38,360 nt of DNA, taken from a bacterium (lineage in GTDB: Bacteria; Cyanobacteriota; Vampirovibrionia; Gastranaerophilales; Gastranaerophilaceae). Every line of letters begins with the position of its first letter. The first letter of the stretch is position 1. Positions 1 to 38,360 of the stretch are shown one piece after another. Location: the NCBI GenBank assembly GCA_017941035.1, contig JAGAXG010000047.1:1-38360 (forward strand), given 5' to 3'. Both the position numbers and the translations under genes were made by a program. The notes under the pieces were generated by a model. It was not told the origin of the DNA, did not search any database, and saw only the letters and a program-made list of their open reading frames with translations.

Positions 1-630
1 AAACTCGATAATATTGCAGAAATAGATCATAAAGAAAAATTTGACGAGTTAAACTCTAAGCTTGATTTTATTACAAGTAACGATAATAAAGAAGACTTTG
101 ATAAAATTAATGAAAAACTCGATAATCATAAAGAAACATTTGACGAGTTAAATTCTAAACTTGATTTTATTACAAGCAATGATAATAAAGAAGACTTTGA
201 TAAAATTTACGAAAAGCTTGATAATATTGCAGAAATAGATCATAAAGAAAAATTCGACGAGTTAAACTCTAAACTCGATTTTATTACAAGCAATGATAAT
301 AAAGAAGACTTTGATAAAATTTACGAAAAGCTTGATATTATTAATAAAAGCAATAATCAAGAAAATTTTGACATAATTAACGAAAAACTTGATATTATCG
401 CAAATAATAATACTCAAGAAGATTTTAATGAAATTAATGAAAAACTTGACTCGATTATATTTAATGACAAACAAGAAGATATAACCGAAAAGCTTGATAC
501 AATCATACTTAATGACAAGCAAGAAGAATTTGATAAAATCAACGAGAAACTTGACGATATTTCTAAAAATGATCACAAAGAAAAATTTGACCGAATTGAA
601 ACAAAAATTGCAAATATTGATAACAAAGAT
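1..630 (+). repeat. Tandem 57-nt (19-residue) coding repeats
   Basis: In-frame repeats encode units such as FDELNSKLDFITSNDNKED and FDKIYEKLDNIAEIDHKEK. Double units (114 nt at 139-252; 99 nt at 40-138 because one unit is 15 nt shorter) are almost identical at DNA level up to about position 335. Towards 630 the copies diverge. Sharp DNA identity at one end and decay at the other suggests recent tandem duplication upstream, probably continuing outside the window. Confidence 0.85.
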
Positions 631-1938
631 TTGCTTGACGAATTGAACTCTAAAGTTGATATTCTAGTTTCTTCTGACACTCCTGAAATTATAGATGATA
701 TTAATAATCAAATTAAAGATGCAAACATTGACATAAAAAATATAGGAGATAATGTCCAACAAATCAATGACAACATTTTAAATATAGAGAGTTCAATAGA
801 AGATAGTTCTCAAAAATTAAGTGATTCAGATGCCCAGATAGCTTCTATGCTTCAGGAATTGAGTTCTGGACTTGAAATAGCATTTTCAAAAAATGAAGTT
901 GATTTTGGAAATGTTAAAAATTTAATAATTGAGCAAAAAAAATTCATTGATTCACTTGAACCAGGTAAAAAACTTGACGCATTAAAAAAATGTTTAGACG
1001 AAATTAATGAAGAAGTTAATAATCTGTCTTCTTCAACAAGTTCTGATGCGCAGCAATTGAACAAAGCAATTAAAGATATAAAAGATTCAATTATGTCAGC
1101 AGTTATAACAGTTTTTGATCAAGTATCTTTCATTGAAGAAACTGAAGACATCAAAGATTTTGTAGAAGTAAGAACTGAGCAAATTAATAAAAATATAGCA
1201 AGAGTAACTAAACAATTACAAATGCTCTCAACCTCAACAAATGAACATGATTACAATTATTCTATGCAAGATATAGAAACTGATCTTGCTAAATTACGAC
1301 TTGCACTTAATGATTTGCAAAATGGCAAAATTAATACCCAACTTGAAGAATTAAACGAAATTTCAGAAAAACTGCATACAATAACATCTTTAGTTGATAC
1401 ACTAACTCAAGGAGATATTTTAAATTTAAAATTAGATATTGCAGGAATAAAAGAACAAACACAATTTTTAATAGCAACTTCTGACAAATCATATAATGCA
1501 TTAAATGACGGTATGGAAGATTTCGGAGAAATTATTAACGAAAATCTATCTGTAAAAGTTGAAAATATCAATAAGAAACTCGAAGAATCAGCAAATTCCG
1601 ATAACGTCGTAAGACAAGCTCTTATTTATATGGGAGAATGGATAGATTCAGCAAGTGAAAGTTTAAATAAAATTTCATTAAATTCGGAAGGAATAGATTC
1701 TACACATAAGATGTTAAATACATTAAAAGATAGTACACTTGAAAAAATTCAAGATTTGAAAAATAAATTTGAAATGCAGGAAGAAAGACTTGACAGATTA
1801 GAGTCTAATCTTGATAGAATTTTATCAGTAGTCGAAAAAGTCGATGATTCAGGAATTTCAAAGAAAATAGACAAACTTGAAAAACAAATAGCAAAAATAA
1901 GCACAAATATAGAAAAACTTACAGAATATGTTGAATAA
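1..1938 (+). CDS. Long repeat/coiled-coil protein, 5' end outside the window
   Basis: The frame is open from the first base of the window, so the true start lies upstream and only the C-terminal 645 residues are seen. No enzymatic domain is recognisable. The first ~210 residues are about eleven copies of a 19-residue unit of the form FDxINEKLDxIxxNDxKED. The rest (residues ~211-645) is acidic, rich in Asn, Leu, Ile, Lys and Glu, with long stretches of predicted helix and coiled coil, and ends in a heptad-like segment with repeated LDRLESNLDRIL-type spacing. No membrane segment or signal peptide is visible in the part present. The last codons overlap the start of the flavin oxidase by 11 bases, so the two are probably co-transcribed. 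It may be a structural, cytoskeletal or surface filament protein. Its function is unknown and cannot be inferred from the neighbour. Confidence 0.8.
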   Translation, partial: KLDNIAEIDHKEKFDELNSKLDFITSNDNKEDFDKINEKLDNHKETFDELNSKLDFITSNDNKEDFDKIYEKLDNIAEIDHKEKFDELNSKLDFITSNDNKEDFDKIYEKLDIINKSNNQENFDIINEKLDIIANNNTQEDFNEINEKLDSIIFNDKQEDITEKLDTIILNDKQEEFDKINEKLDDISKNDHKEKFDRIETKIANIDNKDLLDELNSKVDILVSSDTPEIIDDINNQIKDANIDIKNIGDNVQQINDNILNIESSIEDSSQKLSDSDAQIASMLQELSSGLEIAFSKNEVDFGNVKNLIIEQKKFIDSLEPGKKLDALKKCLDEINEEVNNLSSSTSSDAQQLNKAIKDIKDSIMSAVITVFDQVSFIEETEDIKDFVEVRTEQINKNIARVTKQLQMLSTSTNEHDYNYSMQDIETDLAKLRLALNDLQNGKINTQLEELNEISEKLHTITSLVDTLTQGDILNLKLDIAGIKEQTQFLIATSDKSYNALNDGMEDFGEIINENLSVKVENINKKLEESANSDNVVRQALIYMGEWIDSASESLNKISLNSEGIDSTHKMLNTLKDSTLEKIQDLKNKFEMQEERLDRLESNLDRILSVVEKVDDSGISKKIDKLEKQIAKISTNIEKLTEYVE

Positions 1939-3313
1939 TAATTTTATCAAAGAATTGAATAAAACATTCCCTCGCGAAAACGTATTAGCAGAAATTGAAG
2001 AAAGATACGTTTATTCTAAAGATGCGTCTAATAATCCTTATATAAAAAATTCTTTAGCAGATGCAGTAGTATTTGTTGAAAGTATTGAAGAAGTTCAATC
2101 AGTAGTAAAAATTGCAAATAAGTATGAAATTCCGATTATTTGCAGAGGTGCAGGAACAAATACAGTAGGAGCTTGTGTTCCAACTAATGGCGGTATAATT
2201 TTAAATTTTTCTAAGATGAACAAAATTTTAGAAATAAATACACAAAATATGACAGCCAAAGTTCAACCCGGAGTTATTATAGGTGATTTGCAAAAAGCAG
2301 TAGAAGAAGTAAATCTTTTTTACCCACCGGATCCATCAAATTTAAAAGTTTCTACTATAGGGGGAAGTATTGCTCAAAACTCTGCGGGTGCAAGATGTTT
2401 CAAATATGGAGCAACAAAAGATTATATTATTGATATGCTTGTAGTTACAGCAGATGGTAAGCTTATCCGAACCGGTTCAAACACAATTAAAAATGCTGTC
2501 GGATATAATTTAGGGAGTATTTTTATAGGATCAGAAGGAACTTTAGGTATAGTGGTTGAAGCAACAATCAAATTATTACCTAAACCTCAATGCACCCAAG
2601 TTATAATGTCATATTTTGATTTAACACAAGATGCAATAAATGTTGTTGATAAAATTATAGAAAAAAAACTTTTTCCTTCTACAATAGATTTTATGGATAA
2701 TAATTCTATAAAAACTGTTGAAAGATTTTATCCTACAGGACTTATATGCGATAAAGACTGCGCATTAATTATCGAAATTGACGGAGCAAAAGACACTATA
2801 AATACTCAAAGAGAAGATATTTGTAAAATTTTGAGAAAAAATAATGCCACAAATATTCAATATTCAACGAATAAGCAGGAAGCAGAAAATATATGGAAGG
2901 CAAGACGTTCATCAATGGCAGCATGCACAAAATTGAAACCTAATGTTACAACTGATGATATTATTGTTCCTCGTTCTAATTTATCAAAACTCATAAAAGG
3001 AGTCCAAGATATTTGTAAAAAACACAGTTTAACAACCTGCCTTGTCGGACATGTTGGAGATGGCAGTATTCATCCTCAAATTCCTATTGATTACAGCGAT
3101 GAAAAAGAATATCGGGAGTACAAAATTGCAAAATCTGAAATTTATCAATTAGCCATCAATTTAGGAGGAACTATTTCAGGTGAACATGGAATAGGTTTAG
3201 AGAAAAAAGCTTATATTTCAAGGGTTGTAGATGGCGGGGCTCTTGATTATATGAGGCAGATAAAAAAAATCTTTGATCCAAAAAATATACTCAACCCGTA
3301 TAAAATATTCTAA
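1928..3313 (+). CDS. FAD-linked oxidase, GlcD / D-lactate dehydrogenase type
   Basis: This is a 461-residue flavoprotein of the vanillyl-alcohol oxidase/GlcD superfamily, expected to oxidise a D-2-hydroxyacid such as glycolate or D-lactate. Residues ~42-215 form the FAD-binding PCMH domain, with CRGAGTNTVGACVP at 72-85, PPDPSNLKVSTIGGSIAQN at 133-151 and GYNLGSIFIGSEGTLGIV in the second FAD contact region. The C-terminal FAD-oxidase domain has the metal/substrate motif GHVGDGSIHPQ (~374-384) and GEHGIG (~418-423). The length is normal for GlcD. The ATG lies inside the end of the upstream coiled-coil gene (11-nt overlap), which suggests translational coupling. No glcE, glcF or lactate permease gene is adjacent, so the exact substrate is open. 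Confidence 0.88.
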   Translation: MLNNNFIKELNKTFPRENVLAEIEERYVYSKDASNNPYIKNSLADAVVFVESIEEVQSVVKIANKYEIPIICRGAGTNTVGACVPTNGGIILNFSKMNKILEINTQNMTAKVQPGVIIGDLQKAVEEVNLFYPPDPSNLKVSTIGGSIAQNSAGARCFKYGATKDYIIDMLVVTADGKLIRTGSNTIKNAVGYNLGSIFIGSEGTLGIVVEATIKLLPKPQCTQVIMSYFDLTQDAINVVDKIIEKKLFPSTIDFMDNNSIKTVERFYPTGLICDKDCALIIEIDGAKDTINTQREDICKILRKNNATNIQYSTNKQEAENIWKARRSSMAACTKLKPNVTTDDIIVPRSNLSKLIKGVQDICKKHSLTTCLVGHVGDGSIHPQIPIDYSDEKEYREYKIAKSEIYQLAINLGGTISGEHGIGLEKKAYISRVVDGGALDYMRQIKKIFDPKNILNPYKIF

Positions 3314-3316
3314 CTC

Positions 3317-3345
3317 TTGAAAACACGTTACGCTTGTGCTACCAT
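3317..3345 (+). promoter_or_regulatory. Putative gltX promoter
   Basis: TTGAAA at 3317-3322 is followed after 17 nt by an extended -10, TGC-TACCAT (hexamer 3340-3345). It would start transcription about 57 nt before gltX. Assigned by eye only. Confidence 0.4.
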
Positions 3346-3408
3346 TTTTGTACCGAAATGTAAAATATTGCATATAAATGCTGAAAAAATATAAGAAAGA
3401 AGGATAAA

Positions 3409-4878
3409 ATGGCAGAAGAAGTAAGAGTCAGAATTGCTCCGTCACCATCGGGGAACTTACACATAGGAACAGCTAGAACAGCTTTATTTAACTATTTATT
3501 TGCTAAAAAGAATAACGGGAAATTTATTTTAAGAATTGAAGATACTGATGCAGAAAGAACTTCTCAAGAATATATTGATAATATTTTTGACAGTTTAAAA
3601 GCATTAGGTTTGAACTGGGACGAAGGGCCTGATGTTGGAGGACCTTACGGACCTTATACACAATCTGAAAGATTTGATATTTATCCAAAATACGTTCAAC
3701 AACTTTTGGATTCAGGCTTTGCTTATGAATGTTTCTGCACCCCTGAAGAACTTGAGCAGGAGAAAAAAGAAGCTACAGAAGCAAAAAGAGCTTATGTTTA
3801 TTCTCGCAAATGCGAAAACTTAACACCAGAAGAAAAAGAAAAACTTCGAGCTGAAGGCAGAAAACCTGCAATAAGATTTAATATTGCAAAAGCCCAACGT
3901 GCATTCCACAATAGTTCTATTCTTGAATTTGAAGATATTGTAAAAGGGAAACTTCATGTTGACACAGATTTGTTGGGAGATTTTGTCATTCAAAAATCAA
4001 ACGGAGCCCCAACATATAACTTCGCTGTTGTTATAGATGATGCTCTAATGAAAATATCTCACGTTATCAGAGGAGAAGACCATATTTCAAATACATATAA
4101 ACAAATCCTTATATTTGAAGCGTTAGGATTACCTGTTCCAAAATTTGGGCATCTCGGAATGATTCTTGCTCCAGACAGAAGCAAATTATCAAAACGTCAC
4201 GGAGCTACTGCAGTTTCTGATTTTGTAAAACAAGGTTATTTAACAAATGCTTTAATTAATTTTGTTGCACTTTTAGGCTGGTCACCTTCTGACGGAGAAG
4301 AAATTAAGTCTGTTGACGAAATTGCACAAGATTTCAGAATTGGAGAAATTTCATCTTCAAATTCGATATTTGAATACGACAAGTTAAAATGGATGAATAG
4401 TCATTATATTAAAATGCTTACAATTGAAGAATTAAAAGAAAGATTAAAACCATATTTGACTAATTATCCTTTAAAAGAATTAACTGATGAACAATATACA
4501 AAAATGGTTGAAATAACAAGAGAACCGTTAACTTTATTATCAGATATAACAGATGCAGTCCCGTATTTCTTTGGTAAAGATGTTAAAATTGAGCCTGAAG
4601 CTCAAGAAAAAACACTTGATACAGAAATAGCACAAAAGGTATTAAAAGATTTTGTTGAAAAGGCAAAAAATTGGGATTGGAGTGAAGAAAATCTTCACGA
4701 AAAATTGGCAGATTTTCGTGCATACTGGAAAGAATCAGCAGGAATCAAACCAAAAGTTACTATGTGGGCCGTTCGTGCAGCGATTACAGGCAGAACCTGC
4801 GGCGCTGATATGGTAGGAATTCTTGTTATTCTTGGTAAAGAAACAAGCTTATACAGAGCGCAAAAAGCTATTAAATAA
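3409..4878 (+). CDS. gltX: Glutamyl-tRNA synthetase
   Basis: This class I aminoacyl-tRNA synthetase charges tRNA with glutamate in the cytoplasm. At 489 residues it has the usual bacterial GluRS length. The HIGH-type motif is HIGT at residues 18-21 inside RIAPSPSGNLHIGTARTALF. The KMSKS-type motif is KLSKRHG at 259-265, preceded by LAPDRS. FIHNTYK-like binding-pocket elements (RGEDHISNTYKQ, ~221-232) are present, as are Cys108 and Cys110 with Cys135, which match the zinc-binding region of many GluRS. The helical anticodon-binding domain fills residues ~330-489. The ATG follows a good ribosome site (GAAGGA). The 3' end faces the calpain-like gene with a gap of 4 nt and no clear terminator. Whether it is discriminating or also charges tRNA-Gln cannot be decided here. 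Confidence 0.97.
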   Translation: MAEEVRVRIAPSPSGNLHIGTARTALFNYLFAKKNNGKFILRIEDTDAERTSQEYIDNIFDSLKALGLNWDEGPDVGGPYGPYTQSERFDIYPKYVQQLLDSGFAYECFCTPEELEQEKKEATEAKRAYVYSRKCENLTPEEKEKLRAEGRKPAIRFNIAKAQRAFHNSSILEFEDIVKGKLHVDTDLLGDFVIQKSNGAPTYNFAVVIDDALMKISHVIRGEDHISNTYKQILIFEALGLPVPKFGHLGMILAPDRSKLSKRHGATAVSDFVKQGYLTNALINFVALLGWSPSDGEEIKSVDEIAQDFRIGEISSSNSIFEYDKLKWMNSHYIKMLTIEELKERLKPYLTNYPLKELTDEQYTKMVEITREPLTLLSDITDAVPYFFGKDVKIEPEAQEKTLDTEIAQKVLKDFVEKAKNWDWSEENLHEKLADFRAYWKESAGIKPKVTMWAVRAAITGRTCGADMVGILVILGKETSLYRAQKAIK

Positions 4879-4882
4879 TATT

Positions 4883-7006
4883 TTATAAATCATTAACATC
4901 TAGCAATTGAACACTCGTAAAGAAATTTCTAAATTCTTTCATCGAGAGTTTAATTGTCTTTGATGTGTCCCAAGGATTTATTAGAAAAACTTCCTTATTA
5001 GTAACTTTTGATATCGTATAGGCATGATGAGAATATAATTTAACTTTTTTTCCACTAAGGACATCTACAGCGAAACTATCTGATTTAACATTATCCATAA
5101 ATGGATGGGATGATGCACATGCAAGAATATTTGATTTCTTTATTTTTTCTATAATATCATCATCTATATCTCTTTGAGGATCTTCATTAAAGAATTTTTC
5201 AAAGAAGCTTCTGCCATCTTGTCCTGTTAATATTTCATAAGCTTTATATTCAAAGCCTCCTTCAATACTTGCTTTCCCTTCACCAGTCTGCCTGTATGTA
5301 TCATGCAAATATCTGTTTACAGCAATTTCAATAGCACGAACATCAGAATCACCGGTAGACAATTCTTTTGAATTTTCAATTTCTTTTCTGCTTATTTTAT
5401 ATGTTTTATCGACACCTTGAAGATGAACGATTGCATTACCATTTTTGTCTATATGTATACTGTCATTTAATATTTTTAATCCTTTAGAGCTCCGTGATAA
5501 TAGTTTAATTGAAGCTAAAAGCCAACAGTCTCCAGTATTACCTTGCTTAAAATTTTTATCTATTTTCCCGTTTAAATTATATTCAACTGCATTGTCAGCC
5601 ACATCATATCTTGCACTGAGCTTAGATACCGCAGATTTATATATATCATAAAAATTTTGATAATCTTTCGTTTCTTTTAAATTTGCTAAATCTTTATAGA
5701 ATTGAGTTTCAATTTCACTAGAATCAATTTGACTTGAACTATAGCGATATTTTTTATCATTAAAACTTCTTTTCAAAGCTCTAATTTTTTGTTCGTCTGT
5801 ATATTCATCTGACAATAAAACTGCATAATCAAAATCTATACCTGCATGTTTTTTAAATTCTTGATTTTCTTCTTCTGAAAAGTGTCCGAAGTTATCCAGA
5901 ACATAATCATCAAATTTTAAAGCAGAAGATGACTTAGATTTTAAATATTTATGAATTTTATTTATAGCAGATTCAACACTGTCTATATTATCCGCATTGT
6001 TATATTCTTTTGCAAATTGACTGATATTTATATTATTATTCTTGGCATACAAAAAAAGCTCACTACCAATAAACTTTTTAACATCCTTATAATTAAGTAA
6101 TAATTCATTGCATACCGCACGAACAAGTGATTCTTTGCCTCCTGTTAATTTTGAATATTCAGATATGACATCTACGACGTTATATTTATTTATATAATCT
6201 TGTAAATATCGCGTTGTTTTTAAATGATTACTTACACCTTGAATTTGATTATAAAGTATTTTGCTGATTTTTTTTGATTCTTGAGAGTTGAATGATGAGG
6301 CTAATCCTTTGGCAAGCACCTTCTTATTGCTTATAGCTAAATTTTGGGAAGATGCAAGTTTTTTATAATCGACTTTTGAATGAATATTTAACTTTTTTAA
6401 AATTGTCCCTTGAACATTTTCTATGAATTTTTCAACATCTGCAATATTAGAAAGTTTCATATAAGAACTGTGAAAGACACCATTTATACCATTTTGCTTG
6501 CAAAATCCAACAAGATTTGAACAAATATATTGCTTTACAGTCTTTTCATCAAGTCCCCATTCGTTATCAATAGCACGAGCAAGAGATTCTCGACCTTTTG
6601 TTAATTTTGAATATTCGTCAAGCACATAAATAACATTATGAGGAGAAATCTTTTTTAAAAGAGCAATTGTTTTTTCATTTTTACTTGGCCCGTTTATTTG
6701 AGCATATAAGAGACCGGCAAGAGCCTTTGATTGTTTTCTGAGAGATTTTTCCACTTCTGAATCATAATCATACTTCTTTGGGACTTCTACACGTTTTGAC
6801 TGAGTATTTGAATTCTTTTCAACTGCTAAACCAGCGTAAACTTTCTTGTTTGTCTGCGTTGAAATTTTCAATTTCATTCCGGCTTGAATAATATTAACAT
6901 TTTTAAGATTATTTTGCTTTGCGATTTCTTCTACTGTAGTTCCATAATTCTTCGCAATTTTAGCTAAAGTATCACCTTTATTGACTAAAATAATATTATC
7001 TGCCAT
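4883..7006 (-). CDS. LysM protein with calpain-type (C2) cysteine protease domain
   Basis: This 707-residue protein has three parts. Residues ~5-48 are a LysM domain (VNKGDTLAKIAKNYGTTVEE...), normally a peptidoglycan/glycan-binding module. Residues ~91-175 and ~245-325 are two copies of an ~80-residue helical repeat, each containing EYSKLTxGxESLxRAxxNE; their spacing is reminiscent of annexin repeats, but I cannot prove homology. Residues ~483-707 resemble the calpain catalytic core: QGNTGDCWLLASI with Cys494 and oxyanion Gln488, HAYTI with His661, and NPWD with Asn677. All three catalytic residues are in place. No signal peptide or membrane segment is visible, so export would need an unconventional route. 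Substrate and role are unknown. The gene is monocistronic and transcribed away from the sigma-28-like promoter region. The ATG is preceded by AAGGATAG. Confidence 0.85.
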   Translation of the reverse strand: MADNIILVNKGDTLAKIAKNYGTTVEEIAKQNNLKNVNIIQAGMKLKISTQTNKKVYAGLAVEKNSNTQSKRVEVPKKYDYDSEVEKSLRKQSKALAGLLYAQINGPSKNEKTIALLKKISPHNVIYVLDEYSKLTKGRESLARAIDNEWGLDEKTVKQYICSNLVGFCKQNGINGVFHSSYMKLSNIADVEKFIENVQGTILKKLNIHSKVDYKKLASSQNLAISNKKVLAKGLASSFNSQESKKISKILYNQIQGVSNHLKTTRYLQDYINKYNVVDVISEYSKLTGGKESLVRAVCNELLLNYKDVKKFIGSELFLYAKNNNINISQFAKEYNNADNIDSVESAINKIHKYLKSKSSSALKFDDYVLDNFGHFSEEENQEFKKHAGIDFDYAVLLSDEYTDEQKIRALKRSFNDKKYRYSSSQIDSSEIETQFYKDLANLKETKDYQNFYDIYKSAVSKLSARYDVADNAVEYNLNGKIDKNFKQGNTGDCWLLASIKLLSRSSKGLKILNDSIHIDKNGNAIVHLQGVDKTYKISRKEIENSKELSTGDSDVRAIEIAVNRYLHDTYRQTGEGKASIEGGFEYKAYEILTGQDGRSFFEKFFNEDPQRDIDDDIIEKIKKSNILACASSHPFMDNVKSDSFAVDVLSGKKVKLYSHHAYTISKVTNKEVFLINPWDTSKTIKLSMKEFRNFFTSVQLLDVNDL

Positions 7007-7118
7007 ATCTCTATCCTTTTACATGATTATAATATGCCTTATTCATCGACACAGAAATTTAAAACTTTAGAAATCAAATTAAAATGTAAATATTTGTAAA
7101 CTTTTAAAATAAACTTAC

Positions 7119-7145
7119 TAAAGTTTTAATTAAAACTACCGATAT
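7119..7145 (+). promoter_or_regulatory. Sigma-28 (FliA/SigD)-like promoter
   Basis: TAAAGTTT at 7119-7126, an 11-nt spacer, and ACCGATAT at 7138-7145 match the known flagellar sigma-28 consensus (TAAAGTTT-N11-GCCGATAA; GCCGATAT for SigD) at all eight -35 positions and six or seven of eight -10 positions. It lies 43 nt before the 73-aa gene. A 16-nt perfect palindrome (AGTTTTAATTAAAACT, 7122-7137) overlaps the spacer. Confidence 0.65.
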
Positions 7146-7188
7146 ATTAAATGCTGAGAAAAGATGTATAAAAAAAAAGAGGTAATTT

Positions 7189-7410
7189 ATGGCATTTAGA
7201 CTTCGGGACCTCGCAATGTATGCGAACAAAAACAATAAGACCTCAGAAAAAAATTCTTACCTAATAGTCTCAAAAGCAAATGATGTTGAAGAATCAGATT
7301 TAAGAGATCTTATTAAAATCATTGATGAAACCGGAAAAGAAGTATCCTGCACTGTCGAAAAATTTTTAGAGATTTTTGATTATCAAGGACTCGAAGGTTT
7401 TATTCTGTAA
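7189..7410 (+). CDS. Small orphan protein (73 aa) behind a sigma-28-like promoter
   Basis: I do not recognise this protein. It is 73 residues, mixed charge, with no membrane segment or signal peptide. Its N-terminus is basic (MAFRLRDLAMYANKNNK), and the remainder looks like a small alpha/beta fold (YLIVSKANDVEESDLRDLI...). The ATG is preceded by an AGAGG ribosome site, and a strong intrinsic terminator follows 20 nt after the stop, so it is a single-gene transcription unit. The only functional clue is the flagellar-type promoter upstream. A motility-, chemotaxis- or surface-related regulatory role is possible but is inference. Confidence 0.7.
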   Translation: MAFRLRDLAMYANKNNKTSEKNSYLIVSKANDVEESDLRDLIKIIDETGKEVSCTVEKFLEIFDYQGLEGFIL

Positions 7411-7429
7411 TCCTAATTTATAGCTTTAT

Positions 7430-7463
7430 AAAGCGTTTTTCCAATGTAGAAAAACGCTTTTTT
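7430..7463 (+). terminator. Intrinsic terminator after the 73-aa gene
   Basis: A perfect 12-bp stem (AAAGCGTTTTTC 7430-7441 with GAAAAACGCTTT 7449-7460) has a 7-nt loop and runs into a T tract. Confidence 0.85.
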
Positions 7464-7489
7464 GTTTAATTTTATGATAGTATAAATTT

Positions 7490-8425
7490 ATGAGCGAATT
7501 TAGACATTACACAGTAATGAAAAACGAAGCAGTCGATGCTCTTGAATGCAAAAACGGGAAAATTTATGTTGATTGCACCCTCGGAGGAGGAGGGCATAGT
7601 GAGCTTATTCTGCAAAAGATTTCTCCTGACGGGAGATTAATATCTTTTGATATTGATCAAGACGCTATTGATGCGTCTGCAAAAAGGCTAAAAGATTACA
7701 AAAACTTAACAATTGTAAAAGATTCTTATACAAATATTAAGAAAGTTTTAAAAAAGTTAAATATTGAAAAAATTACTGGGGGAGTCCTTTTTGATTTAGG
7801 GGCTTCATATCATCAATTAACAAAGCAAGAACGCGGATTTTCTTTTATGAAAGAAGCACCTCTTGATATGAGATTCAACAAAGAAGCGGATTTTAGCGCT
7901 TATGATGTTATAAATTCTTATAAAGAAGAAGAACTTGTAAAAATATTTTCAGAATACGGAGAAGAACGATTTTCAAAACGAATTGCGCATGAAATATTAA
8001 ACAGAAGAAAACAAAAAGCAATCACCACTACAACAGAGCTTGCAAATCTAATCATCAATGCAACTCCGCATATAAAAAGCAAAGTTCACCCTGCAACAAG
8101 GGTTTTTCAGGCTGTAAGAATAGAAGTAAATCAAGAGTTAAAAAATGTTAAAAACACATTAACTGATGTATTGGATTTATTAGACTTTGGTGCTATAATA
8201 AGTGTCATAAGTTTTCATTCACTTGAAGATAGGATAGTAAAACAGTTATTCAAATTTCATTCAGCAAAATGCCATTGTGACAAAACGCAGGCTATTTGCA
8301 ATTGTCCACCTCCAATACTTGAATTGGTAAACCGAAAACCTATAATGGCATCCGAAAAAGAAATTCAAGAAAATCCACCTTCAAGAAGTGCAAAATTAAG
8401 AATTGCAAGGTTTATAAAAAAGTAG
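7490..8425 (+). CDS. rsmH: 16S rRNA m4C1402 methyltransferase RsmH (MraW)
   Basis: This SAM-dependent enzyme N4-methylates C1402 in the decoding centre of 16S rRNA. The 311-residue length is normal. The N-terminus HYTVMKNEAVDAL matches the family start. The SAM site is DCTLGGGGHSELIL (~residues 27-40). DLGASYHQLTKQERGFSF, PLDMRF and the C-terminal VISFHSLEDRIVKQLF are all family hallmarks. It is followed after only 4 nt by an FtsL-like gene, the usual order at the start of a division/cell-wall (dcw) cluster. Here, however, the remaining mur genes sit about 7 kb away on the other strand. Confidence 0.96.
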   Translation: MSEFRHYTVMKNEAVDALECKNGKIYVDCTLGGGGHSELILQKISPDGRLISFDIDQDAIDASAKRLKDYKNLTIVKDSYTNIKKVLKKLNIEKITGGVLFDLGASYHQLTKQERGFSFMKEAPLDMRFNKEADFSAYDVINSYKEEELVKIFSEYGEERFSKRIAHEILNRRKQKAITTTTELANLIINATPHIKSKVHPATRVFQAVRIEVNQELKNVKNTLTDVLDLLDFGAIISVISFHSLEDRIVKQLFKFHSAKCHCDKTQAICNCPPPILELVNRKPIMASEKEIQENPPSRSAKLRIARFIKK

Positions 8426-8429
8426 ATAT

Positions 8430-8903
8430 ATGACATTAACAGCTACAATAACAAATTCTGAATTAAAAATAAAAAACAATAACTTCGCAGTAAATGTTAT
8501 AAAAAACGAAGTCTCAAATTCAGTTGTCGAAGGATCTTTTTATCAAGCAAATCCTATGACAATTAGAGAAATGGTTACAAGAAAGCTTAATAAATCTTTG
8601 TGTTGCTGTTTGCTTGTGACTATAGTAATTACTTTTATTAGCTACTATATTGCAATGAATTATGAAGCAAAATTAAATAAACTTGATAACGAAATTGTTA
8701 GAATCAATACTGATAATCAGGACTTACAAGCATACTTAGACAGATTCAAATCTTTTAACAATGTTGATAGCAAAGTTGGGGAATTTAAACTTCTTCAAAA
8801 AGCAGACAAGGTTATAGAAGTTACTGCAATAAATTCTGAAAACAAAATTATTCCGAAAAAAAAGATATCTTCAAAAAATTTTGATTGGGCAATTGGATAT
8901 TAA
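8430..8903 (+). CDS. FtsL-like bitopic membrane protein
   Basis: This 157-residue protein has an N-terminal cytoplasmic stretch of ~55 residues, one transmembrane segment (~56-76, CCCLLVTIVITFISYYIA), then a coiled-coil-like region (~77-110, YEAKLNKLDNEIVRINTDNQDLQ) and a short polar tail. That topology, and its place 4 nt after rsmH, are what is expected of the divisome protein FtsL, which pairs with FtsB and FtsQ. The sequence itself is too divergent to prove this. The N-terminal part is longer than usual for FtsL and contains three consecutive cysteines at the membrane edge. There is no strong ribosome site of its own, so coupling to rsmH translation is likely. Confidence 0.6.
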   Translation: MTLTATITNSELKIKNNNFAVNVIKNEVSNSVVEGSFYQANPMTIREMVTRKLNKSLCCCLLVTIVITFISYYIAMNYEAKLNKLDNEIVRINTDNQDLQAYLDRFKSFNNVDSKVGEFKLLQKADKVIEVTAINSENKIIPKKKISSKNFDWAIGY

Positions 8904-8950
8904 TTTTTTCTACAAAATATCCTTCATTTGTAGGAATTTTATAAAACTGT

Positions 8951-8977
8951 TAAAGTTTTTATAAAAATATCCGTTAA
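8951..8977 (+). promoter_or_regulatory. Second sigma-28-like promoter, before the HD-GYP-like gene
   Basis: TAAAGTTT at 8951-8958, an 11-nt spacer, and TCCGTTAA at 8970-8977 match the flagellar sigma-28 consensus at eight of eight and six of eight positions. The predicted transcription start (~8985) falls after the ATG at 8980, which supports the ATG at 9010 as the true start of the next gene. Confidence 0.55.
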
Positions 8978-9009
8978 CCATGTTACAAGGTGATTTAGAA
9001 GGAATAATT

Positions 9010-10242
9010 ATGAACAAAGAAGAAAATAAAGGAGCATCTATATACAGTCAATCTGATTTTTTGACTGGTAATGATCCTATTGAAGAGATGTTTGCACTCA
9101 ATTTGGGTGATTTTTTAAGCGAATCACTTATTTCTGAAGATTTAGCAAAGAAAATAAGCACTAAATCAAATAAAAAAGAACGATTAATAAATCAACTTAA
9201 AGAATTGATTGACTTATATTCATCAAAAAATACTCTTTGTGTGCTAGACTTTAATCAAAATGAAAAAAAAGCAATTTACACATCAATTGCAAAATCAATA
9301 GTTCAAATGATAGAAGTTGAACAATGCCGAATTTTCTTTAATAAAAATGGAAATTTTGAAATTGCGGGAAATTCGACAGACGATAATAAAGATTGTAATT
9401 GCAATATTGAAGAACTAATACACAGTGAAACCATTGAGAATAAAGATTATATATGCATTCCAATAAAAAATTCAATGATACCCATTGGTGTTATCGAGAT
9501 AAAAACTAATAAAAAACTTGAGGATGACTTTATAGAGGTAGTTATAAGTATTGGAAATCTACTCGGGACAACAATTACTCTTCAAAAAGTCATTGAAGAA
9601 ACTAATAAAGCTACTGAAAATAAAAACTCTGATGATTTTGAGCTCAAAAAACTTAGAGGTGAATTAACAGCACTAATTGGAGACCTATGCGATTATCAAC
9701 AGAATTTTGTTGAAGCTTTGGCAAATGCCGTTGATAGAAAAGGTCAATATACCGTATCGCATTCAAGAAATAGCGCAAAACTTGCACGTGGGATTTGTGC
9801 TAAATTGGGATTAAATGAAAAAACTACTGATCTAATTTATTATGCCGGATTATTGCAAAATATCGGCAAAATAACATTACCAGAAAAACTTTTTGCAACT
9901 AACGGTAAATTATCACCAACAGAACTTAATAAAATTAAAAACCACACAAATGTTGGTGTCAATTTATTAATGAATATAAATTTTTTATCGGAAGTTGTTC
10001 CTTATATCACATATCAAACCGAACGAGTTGATGGTTCTGGCTCTCCTGAAGGATTGAAAGGCCAATCAATTCCGCTTGGGTCAAGAATAATAGCTGTATC
10101 CGACGCATATTGCGCAATGACATCAGACAGACCATATCGCAAAGCTATGGACAAGAATAAGGCCATTGAAATTATGAAAGAAGAAAGCGGGAAAAAATGG
10201 GATACAGATGTTATTAACGCTCTAGCACAGGTGATTAAATAA
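9010..10242 (+). CDS. GAF plus degenerate HD-GYP domain protein
   Basis: This is a 410-residue soluble protein. I chose the ATG at 9010 because AGAAGGA (8997-9003) is well spaced before it; the in-frame ATG at 8980 lacks a site and probably lies upstream of the transcription start. Residues ~75-195 look like a GAF sensor domain. Residues ~230-410 align clearly with HD-GYP cyclic-di-GMP phosphodiesterases: HSRNSAKLARG with His251, KITLPEKLF, NHTNVG with His312, ERVDGSG, and SDAYCAMTSDRPYR. However, the HD dyad of the usual LHDIGK is Gln283-Asn284 (LLQNIGK), the usual HHE is QTE (336-338), and GYP is GSP. Most metal ligands are therefore missing and catalysis is unlikely. A binding or regulatory role is inferred. 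The gene is single, with a terminator right after the stop. Confidence 0.85.
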   Translation: MNKEENKGASIYSQSDFLTGNDPIEEMFALNLGDFLSESLISEDLAKKISTKSNKKERLINQLKELIDLYSSKNTLCVLDFNQNEKKAIYTSIAKSIVQMIEVEQCRIFFNKNGNFEIAGNSTDDNKDCNCNIEELIHSETIENKDYICIPIKNSMIPIGVIEIKTNKKLEDDFIEVVISIGNLLGTTITLQKVIEETNKATENKNSDDFELKKLRGELTALIGDLCDYQQNFVEALANAVDRKGQYTVSHSRNSAKLARGICAKLGLNEKTTDLIYYAGLLQNIGKITLPEKLFATNGKLSPTELNKIKNHTNVGVNLLMNINFLSEVVPYITYQTERVDGSGSPEGLKGQSIPLGSRIIAVSDAYCAMTSDRPYRKAMDKNKAIEIMKEESGKKWDTDVINALAQVIK

Positions 10243-10272
10243 AAAAAAACGGGTTTAAACCCGTTTTTTTTT
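10243..10272. terminator. Bidirectional intrinsic terminator
   Basis: The palindrome AACGGGTTTAAACCCGTT is flanked by an A tract and a T tract. It sits between the convergent HD-GYP-like and DUF2229-type genes and can serve both strands. Confidence 0.85.
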
Positions 10273-11344
10273 AAGCTCTAGTTTCTATAATATCTGTATT
10301 AGGAGAAAATTCTTCTTCCCTGTCAGAAATATTCAACTTATTAAGAATAACTGCTCGTTTCTTGCGGAACAACATGTCAACAAAAGCCTCAATTCTTGTA
10401 ACAAATCCCGCCTCACCTGTTTGCTCATCAATAGTAAGATTTAAAAGAGGTTTATTATATTGTTTAGCTTTTCTGGTTATTCTTTCTATCATCAATGAAT
10501 CCGGTCCGCATCCGAATGCTGTAATAGTAATAACACCGTCGATTTTACTATCTTTTAGGTAATGTCCTGCTGTTCCGGTCATTTCATCTTCATTTGCCCA
10601 ATACTTTTCATGTCCTAACGCTAAAATTCCTTCATCAAGCTGTTCTGAAGACAGTTGAAGAGATGTACATACTTTTACATCCATTTTTTCGAGCTTGTCG
10701 ATAATTTTCATGCACACTCTTTCGTCATAAATATTATATCCATGACCGACAAGAGCAACTGATATAGGATATTCCTTTGAACTATCCGAAATTACGACTT
10801 TACCCTGCAGGGCATAACTCAAAGCTTTAGAATAAGGCATTCCTGATTTTGACATAATATGAAAATTATTATAGCATCTCCAGCCAGCCTTTGAAGCATT
10901 TTTAATTAATGCTTTGTCAGTAATGCCAAATGGTTTTACGCATTCGGCCAAAAACTCATATAAACCTTGATTTTTTTCTGATTTATCAAGAGTAGCTTCT
11001 ATCATATTAAAAGGTTCTTTTATCACATTTCTAATTAAATCAGGAAGCCCTCTGATCTTTGAACAGTTATAAATTTTATTATCAATTGACTGCAAGGACG
11101 GAACGAAAATATTTTTAATACCTTTTTGCAAAAGATTTAATATATGACCAACATAAACTTTTATTGGGAGACAAGTTTCTGTAACAACAAGTGCCGCTCC
11201 TTCAGACATAGTTTGTTTAGTCGTAACATCTGACAATACAATTTTTATACCGAGACTATTAAAAAATCCAAAATAAAAAGGATAATTGCTATAAAACGAC
11301 ATAGCACGGGGTATTCCAATAACTTTTTCTTCAAAATTATGCAT
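10271..11344 (-). CDS. DUF2229-type protein (acyl-CoA dehydratase activase-related)
   Basis: This 357-residue protein resembles the DUF2229 module found at the C-terminus of large 2-hydroxyacyl-CoA dehydratase activase-like proteins. Recognisable elements are IGIPRAMSFYSNYPFYFGFF at the start, TETCLPIKVYVGH (~55-67), FVPSLQS, a GHGYNIYD turn in the middle, and FGCGPDS followed by DEQTGEAGFVTRIEAFVD near the end. The cysteines in TETCLP and FGCGPD could ligate a metal cluster. The ATPase activase part and a dehydratase partner are not adjacent, so it stands alone here. The reaction is unknown. The ATG has no strong ribosome site, but a good promoter lies 30 nt upstream. The 3' end shares the bidirectional terminator. 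Confidence 0.7.
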   Translation of the reverse strand: MHNFEEKVIGIPRAMSFYSNYPFYFGFFNSLGIKIVLSDVTTKQTMSEGAALVVTETCLPIKVYVGHILNLLQKGIKNIFVPSLQSIDNKIYNCSKIRGLPDLIRNVIKEPFNMIEATLDKSEKNQGLYEFLAECVKPFGITDKALIKNASKAGWRCYNNFHIMSKSGMPYSKALSYALQGKVVISDSSKEYPISVALVGHGYNIYDERVCMKIIDKLEKMDVKVCTSLQLSSEQLDEGILALGHEKYWANEDEMTGTAGHYLKDSKIDGVITITAFGCGPDSLMIERITRKAKQYNKPLLNLTIDEQTGEAGFVTRIEAFVDMLFRKKRAVILNKLNISDREEEFSPNTDIIETRA

Positions 11345-11373
11345 AATTTAAATCCCTAATTTATACTGTTACC

Positions 11374-11401
11374 ATTATAGCACAAAATAAAAAAAAAACA
11401 A
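11374..11401 (-). promoter_or_regulatory. Promoter of the DUF2229-type gene
   Basis: Read on the minus strand, TTGTTT (11401-11396), a 16-nt spacer, and a perfect TATAAT (11379-11374) lie ~30 nt before the start codon. Confidence 0.5.
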
Positions 11402-11693
11402 AAATTTTTATATAAAGTTGTAAATTTTTACAATTTTAAAGATCGTGATCCGTTGAAATTCAAAATAACATTTTCTTTCCTTCCAACGACTTTCTTTTCA
11501 AATTATTACAGAAATTTTTTATCCTCAACATCATTAATATTCACGCAAAACTCCATAATATTTTACAAAATTGGTATTATGCAAAATATTATATGTGCAA
11601 AATTCAATATGCCAAGATTTATATTGAATAGCACTTAATATATAACGATGCTAATGTATAAGTTTTATTCATTAATAAAATACCTTGAGTAAT
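11402..11693. other. Intergenic region with no gene seen
   Basis: This stretch lies between the divergently placed promoter of the DUF2229-type gene and the 3' end of the U32-like gene. It is very AT-rich. A 61-codon plus-strand frame at 11453 starts with TTG, has no ribosome site and no recognisable product, so I do not call it. A weak TTTTATT/AATAAAA hairpin near 11663-11680 might end the U32-like transcript. Confidence 0.5.
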
Positions 11694-13340
11694 TTATTTG
11701 TAAATAGTAGAAAAGAAATTATTTAAAAGCAACGGAATATATTTTGGAGGTAGTGCCGAAAAATCAAAAACAAATTCATTTATACCGGCGTCATACAATT
11801 CAGGCACAATTTCAAAATTCTGCATTACACTATCCTCAAACATATGCATTCTGCAAAATCCATCACATACAAATGGGAAAACCTTATCTAAAGAAGGGTC
11901 TTTTAGTGCATAAGTTCCGTTATGACATGGAGCTTTACAAGATAATCTTGAAACTACAGCACTATCATTATTTAATGGGCACAATCCCATACTCAAAACC
12001 CTTTTATTCCCTCCAATAGTATATTTACGATTTGGTATTTCATTTTTTATTTTTTTCAAAGTCCTCAAAGCAGAATGATAATCCCCAAATGATGAAAAAT
12101 CAATTGTATCAATTCGTGCAAGATTGTTCAAGCACTTAATAGACATACTGTTTAAAAGATTTATACCCTGACCTATTTCAAAAGGAATCTCATTTATATC
12201 AGAATCATTTATAAATGACCAAAAAAAGCCTATATTATTAATTATTAAACTATCCGGTTTTGGAATAGCTAATAAAAGATCTTTTTCATATTCATAAGAT
12301 CTGTCAAAATCACGTTCAATCAATATCTTTGGAGTAGAAAGCTGAAATTTTATACAATATTTTCGACAAAACTTCTTAACCTTTGTTATTACCTGAGAAA
12401 AACTATTTGAAGCCAAGTCGCAAGTTGAAACGATTTCTCCATATTCTATAGAATAAATCGGATTACGCTCCAATTTTTTTATATATTTTTCAAGTTCTTT
12501 TATTTGCGCTAACGAGGTCAAACGTAAATTTATTCTGTATTTATTATTCAATTTAAAATTTGGTTCAGTTTTTATTTTTGAAACATTCCATTCGAAAGAC
12601 TTTATATTACGACTAAATTTAAAATCTTTACCCTCTGCACTCACACAATCGCCCGAAAAATGATTAGTTTGATAAATACACTGTCTTGTATGTTTAAACG
12701 GAAGTTTCTGATTTTTGAAAAGCTTTGGTTTATCCAAAATCTTTTCAATAAGCTCTATGCCTTCTAAAATATCATCAGATGTATTAAATTTTCCCTTAAT
12801 AACGACATAGTCAATTGCTTTCAGCTTTATAATATCCTCCGCACACCAAGGAAGATTGTCAGAATCAACAGCAAGAGATAAATCCGTATATTTTTTAATT
12901 TTAGAAATATTTTTCAGATAAATTTCTTCAGTAATAATAATTCCATGCACTTTGTGAAAACTATTAATAAAATCAATTCCTGCAAGGTTGTGAATATCAA
13001 AATAAGAATCCGCCATAACCTTAAACGGCAATTTAAAAACCTTTATTGCTTCTAACACAGCAAAACTATTTACATAAATACCTGTAATTTCAGATGTTTT
13101 AAGATATTTAAGAAATTTCTTGATTTCAGGCAATTCTTCTTCTGTAATATCATGCTTAAAATTTATAAAAAATTTTGCACCGCACTTTTTTGTAACATCT
13201 ATAAATTCTTCAACGTAATCAAAATTCCCGTTCATAAATTTGTCATAATACACATAAAACCTTCTGCAATGAGTATTCTGACAAAATTCATGTATATCCT
13301 CTGGTCTTTTTACAGGTGCAATTATTTTTATTTCATTCAT
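11694..13340 (-). CDS. U32-peptidase-like TIM-barrel protein with C-terminal cysteine cluster
   Basis: This 548-residue protein looks like a divergent member of the U32/UbiU-UbiV family. Residues ~1-225 follow the U32 barrel pattern: an opening strand IKIIAPVKRPEDI, FFINFKHDITEEELPEIKKF, TGIYVNSFAVLEAIKVF, VMADSYFDIHNLAGIDF and GIIITEEI. A second half (~265-548) begins with a similar strand-helix pattern (INLRLTSLAQIKELEKY) and ends with five cysteines near 454, 468, 472, 492 and 496, in GLCPLN, LSCKAPC and VCDGFC. This is the place where U32 proteins bind a [4Fe-4S] cluster. Some family members act in RNA or ubiquinone hydroxylation rather than proteolysis. The function here is unknown. It has its own transcription unit. 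Confidence 0.6.
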   Translation of the reverse strand: MNEIKIIAPVKRPEDIHEFCQNTHCRRFYVYYDKFMNGNFDYVEEFIDVTKKCGAKFFINFKHDITEEELPEIKKFLKYLKTSEITGIYVNSFAVLEAIKVFKLPFKVMADSYFDIHNLAGIDFINSFHKVHGIIITEEIYLKNISKIKKYTDLSLAVDSDNLPWCAEDIIKLKAIDYVVIKGKFNTSDDILEGIELIEKILDKPKLFKNQKLPFKHTRQCIYQTNHFSGDCVSAEGKDFKFSRNIKSFEWNVSKIKTEPNFKLNNKYRINLRLTSLAQIKELEKYIKKLERNPIYSIEYGEIVSTCDLASNSFSQVITKVKKFCRKYCIKFQLSTPKILIERDFDRSYEYEKDLLLAIPKPDSLIINNIGFFWSFINDSDINEIPFEIGQGINLLNSMSIKCLNNLARIDTIDFSSFGDYHSALRTLKKIKNEIPNRKYTIGGNKRVLSMGLCPLNNDSAVVSRLSCKAPCHNGTYALKDPSLDKVFPFVCDGFCRMHMFEDSVMQNFEIVPELYDAGINEFVFDFSALPPKYIPLLLNNFFSTIYK

Positions 13341-13431
13341 AGTTTAATTATATACTTTACTTAAATATATTAAAAATTATTTTAATAAAACTTAATATTT
13401 TAAGAAAATATAGCAATTATATAAAAAGTAA

Positions 13432-13448
13432 ATACTTTATTAAAGTAT
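13432..13448. promoter_or_regulatory. 17-nt palindrome ATACTTTA-T-TAAAGTAT
   Basis: This perfect 8-bp-arm palindrome lies 70 nt before the 79-aa gene. An identical site (central base A in plus-strand reading) occurs at 22273-22289, and a degenerate copy at 13352-13368 lies just before the U32-like gene. It could be an operator or part of a promoter. Confidence 0.4.
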
Positions 13449-13518
13449 AAGGAATATCTTGGATAATTAATTTCAAGGAAAAGGACATTAAGAGAAAAAT
13501 CAATAGGGAGGCAAGCTT

Positions 13519-13758
13519 ATGGGAATAGGCGCAGAAGACTACATTGATCAGATGTTAGTCAGAAAATATCAGGAAGAAAAAGTTGACAATCATGACAATA
13601 TGGAATCAATGGTTGATCCTAACAAAATGCTTGAGGCGATGAATGATTATGCTTCAACTCTGCGTAATATGGTTGAACTTCGTCAGAGATTAAATATTGC
13701 GTGTTATGCAATTAATGCGAGAACCGCAAGGTATCAAAGATCTCTAGGACAAAGGTAA
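13519..13758 (+). CDS. Small orphan protein (79 aa)
   Basis: I do not recognise this protein. It has 79 residues, is mostly helical and charged (MGIGAEDYIDQMLVRKYQ..., ending RTARYQRSLGQR), and has no membrane segment. The ATG has one of the best ribosome sites in the window (GGGAGG at ~13505-13510), so real translation is likely. It stands between the U32-like gene (opposite strand) and maf. The palindrome at 13432-13448 lies in its upstream region. The same MGIG start occurs in the orphan at 25653, but the rest does not align by eye. Confidence 0.7.
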   Translation: MGIGAEDYIDQMLVRKYQEEKVDNHDNMESMVDPNKMLEAMNDYASTLRNMVELRQRLNIACYAINARTARYQRSLGQR

Positions 13759-13763
13759 AAAAT

Positions 13764-13814
13764 TTTGTATCTCCTTTAATTTTTGCTAAAATAAAAGTAA
13801 AGGAGATAAACAAA
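13764..13814 (+). promoter_or_regulatory. Inverted repeat that would sequester the maf ribosome site
   Basis: TATCTCCTTTA (13768-13778) is a perfect complement of TAAAGGAGATA (13798-13808), which contains the maf Shine-Dalgarno. TTTG (13764-13767) can further pair with CAAA (13811-13814), which includes the A of the start codon. The loop is 19 nt and there is no T tract, so it is not a terminator. A promoter-like TTTGTA-N17-TAAAAT (13764-13792) overlaps the left arm. Confidence 0.5.
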
Positions 13815-14374
13815 TGGGAAAAATTATCCTAGGATCTTCTTCTCCCAGAAGATCAGATATTCTAAAAAATATGAAATTGGATTTTGAAATTATTCCGTCT
13901 TCTTATGTTGAAAAACACGACAAGACGGATTTCTCTTATTCTTTTGTAGAAAATTTAGCTTATAACAAAGCACTTGCAGTCGCAAAAGAAATAACTTATG
14001 AGGCAAAAGTAATCGGAGCTGACACAATTGTTGTAATTGATAATAAAATTTTAGGAAAGCCACAAAATTACAACGCAGCTTTAAAAATGCTTAACTTACT
14101 GTCTGGGAAAACGCATTTTGTAGTTACATCAGTTGCTGTTGTAAATACAAAAGACTTATCTTTTAAGATTAAATCTGACACAACCTATGTAACATTTGAA
14201 AAACTCACAAATGAACAAATTGAAAACTATATAAAAGATTATAAACCTTATGATAAAGCAGGCGCATACGGCATTCAAGAATTACCTAAAGGTTTTATAA
14301 AAAATGTAGAGGGAGCCATAGATAACGTCATAGGACTCCCTTCAAAAATCGTAGCTGAACTACTATCAAATTAA
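13814..14374 (+). CDS. maf: Maf family nucleoside triphosphate pyrophosphatase
   Basis: This 186-residue cytoplasmic enzyme is of the Maf/YhdE type, hydrolysing dTTP/UTP or modified NTPs to the monophosphate and so cleaning the nucleotide pool; the family also affects septum formation in some bacteria. The family start IILGSSSPRRSDIL (residues 4-17) carries the SxxR phosphate-binding motif. GADTIVVIDNKILGKP and YKPYDKAGAYGIQE hold the catalytic acidic residues. The Shine-Dalgarno AAAGGAGA is strong but lies inside an 11-bp inverted repeat. The stop overlaps the 3' end of the convergent response regulator gene by 4 nt. Confidence 0.94.
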   Translation: MGKIILGSSSPRRSDILKNMKLDFEIIPSSYVEKHDKTDFSYSFVENLAYNKALAVAKEITYEAKVIGADTIVVIDNKILGKPQNYNAALKMLNLLSGKTHFVVTSVAVVNTKDLSFKIKSDTTYVTFEKLTNEQIENYIKDYKPYDKAGAYGIQELPKGFIKNVEGAIDNVIGLPSKIVAELLSN

Positions 14375-15045
14375 ACCATTCCGTCACGAACAGCTTTTAC
14401 AGCTGCCTGTACTCTATCATTTACACACATTTTCTGTAAAATAGAACATACATGAGCTTTGGCAGTATGAACACTTACTATGAGTTCTTTTGCAATTTCT
14501 GTATTACTTTTACCATCCACAAGGTGTTTCAAAACTTCCTGTTCTCTTTCTGTTAACGGAACACTTGTATGATTAACAGCATTTTCACCTATCAATACAG
14601 CATCCTCAGCTTTTGGAATAGATTTTAATGCTAAGTTAGCCACCATCGGATCAAGCCAACATACACCACAATTTACATCTCTAATAACATCCGCAAGTTT
14701 TTCGGGATCAATATCTTTTAAACAATAAGCATTCGCACCTGAACTTAATGCTGCTGTAACTTCTTCTTGTCTGTCATGAGAAGTTAAAGCAATGATTTTT
14801 ATGTCTTTAGAAAATTCCCTTATTTTTATAATAGCCTCAATCCCATTCATTTCAGGCAAACCTAAATCCATAAGAACAACATCTGGTTTAAATTTTTTAA
14901 TTTTTTCAATACCATCAATTGCATCTTCTGCTTCAGAAACCACATCAATATCAGCATTAGCATTAAGGGCACAGCGTAAACCTACGCGTGTAAGCTTGAA
15001 ATCCTCAACAATAATAACCGAAATACATTTTTCTTTCGTTAACAT
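14371..15045 (-). CDS. NarL/FixJ-type response regulator
   Basis: This 224-residue two-component regulator has a receiver domain at ~8-125 with acidic pocket ED (14-15), phospho-acceptor Asp60 in VVLMDLGLPEMNG, and Lys in CLKDID. The LuxR-type helix-turn-helix at ~155-220 reads PLTEREQEVLKHLVDGKSN, then TEIAKELIVSVHTAKAHV. The end, NDRVQAAVKAVRDGMV, is close to what I remember from cyanobacterial NarL-type regulators. No histidine kinase is adjacent, so it is an orphan here and its target genes are unknown. The ATG is preceded by GGAGAGA. The 3' end overlaps maf by 4 nt. Confidence 0.92.
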   Translation of the reverse strand: MLTKEKCISVIIVEDFKLTRVGLRCALNANADIDVVSEAEDAIDGIEKIKKFKPDVVLMDLGLPEMNGIEAIIKIREFSKDIKIIALTSHDRQEEVTAALSSGANAYCLKDIDPEKLADVIRDVNCGVCWLDPMVANLALKSIPKAEDAVLIGENAVNHTSVPLTEREQEVLKHLVDGKSNTEIAKELIVSVHTAKAHVCSILQKMCVNDRVQAAVKAVRDGMV

Positions 15046-15165
15046 AATTCTCTCTCCATTTCTAGTCTAGTGTATATTTGCTATCGAACTTAATCCTAAT
15101 GTATAACATTAAGCTTGCAAAACTATTAGTCTGTCGGGCAATATTTGATAGAGAATTTACTTAAA

Positions 15166-16275
15166 TTATATAGCGGACTTGATTTGATTGATTATTTTTT
15201 CAACTCCGTCGAATTTTGCCATTTTTAATGAACATCGCTGAATTTCTTCCAATTGATCAGAATTATTAATAAGTGTACAAATCATTTTCAATAAAGAATC
15301 AGAATTTGTATCTCCATCTTCTAAATATAGTCCTGCACCATTTTTAACCATGTATTTTGCATTCTTTCTTTGATGATCAGATGCGGCATATGCATAAGGT
15401 ATAAATATTGAAGCAATTCCACTTGCACAAAGTTCTGAAATACTCAGAGAACCAGCGCGAGAAACAGCTATATCACTTGCTTTTAAAATAGTTTCCATAT
15501 TATCAAAATAAGGCTTTAATATTAAATTCTCATCACTTTCGTATTCAGGATAATAAATTTTTAAAAGATTAACTACATCTTGAAAGTTCTTTTTCCCTGT
15601 TTGAAACATTACTTGCAAATCCCAATCTTGACATAAATTTTTTAATATTTTTGCAACAGTTTCATTAATTTTTTTTGCTCCTTGTGAACCACCCATAACA
15701 CACAGAGTTAATTTATTTTTTAACCCTAAAACTTCTCTTGCACGATCTTTTGTTAAAGTTCTGAACTGAGGTCGTATAGGATTGCCATTAACAAAACAGT
15801 TATCGTTATTTAATTTTTCTTTTTCTACATCAAAAGCAACAGAAATACTTTTTGCAAAAGGTGCAAGTTTTCTTGTTACAAGTCCCGGATTCGCGTCACA
15901 ATCATGCATTACAAATGGAATTTTCATTGTAATAGCAGCAAACAATACTGGAGCAGAGACATAACCTCCAGTACCAAAAATTACATCCGGCTTGTATTTT
16001 TGTATATAACGACAACATTTAATCCACCCAATAAACATTTGATAAGTCCATTTTATAAATTTTAAACTAGCTTTTCTGGGCATACCAGAACTGCTTACAG
16101 GTAAGAATTTGTAATTTTTACCCTTTACAATAGATGCTTCTAAATTTTTAGGGTTTCCGACATAATAAATTTTTTCAGTATCTTCTTGAGCTAAAAGCCC
16201 GTCCGCAACAGCAACAGCCGGATAAATATGACCACCTGTTCCTCCTCCAGTTATAAAGTAAGTTTTTTTACTCAT
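15166..16275 (-). CDS. murG: UDP-GlcNAc:undecaprenyl-PP-MurNAc-pentapeptide GlcNAc transferase
   Basis: MurG makes lipid II from lipid I on the inner face of the membrane. The 369-residue protein has the N-terminal donor loop TGGGTGGHIYPAVAVADGL (~8-26), VIFGTGGYVSAPVLFAA, MHDCDANPGLVTR in place of the usual HEQNxxPG, GGSQGAKKINE, and the C-terminal UDP-GlcNAc site SRAGSLSISELCASG, with YAYAASDHQRKNA. The start codon overlaps the ftsW stop (ATGAGTAA), so translation is coupled. It is the last gene of the murF-mraY-murD-ftsW-murG operon; no murC or murB follows. Confidence 0.96.
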   Translation of the reverse strand: MSKKTYFITGGGTGGHIYPAVAVADGLLAQEDTEKIYYVGNPKNLEASIVKGKNYKFLPVSSSGMPRKASLKFIKWTYQMFIGWIKCCRYIQKYKPDVIFGTGGYVSAPVLFAAITMKIPFVMHDCDANPGLVTRKLAPFAKSISVAFDVEKEKLNNDNCFVNGNPIRPQFRTLTKDRAREVLGLKNKLTLCVMGGSQGAKKINETVAKILKNLCQDWDLQVMFQTGKKNFQDVVNLLKIYYPEYESDENLILKPYFDNMETILKASDIAVSRAGSLSISELCASGIASIFIPYAYAASDHQRKNAKYMVKNGAGLYLEDGDTNSDSLLKMICTLINNSDQLEEIQRCSLKMAKFDGVEKIINQIKSAI

Positions 16276-17458
16276 TTACATTTGTCCTTATTCTTTTAAT
16301 TCTTTGTTTTGATATATTTAAAAGTATACCAACCATTCCCAAAAATACAATAATTGAAGTTCCGCCATAACTTATAAATGGTAAAGTAACTCCGGTCACA
16401 GGTAAAAGAGAGCTTGCAACCGACATATTTAAGAAAGCCTGGAATCCAAAAATAAATGTTATTCCGAGAGCTAAAAGCTTCCCATACATATCTGGACAGC
16501 GTTTAGATATTCTCATTCCACGATTTACAAGTGCTGCAAACAATCCAATTATAAAAAAGCAACCTAAAAAACCAAATTCTTCAGCAATAATTGAAAAAAT
16601 AAAATCTGTATGACATTCCGGTAAATATGCAAGCTTTTGTATCGAGCCTCCGTATCCTGTCCCGTTTAAACCGCCTGAAGCAAAAGCTATTAAAGATTGA
16701 ATAATATTATATCCCTTACCTTGAGCATCACTTCCTGGATTTAACCAAATAGTAATTCTATCCATTTGATATCCGTGTAAAAGCTTTGGTATCATAGAAA
16801 GCGCGCCAACTCCAACTATTCCTCCTCCGATACCCAATAGCAATAATGGACCTCCTGCAGCAATATAAAGGCTTAAACCTGTCATAAATAAAATTATAAC
16901 CATGCTCAGATTCGGTTGTTTAAATACTAAAAAAAGCACAATTAATAGCGGAATCAAAGTTTTTACTATTGTATCCGAATCAAGTAATTTTACTTTGTTT
17001 TTAAAAGTTGATGCAATCAACATGCAAAATAAAGGCTTTGCAAATTCAGACGGCTGTAATTGCATAAATCCTAAATTCATCCATCGACGCGCACCATTAA
17101 TTTCCATTCCCAATGGAGTAAATTTTACAATACATAGCAAAATTAAAACAATCCACAAAAATTTATTATTAAATTTTTCAAGCTTATGATAATCAAATTT
17201 TGCAAAAAATCCCATTACAAAAAAACCAACACCGGCAAAAAGAAGCTGTTTAATTAAAAAAGATGCAACATTTACACCTTCTCTCATGCATTTTGGTGCC
17301 GTAGCCGAAAAAATCGCCAAAAAACCTGTTATAACCAAAAAAGTAACAATGATAATCAGCGGTTTATCCGGTGCGGACAAAATCACATCAGAAGATTGTT
17401 TTTGATTTCTGACACGTTGTTTATGTCTCTGTAGTGATTTATACTCGCGATAAGACAT
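16268..17458 (-). CDS. ftsW: Lipid II polymerase / septal SEDS protein FtsW
   Basis: This multi-pass SEDS membrane protein polymerises glycan strands at the division septum with a class B PBP. I chose the ATG at 17458 (MSYREYKSLQRH..., 396 residues). It follows GAGGAGAGG and overlaps murD by 20 nt; an in-frame ATG at 17506 would overlap by 68 nt with no site. A basic, cytoplasmic N-terminus of ~40 residues precedes about ten membrane segments. Family motifs are NGARRWMNLGFMQLQPSEFAK, the HTDFIFSIIAEEFGFLG loop, and GVTLPFISYGGTS near the C-terminus. Placement between murD and murG supports FtsW over RodA. Confidence 0.93.
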   Translation of the reverse strand: MSYREYKSLQRHKQRVRNQKQSSDVILSAPDKPLIIIVTFLVITGFLAIFSATAPKCMREGVNVASFLIKQLLFAGVGFFVMGFFAKFDYHKLEKFNNKFLWIVLILLCIVKFTPLGMEINGARRWMNLGFMQLQPSEFAKPLFCMLIASTFKNKVKLLDSDTIVKTLIPLLIVLFLVFKQPNLSMVIILFMTGLSLYIAAGGPLLLLGIGGGIVGVGALSMIPKLLHGYQMDRITIWLNPGSDAQGKGYNIIQSLIAFASGGLNGTGYGGSIQKLAYLPECHTDFIFSIIAEEFGFLGCFFIIGLFAALVNRGMRISKRCPDMYGKLLALGITFIFGFQAFLNMSVASSLLPVTGVTLPFISYGGTSIIVFLGMVGILLNISKQRIKRIRTNVNE

Positions 17459-18779
17459 AATTTTTAAAAACCTCTCCTCGGTGTTCATAGCTGTTAAACA
17501 TATCATAACTAGCGCAAGCAGGGGATAAAAGAATTACATCTGGTTTTAATTCTGTACCTCTATCAATTGCGTCTTCTAAAGTTTTTTCTTTTATAATATT
17601 AGAAAATCCGCTTTTTATAAGATTTTTTTCAAATCTTTCAGATGCTTCACCGATTAAAATAACTGTACTTATATGCTTATTAATTGAATTGCAAAACTCT
17701 TTTAAATCAGTATTTTTATCCCGTCCTCCTGCGATTAAAACAACATTTTGATTGTTGAATGAATCAATTGCTACAATTGAAGCTTCAGGATTAGTAGCTT
17801 TAGAATCATTATAAAAAGTAATACCGTTTTTAACTGTAACCCTTTCAAGCCTGTGTTCAGGTGCTTTAAATTCTTCAATTGCATTTTTTATCGTTTCATT
17901 ATCAATTCCTGACAGTTTTGCACAAATAACAGAACACATTATATTTTGATAATTATGCTCTCCAATCAAAGGGCATTCCGAAATTTTTATAATTTCTTCT
18001 GCCAAATCTTCTTTTTTATAAATTATTGTATTATCTTTAATATAACAACAGTTTTTACCAATATTTGCGCTAAATAAAAACAGATTTTCTTTTGGAATTT
18101 CTTTAGAAAATTCTAAAAGATTTGGATCTTTTGCGTTTAGCACACAATATTTTGCTCTTTGAGTACCTCTAAATACTCTTGCTTTAGCATTAAAATAATT
18201 TTCTAAACCTTCATGCCAGTCAATATGATCAGGGGTAAAATTAGTCCATACTGCAATAAATGGTTTCAAAGTTGTACTCATTTCAAGCTGAAATGAACTT
18301 GCTTCACATACAAAATAATCTAAATCTTCATCAGCAATCGAGGAAGGAGGAGTACCGATATTACCACACTCTTTTGTTTTAAGTTTTTTACTTAGTATAT
18401 GCTGTGTAAGAGCTGTAGTTGTAGTTTTTCCGTTTGTACCAGTGATGATAATAAATGGAATATCACATTCTTTATAAGCAAGTTCAAGCTCAGAAATTAC
18501 GGGAATATTTTTAGCTCTCAGTGCTTTTATAATAGGACTGTGCGGAGGAATTCCCGGGCTTGAAATTGCGATTTCAGAACCGCTTATAAAATCATCTGTA
18601 TGACCGCCATATTCTACATTAATACCTATACTTTCGAGTTCCTTAACAACTCTCAAATCCGCAATATTTTTATTTTCAGTTAAAAAAACATCTGCTCCGT
18701 GTTTTTTTGCCAATTTTGCGGCTGCAATACCACTTTTTGAAAGTCCTAGAACAAGAACTTTTTTATGCATAATTCCCAT
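17439..18779 (-). CDS. murD: UDP-MurNAc-L-alanine:D-glutamate ligase
   Basis: MurD adds D-Glu to the peptidoglycan stem peptide in the cytoplasm using ATP. The 446-residue length is typical. The N-terminal Rossmann-like UDP site is VLVLGLSKSGIAAAKLA (~8-24), the P-loop is GTNGKTTTT (114-122), and the central domain has FTPDHIDWH. The C-terminal domain has EHRLERV, FYNDSKATNPEAS and LIAGGRDKN. The start is 3 nt after the mraY stop. The stop lies inside the beginning of ftsW. A second ATG three codons in is an alternative start. Confidence 0.96.
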   Translation of the reverse strand: MGIMHKKVLVLGLSKSGIAAAKLAKKHGADVFLTENKNIADLRVVKELESIGINVEYGGHTDDFISGSEIAISSPGIPPHSPIIKALRAKNIPVISELELAYKECDIPFIIITGTNGKTTTTALTQHILSKKLKTKECGNIGTPPSSIADEDLDYFVCEASSFQLEMSTTLKPFIAVWTNFTPDHIDWHEGLENYFNAKARVFRGTQRAKYCVLNAKDPNLLEFSKEIPKENLFLFSANIGKNCCYIKDNTIIYKKEDLAEEIIKISECPLIGEHNYQNIMCSVICAKLSGIDNETIKNAIEEFKAPEHRLERVTVKNGITFYNDSKATNPEASIVAIDSFNNQNVVLIAGGRDKNTDLKEFCNSINKHISTVILIGEASERFEKNLIKSGFSNIIKEKTLEDAIDRGTELKPDVILLSPACASYDMFNSYEHRGEVFKNYVLSRV

Positions 18780-18781
18780 TT

Positions 18782-19762
18782 TTACAAAATCCCCTTGTTA
18801 TAAAGTTCAAATAAAACCAAAGCTATTGTACTAAACAGTAAGGATACCATTGAAAAAACAATAACAATTTTCTTTTCATTCCATCCCAAAAGTTCAAAAT
18901 GATGATGAATAGGAGCCATCAAAAAAACTCTTTTTTTAGTTAATTTATAGCTTGTAACTTGAATAATTACAGATAAAGTTTCAACTATAAATACCAAAGC
19001 AATAAGAATCAAAAGCATCTCAAATTTACCAAGAACAGCAAGAGTTCCCAAAAGACCTCCAATTGCAATTGAACCGGTATCCCCCATAAAAACCTGAGCC
19101 TTAGGTTTGTTATATTCCAAAAAACCGATAAGCGCTCCTGCAACAGAAGCAGAAATTATCGCAAGTTCAATTTCTCCAAGAGCTAATGATACAATAGAGC
19201 AAACAATAAAAGAAGGGATTCCGCATCCGGAAGCTAATCCATCTAATCCATCAGTTAAATTGTATGCATTTGAAGCTCCTGTGATTACAAAAACTGCAAA
19301 AATCGGATATAGCCAACCCAAATTTATTGTTAAATGACCAATGTAAATATTACAAGCATTACTATTTGTCATTATAAGCGTAATTACAGGTAATAAAGCT
19401 ATTGCAATTTGTCTGAAAAGTTTTCCACGTGCACTTAATCCGTCATTAGATTTACCCTTTAATTTTAAATAATCATCCTGAAAACCTGCAAAGGTATAAA
19501 ACAAAAGCGTCATTATCGCAATTAGAGCCGTGGATGTCATTTTTTGCGCTAGCAAAAGAGCAATAACAGAAGCCATAATAATTGCTCCTATTATAAAAAC
19601 ACCGCCTGTAGTCGGAGTACCCTGTTTTTGCATGTGATTTTCAGGCGCAACACCTTTTATATATTGGCCTATCAATTTTTTCTTTAAAAAATCAATATAT
19701 GGAACACCAAACAATGAACAAAAAATCAACCCCAAAAGGAATGATACTGCAACCATTATCAT
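18782..19762 (-). CDS. mraY: Phospho-MurNAc-pentapeptide translocase
   Basis: MraY transfers phospho-MurNAc-pentapeptide to undecaprenyl phosphate, giving lipid I, in the cytoplasmic membrane. The 326-residue protein has about ten hydrophobic segments. Signature motifs are GTPTTGGVFII (~48-58), FAGFQDDYLKLKGKSNDGLSARGK with the catalytic Asp pair 96-97, NAYNLTDGLDGLASG, FMGDTGSIAIGGLLG and MAPIHHHFELLGW. It lies 14 nt after murF and 2 nt before murD. A second ATG two codons downstream is possible. Confidence 0.96.
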   Translation of the reverse strand: MIMVAVSFLLGLIFCSLFGVPYIDFLKKKLIGQYIKGVAPENHMQKQGTPTTGGVFIIGAIIMASVIALLLAQKMTSTALIAIMTLLFYTFAGFQDDYLKLKGKSNDGLSARGKLFRQIAIALLPVITLIMTNSNACNIYIGHLTINLGWLYPIFAVFVITGASNAYNLTDGLDGLASGCGIPSFIVCSIVSLALGEIELAIISASVAGALIGFLEYNKPKAQVFMGDTGSIAIGGLLGTLAVLGKFEMLLILIALVFIVETLSVIIQVTSYKLTKKRVFLMAPIHHHFELLGWNEKKIVIVFSMVSLLFSTIALVLFELYNKGIL

Positions 19763-19776
19763 AATTTACATATCCC

Positions 19777-21087
19777 TCATTCTTTTATATTTTCCAAGAT
19801 TTCTTCAAACTTCATCGAACGCGAAGCTTTTAAAAATATTGTATTACTTTTATCCAAATTTTCAACAATGTAACAAGAAACATCCTTATTTGAATTAAAA
19901 TAATTTACTTCAAATCCATTATTTTCAAGAACTTTACCTGTTTCTTTAATTAAATCTCCCACAAGCAGATATTTAACATTTTTATCAATATTTACCAAAA
20001 ATTCACCAACCTGTTTATGATAATCTCTTGCATTCTCTCCAAGCTCGCCCATATCTCCCAGAATAACAACAGGATTTTGGTAAAGATTTAAAAATGTTTT
20101 AACAGAAGCTTTCATTGCTTCAGGGTTAGCATTATAACTATCATTTATAAATTTTAAGCTTTTAATTTCTTCAACTTCCCAACGTTTTTCTATTGAACGG
20201 TAAGATTTCAAACCTTTTGCAATTTCATTTGGAGTCATTCCAAGTTTTAAACCTAAATTTATTGATGAAAGAGAATTTTCAATATTGTACTCACCTTCAA
20301 TATTCAATTCATATATATTACCCTTGTACTCAAATTTTGAATAAGATGGTAATTGTTCAAGAATTTTTACATCATTTAATGAATAAAAAATCTTTTCTCC
20401 TTCGAAATTAAGATGTTTTTTTGTAATTTCCTGATCTAAAGCAATAAAAACACCTTCATTCTTTAACCCTTTAGCTATTTCACATTTCGCAATCGCGATA
20501 TTATCCAGACTTCCCAAACGTCCAACATGCGCAGAACCACAGTTTGTTATAATTGCAAAATCAGGTTGTAACGGAACTGAGATTTGTTCAATTTCTCCAA
20601 GTCCGCGCATACCCATTTCGACAATTAAAGCTTCAGTATCAGAATTCATACCTAAAACTGTTTGACAAAATCCTATTTCGTTATTGTGATTTGAAAATGT
20701 TTTTTGAGTTTTAAATTTTTCTTTTAAAACAGAATAAACAAGCTCTTTCGTTGTTGTTTTGCCCGCACTGCCAGTTATACCTACAGTTATTGGATTAATT
20801 TTTTTACGATAATAACTTGCAATATTTATATAAGCTTCTTTAGTATTTGAAACTTTTAGAACAAAATTTGCCCTGTCAGTAACAATATTTTTTGTTGTAA
20901 AATACGCAAAAATACCCTCTGAATCAACAAATTTTTCACCATCAAATGTTTCACCCTTTAAAGGTAAATATATATCACTTTCTTTTATTGTTCTAGTATC
21001 CGTTGATACAGTATAATCCTTATTTATTCCGGTATCTTTCAGGACTTTAGCACCTGTAATAGCAATTAATTCTTCTTTAGTAAACAT
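19777..21087 (-). CDS. murF: UDP-MurNAc-tripeptide:D-Ala-D-Ala ligase
   Basis: MurF adds the D-Ala-D-Ala dipeptide to complete the UDP-MurNAc pentapeptide. The 436-residue protein has the N-terminal substrate domain (VSTDTRTIKESDIYLPLKG), the ATP site GITGSAGKTTTKELV (~103-117), FSNHNNEIG, EMGMRGLGEI, and the C-terminal RWEVEEIKSLKFINDSYNANPEAM followed by VILGDMGELG. It is the first gene of the minus-strand wall operon. No strong ribosome site precedes the ATG; an extended -10 (TGTTAAAAT) sits ~10 nt before it, so a very short or absent leader is possible. Confidence 0.96.
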   Translation of the reverse strand: MFTKEELIAITGAKVLKDTGINKDYTVSTDTRTIKESDIYLPLKGETFDGEKFVDSEGIFAYFTTKNIVTDRANFVLKVSNTKEAYINIASYYRKKINPITVGITGSAGKTTTKELVYSVLKEKFKTQKTFSNHNNEIGFCQTVLGMNSDTEALIVEMGMRGLGEIEQISVPLQPDFAIITNCGSAHVGRLGSLDNIAIAKCEIAKGLKNEGVFIALDQEITKKHLNFEGEKIFYSLNDVKILEQLPSYSKFEYKGNIYELNIEGEYNIENSLSSINLGLKLGMTPNEIAKGLKSYRSIEKRWEVEEIKSLKFINDSYNANPEAMKASVKTFLNLYQNPVVILGDMGELGENARDYHKQVGEFLVNIDKNVKYLLVGDLIKETGKVLENNGFEVNYFNSNKDVSCYIVENLDKSNTIFLKASRSMKFEEILENIKE

Positions 21088-21125
21088 GACAAGATAATTT
21101 TAACACAAAGAAAATTAATATTCTC

Positions 21126-21154
21126 TTGACAATTGTTTTTGCGCGTTTAATAAT
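21126..21154 (+). promoter_or_regulatory. Promoter of rplU-rpmA
   Basis: A consensus TTGACA (21126-21131) is followed after 17 nt by AATAAT (21149-21154). It faces the L21 gene and leaves a leader of about 90 nt. Confidence 0.65.
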
Positions 21155-21172
21155 AACAGTACGTGATTACTC

Positions 21173-21229
21173 GGGCAATCGTTATAAAAAATTCCCTGAC
21201 ACTAGCTCTTACGATGGGAATTACGACCC
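21173..21229 (+). promoter_or_regulatory. Structured 5' leader of the L21-L27 operon
   Basis: Three nested stems can form: GGG 21173-21175 with CCC 21227-21229, TCGT 21179-21182 with ACGA 21223-21226, and AATTCCC 21190-21196 with GGGAATT 21216-21222. They are separated by one-sided bulges of 3 and 7 nt, and the apical loop is 19 nt. The structure ends 22 nt before the L21 start codon. L21 leaders that are autoregulated by the ribosomal protein are known in other phyla; membership here is inference. Confidence 0.5.
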
Positions 21230-21251
21230 CACAAATTGAAAGGATTAAGAT

Positions 21252-21608
21252 ATGTTCGCAATTGTAGAAACAGGCGGAAAACAGTATCAAGTTGAAGAAG
21301 GACGTTATGTTGATATTGAACTTCTTGAAGGTGAAGCTGAATCTAAAGTAGTTTTTGACAAAATTGTTATGTTAGTAAACGGCAAAAAATCAAAAGTTGG
21401 TCAACCTTATGTTTCAGGAGCATCTGTTGAAGGTAAAATTGTAAAACATGACAAAGCTAAAAAAATTATTGTTTTCAAACAAAGACCTAAAAAAGGTTAC
21501 AGGAAAAAACAAGGTCACAGACAACAATTTACAAGAGTTATGATTTCAAAAATCAGAACATCAGCTAAAAAATCAACTAAAGAAGAAACAGTAGAAACTG
21601 CTGAATAG
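21252..21608 (+). CDS. rplU: 50S ribosomal protein L21
   Basis: L21 binds 23S rRNA in the large subunit. The first ~100 of 118 residues match the family: [23 protein letters not shown] at the start, [16 protein letters not shown], and [26 protein letters not shown] short Lys/Glu-rich tail of ~15 residues follows. The ATG is preceded by GAAAGGA. It is the first gene of the standard rplU-rpmA pair, with a consensus promoter and a structured leader. Confidence 0.98.
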
Positions 21609-21638
21609 TACATACAAGTAAAAAGGAGAAAATGAAAA

Positions 21639-21887
21639 ATGGCACATAAGAAAGGTATGGGATCCACCCGTAACGGCCGAGACTCCGAAGCAAAGCGTTT
21701 AGGCGTTAAAAAATTCGGCGGTGAAGCTGTTAAAGCAGGAAATATTATTGTTCGTCAAAGGGGAACTAAAATTCATCCGGGTAACAATGTTGGTATCGGA
21801 TCAGATGATACATTGTTTGCATTAATTGATGGTACAGTAAAGTTTGAACCTCATAGACGTGACAGAAAACAAGTAAGCGTTTATTAA
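21639..21887 (+). CDS. rpmA: 50S ribosomal protein L27
   Basis: L27 reaches the peptidyl-transferase centre with its N-terminus. The 82-residue protein starts directly with [20 protein letters not shown], the mature form. It therefore lacks the N-terminal extension that Firmicutes cleave with the Prp protease. [19 protein letters not shown] and DGTVKFE are family motifs. It starts 30 nt after rplU behind AAGGAG and is followed by a strong terminator. Confidence 0.98.
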
Positions 21888-21899
21888 TAAACTTACAAA

Positions 21900-21932
21900 A
21901 AAAATCCCGACTTATTAAAGTCGGGATTTTTT
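21900..21932. terminator. Bidirectional intrinsic terminator after rpmA
   Basis: A 14-bp stem (21900-21913 with 21918-21931, core ATCCCGACTT/AAGTCGGGAT) has a 4-nt loop and A/T tracts on both sides. It serves rpmA and the convergent 103-aa gene. Confidence 0.9.
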
Positions 21933-22244
21933 TTAAACTTCTTCGTCTGCATATGGTCTATCAGGAATATAATCAGAATCTTTAACAGTAAGGTTTTCTT
22001 GATGCTTGTTTATAGGAGCTTTTCCGACAGATGCATAATTTGGTAAAACTACTGTTTCCCATGCTGTTTGTACTGCTCTACTATGTCCTGGGAATGCTTC
22101 TGTTGAAGTAGTAGAACCTTGATAATATCTTTTAAAACTTGCTTTAAAATCATAATTTTCTTGCTTGTTAACACCGGAAGTTTTTCCGATATTTGGTTTA
22201 TTGAAATTTATACCACCGAGTCCTTTTAGATCAAAATCTTTCAT
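21933..22244 (-). CDS. Orphan protein (103 aa)
   Basis: I do not recognise this protein. It has 103 residues, is Asn-, Lys- and Gly-rich, probably partly disordered, and has no membrane segment or signal peptide. The middle contains YDFKASFKRYYQGST and AVQTAWETVVLPNYASVG. The ATG is preceded by a good GGAGATAG site. A 17-nt palindrome (22273-22289) lies 28 nt upstream, and its stop abuts the terminator shared with rpmA. Confidence 0.65.
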   Translation of the reverse strand: MKDFDLKGLGGINFNKPNIGKTSGVNKQENYDFKASFKRYYQGSTTSTEAFPGHSRAVQTAWETVVLPNYASVGKAPINKHQENLTVKDSDYIPDRPYADEEV

Positions 22245-22272
22245 AATTCTATCTCCGTGTTATCTGCTCTCT

Positions 22273-22289
22273 ATACTTTAATAAAGTAT
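22273..22289. promoter_or_regulatory. 17-nt palindrome upstream of the 103-aa gene
   Basis: ATACTTTA-A-TAAAGTAT is the same palindrome as at 13432-13448. It lies 28 nt before the start codon on the minus strand, close to the expected promoter position. Confidence 0.4.
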
Positions 22290-22330
22290 TTAAAGAATTC
22301 AGAATTTCACCAAAGGATTATTTTGTAACA

Positions 22331-22576
22331 TTAGTTTACAATTTCATATAAAGTTGCAGCCTCTTGAACGCTTACTGAACCCAGAGGGACTTTAAGAATT
22401 TTTACTTTTAGAGTTCTTGATGCATATTCAATCTCAATTATATCATTTTGTTTAACTTGTTTAGCAGGCTTTGCAGGATTCCCGTTTATGAAAACTCTGC
22501 CCATATCAGAAACTTCATTTGCAACTGTTCTACGCTTGATTAACCTTGACACTTTCAAAAATTTATCTAATCTCAT
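22331..22576 (-). CDS. rqcP: S4-domain RNA-binding protein, RqcP (YabO) type
   Basis: This 81-residue S4-domain protein closely resembles RqcP, which works with RqcH to add alanine tails to nascent chains on stalled 50S subunits. The start MRLDKFLKVSRLIKRRTVAN and the following GRVFINGNPAKPAKQVKQNDIIEI are family-typical, as is the EAATLYEIV end. I chose the ATG at 22576; a longer frame from 22633 adds 19 residues that do not fit and overlaps the divergent promoter. No Shine-Dalgarno precedes 22576, but TGTTAAAAT lies 8-16 nt upstream, so a leaderless transcript is possible. The related heat-shock protein Hsp15 is a less likely alternative. No rqcH is in the window. Confidence 0.8.
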   Translation of the reverse strand: MRLDKFLKVSRLIKRRTVANEVSDMGRVFINGNPAKPAKQVKQNDIIEIEYASRTLKVKILKVPLGSVSVQEAATLYEIVN

Positions 22577-22585
22577 AGTTTTAAT

Positions 22586-22614
22586 TTTAACACACAAAAT
22601 TTTTATGGTATAAT
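22586..22614 (+). promoter_or_regulatory. Promoter of the metallophosphoesterase gene
   Basis: TTTAAC (22586-22591), a 17-nt spacer and a perfect TATAAT (22609-22614) lie about 20 nt before the start codon, with AGGGAG in between. Confidence 0.5.
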
Positions 22615-22633
22615 CTTTTAAGGGAGAATACAT

Positions 22634-23455
22634 ATGAAAAAGTTTTTATCAACAATTTTTACTTTTTTAACCCTTTCAATAACATCTGCAGTTGCTGAAA
22701 CAATTAAATTTGTTCAAATTACAGACGCTCATTTGACTACCAAATCTGAATTTTCACAAAAAGTTCTAAAAAGTGCAATTGATGATATAAATGAGCTTGA
22801 AAATGTGTCTTTCGTTGTTTTTACAGGTGATAATATTGATGTTTCTACTGATGAAAATTTAAGACAGTTTGTAAAAATAGTTAGGAAATTAAAAGTTCCA
22901 TACTATATAGTTTTGGGAAACCATGATGTATATAAATCAAATGATATGTCTAAAGTAAGGTATTATGAAATAATAAGAGAAAATAATCCTTTTTACAAAC
23001 AGAGAACACCTAATTACAAGTTTTCCAAAAACGGTTTTATTTTTTTGACAGTTGATGGGGCAAAAGAAATTATCCCCGGAGCAACAGGATATTACAGAAA
23101 AGATACTCTGGCTTGGATTAACAAAATTTTGTCAAAAAACAAGAAAAAGCAAGTTATTATCTTTCAACATTTCCCTGTTGAGTACCCTGACGAAGCAGGG
23201 AATCGATTAAAAACACATAAAACATATAAAGTTGAAGAATATCAAGAAATTTTGAGTAAACATAATAATGTTTTGGCTGTATTATCAGGACATTTTCACG
23301 TAAATGGAGAAAAAATGAAGAATGGAGTGTACCATATCTCAACTCCATCATTATTGAACGTTCCTTATTCATACAAAATTATCGATATAGTTACGACACC
23401 GGATTTTACACCAATAATTTACACTCAATTGAGAGAGTTTGAGTTAAAAGACTAA
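22634..23455 (+). CDS. Exported calcineurin-like metallophosphoesterase
   Basis: This 273-residue protein has a classical signal peptide (MKKFLSTIFTFLTLSITSAVA, cleavage expected after residue 21), so it acts outside the cytoplasmic membrane. The dimetal phosphoesterase motifs are complete: DAH (Asp31, His33), GDNID (Asp66), GNHD (96-99), QHFP (His179) and GHFH (His220, His222). The fold class removes phosphate from nucleotides, lipids or proteins; the substrate here is unknown. It has its own promoter and a good AGGGAG site. Its 3' end overlaps the convergent 95-aa gene by 4 nt. Confidence 0.88.
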   Translation: MKKFLSTIFTFLTLSITSAVAETIKFVQITDAHLTTKSEFSQKVLKSAIDDINELENVSFVVFTGDNIDVSTDENLRQFVKIVRKLKVPYYIVLGNHDVYKSNDMSKVRYYEIIRENNPFYKQRTPNYKFSKNGFIFLTVDGAKEIIPGATGYYRKDTLAWINKILSKNKKKQVIIFQHFPVEYPDEAGNRLKTHKTYKVEEYQEILSKHNNVLAVLSGHFHVNGEKMKNGVYHISTPSLLNVPYSYKIIDIVTTPDFTPIIYTQLREFELKD

Positions 23456-23739
23456 GTTTTTAACTTCTTTAATCCGAATTTTAACACTCCAGCAATAATT
23501 AAAATTGCTCCCATAATTTTCAAAATTAGAGGGAAACCTCTTTTTTCCATAGGTTTAGCTTTTTTTTGTGATATATACAAATCTTGTTGAATACGATTAT
23601 ATTTTTCTTGACTTTCTTTATAGGAAGAAAGAGTTGAGATTTGCGGAATTTTATTAGGCGGATTTAACACTCCTACCTTATAATCACCATAGTGCATAGC
23701 TTTATTAGCCGGATTAAAAACTTCTACTTTATCTGTCAT
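23452..23739 (-). CDS. Small C-terminally anchored membrane protein (95 aa)
   Basis: I do not recognise a family. The first ~65 residues are polar, with two similar short motifs, KVEVFNPANKAMHYG and KVGVLNPPNKIPQ, followed by a helical Gln/Lys-rich stretch. Residues ~70-88 form a single hydrophobic segment (LILKIMGAILIIAGVLKFG) ending in LKKLKT. This looks like a tail-anchored protein with its N-terminus in the cytoplasm. It lies tail to tail with the phosphoesterase gene and diverges from the rplJ leader. Confidence 0.6.
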   Translation of the reverse strand: MTDKVEVFNPANKAMHYGDYKVGVLNPPNKIPQISTLSSYKESQEKYNRIQQDLYISQKKAKPMEKRGFPLILKIMGAILIIAGVLKFGLKKLKT

Positions 23740-23840
23740 ATATTAATTAAAATAGATTATAAAAGAAAATTGCTGTTTTTTGTAAACAAATATTTCTATA
23801 TACTTGATTTTTAAATATATTTGTAATAAGTTAGCTACAT

Positions 23841-23910
23841 AACCGCAGACAGTCGGTGCAGTATTGTTAAATATAAATATTGCTTAATTGATTATCAGCC
23901 GGCCGAGGTT
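23841..23910 (+). ncRNA. Ribosomal protein L10 leader (rplJ leader)
   Basis: The stretch reads AACCGCAGACAGTCGGTGC, then a hairpin (GCAGTATT 23858-23865 with AATATTGC 23876-23883), then GCCGGCCGAGGTT. AACC 23841-23844 pairs with GGTT 23907-23910 and TCGG 23853-23856 with CCGA 23903-23906, leaving a one-sided internal loop with CAGACAG. This is the layout of the known L10 leader, which binds the L10(L12)4 complex to autoregulate rplJL. The region 23740-23840 holds no gene and is presumably the promoter region. Confidence 0.8.
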
Positions 23911-23937
23911 CCGAAATATAAATTAGACTTATAGTGT

Positions 23938-23983
23938 AGGATTTTGCGGTCAAAACTGAGAAAGCAAAATCTTTTTTAGTTTT
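23938..23983 (+). promoter_or_regulatory. Attenuator before rplJ with two exclusive hairpins
   Basis: Terminator form: AGGATTTTGC (23938-23947) pairs with GCAAAATCTT (23964-23973), and T6 lies at 23972-23977. Alternative form: AAAACT (23952-23957) with AGTTTT (23978-23983) plus AAAG (23961-23964) with CTTT (23971-23974). The two share bases, so only one can form. It lies between the L10 leader and the rplJ start. Confidence 0.6.
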
Positions 23984-24046
23984 AATTCATAGGTCGATAC
24001 AAAATAATAGTTCGGTAAATATTCCGACATGTAGAAGGAGACAAGA

Positions 24047-24568
24047 ATGTCAACAAAAGCATTTAAAACAGAAAAAATTGATGAAATCAAATCAAAGATA
24101 GAAAAAGCTCAAGTTGCAGTTATTACAGAATACAAAGGTCTTACTGTTGAAGAAATCACGAAACTAAGACGTGAAATTCAGAAAAACGGCGGTGACTACA
24201 TGGTTACCAAAAACACATTAACAAAAATTGCTATAAAAGGAACAGATTATGAACCTTTAGCAGATAAGATGGTTGGACCTATTGCTTTAGCATTCGGTTT
24301 TGAAGACCCTGTAACACCTGCAAAAGCTATAACTAAATTCATCAAAGAAACAAAAAAAGGAGAAATCCTTGGTGCTGTATTAGATGGTAAACTGTTGTCA
24401 ATTGAAGAAACAAAAGCATTAGCAGATCTTCCTACAAAAGAAGAATTGTTTGCAAAAATGCTTGGATCTATCAATTCACCGGCATCTGGTATTGTTGGCT
24501 GCGTAAATGGCGTTATGGCTCAACTTACAAGAGCTATGGCAGCTGTTCGTGACCAAAAAGCAGCATAG
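24047..24568 (+). CDS. rplJ: 50S ribosomal protein L10
   Basis: L10 is the base of the ribosomal stalk; it binds 23S rRNA and L12 dimers. The 173-residue protein has the family pattern VVITEYKGLTVEEITKLRREI-like N-terminus (AVITEYKGLTVEEI at ~25-38), DYMVTKNTL, and the C-terminal helix (LGSINSPASGIVGCVNGVMA) that carries L12. The ATG is preceded by AAGGAG. Expression is probably controlled by the L10 leader and attenuator upstream. The rplA/rplK genes that usually precede it are not adjacent here. Confidence 0.97.
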   Translation: MSTKAFKTEKIDEIKSKIEKAQVAVITEYKGLTVEEITKLRREIQKNGGDYMVTKNTLTKIAIKGTDYEPLADKMVGPIALAFGFEDPVTPAKAITKFIKETKKGEILGAVLDGKLLSIEETKALADLPTKEELFAKMLGSINSPASGIVGCVNGVMAQLTRAMAAVRDQKAA

Positions 24569-24651
24569 TAGATTTTGGAACTAAATAATAAAATTCGCCA
24601 AAATCAAAGAAAAAATGTACAACTCAAAAAAAATTAAAAGGAGAAATAAAA

Positions 24652-25032
24652 ATGAGTAACGTAGAAACTATTTTAGAATCAATTGAAAAATTAACTTTGT
24701 TAGAAGCAGCTGAATTAGTAAAAGCTATGGAAGAAAAATTTGGTGTATCTGCAGCAGCTCCTGTTGCGGTTGCCGCAGCTCCTGCAGCTGGTGCAGCTCC
24801 TGCAGCTGAAGATCCTGATGCTGAAGTATCTGTTATTTTAGCTTCAGTTCCTGCTGATAAGAAAATCGCTGTATTGAAAGAAGTTCGTAACATTACAGGC
24901 TTAGGCTTAAAAGAAGCTAAAGACCTTGTTGAAGCAGCTCCTAAGGCAGTTAAAGAAAACATTAAAAAAGCTGAAGCTGAAGAAATCAAGAAAACTCTTG
25001 AAGCAGCTGGTGCTGGCGTTGAAATTAAGTAA
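24652..25032 (+). CDS. rplL: 50S ribosomal protein L7/L12
   Basis: L7/L12 forms the flexible stalk that recruits translation GTPases. The 126-residue protein has the N-terminal dimerisation domain ([20 protein letters not shown]), an Ala-rich hinge (~35-52), and the C-terminal domain with [20 protein letters not shown] and [22 protein letters not shown] precedes the ATG. It follows rplJ by 83 nt and ends the unit at a strong terminator. A membrane-anchored relative of its C-terminal domain is encoded immediately downstream. Confidence 0.98.
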
Positions 25033-25051
25033 TAAAACTAAGCTAAAATAT

Positions 25052-25080
25052 TTGATTTTAACAGAGAAAAATGTTATTAT
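25052..25080 (+). promoter_or_regulatory. Promoter that fires into the rplL terminator
   Basis: TTGATT (25052-25057), a 17-nt spacer and an extended -10, TGT-TATTAT (hexamer 25075-25080). The expected start (~25086-25088) lies inside the left arm of the terminator, so these transcripts would lack part of the stem and pass through. Confidence 0.5.
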
Positions 25081-25115
25081 AAACGGGCAATCTTTTTTGA
25101 GATTGCCCGTTTTTT
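25081..25115 (+). terminator. Intrinsic terminator after rplL
   Basis: A perfect 12-bp stem (AAACGGGCAATC 25081-25092 with GATTGCCCGTTT 25101-25112) has an 8-nt loop and a T tract to 25115. The Shine-Dalgarno of the next gene begins right after it. Confidence 0.88.
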
Positions 25116-25129
25116 GAGGAGATAAATTT

Positions 25130-25567
25130 ATGATTGATTTAAGATTTTTGTTTGCCGGTATTGCAATTATGCTTATTATCATTGTTAGAGAATTGCTAAA
25201 AAAATATTATAATTTCGATATGGATAATCTCGAAGTTGATAAATCATGCAAAAAATGGAGAAGGTTTATAAAAATAATGATAACAAATTTTCTTAATTTT
25301 AAAAAACAAATTTTTGGTAAAGCTCCAATAATAGAAAAAAATACAGGGACAAATTCTCTTATAATTTTAGAAACAGGAGAAAATAAAGCAACAGTAATGG
25401 CAACTTTGAGACAAATTTTAGAAATTGATTATAAAACCGCAAAAGAAATTGTTGAGTTTGCTCCTTGCAAGTTCTTGGTGAATATTTCTGATAAAGAGGC
25501 TGAATTAACAAAAAAAGCTTTAGAATTTGTAGGTGCTAAAATTGAAATCAGACGTGATAAAAATTAG
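25130..25567 (+). CDS. Membrane-anchored protein with L7/L12-like C-terminal domain
   Basis: This 145-residue protein has an N-terminal membrane segment (~5-20, RFLFAGIAIMLIIIVR), a basic linker (~23-72), and a C-terminal domain (~75-141) that aligns along its length with the C-terminal domain of L7/L12. The stretch TAKEIVEFAPCKFL matches [14 protein letters not shown] of rplL next door, and KKALEFVGAKIEI matches [13 protein letters not shown]. The L12 dimerisation domain and Ala-rich hinge are absent, and the GLGLK loop that contacts GTPases is altered to EIDYK. The gene starts 97 nt after rplL, behind the rplL terminator, with its own GAGGAG site and a likely promoter. It may be a duplicated L12 domain tethered to the membrane. 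Function unknown. Confidence 0.8.
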   Translation: MIDLRFLFAGIAIMLIIIVRELLKKYYNFDMDNLEVDKSCKKWRRFIKIMITNFLNFKKQIFGKAPIIEKNTGTNSLIILETGENKATVMATLRQILEIDYKTAKEIVEFAPCKFLVNISDKEAELTKKALEFVGAKIEIRRDKN

Positions 25568-25652
25568 ATTGATATTAGTTTACTAACTAACAAAAAAAAT
25601 TTTTTTTTATTTTTAAAGTACAAACTTGATATAAGTATAAGAAAGGAAAAAT

Positions 25653-26150
25653 ATGGGAATAGGATTATCATTAAGTAATTTAACTTCAAAAGCAATAAAA
25701 TATGCAATATATGGAAGACAAATAGGGAATACTGCAAAAAACGGTGCTCAAGTGTTTAAAAAAGGTAACGTAATAACAGGACTTAATTCTAATCAAGAAG
25801 TTATAAGCACTATAACAAAAAATAAAATTTCTCAAAATACAATAAAAACTGTAACTGTTAAAAATAAAGGAATAGATGAGTTTGGTTGTAAATTAACAGA
25901 AGAAACAACAGTAACAAGAACAGATACCAAAGATGGCGGAGATATTTTCTTAAGTCGTAAATCTTATGCCGATATAAATGGTTCTAAAATTGAACAACCT
26001 CTTAAACGTGGAACAATACAGTTTTCACAGGTAAATTACGATAAAGTTAACGGTAAAAAAGTTTTTAATTCCGGATGTACAGATTCTCTTTATTTAGATA
26101 AGGATAACCATTTATGGAATTTCAGAAATTATTTGAGCATAAAAAAATAA
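25653..26150 (+). CDS. Orphan protein (165 aa)
   Basis: I do not recognise this protein. It has 165 residues, starts MGIGLSLSNLTSKAIKYAIYG, and is rich in Thr, Lys and Asn. It has alternating beta-like segments (TIKTVTVKNKGIDEFG..., EETTVTRTDT) and no clear signal peptide or membrane helix. It has a good AGAAAGGA site, is a single-gene unit and ends at a bidirectional terminator. TAAAGTAC 45 nt upstream of the start resembles the -35 of the flagellar-type promoters, but no matching -10 follows. Confidence 0.65.
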   Translation: MGIGLSLSNLTSKAIKYAIYGRQIGNTAKNGAQVFKKGNVITGLNSNQEVISTITKNKISQNTIKTVTVKNKGIDEFGCKLTEETTVTRTDTKDGGDIFLSRKSYADINGSKIEQPLKRGTIQFSQVNYDKVNGKKVFNSGCTDSLYLDKDNHLWNFRNYLSIKK

Positions 26151-26179
26151 AAAAAAAGCGGTAAAACCGCTTTTTTTTT
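26151..26179. terminator. Bidirectional intrinsic terminator
   Basis: The core AGCGGT-AAA-ACCGCT is flanked by seven A and nine T residues. It lies between the convergent 165-aa and winged-helix-like genes. Confidence 0.85.
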
Positions 26180-26193
26180 GCAATAAAACATTT

Positions 26194-26835
26194 TTATTTT
26201 AAAGATAATATAAAACCACCTTTATCTGCATTTTTGAGAGCTTCACCTTCAATTTTTGCCCTTAAATTTTTAATGTATTTATAGACATAATCTCTTGGGA
26301 GTTCAAGAAGTTCTGCCAGATCTTTAGCATAAACAATTTTATCTTGTTTAGCGCTAAAATAATCAAATACTTTTTGTTTTCTTTCGGTTAAAGCCTTTTT
26401 AAATACAACTCTAACTTCGTTCCTTACTTCATCAGAAACTTTTTCTTTTACGACATTTTTAGCTTTTGTTAATGCAGGCTTATCAGCTTTTTTCGCGACT
26501 GTTTTTTTAGATTGAACTGATTTCTGCGAACTCTGTTTTTTATCTGTAGTTTTTGTATCTAACTGAAGATTTTTTACAGAGAATGGAGAAAGATAAATAT
26601 CCTTTTCTTTTTCGTATGCTCTATTAGCAATAGAACTTAATCTTTCATTTTGAGATGTCCATTCTTTTTCACTCGATACAACAGGCTTCCCATGCAAAAC
26701 TATATCAACCAAATCATTTGTTTCTTTTTTTTCTTCAATTTTTTTACCTAATCTGGCAGCAAACTCCTCAAGAGTAATTTTTTCTAATGAGCTTCTCCAC
26801 TGCTTAATCTCTTCTTTACTAAGATATTCAGCCAT
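26194..26835 (-). CDS. Protein with C-terminal winged-helix-like domain
   Basis: I do not recognise a family for this 213-residue protein. The N-terminal ~95 residues are helical and acidic (LSKEEIKQWRSSLEKITLEE...). Residues ~96-135 form a Lys/Ser/Ala-rich linker (KKQSSQKSVQSKKTVAKKA). Residues ~148-213 look like a winged helix-turn-helix: RKQKVFDYFSAKQDK, then AKDLAELLELPRDYVYKYI as the helix-turn-helix, and LRAKIEGEAL...GGFIL as the wing. A DNA-binding role is plausible but not shown. TATCTCC on the plus strand gives a GGAGATA ribosome site before the ATG. Confidence 0.6.
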   Translation of the reverse strand: MAEYLSKEEIKQWRSSLEKITLEEFAARLGKKIEEKKETNDLVDIVLHGKPVVSSEKEWTSQNERLSSIANRAYEKEKDIYLSPFSVKNLQLDTKTTDKKQSSQKSVQSKKTVAKKADKPALTKAKNVVKEKVSDEVRNEVRVVFKKALTERKQKVFDYFSAKQDKIVYAKDLAELLELPRDYVYKYIKNLRAKIEGEALKNADKGGFILSLK

Positions 26836-26965
26836 CCATTATCTCCTAAAACTATTCTTTATATCTCACAATTATAATTTAGCATAAAGCATGCTCCATG
26901 ACTTAAAATGTTTCAATAAGTAAATTTTTATTTATTTTGTAAATATTTTTACAATAAGTTATTGA

Positions 26966-27799
26966 TTATTCTTGTTCTAAAAGTCTGGTATTTATTTTAC
27001 CAAATTTAGCTGAAAGATTATCAATAAAATGTATCAAATATAGTTCAGGCTCCAAATCTTTTTGATCAAGATCAATTATCGCGCCCCAATCAGCCCTACC
27101 ATGATGCGCTGCAATCATTTTTGCAATGCGCGGAAAACCTGCATTCATACAAATACAAAAACCATATTGAGAATGAGAAATCCACTTTTCTCTAAAATTT
27201 GCCGCATAATCAATTAAACCGGTTTCTGTATTTATTGTATATTCAAAAATCTTTCCAAAATCATGCAACAAGCAAGCAGCATAAACCTCATCAGGATTTG
27301 CTTTGTATTCGAACTTTGACATATTAAGTTGTGCAAATTCACAACATTCAACAGTGTGAACAAGAAGTCCTCCAATATAATTGTGGTGCATAAGTTTTGC
27401 CGCCGGCATAATTTTGAAACTTTCTTCATTTTCTTCAAACATTTTTTTTACAAAATTACGCAATTTCTCATCTTGAATTTGTTCTATATATTCTTGAAGT
27501 TTACACCAGTATTTAAAAATTTCTTTAGGTTCAAGACCCAATTTTGCTTCTTTAACAAGTTCCAGAGCTGAAACAAGACAATTATTATACTTTTCATTAA
27601 AAGATGCAGACACAATCTTTACAAGATTACCCGTTCTAAAAATCTTAGCATCAAACCTATTTAAAGTTTCTTCCCACAAAATGCAATTTAATACGCTCTC
27701 ATCATTTGTATTCTTTAATTGCAATTTTCCCATTTTAGTACCAGCTTTTGTATCGCCAATTGAAAAAATTACTACTTCAAATATATCATCACTATACAT
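26966..27799 (-). CDS. YhaM-like 3'-5' exoribonuclease (OB fold plus HD domain)
   Basis: This 277-residue protein has an N-terminal OB-type nucleic-acid-binding part (~5-85, GKLQLKNTNDESVLNCILW) and a C-terminal HD hydrolase domain. The HD motifs are intact: HHNYIGGLLVHTVECC (His148), ACLLHDFGKIFEY (His179-Asp180), ISHSQYG, and IAAHHGRADWG (His232-233), with Asp260. This arrangement is that of YhaM/CBF1, a 3'-5' exonuclease for RNA and single-stranded DNA. It is slightly shorter than B. subtilis YhaM. It lies 12 nt downstream of ilvC on the same strand and is probably co-transcribed with it. Confidence 0.82.
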   Translation of the reverse strand: MYSDDIFEVVIFSIGDTKAGTKMGKLQLKNTNDESVLNCILWEETLNRFDAKIFRTGNLVKIVSASFNEKYNNCLVSALELVKEAKLGLEPKEIFKYWCKLQEYIEQIQDEKLRNFVKKMFEENEESFKIMPAAKLMHHNYIGGLLVHTVECCEFAQLNMSKFEYKANPDEVYAACLLHDFGKIFEYTINTETGLIDYAANFREKWISHSQYGFCICMNAGFPRIAKMIAAHHGRADWGAIIDLDQKDLEPELYLIHFIDNLSAKFGKINTRLLEQE

Positions 27800-27811
27800 A
27801 TTAAGTTCCTT

Positions 27812-28837
27812 TTAGTTTTTTGTTCGATCTATAATATTTTTATCACGTCCCCATTGAAATGCTGAGCGAATTTCTGCACCAATTTTTTCAATAGGATGAT
27901 TTGCATTTTCTTCTCGTAATTTTTGGAAATTTTTACATCCAGATGCCATTTCATCCGTAAATTCTTTAGCAAATTTACCAGACTGAATATCACTAAGAAT
28001 ATTCTTCATCGCATCTTTGGAAGCTTGATTTATAACTTTTGGACCTCTTGTCATATCACCATATTCAGCAGTATTAGAAATTGAATATCGCATATCAGCT
28101 AAACCACCTTGATTAACAAGATCAATAATAAGTTTCATTTCATGAAGGACTTCAAAATACGCCATATATGGAGAATACCCTGCTTCAACAAGCACATCAA
28201 AACCTGTCTTCATCAAAGCTGAAACTCCCCCGCAAATAACTGACTGTTCTCCAAATAAATCTGTTTCTGTTTCTTCTCGAAATGTTGTTTCGATAATACC
28301 TGCACGACCTGCACCTATAGCACTGGCGTAAGAAAGAGCCACCTGCTTTCCGTCTCCTGACGGATTTTGATAAACAGCGATTAAAGAAGGTACACCCTTA
28401 CCTTCTTCATATTGACTGCGAACAGTATGACCGGGGCCTTTTGGCGCAACCATTATAACATTTATATCAGCAGAAGGTATAATCTTTTTAAAATGAATAT
28501 TAAAACCATGAGCGAACATTAAATACTGTCCGGCACGCATATTTGGTTTAATTTGTTCTTCATAAACCTTTGCCTGAACTTCATCAGGAATTAAAACTTG
28601 AACCACATCTGCCCATTTAACAGCTTCCTCTATAGACATTGTTTTAAAACCATAATTTTTTGCTTTTATATCAGACTTCCCTCCCTGTCGGAGTCCTAAA
28701 ACAACATCACAACCGGAATCCTTTAAATTCATTGACTGACCGTAACCTTGAGAACCAAAACCAATTACGGCAATCTTTTTTGTTTTAATTAGATTTGTAT
28801 CAATATCTTTATCCAAATAAATTTTTAAACCATTCAT
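27812..28837 (-). CDS. ilvC: Ketol-acid reductoisomerase
   Basis: IlvC catalyses the second step of valine/isoleucine synthesis, converting 2-acetolactate to dihydroxyisovalerate with NADPH and Mg2+. The 341 residues are a short class I enzyme. The Rossmann motif is VIGFGSQGYGQ (~24-34), the cofactor loop LRQGGKS (49-55), the catalytic region MFAHGFNIHF, and the metal ligands ETDLFGEQ with Asp193 and Glu197. NTAEYGDMTRGP is also typical. No ilvB, ilvN or ilvD is nearby. The start has a GAAGGGAT site and an extended -10 upstream. Confidence 0.97.
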   Translation of the reverse strand: MNGLKIYLDKDIDTNLIKTKKIAVIGFGSQGYGQSMNLKDSGCDVVLGLRQGGKSDIKAKNYGFKTMSIEEAVKWADVVQVLIPDEVQAKVYEEQIKPNMRAGQYLMFAHGFNIHFKKIIPSADINVIMVAPKGPGHTVRSQYEEGKGVPSLIAVYQNPSGDGKQVALSYASAIGAGRAGIIETTFREETETDLFGEQSVICGGVSALMKTGFDVLVEAGYSPYMAYFEVLHEMKLIIDLVNQGGLADMRYSISNTAEYGDMTRGPKVINQASKDAMKNILSDIQSGKFAKEFTDEMASGCKNFQKLREENANHPIEKIGAEIRSAFQWGRDKNIIDRTKN

Positions 28838-28861
28838 GATATATCCCTTCGTTATAAACTA

Positions 28862-28883
28862 ATTATATCACGAATGTCACGAA
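28862..28883 (-). promoter_or_regulatory. ilvC extended -10 with adjacent direct repeats
   Basis: On the minus strand TGA-TATAAT (28870-28862) is an extended -10 about 17 nt before the mRNA start region of ilvC. Two direct repeats of TTCGTGA (28883-28877 and 28874-28868) abut and overlap it, which could be a repressor or activator site. Confidence 0.4.
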
Positions 28884-29848
28884 ATTTGATTTTCTCCTAA
28901 TAAAAATACCTGCCATGCTTGCGAGGTTTCTTTTACCGGTTTATAGAAATCTTTGACCAAAATATGACTTGTTTGTATAGGATTATAACCTTTATTTTTA
29001 AGATATTCCTCAAATTTTAATGATGTTTTTGTATATTTTTTCTGTTTAATCAATGGGTAAAAAACACGTTTCTTTTGAGCGATTTCATACAATAACGAAT
29101 TTAATATTTCATCATAATCAAACTCATAACCGTCATTTGTAGTTATATCAATTATATAATTCAAATTATCAGCTGTAGTAATCGAACAGTAACATAACAA
29201 ATTTTTATCTTCGTACATTACAAACCTCTTTTTATAATAAGGCACAAAACCAGAAAAAACCGGCTCCATAAACTCACGTTTATTTCTTAATAAAGAAGGT
29301 TTAAATATATTGATAATCTCACTATTATAAAGTTCTGAAATCATTTCTGCATCAGAATTTTGAGCATTTCTAAATTTTAAATTTGTATTCACAGGCATAG
29401 GGTTCTCAATTTTCCACAAAACTTCAGAAGAACATTGTCTAAATCCACATCCATTCACAAATAAATCAAAAAGTTCTTCATGGCATTCATCAATTGTTAC
29501 AACAAAATTTGATGCACCTTTTGCTCCGATTTTTTGAACAACAAATTCTATGAGCTGTTTACCTATTTCATATCGATTTTCTTTAAAAATTAAACGAATA
29601 ATATTTATTTTATAAGGATTTCCAAGAGTACATACGACAGTTACAAGGCCTAATATTTCATTATTTTCGATTAATACAAAAGACTCTGATTTAAATTTAA
29701 ATTTTAATGGCATCATTGCATTTAGAAGCCCCAATGGTTCTTCCATTAAAGATTTAGCGAGCATGTCATTATCATCATTACAGAGATAAGAAATTAATTT
29801 CTTGACCTTTGGATAATCAAAGCAATTAAGACGCCTAATTACTACCAT
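28877..29848 (-). CDS. Tandem GNAT-fold acetyltransferase-like protein
   Basis: This 323-residue protein appears to be two GNAT (N-acetyltransferase) domains in tandem. The first (~1-155) has IRRLNCFDYPKVKKLISYL, ENNEILGLVTVV, and a helix after NRYEIGKQLIEFVVQKIG at the acetyl-CoA site. The second (~160-323) starts LKFRNAQNSDAEMISELYN and contains KRFVMYEDKNLLCYCSI and a C-terminal region. The second domain lacks a clear acetyl-CoA loop. I chose the ATG at 29848: a near-consensus promoter places the transcript start on it, while a longer frame from 29953 would begin upstream of that promoter. The substrate is unknown. Confidence 0.65.
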   Translation of the reverse strand: MVVIRRLNCFDYPKVKKLISYLCNDDNDMLAKSLMEEPLGLLNAMMPLKFKFKSESFVLIENNEILGLVTVVCTLGNPYKINIIRLIFKENRYEIGKQLIEFVVQKIGAKGASNFVVTIDECHEELFDLFVNGCGFRQCSSEVLWKIENPMPVNTNLKFRNAQNSDAEMISELYNSEIINIFKPSLLRNKREFMEPVFSGFVPYYKKRFVMYEDKNLLCYCSITTADNLNYIIDITTNDGYEFDYDEILNSLLYEIAQKKRVFYPLIKQKKYTKTSLKFEEYLKNKGYNPIQTSHILVKDFYKPVKETSQAWQVFLLGENQIS

Positions 29849-29854
29849 AATTAC

Positions 29855-29883
29855 ATTATACAGATTTTTTATGCTAATTGCAA
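29855..29883 (-). promoter_or_regulatory. Near-consensus promoter giving a leaderless mRNA
   Basis: On the minus strand TTGCAA (29883-29878), a 17-nt spacer and TATAAT (29860-29855) end 6 nt before the ATG at 29848, where transcription should begin. Confidence 0.6.
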
Positions 29884-29927
29884 GTTTAATATAGCTTTTA
29901 AAGTTCTTTTTTACACAATTTTTAAGT

Positions 29928-29963
29928 AAAAAAAGCAAGAGCGGGAAAACCACTCTTGCTTTT
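29928..29963 (-). terminator. Terminator of the prepilin gene
   Basis: On the minus strand, AAAAGCAAGAG pairs with CTCTTGCTTTT (29963-29953 with 29941-29931) around an 11-nt loop, and a run of T follows. Confidence 0.8.
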
Positions 29964-29983
29964 CAATTTTTATAATTAACAAA

Positions 29984-30751
29984 CTACTTAGAAGTTGTTA
30001 ATACATATTTAGCAGCGTTAGTTGCAGGTTCTACAGTTGCATCGTGGAATACAACAGGGTAGATATCTGTCATGTGGTTAGCATCTGAACCAACTGTACA
30101 AGGAGATTCAGGAGTTCTGGTAGGAGCTGTAATAGTAGCTGAACCAGTACCACAAGCTACTTCTTTGTTAGGTAAAGTTGCACCGTTTACATCGATGAAA
30201 CCAATACAATTTTTTAAAGATCCAGAAGAAGAATCTAAAAGACCTGAAGTTAATGGAGTACCAATATTCAATGAACATCCTTTAGCATCTTTGTTGAAAC
30301 CAACAACTGAACCATCAGCTAATGAGTATGTTTCGTAATCAGTCAATGAACCTAAAGTATAAACTTGTACCCATGAATAAGCGCTATCGCCTTTTCCTTT
30401 AATTTCAGTACCGCCTGCACCAGTGTAGCTACCACCAGCTAGTGTACCATTCAAAATAGCACAGAATGTTAATTCTGAATCAGGATTTTGAGCATTTTCA
30501 TTTTTTGAATTTGGTTTGCTTGCACAAGTTGCAACAGTTGCACCATAGTCAATATCATACTGAGCTTGAGCCATCAAACCAGCTTGGTTCAAAGTTGATA
30601 ATGTCTTTTTGTACTGAGATCTGAATTTTGCAGAGTTTGTGTTTGCAATCAATGTAGGAATTGTCATAGCAGCAACTACACCAATAATACCCAAAGTAAT
30701 CAATACTTCTGCCAAAGTAAAACCGAATCTTTTGTTCATAATTTTTTTCAC
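29984..30751 (-). CDS. Type IV prepilin-like (pseudopilin) protein
   Basis: This 255-residue protein has a class III (prepilin) signal: KKIMNKRFG followed by FTLAEVLITLGIIGVVAA, with cleavage expected between Gly10 and Phe11 and the conserved Glu15 at position +5. The rest of the N-terminal helix (~11-35) spans the membrane and packs into a pilus. The C-terminal ~200 residues are Gly-, Thr- and Ser-rich with several Cys (about 77, 98, 158, 182), probably forming a globular head with disulphides. It would be assembled by a type IV pilus or type II secretion machine, and no such genes are adjacent. It has a consensus promoter, an AAAGGTGA site and its own terminator. The partial gene at the right edge may be a related surface protein. 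Confidence 0.85.
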   Translation of the reverse strand: MKKIMNKRFGFTLAEVLITLGIIGVVAAMTIPTLIANTNSAKFRSQYKKTLSTLNQAGLMAQAQYDIDYGATVATCASKPNSKNENAQNPDSELTFCAILNGTLAGGSYTGAGGTEIKGKGDSAYSWVQVYTLGSLTDYETYSLADGSVVGFNKDAKGCSLNIGTPLTSGLLDSSSGSLKNCIGFIDVNGATLPNKEVACGTGSATITAPTRTPESPCTVGSDANHMTDIYPVVFHDATVEPATNAAKYVLTTSK

Positions 30752-30797
30752 CTTTCTTTTAATAATGAAACTATAACATATGCTTTACATTGCAATT

Positions 30798-30826
30798 ATA
30801 TTACTATTTTTTTTATTTTATGTCAA
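30798..30826 (-). promoter_or_regulatory. Promoter of the prepilin gene
   Basis: On the minus strand, a consensus TTGACA (30826-30821), 17-nt spacer and TAATAT (30803-30798) lie about 47 nt before the start codon. Confidence 0.6.
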
Positions 30827-31089
30827 CTGTTTATATGATTTTTTATAAAAGTTTGACTGTTTTCTGTAAAATAATTGCTTATATCGTTTATAAACCCAAG
30901 TTAATTAAGAAAATAACATTAATTACATTAAACTAATTCTAAAGTATTATTTTTTAAATTTAACAACCCTTAAAAAGCACGCAGTTTGAGAGATTGGCTG
31001 TTTGTTAAATTTTGTAAAGTTTTTTAATTTATAAATTTTTATGCTTTACATTCTTAATACTTTTGAGTTAATTCTTACGGATAATTCTT
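30827..31089. other. Intergenic region with one inverted repeat
   Basis: No gene is seen. A perfect 10-bp inverted repeat, AAATTTAACA (30956-30965) with TGTTAAATTT (31003-31012), encloses 37 nt including GCACGCAGTTTGAGAG. It lies downstream of the GH13-like gene stop and upstream of the prepilin promoter. It has no T tract on either side, so it is not a typical terminator. Confidence 0.5.
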
Positions 31090-33378
31090 CTAATTTCTAA
31101 TCAATTCAAATATCTTAAATTCTGATGGTTCAAGCTTATCAAAGTGAATATTATCAGCATTTTCGAGCTGTTTTTGCTCATAATCCTTATCCCCTAATAT
31201 ATATTCACATTTTAAGCAAAAATCTCCAGGGATAGCGATATTTTTATCAAACACAGCATATCCTTCAACAATTTCTTTGTAACTTTCACCTGTTGGAGCA
31301 GTTTTACAAACTTTTTCAGTAGGATATTTATAATTTGAAACAACTAAATAAGCTGTTTTCATTGGCTCTCTTGTTACAAGCCATGCGCAGAATCCATCTT
31401 CATCCTCGATAATAATCTGTGCTTCCCCGTTTGGTATAACTTCATTATTTTTTACAAACCTATCTATAGCATCAAATTTGATATAAAAATCTTCGTTATT
31501 TTCACGATTCATAGCAACTTCTTCACCAATAGTATATTCTAAACCGCCTCTGGTAAAACTTTCATCACCATCTGCATATAAAACAGGTCTTTGAGCATAT
31601 TTACCTCCAGGCAGAAGTTTATATTTTGCCCATTTATACAATGCACCTGTTTCCCCAAGCTGGGCAGGATATTGATCAATTGCTTGAAATTCACCATCTT
31701 GATTATTATAAGTTTTTAAAATTGAAAGAAAATTTCCTTTTTTAAACTTTATATTATAATTTGTCAAATTTTGATTGTCATTGACAATTTTTTCCGGTGT
31801 TTTTTCAAACTGAGAAATTATATCATTTCCCCAAAGCAAATCAAAATTCATATCTTCATGATATTCTTGATAAAAATTATCCCAAAGCATGTATTCTGCC
31901 AAAGTTCCAAAGTAAGGAATTTTCTTTTTCATTGTATTATTGAGCCTGCTTAATACATATTTTGGGGCTCTATAACTTATAGGACGACCATTCTGCTCTG
32001 ATACGTCATCTACAACATGATCAATATGGTCAACTCTAAATCCGTCAAAGTTATAATCCTTTTGCAAATCTTCCAAGCTTTTTATAAATAAATCAATTAC
32101 ATCTTCATTAAATTTACCGTTTTCCAAATTTACGAAATAATATGGAGTTTGACAATCTAAATTTGCTAAAGCAGTAACATCATCTCCTTTAAAGTCAAAA
32201 TGTCTAAACAAAGGATATCCGCCGCATTCACTCATTCCATCAAAAACAGGAACTCCGGCTGAACACCAAGCTCCACCAGGGGCAGGCCATAACCCATCAT
32301 CTATAAGTGCTTTTATTATATCTAATTGCTTTGATATATCATTTTCAGTTAGATTTGTTGAATTTTTAAGTCCCTGTACATCTAAGACGATCTCCCTAAC
32401 ACGTTTATGCAATTTATTTTGATAAGAACGTTCCAACATTGCATTTGACAAATATTTTTTATGATCAAGCATAAAAGATTCAAAATTGTCATATAATTCC
32501 TGAAATGCAGGACTTAATTCTCCGCTATTACCTTTTAATCTTTGAATATAAACATCTTTTATAATTTTTATATCATCTTCGTCATGATCTTTTAGTAAAA
32601 ATTCTGCAACTTCATCTAATTTTGCTTCTAATTGCCTTTGAAGTTCATTAACATCATACCATCTTGCAATTTGAGGATTTGATAGTACAAATTTAGAAAA
32701 GCGTCCTGTCTGAGGAAGAACATCATAAATAACCGGATGTCCTGCAAGTTGACACATCTCAATAAACAATTGAAGTTGTTTTTTTACATTTGCACCTGTA
32801 ATTTCTTCAATATATTTATCATTTAATTTTGGACTAACCTCACTACTTTTTGGAAGATAAGCACATCCAAATTCTCTTGGATGAAACGGTATTAAATATA
32901 TTGTAGTATTGTATATATTATTATCCAAATTTCCCGTAGGTAATATTAAAAGCTGTTTTAACCAATCAAAGAATTTGCCTGTTTCTTTTGATTTATTACC
33001 GTTACCGAGCGCCGCAAGGTTTATTAATTTAATATTGTGACCTTCTTTTTTAAACCAATCGGAATTTTTTTCATTATTTCTGGCCAAAGGGCTGATTTTA
33101 TCATTTTTAAACGAAAACTTTCCATCATTAAAGATTTTGTTATTTTTCCATTTTTCTTCTAAAGCAAATAAAGTTTCAGCTTCAGACAATTCATCTTGAG
33201 CTTTTTGGAAAGAATACGTTAAATAACCGTATTTTTTTATGTGCATTTCCAAAAATTTTTTTCTTAATTCTGGAATTTCATCAAACGAATATGCTTGTTT
33301 GAGCTTTTCATAAAAAGCATTTAATTCTAAATCTTTAGCAATATGATTCTCTTTTTTTGCAAATAAAAAATTTAACAT
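31090..33378 (-). CDS. GH13-like alpha-amylase-family enzyme, cytoplasmic
   Basis: This 762-residue protein has a TIM-barrel of the GH13 (alpha-amylase) clan inserted in unusual flanks. Region I-like PVIYDVLPQ is at ~215-223; region II NFDGFRVDHIDH carries the expected nucleophile Asp450 and His454; region III YFGTLAEYMLWDN carries the acid/base Glu495; region IV is probably NNQDGE with Asp561. Residues ~1-115 are a helical extension, ~240-330 a helical insertion, and ~600-762 a C-terminal beta domain. No signal peptide is seen, so it would act on glycogen, maltodextrins or another internal alpha-glucan. Specificity cannot be read from sequence. The ATG has an AGGGAGAAA site, and the gene is a single unit. 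Confidence 0.75.
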   Translation of the reverse strand: MLNFLFAKKENHIAKDLELNAFYEKLKQAYSFDEIPELRKKFLEMHIKKYGYLTYSFQKAQDELSEAETLFALEEKWKNNKIFNDGKFSFKNDKISPLARNNEKNSDWFKKEGHNIKLINLAALGNGNKSKETGKFFDWLKQLLILPTGNLDNNIYNTTIYLIPFHPREFGCAYLPKSSEVSPKLNDKYIEEITGANVKKQLQLFIEMCQLAGHPVIYDVLPQTGRFSKFVLSNPQIARWYDVNELQRQLEAKLDEVAEFLLKDHDEDDIKIIKDVYIQRLKGNSGELSPAFQELYDNFESFMLDHKKYLSNAMLERSYQNKLHKRVREIVLDVQGLKNSTNLTENDISKQLDIIKALIDDGLWPAPGGAWCSAGVPVFDGMSECGGYPLFRHFDFKGDDVTALANLDCQTPYYFVNLENGKFNEDVIDLFIKSLEDLQKDYNFDGFRVDHIDHVVDDVSEQNGRPISYRAPKYVLSRLNNTMKKKIPYFGTLAEYMLWDNFYQEYHEDMNFDLLWGNDIISQFEKTPEKIVNDNQNLTNYNIKFKKGNFLSILKTYNNQDGEFQAIDQYPAQLGETGALYKWAKYKLLPGGKYAQRPVLYADGDESFTRGGLEYTIGEEVAMNRENNEDFYIKFDAIDRFVKNNEVIPNGEAQIIIEDEDGFCAWLVTREPMKTAYLVVSNYKYPTEKVCKTAPTGESYKEIVEGYAVFDKNIAIPGDFCLKCEYILGDKDYEQKQLENADNIHFDKLEPSEFKIFELIRN

Positions 33379-33405
33379 AAATTTCTCCCTATAAACTCAA
33401 AAAAA

Positions 33406-33414
33406 ATTATAACA
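33406..33414 (-). promoter_or_regulatory. Extended -10 of the GH13-like gene
   Basis: On the minus strand TGT-TATAAT is a full extended -10, about 28 nt before the start codon. No good -35 is seen. Confidence 0.45.
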
Positions 33415-33480
33415 TGAAAAATACATAAAACAGGGTTAAATATAAAATTTTTGTAACTTTAGCAATTGTTCACATAAGGC

Positions 33481-36267
33481 TTAAGCTGATAAGCTGTTGA
33501 AATAATCTTTATTTCCCTCAAGCGCCTCTTTTGTAGCGGAAATAGAATATACCGGATTGTTTTTAAAAACATTTTTTGCAGTATTTAAAATATCTTCAGA
33601 CGTAATATTATCAATCATTTCAAATTGTTTATTCACATAACTAATACCATAAGGAGTATTTGCAGATTTTGTTAATCTTAAAGTTTTACCTGAATTCATT
33701 TCTAAACTTGATAAAATTTTTGTCTTCAGAGATTTTTTAGCAGTCGCAAGTTCTTCGTCTGAAACTTTTTGATTCAAAATTTCTTTTATATTTTCGTTAA
33801 AACCCTCTATAGATTTTTGAATATTATCAAAAGTATTTACACCTGTTTCGTGATTATTGGTAGTAGTTTCTATACTAAGAGTCATTATACCAATATCATC
33901 AACTGATTCATAATTTGAATGAACAGAATATGCCAAATGCCTTTTTTCACGTAAATCTGAAAACAAACGTGATGATGGAGAGCCTCCCAAAATGTCAGAT
34001 AATAATAATAGGCACAAATTATCTTTCATATTCCCGTTTATATTGAATTTATATCCTTGCAAAATTTCCGCTTGATTTCTTTTTGTTTCAACCGTATAAA
34101 CTTTTGAAGAATTTATTTTTTCAAAGTTATTCAGCAATTTTACATCTTTAACTTTTGCTTCAGGATAAGAATTAAAACTGCTAAATACTTGTTGTTTTAA
34201 TTCATCGCTAACCTTTCCTGTCACAACAACCTGTGCCTGAGAATTAGCTAATATTTCTTCATACAAAGCTTTCACATCTTCTAAAGTAATCCCCTCAAGA
34301 CTTTTTAATTTTTCTTCTGTTGTGTAATCAATGCCTGTATTTTTTAGCATTATTTTTCGGTAATTTTCATATGCATTTGGTTCTACAGTCATATAACTGT
34401 CTTTACAATGCTGAATTGCTTTGTCAAAGACTTCTTGAGTTAAATCCGGATTTAAAATTTTATTTTTAAATAATTCTAAAGCTAATTTTGTATTATTAGA
34501 GGAACTATTTCCAAAAAGCGATAAAGTTTGCGTATCCGAAGAAATTCCAACATCTATTGCATGCCTATCTAATAACATACTTTCGTCTTCTTTTGTTTTA
34601 TTTTTTGTTCCGCAATTTTGAAGCATATCAAACAATACATCGCTTACTGCAGGTTTTTGAGTAATATTTTTATTAGTCTTTAAAACAATTGAATAATTTA
34701 TTGTATCATTATTTTCATCATCAAATATAATTCCATAATTATTTGATAATGTATATTCGCTTATTTTTTCAGGTTTGAACGGAACTTTTTTAACCGTTCC
34801 GGTAAAAGATAGAGTTTTTCTATAGTTGGATTCAATATTTTTTACAGTTGTACCTTCCGGATGAACAACTGTCAATGAAACTTTGTTTAAATCAAAATAT
34901 TTTTTAACAGTATTGACAAAATCTTCATAAGTCATATTGTCAACAATTGAATTATACTCTGACAGCTTGTATGGAGAACCGTTTATAAAATCAGTTCCTA
35001 ATTTTTGATTTAAAATCTCAGAAGATTCAATAGAAGTTGAATTATTCTTTTTAAGTTTATTTTTTATTGCTTCAAATTCTTCACTTGTCGGTTTTAAATC
35101 CGAAATAACTTTATATAAATCTTTCAATAAAGGCTCAACATATTCTTCAGGAACAGAAGCTTTTATAATTTCCGCATTCCTATCAGAAGGTCTTGAACCC
35201 AACCTTTCATAATCATAAGAAACAAATGTTGAATATTTTTCTTCTATCGTTTTTATTTTCGCATTTGCCAAATCGAATAATAATTGAGATACAGCGTCTA
35301 AATATATTCTGTCTTTTGCATTTGAATTTTCCGGACCTGCAAATCCTAAAAATATTCCCGCTGAACCTTGAGTTTTACTCGAAATCAAATCTGTACGAAC
35401 TGATTTATCTATAGGAGTCATTTTTTCAAAATGTCTTTGAGTTTTCGGAGACTTTGTCGAATTAAAATACTTTGAAACAAGCTTCACTGTATTTTCAGGG
35501 TCAATTTCTCCTGTTATAACAGTAACCATATTAGCAGGATAATAATTATTATTGAAATAGTTAACAACGTCTTTGCGTGTCAGAGCATCAATATTATTTG
35601 TAGAACCTGCGACCAAATCCGGAGATGTAGATTTTATATTGAAAAGATTTTTTAATGTTACAGTTTCTGCACGGCTTAAATCATCTGAAAGGCACATATT
35701 TATTTCAGAATTAACAATCTTTTTCTCTTTTTCAAGCTTTTCTTGAAGAAACTTTGGAGTTTGAAGCATTCCTGCTTGCAATTTAATTTTTGTTTCTAAA
35801 TCCGTATCATCCAAAAGATTTGATGAAATATAATAATCAGTCACTGAAAAAGAAGTCGATGCATTAGTATAAGCTCCAATATTATGAACTTCATCAAAGA
35901 AAACTTTATCGCCTAAAGACTCTGAGCCGTTGAATAAATTATGTTCAATATAATGACTTATTCCGCGAACATTATCTGGTTCATTTAAAGAACCTGTATT
36001 GACATACGTTTTTACGACGGTAGTTCCTTCTTTTGGAACAATAACAACTTTTTGTCCGTTTGCAAGCTTGTAACAATAAGCAGTTAAATTATTAGGCAAT
36101 TTAATTTCTTCTGTCTTTGCATAATTTATAGGGACAGAAACGCCATAATCAGGAGTAACAGGACCTAACTCCTTTACTGTTGCATTTGAACCGGAATTTT
36201 CTGTTTGAACTTTATCTTTATTTTCAGTTCCTTTAAATCTGATTGTATAATTCGGATTAATTTTCAT
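33481..36267 (-). CDS. Double-domain M16 zinc peptidase
   Basis: This 928-residue protein is two M16 (pitrilysin/insulinase-like) halves fused. The first half (~45-490) has the inverted zinc motif HYIEH (His105, Glu108, His109) and the distal ligand Glu188 in NSEIN, 78 residues later. The second half (~500-928) lacks HxxEH but has the R/Y substrate motif region, DLREKRHLAYSVHSNYE, preceded by GGSPSSRLF, as in non-catalytic C-terminal M16 domains. The start MKINPNYTIRFKG, without a signal peptide, suggests a cytoplasmic protein. Such enzymes degrade peptides, for example targeting or signal peptides. It begins behind a modest GGTAG site and has no partner genes. Confidence 0.88.
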   Translation of the reverse strand: MKINPNYTIRFKGTENKDKVQTENSGSNATVKELGPVTPDYGVSVPINYAKTEEIKLPNNLTAYCYKLANGQKVVIVPKEGTTVVKTYVNTGSLNEPDNVRGISHYIEHNLFNGSESLGDKVFFDEVHNIGAYTNASTSFSVTDYYISSNLLDDTDLETKIKLQAGMLQTPKFLQEKLEKEKKIVNSEINMCLSDDLSRAETVTLKNLFNIKSTSPDLVAGSTNNIDALTRKDVVNYFNNNYYPANMVTVITGEIDPENTVKLVSKYFNSTKSPKTQRHFEKMTPIDKSVRTDLISSKTQGSAGIFLGFAGPENSNAKDRIYLDAVSQLLFDLANAKIKTIEEKYSTFVSYDYERLGSRPSDRNAEIIKASVPEEYVEPLLKDLYKVISDLKPTSEEFEAIKNKLKKNNSTSIESSEILNQKLGTDFINGSPYKLSEYNSIVDNMTYEDFVNTVKKYFDLNKVSLTVVHPEGTTVKNIESNYRKTLSFTGTVKKVPFKPEKISEYTLSNNYGIIFDDENNDTINYSIVLKTNKNITQKPAVSDVLFDMLQNCGTKNKTKEDESMLLDRHAIDVGISSDTQTLSLFGNSSSNNTKLALELFKNKILNPDLTQEVFDKAIQHCKDSYMTVEPNAYENYRKIMLKNTGIDYTTEEKLKSLEGITLEDVKALYEEILANSQAQVVVTGKVSDELKQQVFSSFNSYPEAKVKDVKLLNNFEKINSSKVYTVETKRNQAEILQGYKFNINGNMKDNLCLLLLSDILGGSPSSRLFSDLREKRHLAYSVHSNYESVDDIGIMTLSIETTTNNHETGVNTFDNIQKSIEGFNENIKEILNQKVSDEELATAKKSLKTKILSSLEMNSGKTLRLTKSANTPYGISYVNKQFEMIDNITSEDILNTAKNVFKNNPVYSISATKEALEGNKDYFNSLSA

Positions 36268-36317
36268 GCAAAATTCTACCTATGTATATATAAAAACATT
36301 GGAGAACAAATTATTGC

Positions 36318-37601
36318 CTAATTTTTGAAAATTGTTTGTTCTCTATCAGGTCCGACAGATACAATAGATATAGGGGTTTCCAAAATTTCTTCAAGACGCT
36401 CCAGATATTTACGTGCATTTAAAGGTAAATCCTCATATTCACGAATATCAGAAATATTTTCTTTCCAACCTTTATGAGTTTCATATACAGGCTCTAAATA
36501 TTTGTGAATATAAACATCAGACGGATAATCTGTATAAATTTTACCGTCACGTTTATCTTTATATGCGGTACAAACTTTTATTTCATCGAAATCATCAAAA
36601 ACATCAATTTTAGTAAGAGCTATAGAAGTTAAACCTCCAACCAAGCAGGCATATTTCATAGTAACAGCATCAAACCACCCGCATCTTCGCGGACGACCTG
36701 TCGTGACTCCGAATTCATGACCAATTTCACGAATTTTATCTCCTGTTTCATCAGTTAACTCAGTCACAAAAGGACCTTCACCAACACGAGTTACATAAGC
36801 TTTTGCGACACCAATAACTTCATTTATTACAGTCGGTCCGTAACCTGAACCTGTAGAAGCCCCTCCGCCTACAGGATTTGAACTTGTTACAAAAGGATAT
36901 GTACCAAAATCAACATCAAGCATTACTCCTTGAGCGCCTTCAAAAAGAATTTTCTTACCATTACGCTTAAATGAGCGAAGCATTTCCTGCCATTCAAAAC
37001 AAACATAAGGACGGAAAATTTGGGCATATTTTTCGCAAAGAGATAGAACTTCTTCTTTTGTATAAGTTTTTAAACCATAAAGTTCTGTTAGTTGCTTGTT
37101 TTTTAAAGGTAAAATTACATCAAGTTTTTCAGATAACGCCTCTTTCGAATATAAATCACCAATTTTTAATGCAATACGAGCCATTTTATCTGTATAAGTA
37201 GGTCCAATACCTTTCTTTGTCGTTCCAATTTTACCTTTTTTTGCATTGTCTTCGCTGTAACCATCAACTTCTGTATGCCAAGGCATAGTAATAGTAGCCA
37301 AAGGACTTATTTTCAAACCGGATAGATCAATATTTTCTTGTTTTAAACCTTCAATTTCTTGTTGAAAATATTCAGGTAAAATAACTGTTCCATTGCCTAT
37401 AAAACAAGTTTTTTCTCTGTATAGAATTCCTGACGGAATCAAGTGGAATTTAAAAGTTTTTCCGTGAGCGACAACAGTGTGACCTGCATTACACCCCCCT
37501 TGATAACGAATAATCAAATCCGCATCTTGAGCTAACAAATCAGTAATTTTAGCTTTACCTTCATCTCCCCATTGTGCACCTATTACAACCTTATTTGACA
37601 T
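36318..37601 (-). CDS. purA: Adenylosuccinate synthetase
   Basis: PurA makes adenylosuccinate from IMP, aspartate and GTP, the first committed step to AMP. I chose the ATG at 37601 (427 residues, typical length), preceded by GAGGGAT; a longer frame from 37673 adds an unlikely leader. Motifs: GAQWGDEGKAK with Asp13, CNAGHTV with His41, KGIGPTYTDKMARI, EGAQGVMLDVDFGTYPFVTSSN, GVTTGRPRRCGWFDAV and LTKIDV. The usual GDEGKGK loop reads GDEGKAK, a glycine-to-alanine change at residue 17. An extended -10 lies ~40 nt upstream. Confidence 0.97.
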   Translation of the reverse strand: MSNKVVIGAQWGDEGKAKITDLLAQDADLIIRYQGGCNAGHTVVAHGKTFKFHLIPSGILYREKTCFIGNGTVILPEYFQQEIEGLKQENIDLSGLKISPLATITMPWHTEVDGYSEDNAKKGKIGTTKKGIGPTYTDKMARIALKIGDLYSKEALSEKLDVILPLKNKQLTELYGLKTYTKEEVLSLCEKYAQIFRPYVCFEWQEMLRSFKRNGKKILFEGAQGVMLDVDFGTYPFVTSSNPVGGGASTGSGYGPTVINEVIGVAKAYVTRVGEGPFVTELTDETGDKIREIGHEFGVTTGRPRRCGWFDAVTMKYACLVGGLTSIALTKIDVFDDFDEIKVCTAYKDKRDGKIYTDYPSDVYIHKYLEPVYETHKGWKENISDIREYEDLPLNARKYLERLEEILETPISIVSVGPDREQTIFKN

Positions 37602-37637
37602 AATATATCCCTCTTTTTTAATGTATTTCGCACAAAA

Positions 37638-37646
37638 ATTGTAACA
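37638..37646 (-). promoter_or_regulatory. Extended -10 of purA
   Basis: On the minus strand TGT-TACAAT lies 37 nt before the purA start, just after the upstream terminator. Confidence 0.45.
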
Positions 37647-37653
37647 TAAAAAT

Positions 37654-37680
37654 AAAAAGGATGATAAAATCATCCTTTTT
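37654..37680 (-). terminator. Terminator of the lectin-like gene
   Basis: A 12-bp stem (AAAAAGGATGAT 37654-37665 with ATCATCCTTTTT 37669-37680) has a 3-nt loop, and on the minus strand runs into a T-rich tail. It separates the edge gene from purA. Confidence 0.85.
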
Positions 37681-37733
37681 ACTTTTGTTAATCATTTACT
37701 ATTTATACTGATGCGAAATAATTATTATTTAAT

Positions 37734-38360
37734 CTATTTAACACACACTGCTTTGTAACTTATACTACGTGCACTATGAGTATTATCATATATAGACACG
37801 AATCTATTAGTGAAGAAACGAGCATAAGAACGATTTTTATTATTGGATCTTGTCTCTGAACTTGACCACAAGCCATTCCAAGATGAGCCTAAACCGGCAA
37901 AAGTTGTGCCTAGTTTTGAGGTGTTTAATCTTTTTGGATCGGAATCTTCGCCGTATTTTTCGATATCGCCTATTTGGCTTGATGCATCATATAAGTAAGT
38001 TGCTATCGTTGCTAAATCCGTTAATGTTGCTAAGTGTCCACCCATATCTTTACACTTTACCATCGCTCCTGCCCAATAATCGCCTTTAGACATACAATCA
38101 TCACTCGTACAACAATATTTTATATTGTATTTAGTCTGGTATTCAGATTTTACCTCCCAAGTCCCATTATTATTTGTACAATAATCATCCATATATAATG
38201 GAGTTGGTACTTCAGGTTTAGTTATCTTTAAACCCGCGAATTCAAGCCAGCCTAAGTTTACTCCATTGAAACCGATTATATCTTTTCCAAATTTATTTGG
38301 TCCCTTTGAACCGTTTAAATCATAAAAACCGGATATACAATTCGTTGTTTCTGATCGAGC
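37734..38360 (-). CDS. C-terminal part of a surface-type protein, DUF1566/C-type-lectin-like end
   Basis: The frame stays open to the window edge, so the N-terminus is missing and the last 208 residues are seen. Near the visible start is CISGFYDLNGSKGPNKFGKDIIGF, a pattern I associate with prepilin-like proteins of this lineage. Residues ~58 onward are Cys-rich and end in a fold resembling DUF1566/Lcl or C-type-lectin domains: MVKCKDMGGHLATLTDLATI, NGLWSSSE, and YKAVCVK at the end. Such domains bind sugars, proteins or collagen on the cell surface. A pilin-type N-terminus upstream is a prediction. A terminator follows the stop. Confidence 0.65.
   Translation of the reverse strand, partial: ARSETTNCISGFYDLNGSKGPNKFGKDIIGFNGVNLGWLEFAGLKITKPEVPTPLYMDDYCTNNNGTWEVKSEYQTKYNIKYCCTSDDCMSKGDYWAGAMVKCKDMGGHLATLTDLATIATYLYDASSQIGDIEKYGEDSDPKRLNTSKLGTTFAGLGSSWNGLWSSSETRSNNKNRSYARFFTNRFVSIYDNTHSARSISYKAVCVK

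What the first reader, a model, noticed from the sequence alone, without database searches (positions are those of the whole stretch)
4883..7006. Bacterial calpain-like protease with LysM and annexin-reminiscent repeats
All three calpain catalytic residues are visible (Cys494, His661, Asn677, with Gln488). The protease is joined to a LysM domain and two ~80-residue repeats whose pattern recalls annexin repeats. Calpains with annexin-like modules would be an unusual echo of eukaryotic calcium/membrane systems. No secretion signal is seen despite LysM.
Basis: partly seen in the sequence, partly recalled or inferred. Interest (0 to 1): 0.65.

Follow-up and report, generated by a model that had tools for sequence, protein, structure and literature searches.

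The report
Bacterial calpain with annexin-like repeats
A gut-type bacterium carries a calpain-family protease joined to a cell-wall-binding LysM domain and two repeats related to the membrane-binding annexins of animals and plants, and it belongs to a large clade-wide family of mix-and-match proteins that carry no export signal.

Summary
ORF 4883-7006(-) is intact. Pfam finds LysM (4.5e-14) and Peptidase_C2 (2.5e-9), and the catalytic residues sit where stated. The two repeats are diverged annexin repeats. The window protein itself has no Pfam annexin match. But profiles of its closest repeats align with the clade's Pfam-level annexin repeats far above permuted controls, and a wider profile finds PDB annexins first (4.9e-7). 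A single-sequence AlphaFold model of repeat 1 has five helices and superposes on annexin repeats at 2-2.8 A. The annexin calcium motif GxGT is absent in both repeats; the partner acidic residue is kept. The strictest profile (calpain-borne repeats only) ranks annexin A8 first, but not significantly (E 0.1). The architecture is not a one-off: 166 of 286 genomes of the order carry the unit, joined to calpain, amidase, lysozyme, LysM or EF-hands. Only 1 of 72 complete proteins has even a weakly signal-like N-terminus. No paper found describes this fusion. Most likely it is a signal-less, modular envelope or effector protease whose annexin-like units dock on membranes. Export route, calcium role and activity are untested. 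The genus lacks flagellin but keeps a second flagellum-like export apparatus, a speculative route.

The parts
4883..7006 (-). CDS, 707 aa: LysM - annexin-like unit 1 - annexin-like unit 2 - linker - calpain-family protease
   Evidence: AAAGGAT upstream of the ATG at 7013-7019
6863..6985 (-). LysM domain (residues 8-48), at the very N-terminus with no signal peptide before it
   Evidence: Pfam PF01476 4.5e-14; genome-level place
6392..6748 (-). annexin-like unit 1: five-helix annexin repeat plus a C-terminal hairpin; GPSKNE (106-111) in place of GxGTDE; Glu149 at the annexin Ca-ligand position
5933..6295 (-). annexin-like unit 2; GVSNHL (257-262) in place of GxGTDE; Glu301 at the Ca-ligand position
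5642..5932 (-). linker between unit 2 and the protease; partly alignable to the pre-protease region of a relative
   Evidence: alignment of query 270-694 to G020; no family match
4904..5641 (-). calpain (C2) protease domain, residues 456-701
5525..5527 (-). catalytic Cys494 in QGNTGDCWLL (Gln488 six residues before)
   Evidence: C in 49 and Q in 48 of 51 calpain domains
5024..5026 (-). catalytic His661 in HHAYT
   Evidence: H in 48 of 51 domains
4976..4978 (-). catalytic Asn677 in LINPWD
   Evidence: N in 43 of 51 domains

Best explanation
This is a calpain-family cysteine protease built on a modular chassis of its bacterial family. LysM (cell-wall glycan binding) comes first, then two diverged annexin repeats, then the protease. 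The same chassis elsewhere, and in the same genome, carries amidase, lysozyme or transglycosylase-like domains in place of the protease. My reading is that the proteins leave the cytoplasm without a Sec signal, by a dedicated export system or by lysis. LysM and the annexin-like units then hold them at the envelope or membrane of the producer or of another cell, and the C-terminal enzyme cuts there. Shown by computation: the domain content, the annexin homology, the catalytic residues, the lack of a signal, the clade-wide modularity. Inferred: export, membrane docking, enzyme activity, target.
For: Calpain: Pfam over cut-off; a profile of 22 domains finds calpains in the PDB, best 1.9e-10, 19 of 20 hits; triad conserved in 43-49 of 51 domains. 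Annexin: A1 profile, top 30 rows all annexins, best 4.9e-7; window-type profile A5, its six best PDB rows all annexins but only E 0.015-0.21; hhalign of A5 with Pfam-level annexin repeats of relatives, P 3.5e-9, real mean 17.1 bits against at most 1.9 in 60 column-permuted profiles; five helices per unit in the model; Foldseek rows 1-24 all annexin entries; unit 1 to annexins Z about 7-8, rmsd 2.0-2.8 A over 77-79 residues. One relative (L095:2582-5497) has Pfam calpain 1.9e-6 and Pfam annexin 2.3e-4 (below cut-off) in one chain. Modularity: 31 of 93 non-redundant fetched proteins hold unit plus calpain, 45 unit only, 17 calpain only. Pfam tally on 62 of the 76 unit-bearing proteins: Peptidase_C2 27, LysM 13, EF-hand_7 9, Amidase_3 7, Phage_lysozyme 4, SLT 1. 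Own paralogue L111:5219-7909 is LysM + unit + Amidase_3 + Phage_lysozyme, also without a signal. No signal: 1 of 72 unit-bearing proteins with a complete N-terminus reaches 1.6 on the hydrophobicity scale, probably through an over-extended start.
Against: The window protein itself has no Pfam annexin match. The profile of calpain-borne repeats alone finds annexin A8 first but only at E 0.1. GxGT is absent from both window units. There is no direct evidence of secretion, membrane binding or proteolysis. The hydrophobicity test is not a signal-peptide predictor, and non-Sec export is inferred from its absence. No full-length relative with exactly this layout was found among the other 97 genomes.
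Confidence: 0.5

Rival explanations
1. It is a cytoplasmic protease. LysM serves as a small-molecule or polymer-binding module inside the cell and the annexin-like units dock the enzyme to the inner face of the cell's own membrane, much as in eukaryotic calpains.
For: No signal peptide and no transmembrane stretch. LysM is known in cytosolic proteins (recalled: E. coli Kbp). One copy in the genome, between housekeeping-like genes.
Against: The same chassis carries Amidase_3 and lysozyme domains in the same genome; such enzymes have no substrate in the cytoplasm.
Confidence: 0.22
2. The proteins are stored in the cytoplasm and released by lysis, like phage endolysins or some bacteriocins.
For: PHROGs matches of the LysM and lysozyme parts to endolysins and tail lysozymes; no signal peptides.
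Against: The window protein has no match among 50,697 phage records. The matches are to shared LysM and lysozyme domains only. EF-hand and annexin-like modules are not typical of endolysins (recalled).
Confidence: 0.15
3. The repeats are a convergent five-helix bundle and not annexin relatives.
For: Weak direct significance with strict profiles (E 0.015; E 0.1); no Pfam match for the window units; helical bundles give middling Z-scores easily (note).
Against: Intermediate sequences within the clade that pass Pfam annexin align over the same columns; permutation control; annexin entries fill the Foldseek list.
Confidence: 0.06

Closest known systems
Bacterial calpains (Rawlings 2015, PMC4631099; calpains of cyanobacteria 2022, PMC9380684)
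   Same: Peptidase_C2 core with Cys/His/Asn and the Gln of the oxyanion hole, non-classical, joined to varied domains
   Different: Those papers report PPC, WXG100, CARDB, hemolysin-type and other partners. The words annexin and LysM do not occur in their main texts. Rawlings states that no bacterial homologue has an EF-hand (passage), whereas 8 of 31 unit-plus-calpain proteins here have a canonical EF-hand loop near the N-terminus, 0.10 expected by shuffling.
Bacterial annexins (Kodavali et al. 2014, PMC3894181)
   Same: Diverged annexin repeats in bacteria fused to enzymes (metalloproteases, lipase, toxins), some partly lacking GxGTD
   Different: About thirty proteins in 17 species, none named from cyanobacteria, no calpain and no LysM. 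Here a clade-wide family with calpain and cell-wall hydrolases.
Eukaryotic calpains
   Same: Catalytic domain; the idea of calcium/membrane modules attached to the protease
   Different: No CIII/CBSW or penta-EF-hand domain found in the window protein; annexin-like repeats take the place of a membrane module
Modular polymorphic toxins / cell-wall hydrolases with LysM (recalled kind)
   Same: Interchangeable C-terminal enzymes on shared N-terminal modules
   Different: No known toxin trafficking module was found by the searches made, immunity genes were not looked for, export route unknown

Membership tests
Calpain family (peptidase C2) | sequence homology over the protease core | tested here: met
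   Pfam 2.5e-9 over cut-off; profile to PDB calpains 1.9e-10
Calpain family (peptidase C2) | Cys, His, Asn triad and preceding Gln | tested here: met
   Q488, C494, H661, N677; 43-49 of 51 domains
Calpain family (peptidase C2) | papain-like fold | tested here: inconclusive
   single-sequence model failed, mean pLDDT 44.6; not searched
Calpain family (peptidase C2) | calcium site 1 of the protease core | tested here: inconclusive
   Gly480 and Glu560 kept, Asn485 where 16 of 51 have Asp; which positions are ligands is recalled
Calpain family (peptidase C2) | protease activity and calcium dependence | not testable with these tools
   needs an assay
Classical calpain | CIII/CBSW domain and penta-EF-hand domain | tested here: not met
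   no such Pfam match in the window protein
Annexin family | Pfam PF00191 over its cut-off | tested here: not met
   no match in the window protein; 5 of the 12 A1 members match at all, best 7.9e-4, window unit 1 not among them
Annexin family | homology of the repeat to annexin repeats | tested here: met
   weak with the strictest profile
Annexin family | five-helix repeat fold | tested here: met
   model of unit 1, pLDDT about 75-85; rmsd 2.0-2.8 A to annexin repeats. Unit 2 less certain.
Annexin family | type II calcium motif GxGT plus acidic residue about 40 residues on | tested here: not met
   GPSK and GVSN in the window; a GxG[T/S] motif in 9 of 83 units, none of them on a calpain; the acidic residue kept in 79 of 83 units
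Annexin family | four-repeat core | tested here: not met
   two units found; L095:2582-5497 of a relative has four
Annexin family | calcium-dependent phospholipid binding | not testable with these tools
   needs an assay
LysM proteins | LysM domain over cut-off | tested here: met
   52.6 bits against 20.9
Type III secretion substrates | export by a type III apparatus | not testable with these tools
   only the presence of an apparatus in the genome is known

The most novel reading that the evidence does not exclude
The signal-less calpain, amidase and lysozyme proteins with LysM, EF-hand and annexin-like modules are the substrates of a second, filament-less, flagellum-like type III export apparatus that this bacterial family keeps after losing its flagellum. 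They would be an unrecognised effector repertoire that uses eukaryote-like calcium/membrane modules to dock on host, protist or neighbour-cell membranes.
Probability: 0.15. Interest if true: 0.88.

Novelty: new variant of a known kind. Interest (0 to 1): 0.62.

Why it matters
Calpains and annexins are two hallmark calcium/membrane protein families of eukaryotes, usually met as separate proteins. A bacterial family in which diverged annexin repeats, EF-hands and calpain proteases sit in one chain, repeatedly and with swapped enzymes, shows that such combinations can be assembled outside eukaryotes. It gives concrete proteins for asking whether the annexin repeat began as a docking or delivery module. 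It also poses a testable question: how do the many signal-less cell-wall enzymes of one bacterial family reach their substrate?

Tried and rejected
Rejected: that the repeats are only an internal duplication of no known family. Rejected: that R1 and R2 are a recent duplication; in a quick FastTree tree R1 lies nearer to repeats of other proteins (0.73 to L093) than to R2 (2.13) (support 0.60, not a careful tree).

Led nowhere: the genome-contig scan with the whole protein found one locus, a LysM match in an alphaproteobacterial MAG. The phage-record search gave no match. PADLOC gave no match. The protease structure model was too poor to search. No contractile-sheath gene was found in the own genome (PF04984), which speaks against one injection route only as far as that Pfam model reaches.

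Literature: bacterial calpain + annexin, 0 papers; calpain + Gastranaerophilales, 0; annexin + calpain + LysM, 12 listed, none on bacterial calpains by title or abstract start; calpain + annexin repeat + bacteria, 2 listed, neither on this. These searches cover only the held open-licence library.

Weak points kept: profile A1 holds one member (L044) that was first noticed through the Pfam annexin search. Without it and without the hydrolase-borne units (A7) significance drops to 0.1. E-values are for about 45 proteins only. The 93 proteins come from loci chosen by matches to the queries and are not a random sample.

The organism's name: no call gave it. That the genome belongs to the Gastranaerophilales (Cyanobacteriota, Vampirovibrionia) is my recollection of how such genomes look; papers on that group are cited only under this assumption.

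Full report
What is there. The ORF at 4883-7006 on the minus strand encodes 707 residues. It lies between a gltX-like gene ending at 4878 on the plus strand and an rsmH-like gene starting at 7490 (these gene names are recalled from the sequences, not from a search). AAAGGAT stands just before the ATG. Pfam gives LysM at 8-48 and Peptidase_C2 at 475-679, both over cut-off. It is the only calpain-family gene found in its 1.8 Mb, 98% complete genome.

The protease. A 22-row alignment keeps C494, H661 and N677. Its profile finds calpains as 19 of 20 PDB sequence hits, best 1.9e-10. Over 51 calpain domains, 49 have the Cys, 48 the His, 43 the Asn and 48 the Gln. Of the residues I recall as calcium site 1 of calpains, Gly480 and Glu560 are kept and Asn485 stands where 16 of 51 domains have Asp. 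A single-sequence AlphaFold model of this part was poor (pLDDT 44.6), so the fold was not tested.

The repeats. Repeat 1 finds repeat 2 by itself. Twelve such units (A1) give a profile whose 30 best PDB rows are all annexins or annexin fusions, E 4.9e-7 at best, with the first other row at 0.14. Ten units closest to the window's own (A5) give six annexin rows on top, E 0.015 to 0.21. Nine strictly calpain-borne units (A7) rank annexin A8 first but only at 0.1. The link is therefore carried by intermediates. Nine repeats of relatives that pass or approach Pfam annexin (A2) find PDB annexins at 2e-77. A1 and A5 align with A2 over the same columns (hhalign 1e-12 and 3.5e-9). A5 and A7 score A2 rows at 17.1 and 18.9 bits on average, against at most 1.9 and 1.6 in 60 column-permuted profiles each. 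In one relative a single chain matches Pfam calpain at 1.9e-6 and Pfam annexin at 2.3e-4, the latter below cut-off.

Fold. A single-sequence AlphaFold model of residues 79-370 reached mean pLDDT 64, about 75-85 in unit 1, with five helices per unit. Foldseek against the PDB gave annexin entries in rows 1-24, best E 9.3e-3, none under 0.001. The second aligner put unit 1 on annexin repeats with Z about 7-8 and rmsd 2.0-2.8 A over 77-79 residues; all 50 rows are annexins, annexin fusions, giardins or astrotactin-2. I recall giardins as annexins and astrotactin-2 as holding an annexin-like domain. The tool warns that helical repeats reach such Z-scores easily; here the sequence evidence points the same way.

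Calcium. GxGT is replaced by GPSK and GVSN in the window. Of 83 units, 9 hold a GxG[T/S] motif, none on a calpain. The acidic residue at the annexin ligand position is Asp or Glu in 79 of 83, and an Asn (Asn124) is present in 82 of 83, a hallmark of this clade (the units were found with profiles holding that Asn, so this is partly by construction).

How widespread. With the 128-position unit (A3), 166 of 286 genomes of the order match at E <= 1e-4, 163 of them in the window's own family. Across the phylum 104 of 339 match, all of them in that family. The own genome has three unit-bearing proteins: the window gene (two units), L111:5219-7909 (LysM, unit, Amidase_3, Phage_lysozyme) and L112:4168-5385, whose unit has the canonical GIGTD. 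From the fetched loci I took 93 non-redundant proteins: 31 with unit and calpain, 45 with unit only, 17 with calpain only. A Pfam tally on 62 of the 76 unit-bearing ones (13 very long ones and L039 left out) is. Canonical EF-hand loops near the N-terminus occur in 8 of 31 unit-plus-calpain proteins (0.10 expected by shuffling), 8 of 45 unit-only (0.04) and 2 of 17 calpain-only (0.06). The window protein has none.

Shuffling. The window's calpain is closest to those of L002-L006 (39-44% identity), and the units with a G-x-PTT motif all sit on calpains (20 of 20). The window's units are of the other type, and four of the five nearest to unit 1 sit on proteins without calpain. This suggests recombination of modules, from a quick tree only.

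No signal. Of 72 unit-bearing proteins with a complete N-terminus, one reaches 1.6 on a 12-residue hydrophobicity scale (L126, probably an over-extended start); the median is 0.32, and three signal-bearing controls give 1.85-3.02. Cell-wall hydrolases without a signal must leave the cell in another way.

A possible route. The own genome has no flagellin match, nor do 44 of the 45 other genomes of its genus (the exception, G014, has 6% contamination). Yet it keeps FliE-, FliF-, FliH- and FHIPEP-family genes in one cluster and rod-protein genes elsewhere. The FHIPEP protein is 70% identical to one of two FHIPEPs of G066, from another family of the order, and 38% to the other, which lies beside genes that look like flhB, fliR and fliP (recalled from sequence). 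So it is a second system, not simply a decayed flagellum. It falls under the NCBIfam cut-offs of both FlhA and SctV. Against a link: G035, 99% complete, carries the unit but its best FHIPEP match is only of the short type (2.8e-48), and no call ties any substrate to the apparatus. Earlier papers on Gastranaerophilales read incomplete flagellar gene sets as loss of motility (PMC4040986, passages; PMC5877343, passages); that the window belongs there is my assumption.

Prior work. Bacterial annexins have been described with metalloproteases, lipase and toxin domains (PMC3894181; abstract and sections 6, 7, 10 read), with no mention of calpain or LysM. Bacterial calpains have been described with other partners (PMC4631099, passages and section 12; PMC9380684, passages), with no mention of annexin or LysM. 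A 2026 calpain review has no mention of annexin or LysM either (PMC13413365, passages). I therefore class this as a new variant of known kinds.

Verdict. The anatomy is firm, the annexin homology strong but indirect for the window repeats, and the mechanism (a signal-less envelope or effector protease with membrane-docking units) inferred.

Noticed in passing
L137 5435-11321 (G000:C43); L135 12353-14660 (G000:C39): A flagellum-like gene cluster (FliE, FliF, FliH, FHIPEP families) and separate rod genes in a genome and genus without flagellin; the FHIPEP is of a second type that coexists with a canonical FlhA-like one in another family of the order.
   Followed up: partly
L134 1075-2547 (G000:C39:149540-150559): A protein with only the C-terminal part of FHIPEP (profile 316-655 of 657) after a different N-terminal part; similar short FHIPEP proteins occur in many relatives.
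   Followed up: partly
L111 5219-7909 (G000:C32): Own-genome paralogue: LysM, annexin-like unit, Amidase_3 and Phage_lysozyme in one chain without a signal peptide.
   Followed up: partly
L112 4168-5385 (G000:C44): Own-genome 405-residue protein with a canonical GIGTD annexin motif in its C-terminal part; relatives with a unit near the C-terminus (L061, L069, L070, L080, L087) recur.
   Followed up: no
L060, L064, L065, L066, L085, L099, L104, L127: Bacterial calpains with a canonical EF-hand loop near the N-terminus plus an annexin-like unit; a 2015 survey stated that no bacterial calpain has an EF-hand.
   Followed up: partly
L095 63-2039 and 2582-5497: Two neighbouring genes on opposite strands in one genome (G122), both annexin-like unit plus calpain, one of them with four units.
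   Followed up: no
L130 202-10272: A 3357-residue protein with two calpain domains and an EF-hand loop.
   Followed up: no
L096 809-5917: A 1703-residue unit-bearing protein with LysM and an FHA domain (4.8e-8).
   Followed up: no

Follow-up and report, generated by a model that had tools for sequence, protein, structure and literature searches.

The C-terminal domain (CTD) of bL12 is the ribosome's GTPase catcher. In the 38,360-nt stretch of Gastranaerophilaceae DNA analyzed here (the window), a second copy of this domain is encoded directly downstream of rplL, behind a hydrophobic segment and without the part that binds the ribosomal stalk, which raises the question of what a membrane-tethered version of such a domain would do. 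The open reading frame in question (25130-25567, + strand) is intact, starts with ATG, and lies 97 nt past the rplL stop. It encodes a protein of 145 aa that begins with a hydrophobic segment, continues with a basic linker and ends in a bL12 CTD; hereafter, we call this membrane-tethered L12-CTD gene CTD-A. The same strand carries, further upstream, the L10 leader, an autoregulatory RNA of rplJ-rplL (23825-23986; Rfam RF00557, 50.5 bits for a gathering threshold of 44), rplJ encoding uL10 (24047-24568; PF00466, 103.7 bits) and a complete rplL encoding bL12 with dimerisation domain, hinge and CTD (24652-25032; TIGR00855, 155.3 bits; PF00542 and PF16320, the latter at 78.1 bits). A Shine-Dalgarno sequence, GAGGAG (25116-25121), precedes the start of CTD-A.

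A preliminary description, made from the letters of the window, had matched the end of this protein to the bL12 CTD and had suggested a profile search and a structural superposition as checks; both bear the homology out. The Ribosomal_L12 profile PF00542 matches residues 78-140 with an E-value of 5e-11 and 43.2-44.5 bits, compared to a cut-off of 25.9 bits, and its matches across the 1.8-Mb genome are rplL and CTD-A, with none besides. No further family was matched in the Pfam search of the protein, and PF16320, the dimerisation domain that binds uL10, gave no match either. TIGR00855, the NCBI equivalog model for bL12, scores 40.7 bits over model positions 61-125 alone, i.e. its last half, which is below its curated cut-off of 84.4 bits and leaves the protein outside the whole-protein definition of bL12. 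The Ala-rich flexible hinge of bL12 is also missing, with a Lys/Arg-rich linker in its place that is predicted to be partly helical (residues 36-62), so that the loss of dimerisation domain and hinge had been read correctly.

The AlphaFold2 model, built on 27 orthologs, displays a helix at residues 4-27, a helical linker at 36-62 and a CTD with pLDDT of 93-97. The CTD (residues 75-142, 25352-25555) has its elements in the order of L12, b-a-a-b-a-b (b1-a4-a5-b2-a6-b3), and superposes on 1ctf, the E. coli L7/L12 CTD, with Z 13.0 and 1.0 Å over 68 residues at 35% identity. The best matches of the model among solved structures are L7/L12 CTDs, and the top match of the family sequence profile is likewise 1ctf (E 6e-13). 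Homology and modeled fold together confirm that CTD-A encodes a true bL12 CTD. Next among the solved structures comes the ClpS adaptor, which shares the superfold (VIA-align Z 8-10, 11-16% identity). A ClpS-like role finds nothing in its favor beyond this shared fold: the ClpS profile (PF02617) gave no match to the protein at E up to 1, no ClpS gene was found in this genome, and we reject a ClpS-like adaptor on these grounds.

The N-terminal segment is the sole hydrophobic segment of the protein by both hydropathy and model, and corresponds to helix 4-27 (25139-25210). Its mean hydropathy over 19 residues is 2.48, within a range of 1.64-2.92 over 39 relatives, in each of which hydropathy favors an anchor. 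Because the uninterrupted non-polar core of the window protein is short (~14 residues, 6-19), the membrane anchor stays a prediction. It is followed by the motif FDMDN (residues 29-33, 25214-25228), in which D32 is nearly invariant, and by the linker, whose net charge is +6 in the window protein and positive in 27 of 27 aligned relatives. Since the basic residues thus come after the anchor, on the CTD side, the positive-inside rule predicts an N-out/C-in topology in which the CTD would face the cytoplasm. The arrangement of membrane helix and basic linker first described is in agreement with these data.

Distribution and transcription of CTD-A

We surveyed the synteny of the locus in related genomes, as the preliminary description had proposed. 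Any PF00542 match is present in 41 of the 46 genomes of the window's genus, and CTD-A in 40 of these 41; in the remaining one (G001), the sequence stops 292 nt past rplL. In 37 of the 40 carriers, CTD-A follows rplL within one contig and in the same orientation, some of them with one extra L12-CTD gene in between and one with a 1.2-kb gap, so the adjacency holds well beyond the window. Two genomes have CTD-A at a contig end. In G193, CTD-A and rplL are on separate contigs and an opposite-strand ORF follows rplL, from which it seems that CTD-A has been kept there without linkage to rplL. One copy (L113:1916-2321, genome G012) has its frame broken by a frameshift, corresponding either to a pseudogene or to an assembly error. 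This genus-wide conservation rules out a chance ORF.

No conserved neighbor of CTD-A was found apart from rplL. In the window, rpoB does not follow rplL; CTD-A is succeeded by a gene for a hypothetical protein and one on the opposite strand (25653-26835). The genes downstream of rplL vary among sister genera. Queries with the protein and with Pfam did not recover CTD-A from genomes of 40 other genera of the family, and in a wider sample of the phylum no CTD-A adjoined rplL among the genomes looked at. Among named records, CTD-A is carried by gut and rumen MAGs of Gastranaerophilales, one of which is Zag_111. In the plasmid collection, the annotated matches listed are ordinary rplL. A phage origin of CTD-A was rejected, as PHROG gave no match.

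Between rplL and CTD-A, an extended -10 promoter motif, TTGATT-N17-TGnTAnnAT, is present at 31 of 40 orthologous loci, versus 5 of 2000 shuffles that roughly preserve dinucleotide content; exact matches in the 1.8-Mb genome number only 5. The predicted promoter of the window extends over 25052-25080, with a -35 element TTGATT (25052-25057), TG (25072-25073) and a -10 element TATTAT (25075-25080). A hairpin after rplL is present at every linked locus. That of the window, a 13-bp hairpin followed by TTTT (25082-25111), resembles a terminator of rplL; it was not reported by a consensus terminator scan but was by folding (-20.3 kcal/mol, z -5.7). With the promoter motif conserved, a hairpin behind rplL and a dedicated L10 leader on the rplJ-rplL transcript, CTD-A appears to be transcribed separately, from a conserved promoter of its own. 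The conserved promoter and the presence of the hairpin at all linked loci make it unlikely that CTD-A is a plain member of the rplL operon expressed by read-through. Note that the promoter comes after the hairpin in some genomes and before it in the window and its close relatives; the predicted CTD-A transcript of the window therefore starts with a terminator-like hairpin (25082-25111), where attenuation is possible.

Origin of CTD-A and further L12-domain genes

The gene had been attributed to a duplication of the 3' end of rplL followed by gain of an anchor. An origin from an rplL CTD stands, but CTD-A is not a simple copy of its present neighbor. No similarity was found at the DNA level between CTD-A and the adjacent rplL, and the G-x-N-K loop before helix 4 is kept in the relatives of CTD-A (G in 39 of 39, N in 39 of 39) as it is in sister genera (14 of 14) and in E. 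coli. The rplL of the whole genus (window 24652-25032; L032-L068) has instead VPADKK, where all sister genera have the GANK loop, shorter by one residue. As the ancestral loop is kept in CTD-A but lost in the rplL of the genus, CTD-A diverged before, or as, that rplL changed; we regard it as an old paralog of the bL12 CTD that is specific to this genus. The missing DNA similarity and the ancestral loop lead us to reject a recent duplication of the neighboring rplL. In a tree of CTDs, CTD-A forms one clade (support 97/90), in an alignment of 69 columns with an uncertain root that cannot place this clade among the rplL lineages. The VPADKK loop itself resembles that of photosynthetic cyanobacteria, by recombination or convergence.

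Six genomes (L085, L087, L088, L089, L098, L116) encode between rplL and CTD-A a further protein, CTD-B, with the same make-up of membrane helix, linker and L12 CTD at the same locus. Unlike CTD-A, CTD-B is more L12-like and groups in the tree among the rplL of the genus. It occurs in up to three lineages, which possibly arose in more than one event. The canonical factor-contact residues are whole in two of the three CTD-B lineages, and L085 and L087 keep K65, K70, R73, L80 and K84 altogether behind a membrane helix. In the closest ortholog pair, dN/dS is 0.03 for CTD-A and 0.44 for CTD-B, a value from one pair each time as most other pairs are saturated. Judged from this closest pair, CTD-A is under purifying selection and CTD-B, in the one testable comparison, under relaxed selection.

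A third type of gene (L052:2178-2492 and L054:295-606), unlinked to rplL, encodes a short protein in which a hydrophobic beginning is combined with an L12-like CTD. Its two copies share 96.6% DNA identity over 1 kb, compared to 68-87% at the rplL loci of the same two species, a pattern that suggests recent horizontal transfer.

Docking face and possible partners

Mean identity over 39 relatives is 94% in helix 4, 84% in helix 6, 58% in the anchor and 27% in the linker. Helix 4 (residues 86-97, 25385-25420), the equivalent of the factor-binding helix of L12, is the most conserved element of CTD-A, and helix 6, with LEFVGA, forms a second conserved patch. On the factor face (E. coli numbering), R73 is kept in 39 of 39 relatives, K65 in 35 and K84 in 33, whereas V66 is replaced by Ala in all 39, K70 by Ala in 38 and L80 by Tyr in 34; K81 and E82 vary among the 39. 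We take V66, I69, R73, L80 and K84 to be also part of the bL12 factor-binding site on helices 4 and 5. The face of CTD-A that corresponds to the GTPase-binding face of bL12 is thus strongly constrained but non-canonical.

The reading that we favor, with a probability of about 0.4, is that CTD-A encodes a membrane-tethered docking arm or adaptor with a single fixed partner, for which a translation GTPase is plausible. Because the part binding uL10 is missing, the protein is not expected to assemble into the ribosomal stalk. Its N-terminal anchor and basic linker (~30-50 residues) would instead keep the CTD on the cytoplasmic side of the membrane. There, the helix 4/5 face may dock, in the manner of L12, a single fixed acidic helix from a soluble partner and thereby concentrate this partner at the membrane without depending on stalk synthesis. 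In bL12, IF2, EF-Tu, EF-G and RF3 bind the CTD through helices 4 and 5, at a site of positive charge (PMC6753160). A translational GTPase (EF-Tu, EF-G, IF2, LepA or TypA) would be the likeliest class of partner, since K65, R73 and K84 are kept and the canonical residues are present in two of three CTD-B lineages. The replacement of K70, V66 and L80 and the variation at K81/E82 point to a canonical contact that is weakened or swapped, and the loss of K70 together with L80Y would tune affinity or partner choice. The change of K70 to Ala alone need not abolish binding, as single K65 or K70 mutants lose only ~2- to 4-fold in EF-Tu affinity (PMC10602876). An extra translation GTPase of the genus was considered as the partner and dropped, no such paralog being apparent by PF00009 count (11-12 matches versus 6-12 in sister genera, i.e. 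no genus-specific expansion).

Nearly as likely as this GTPase-type docking arm, the fold may have been repurposed, the L12-like docking helix now serving a non-translational partner such as a genus-specific membrane or regulatory protein. The uniform K70A, V66A and L80Y replacements would fit such a change, along with T67, T71 and Q74, the new residues being near-perfectly conserved, and the LEFVGA patch of helix 6 suggests a new fixed partner. L12 CTDs also occur in unrelated architectures elsewhere, in Cyanobacteriota and in one orthocaspase listed with such a domain (PMC8283722). What speaks for translation instead is the retention of K65, R73 and K84, the canonical face of the neighboring CTD-B copies, and the fact that, apart from rplL, no conserved neighbor points to another pathway.

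The docking arm for a translation GTPase can also be drawn in a fuller form, which we consider rather unlikely: a membrane-resident stalk arm, expressed from its own promoter, would gather a translation GTPase to the inner membrane, thereby favoring translation or membrane insertion there, and its evolution would have accompanied the change of factor-binding loop in the genus's ribosomal bL12.

A membrane dock for ribosomes or for a hibernation factor, by analogy with E. coli YqjD, ElaB and YgaM, is improbable. These proteins, in which no L12 domain is known, resemble that of CTD-A in being small and membrane-anchored, and the single anchor, ribosomal ancestry and very basic linker of the latter would suit a similar task; their anchor, however, is at the opposite end (C-tail rather than N-terminal) and no other Pfam family was matched in CTD-A. 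The L12 CTD moreover touches factors and not the ribosome core, and the segment through which L12 is attached to ribosomes is missing from CTD-A. YqjD and its paralogs, which are tied to ribosomes, show that ribosome-associated proteins can be membrane-bound (PMC10502375).

We give still less credit to a decoy that would titrate GTPases or other L12 partners off ribosomes when its own promoter is active. A promoter of its own, apart from the rplJL transcript under L10-leader control, and a docking helix that is the same as in L12 would allow it. With several copies per ribosome, however, bL12 is normally abundant, so that the membrane copy would have to be highly expressed, and its altered face should bind more weakly. 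A non-functional remnant of an rplL duplication, for which the frameshifted copy of G012 could be invoked if it is not an assembly error, is hardly credible given the intact frame in essentially the whole genus, the conserved promoter, the near-uniform helix 4 and the low dN/dS of the closest pair.

CTD-A would make it possible to ask directly whether translation factors can be brought to the membrane without the ribosome, and the natural retooling of one helix maps the residues that set partner choice. With an isolated CTD of ~70 residues and known fold, the question is open to simple binding assays.

Comparison with known systems

Our survey for anchored L12 CTDs covered Cyanobacteriota and returned sporadic proteins (L162-L165) in which an N-terminal hydrophobic segment precedes one or two L12 CTDs. 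L162 (156 aa) has a transmembrane segment (TM) and a CTD, L164 a TM and two CTDs, and another architecture combines a TM with a coiled-coil-like stretch; L162 clusters with cyanobacterial CTDs in the tree. Like CTD-A, they place an L12 CTD behind an N-terminal hydrophobic segment outside rplL; unlike it, they are isolated and were not found as a genus-wide neighbor of rplL. No description of the L162-L165 architectures was found, and the open-access literature gave none of a membrane-anchored L12 CTD, including the rplL-adjacent, genus-conserved form, or of a function for it, in agreement with the preliminary description. Tethered L12 domains thus occur sporadically in other Cyanobacteriota, and the rplL-adjacent, genus-conserved form is apparently undescribed.

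L12-like segments were also observed in other contexts: a partial stretch within an apparent Mrr-type restriction endonuclease (L059:1002-2237), an L12 CTD at the N-terminus of a protein of 324 aa that also contains hydrophobic segments (L043:990-1961), and two proteins of G058 (L069, L070) with hydrophobic segments that end in an L12-like half motif of helices 4-5, TGxGLKxSK.

The closest known system remains the CTD of bL12 itself (PF00542, 1ctf), with which CTD-A shares the fold, more than a third of its residues, the GxNK loop and the basic K65, R73 and K84. It departs from bL12 in having a predicted membrane anchor in place of the dimerisation domain and hinge, the substitutions K70A, V66A and L80Y on the face that receives the factors, and a promoter of its own.
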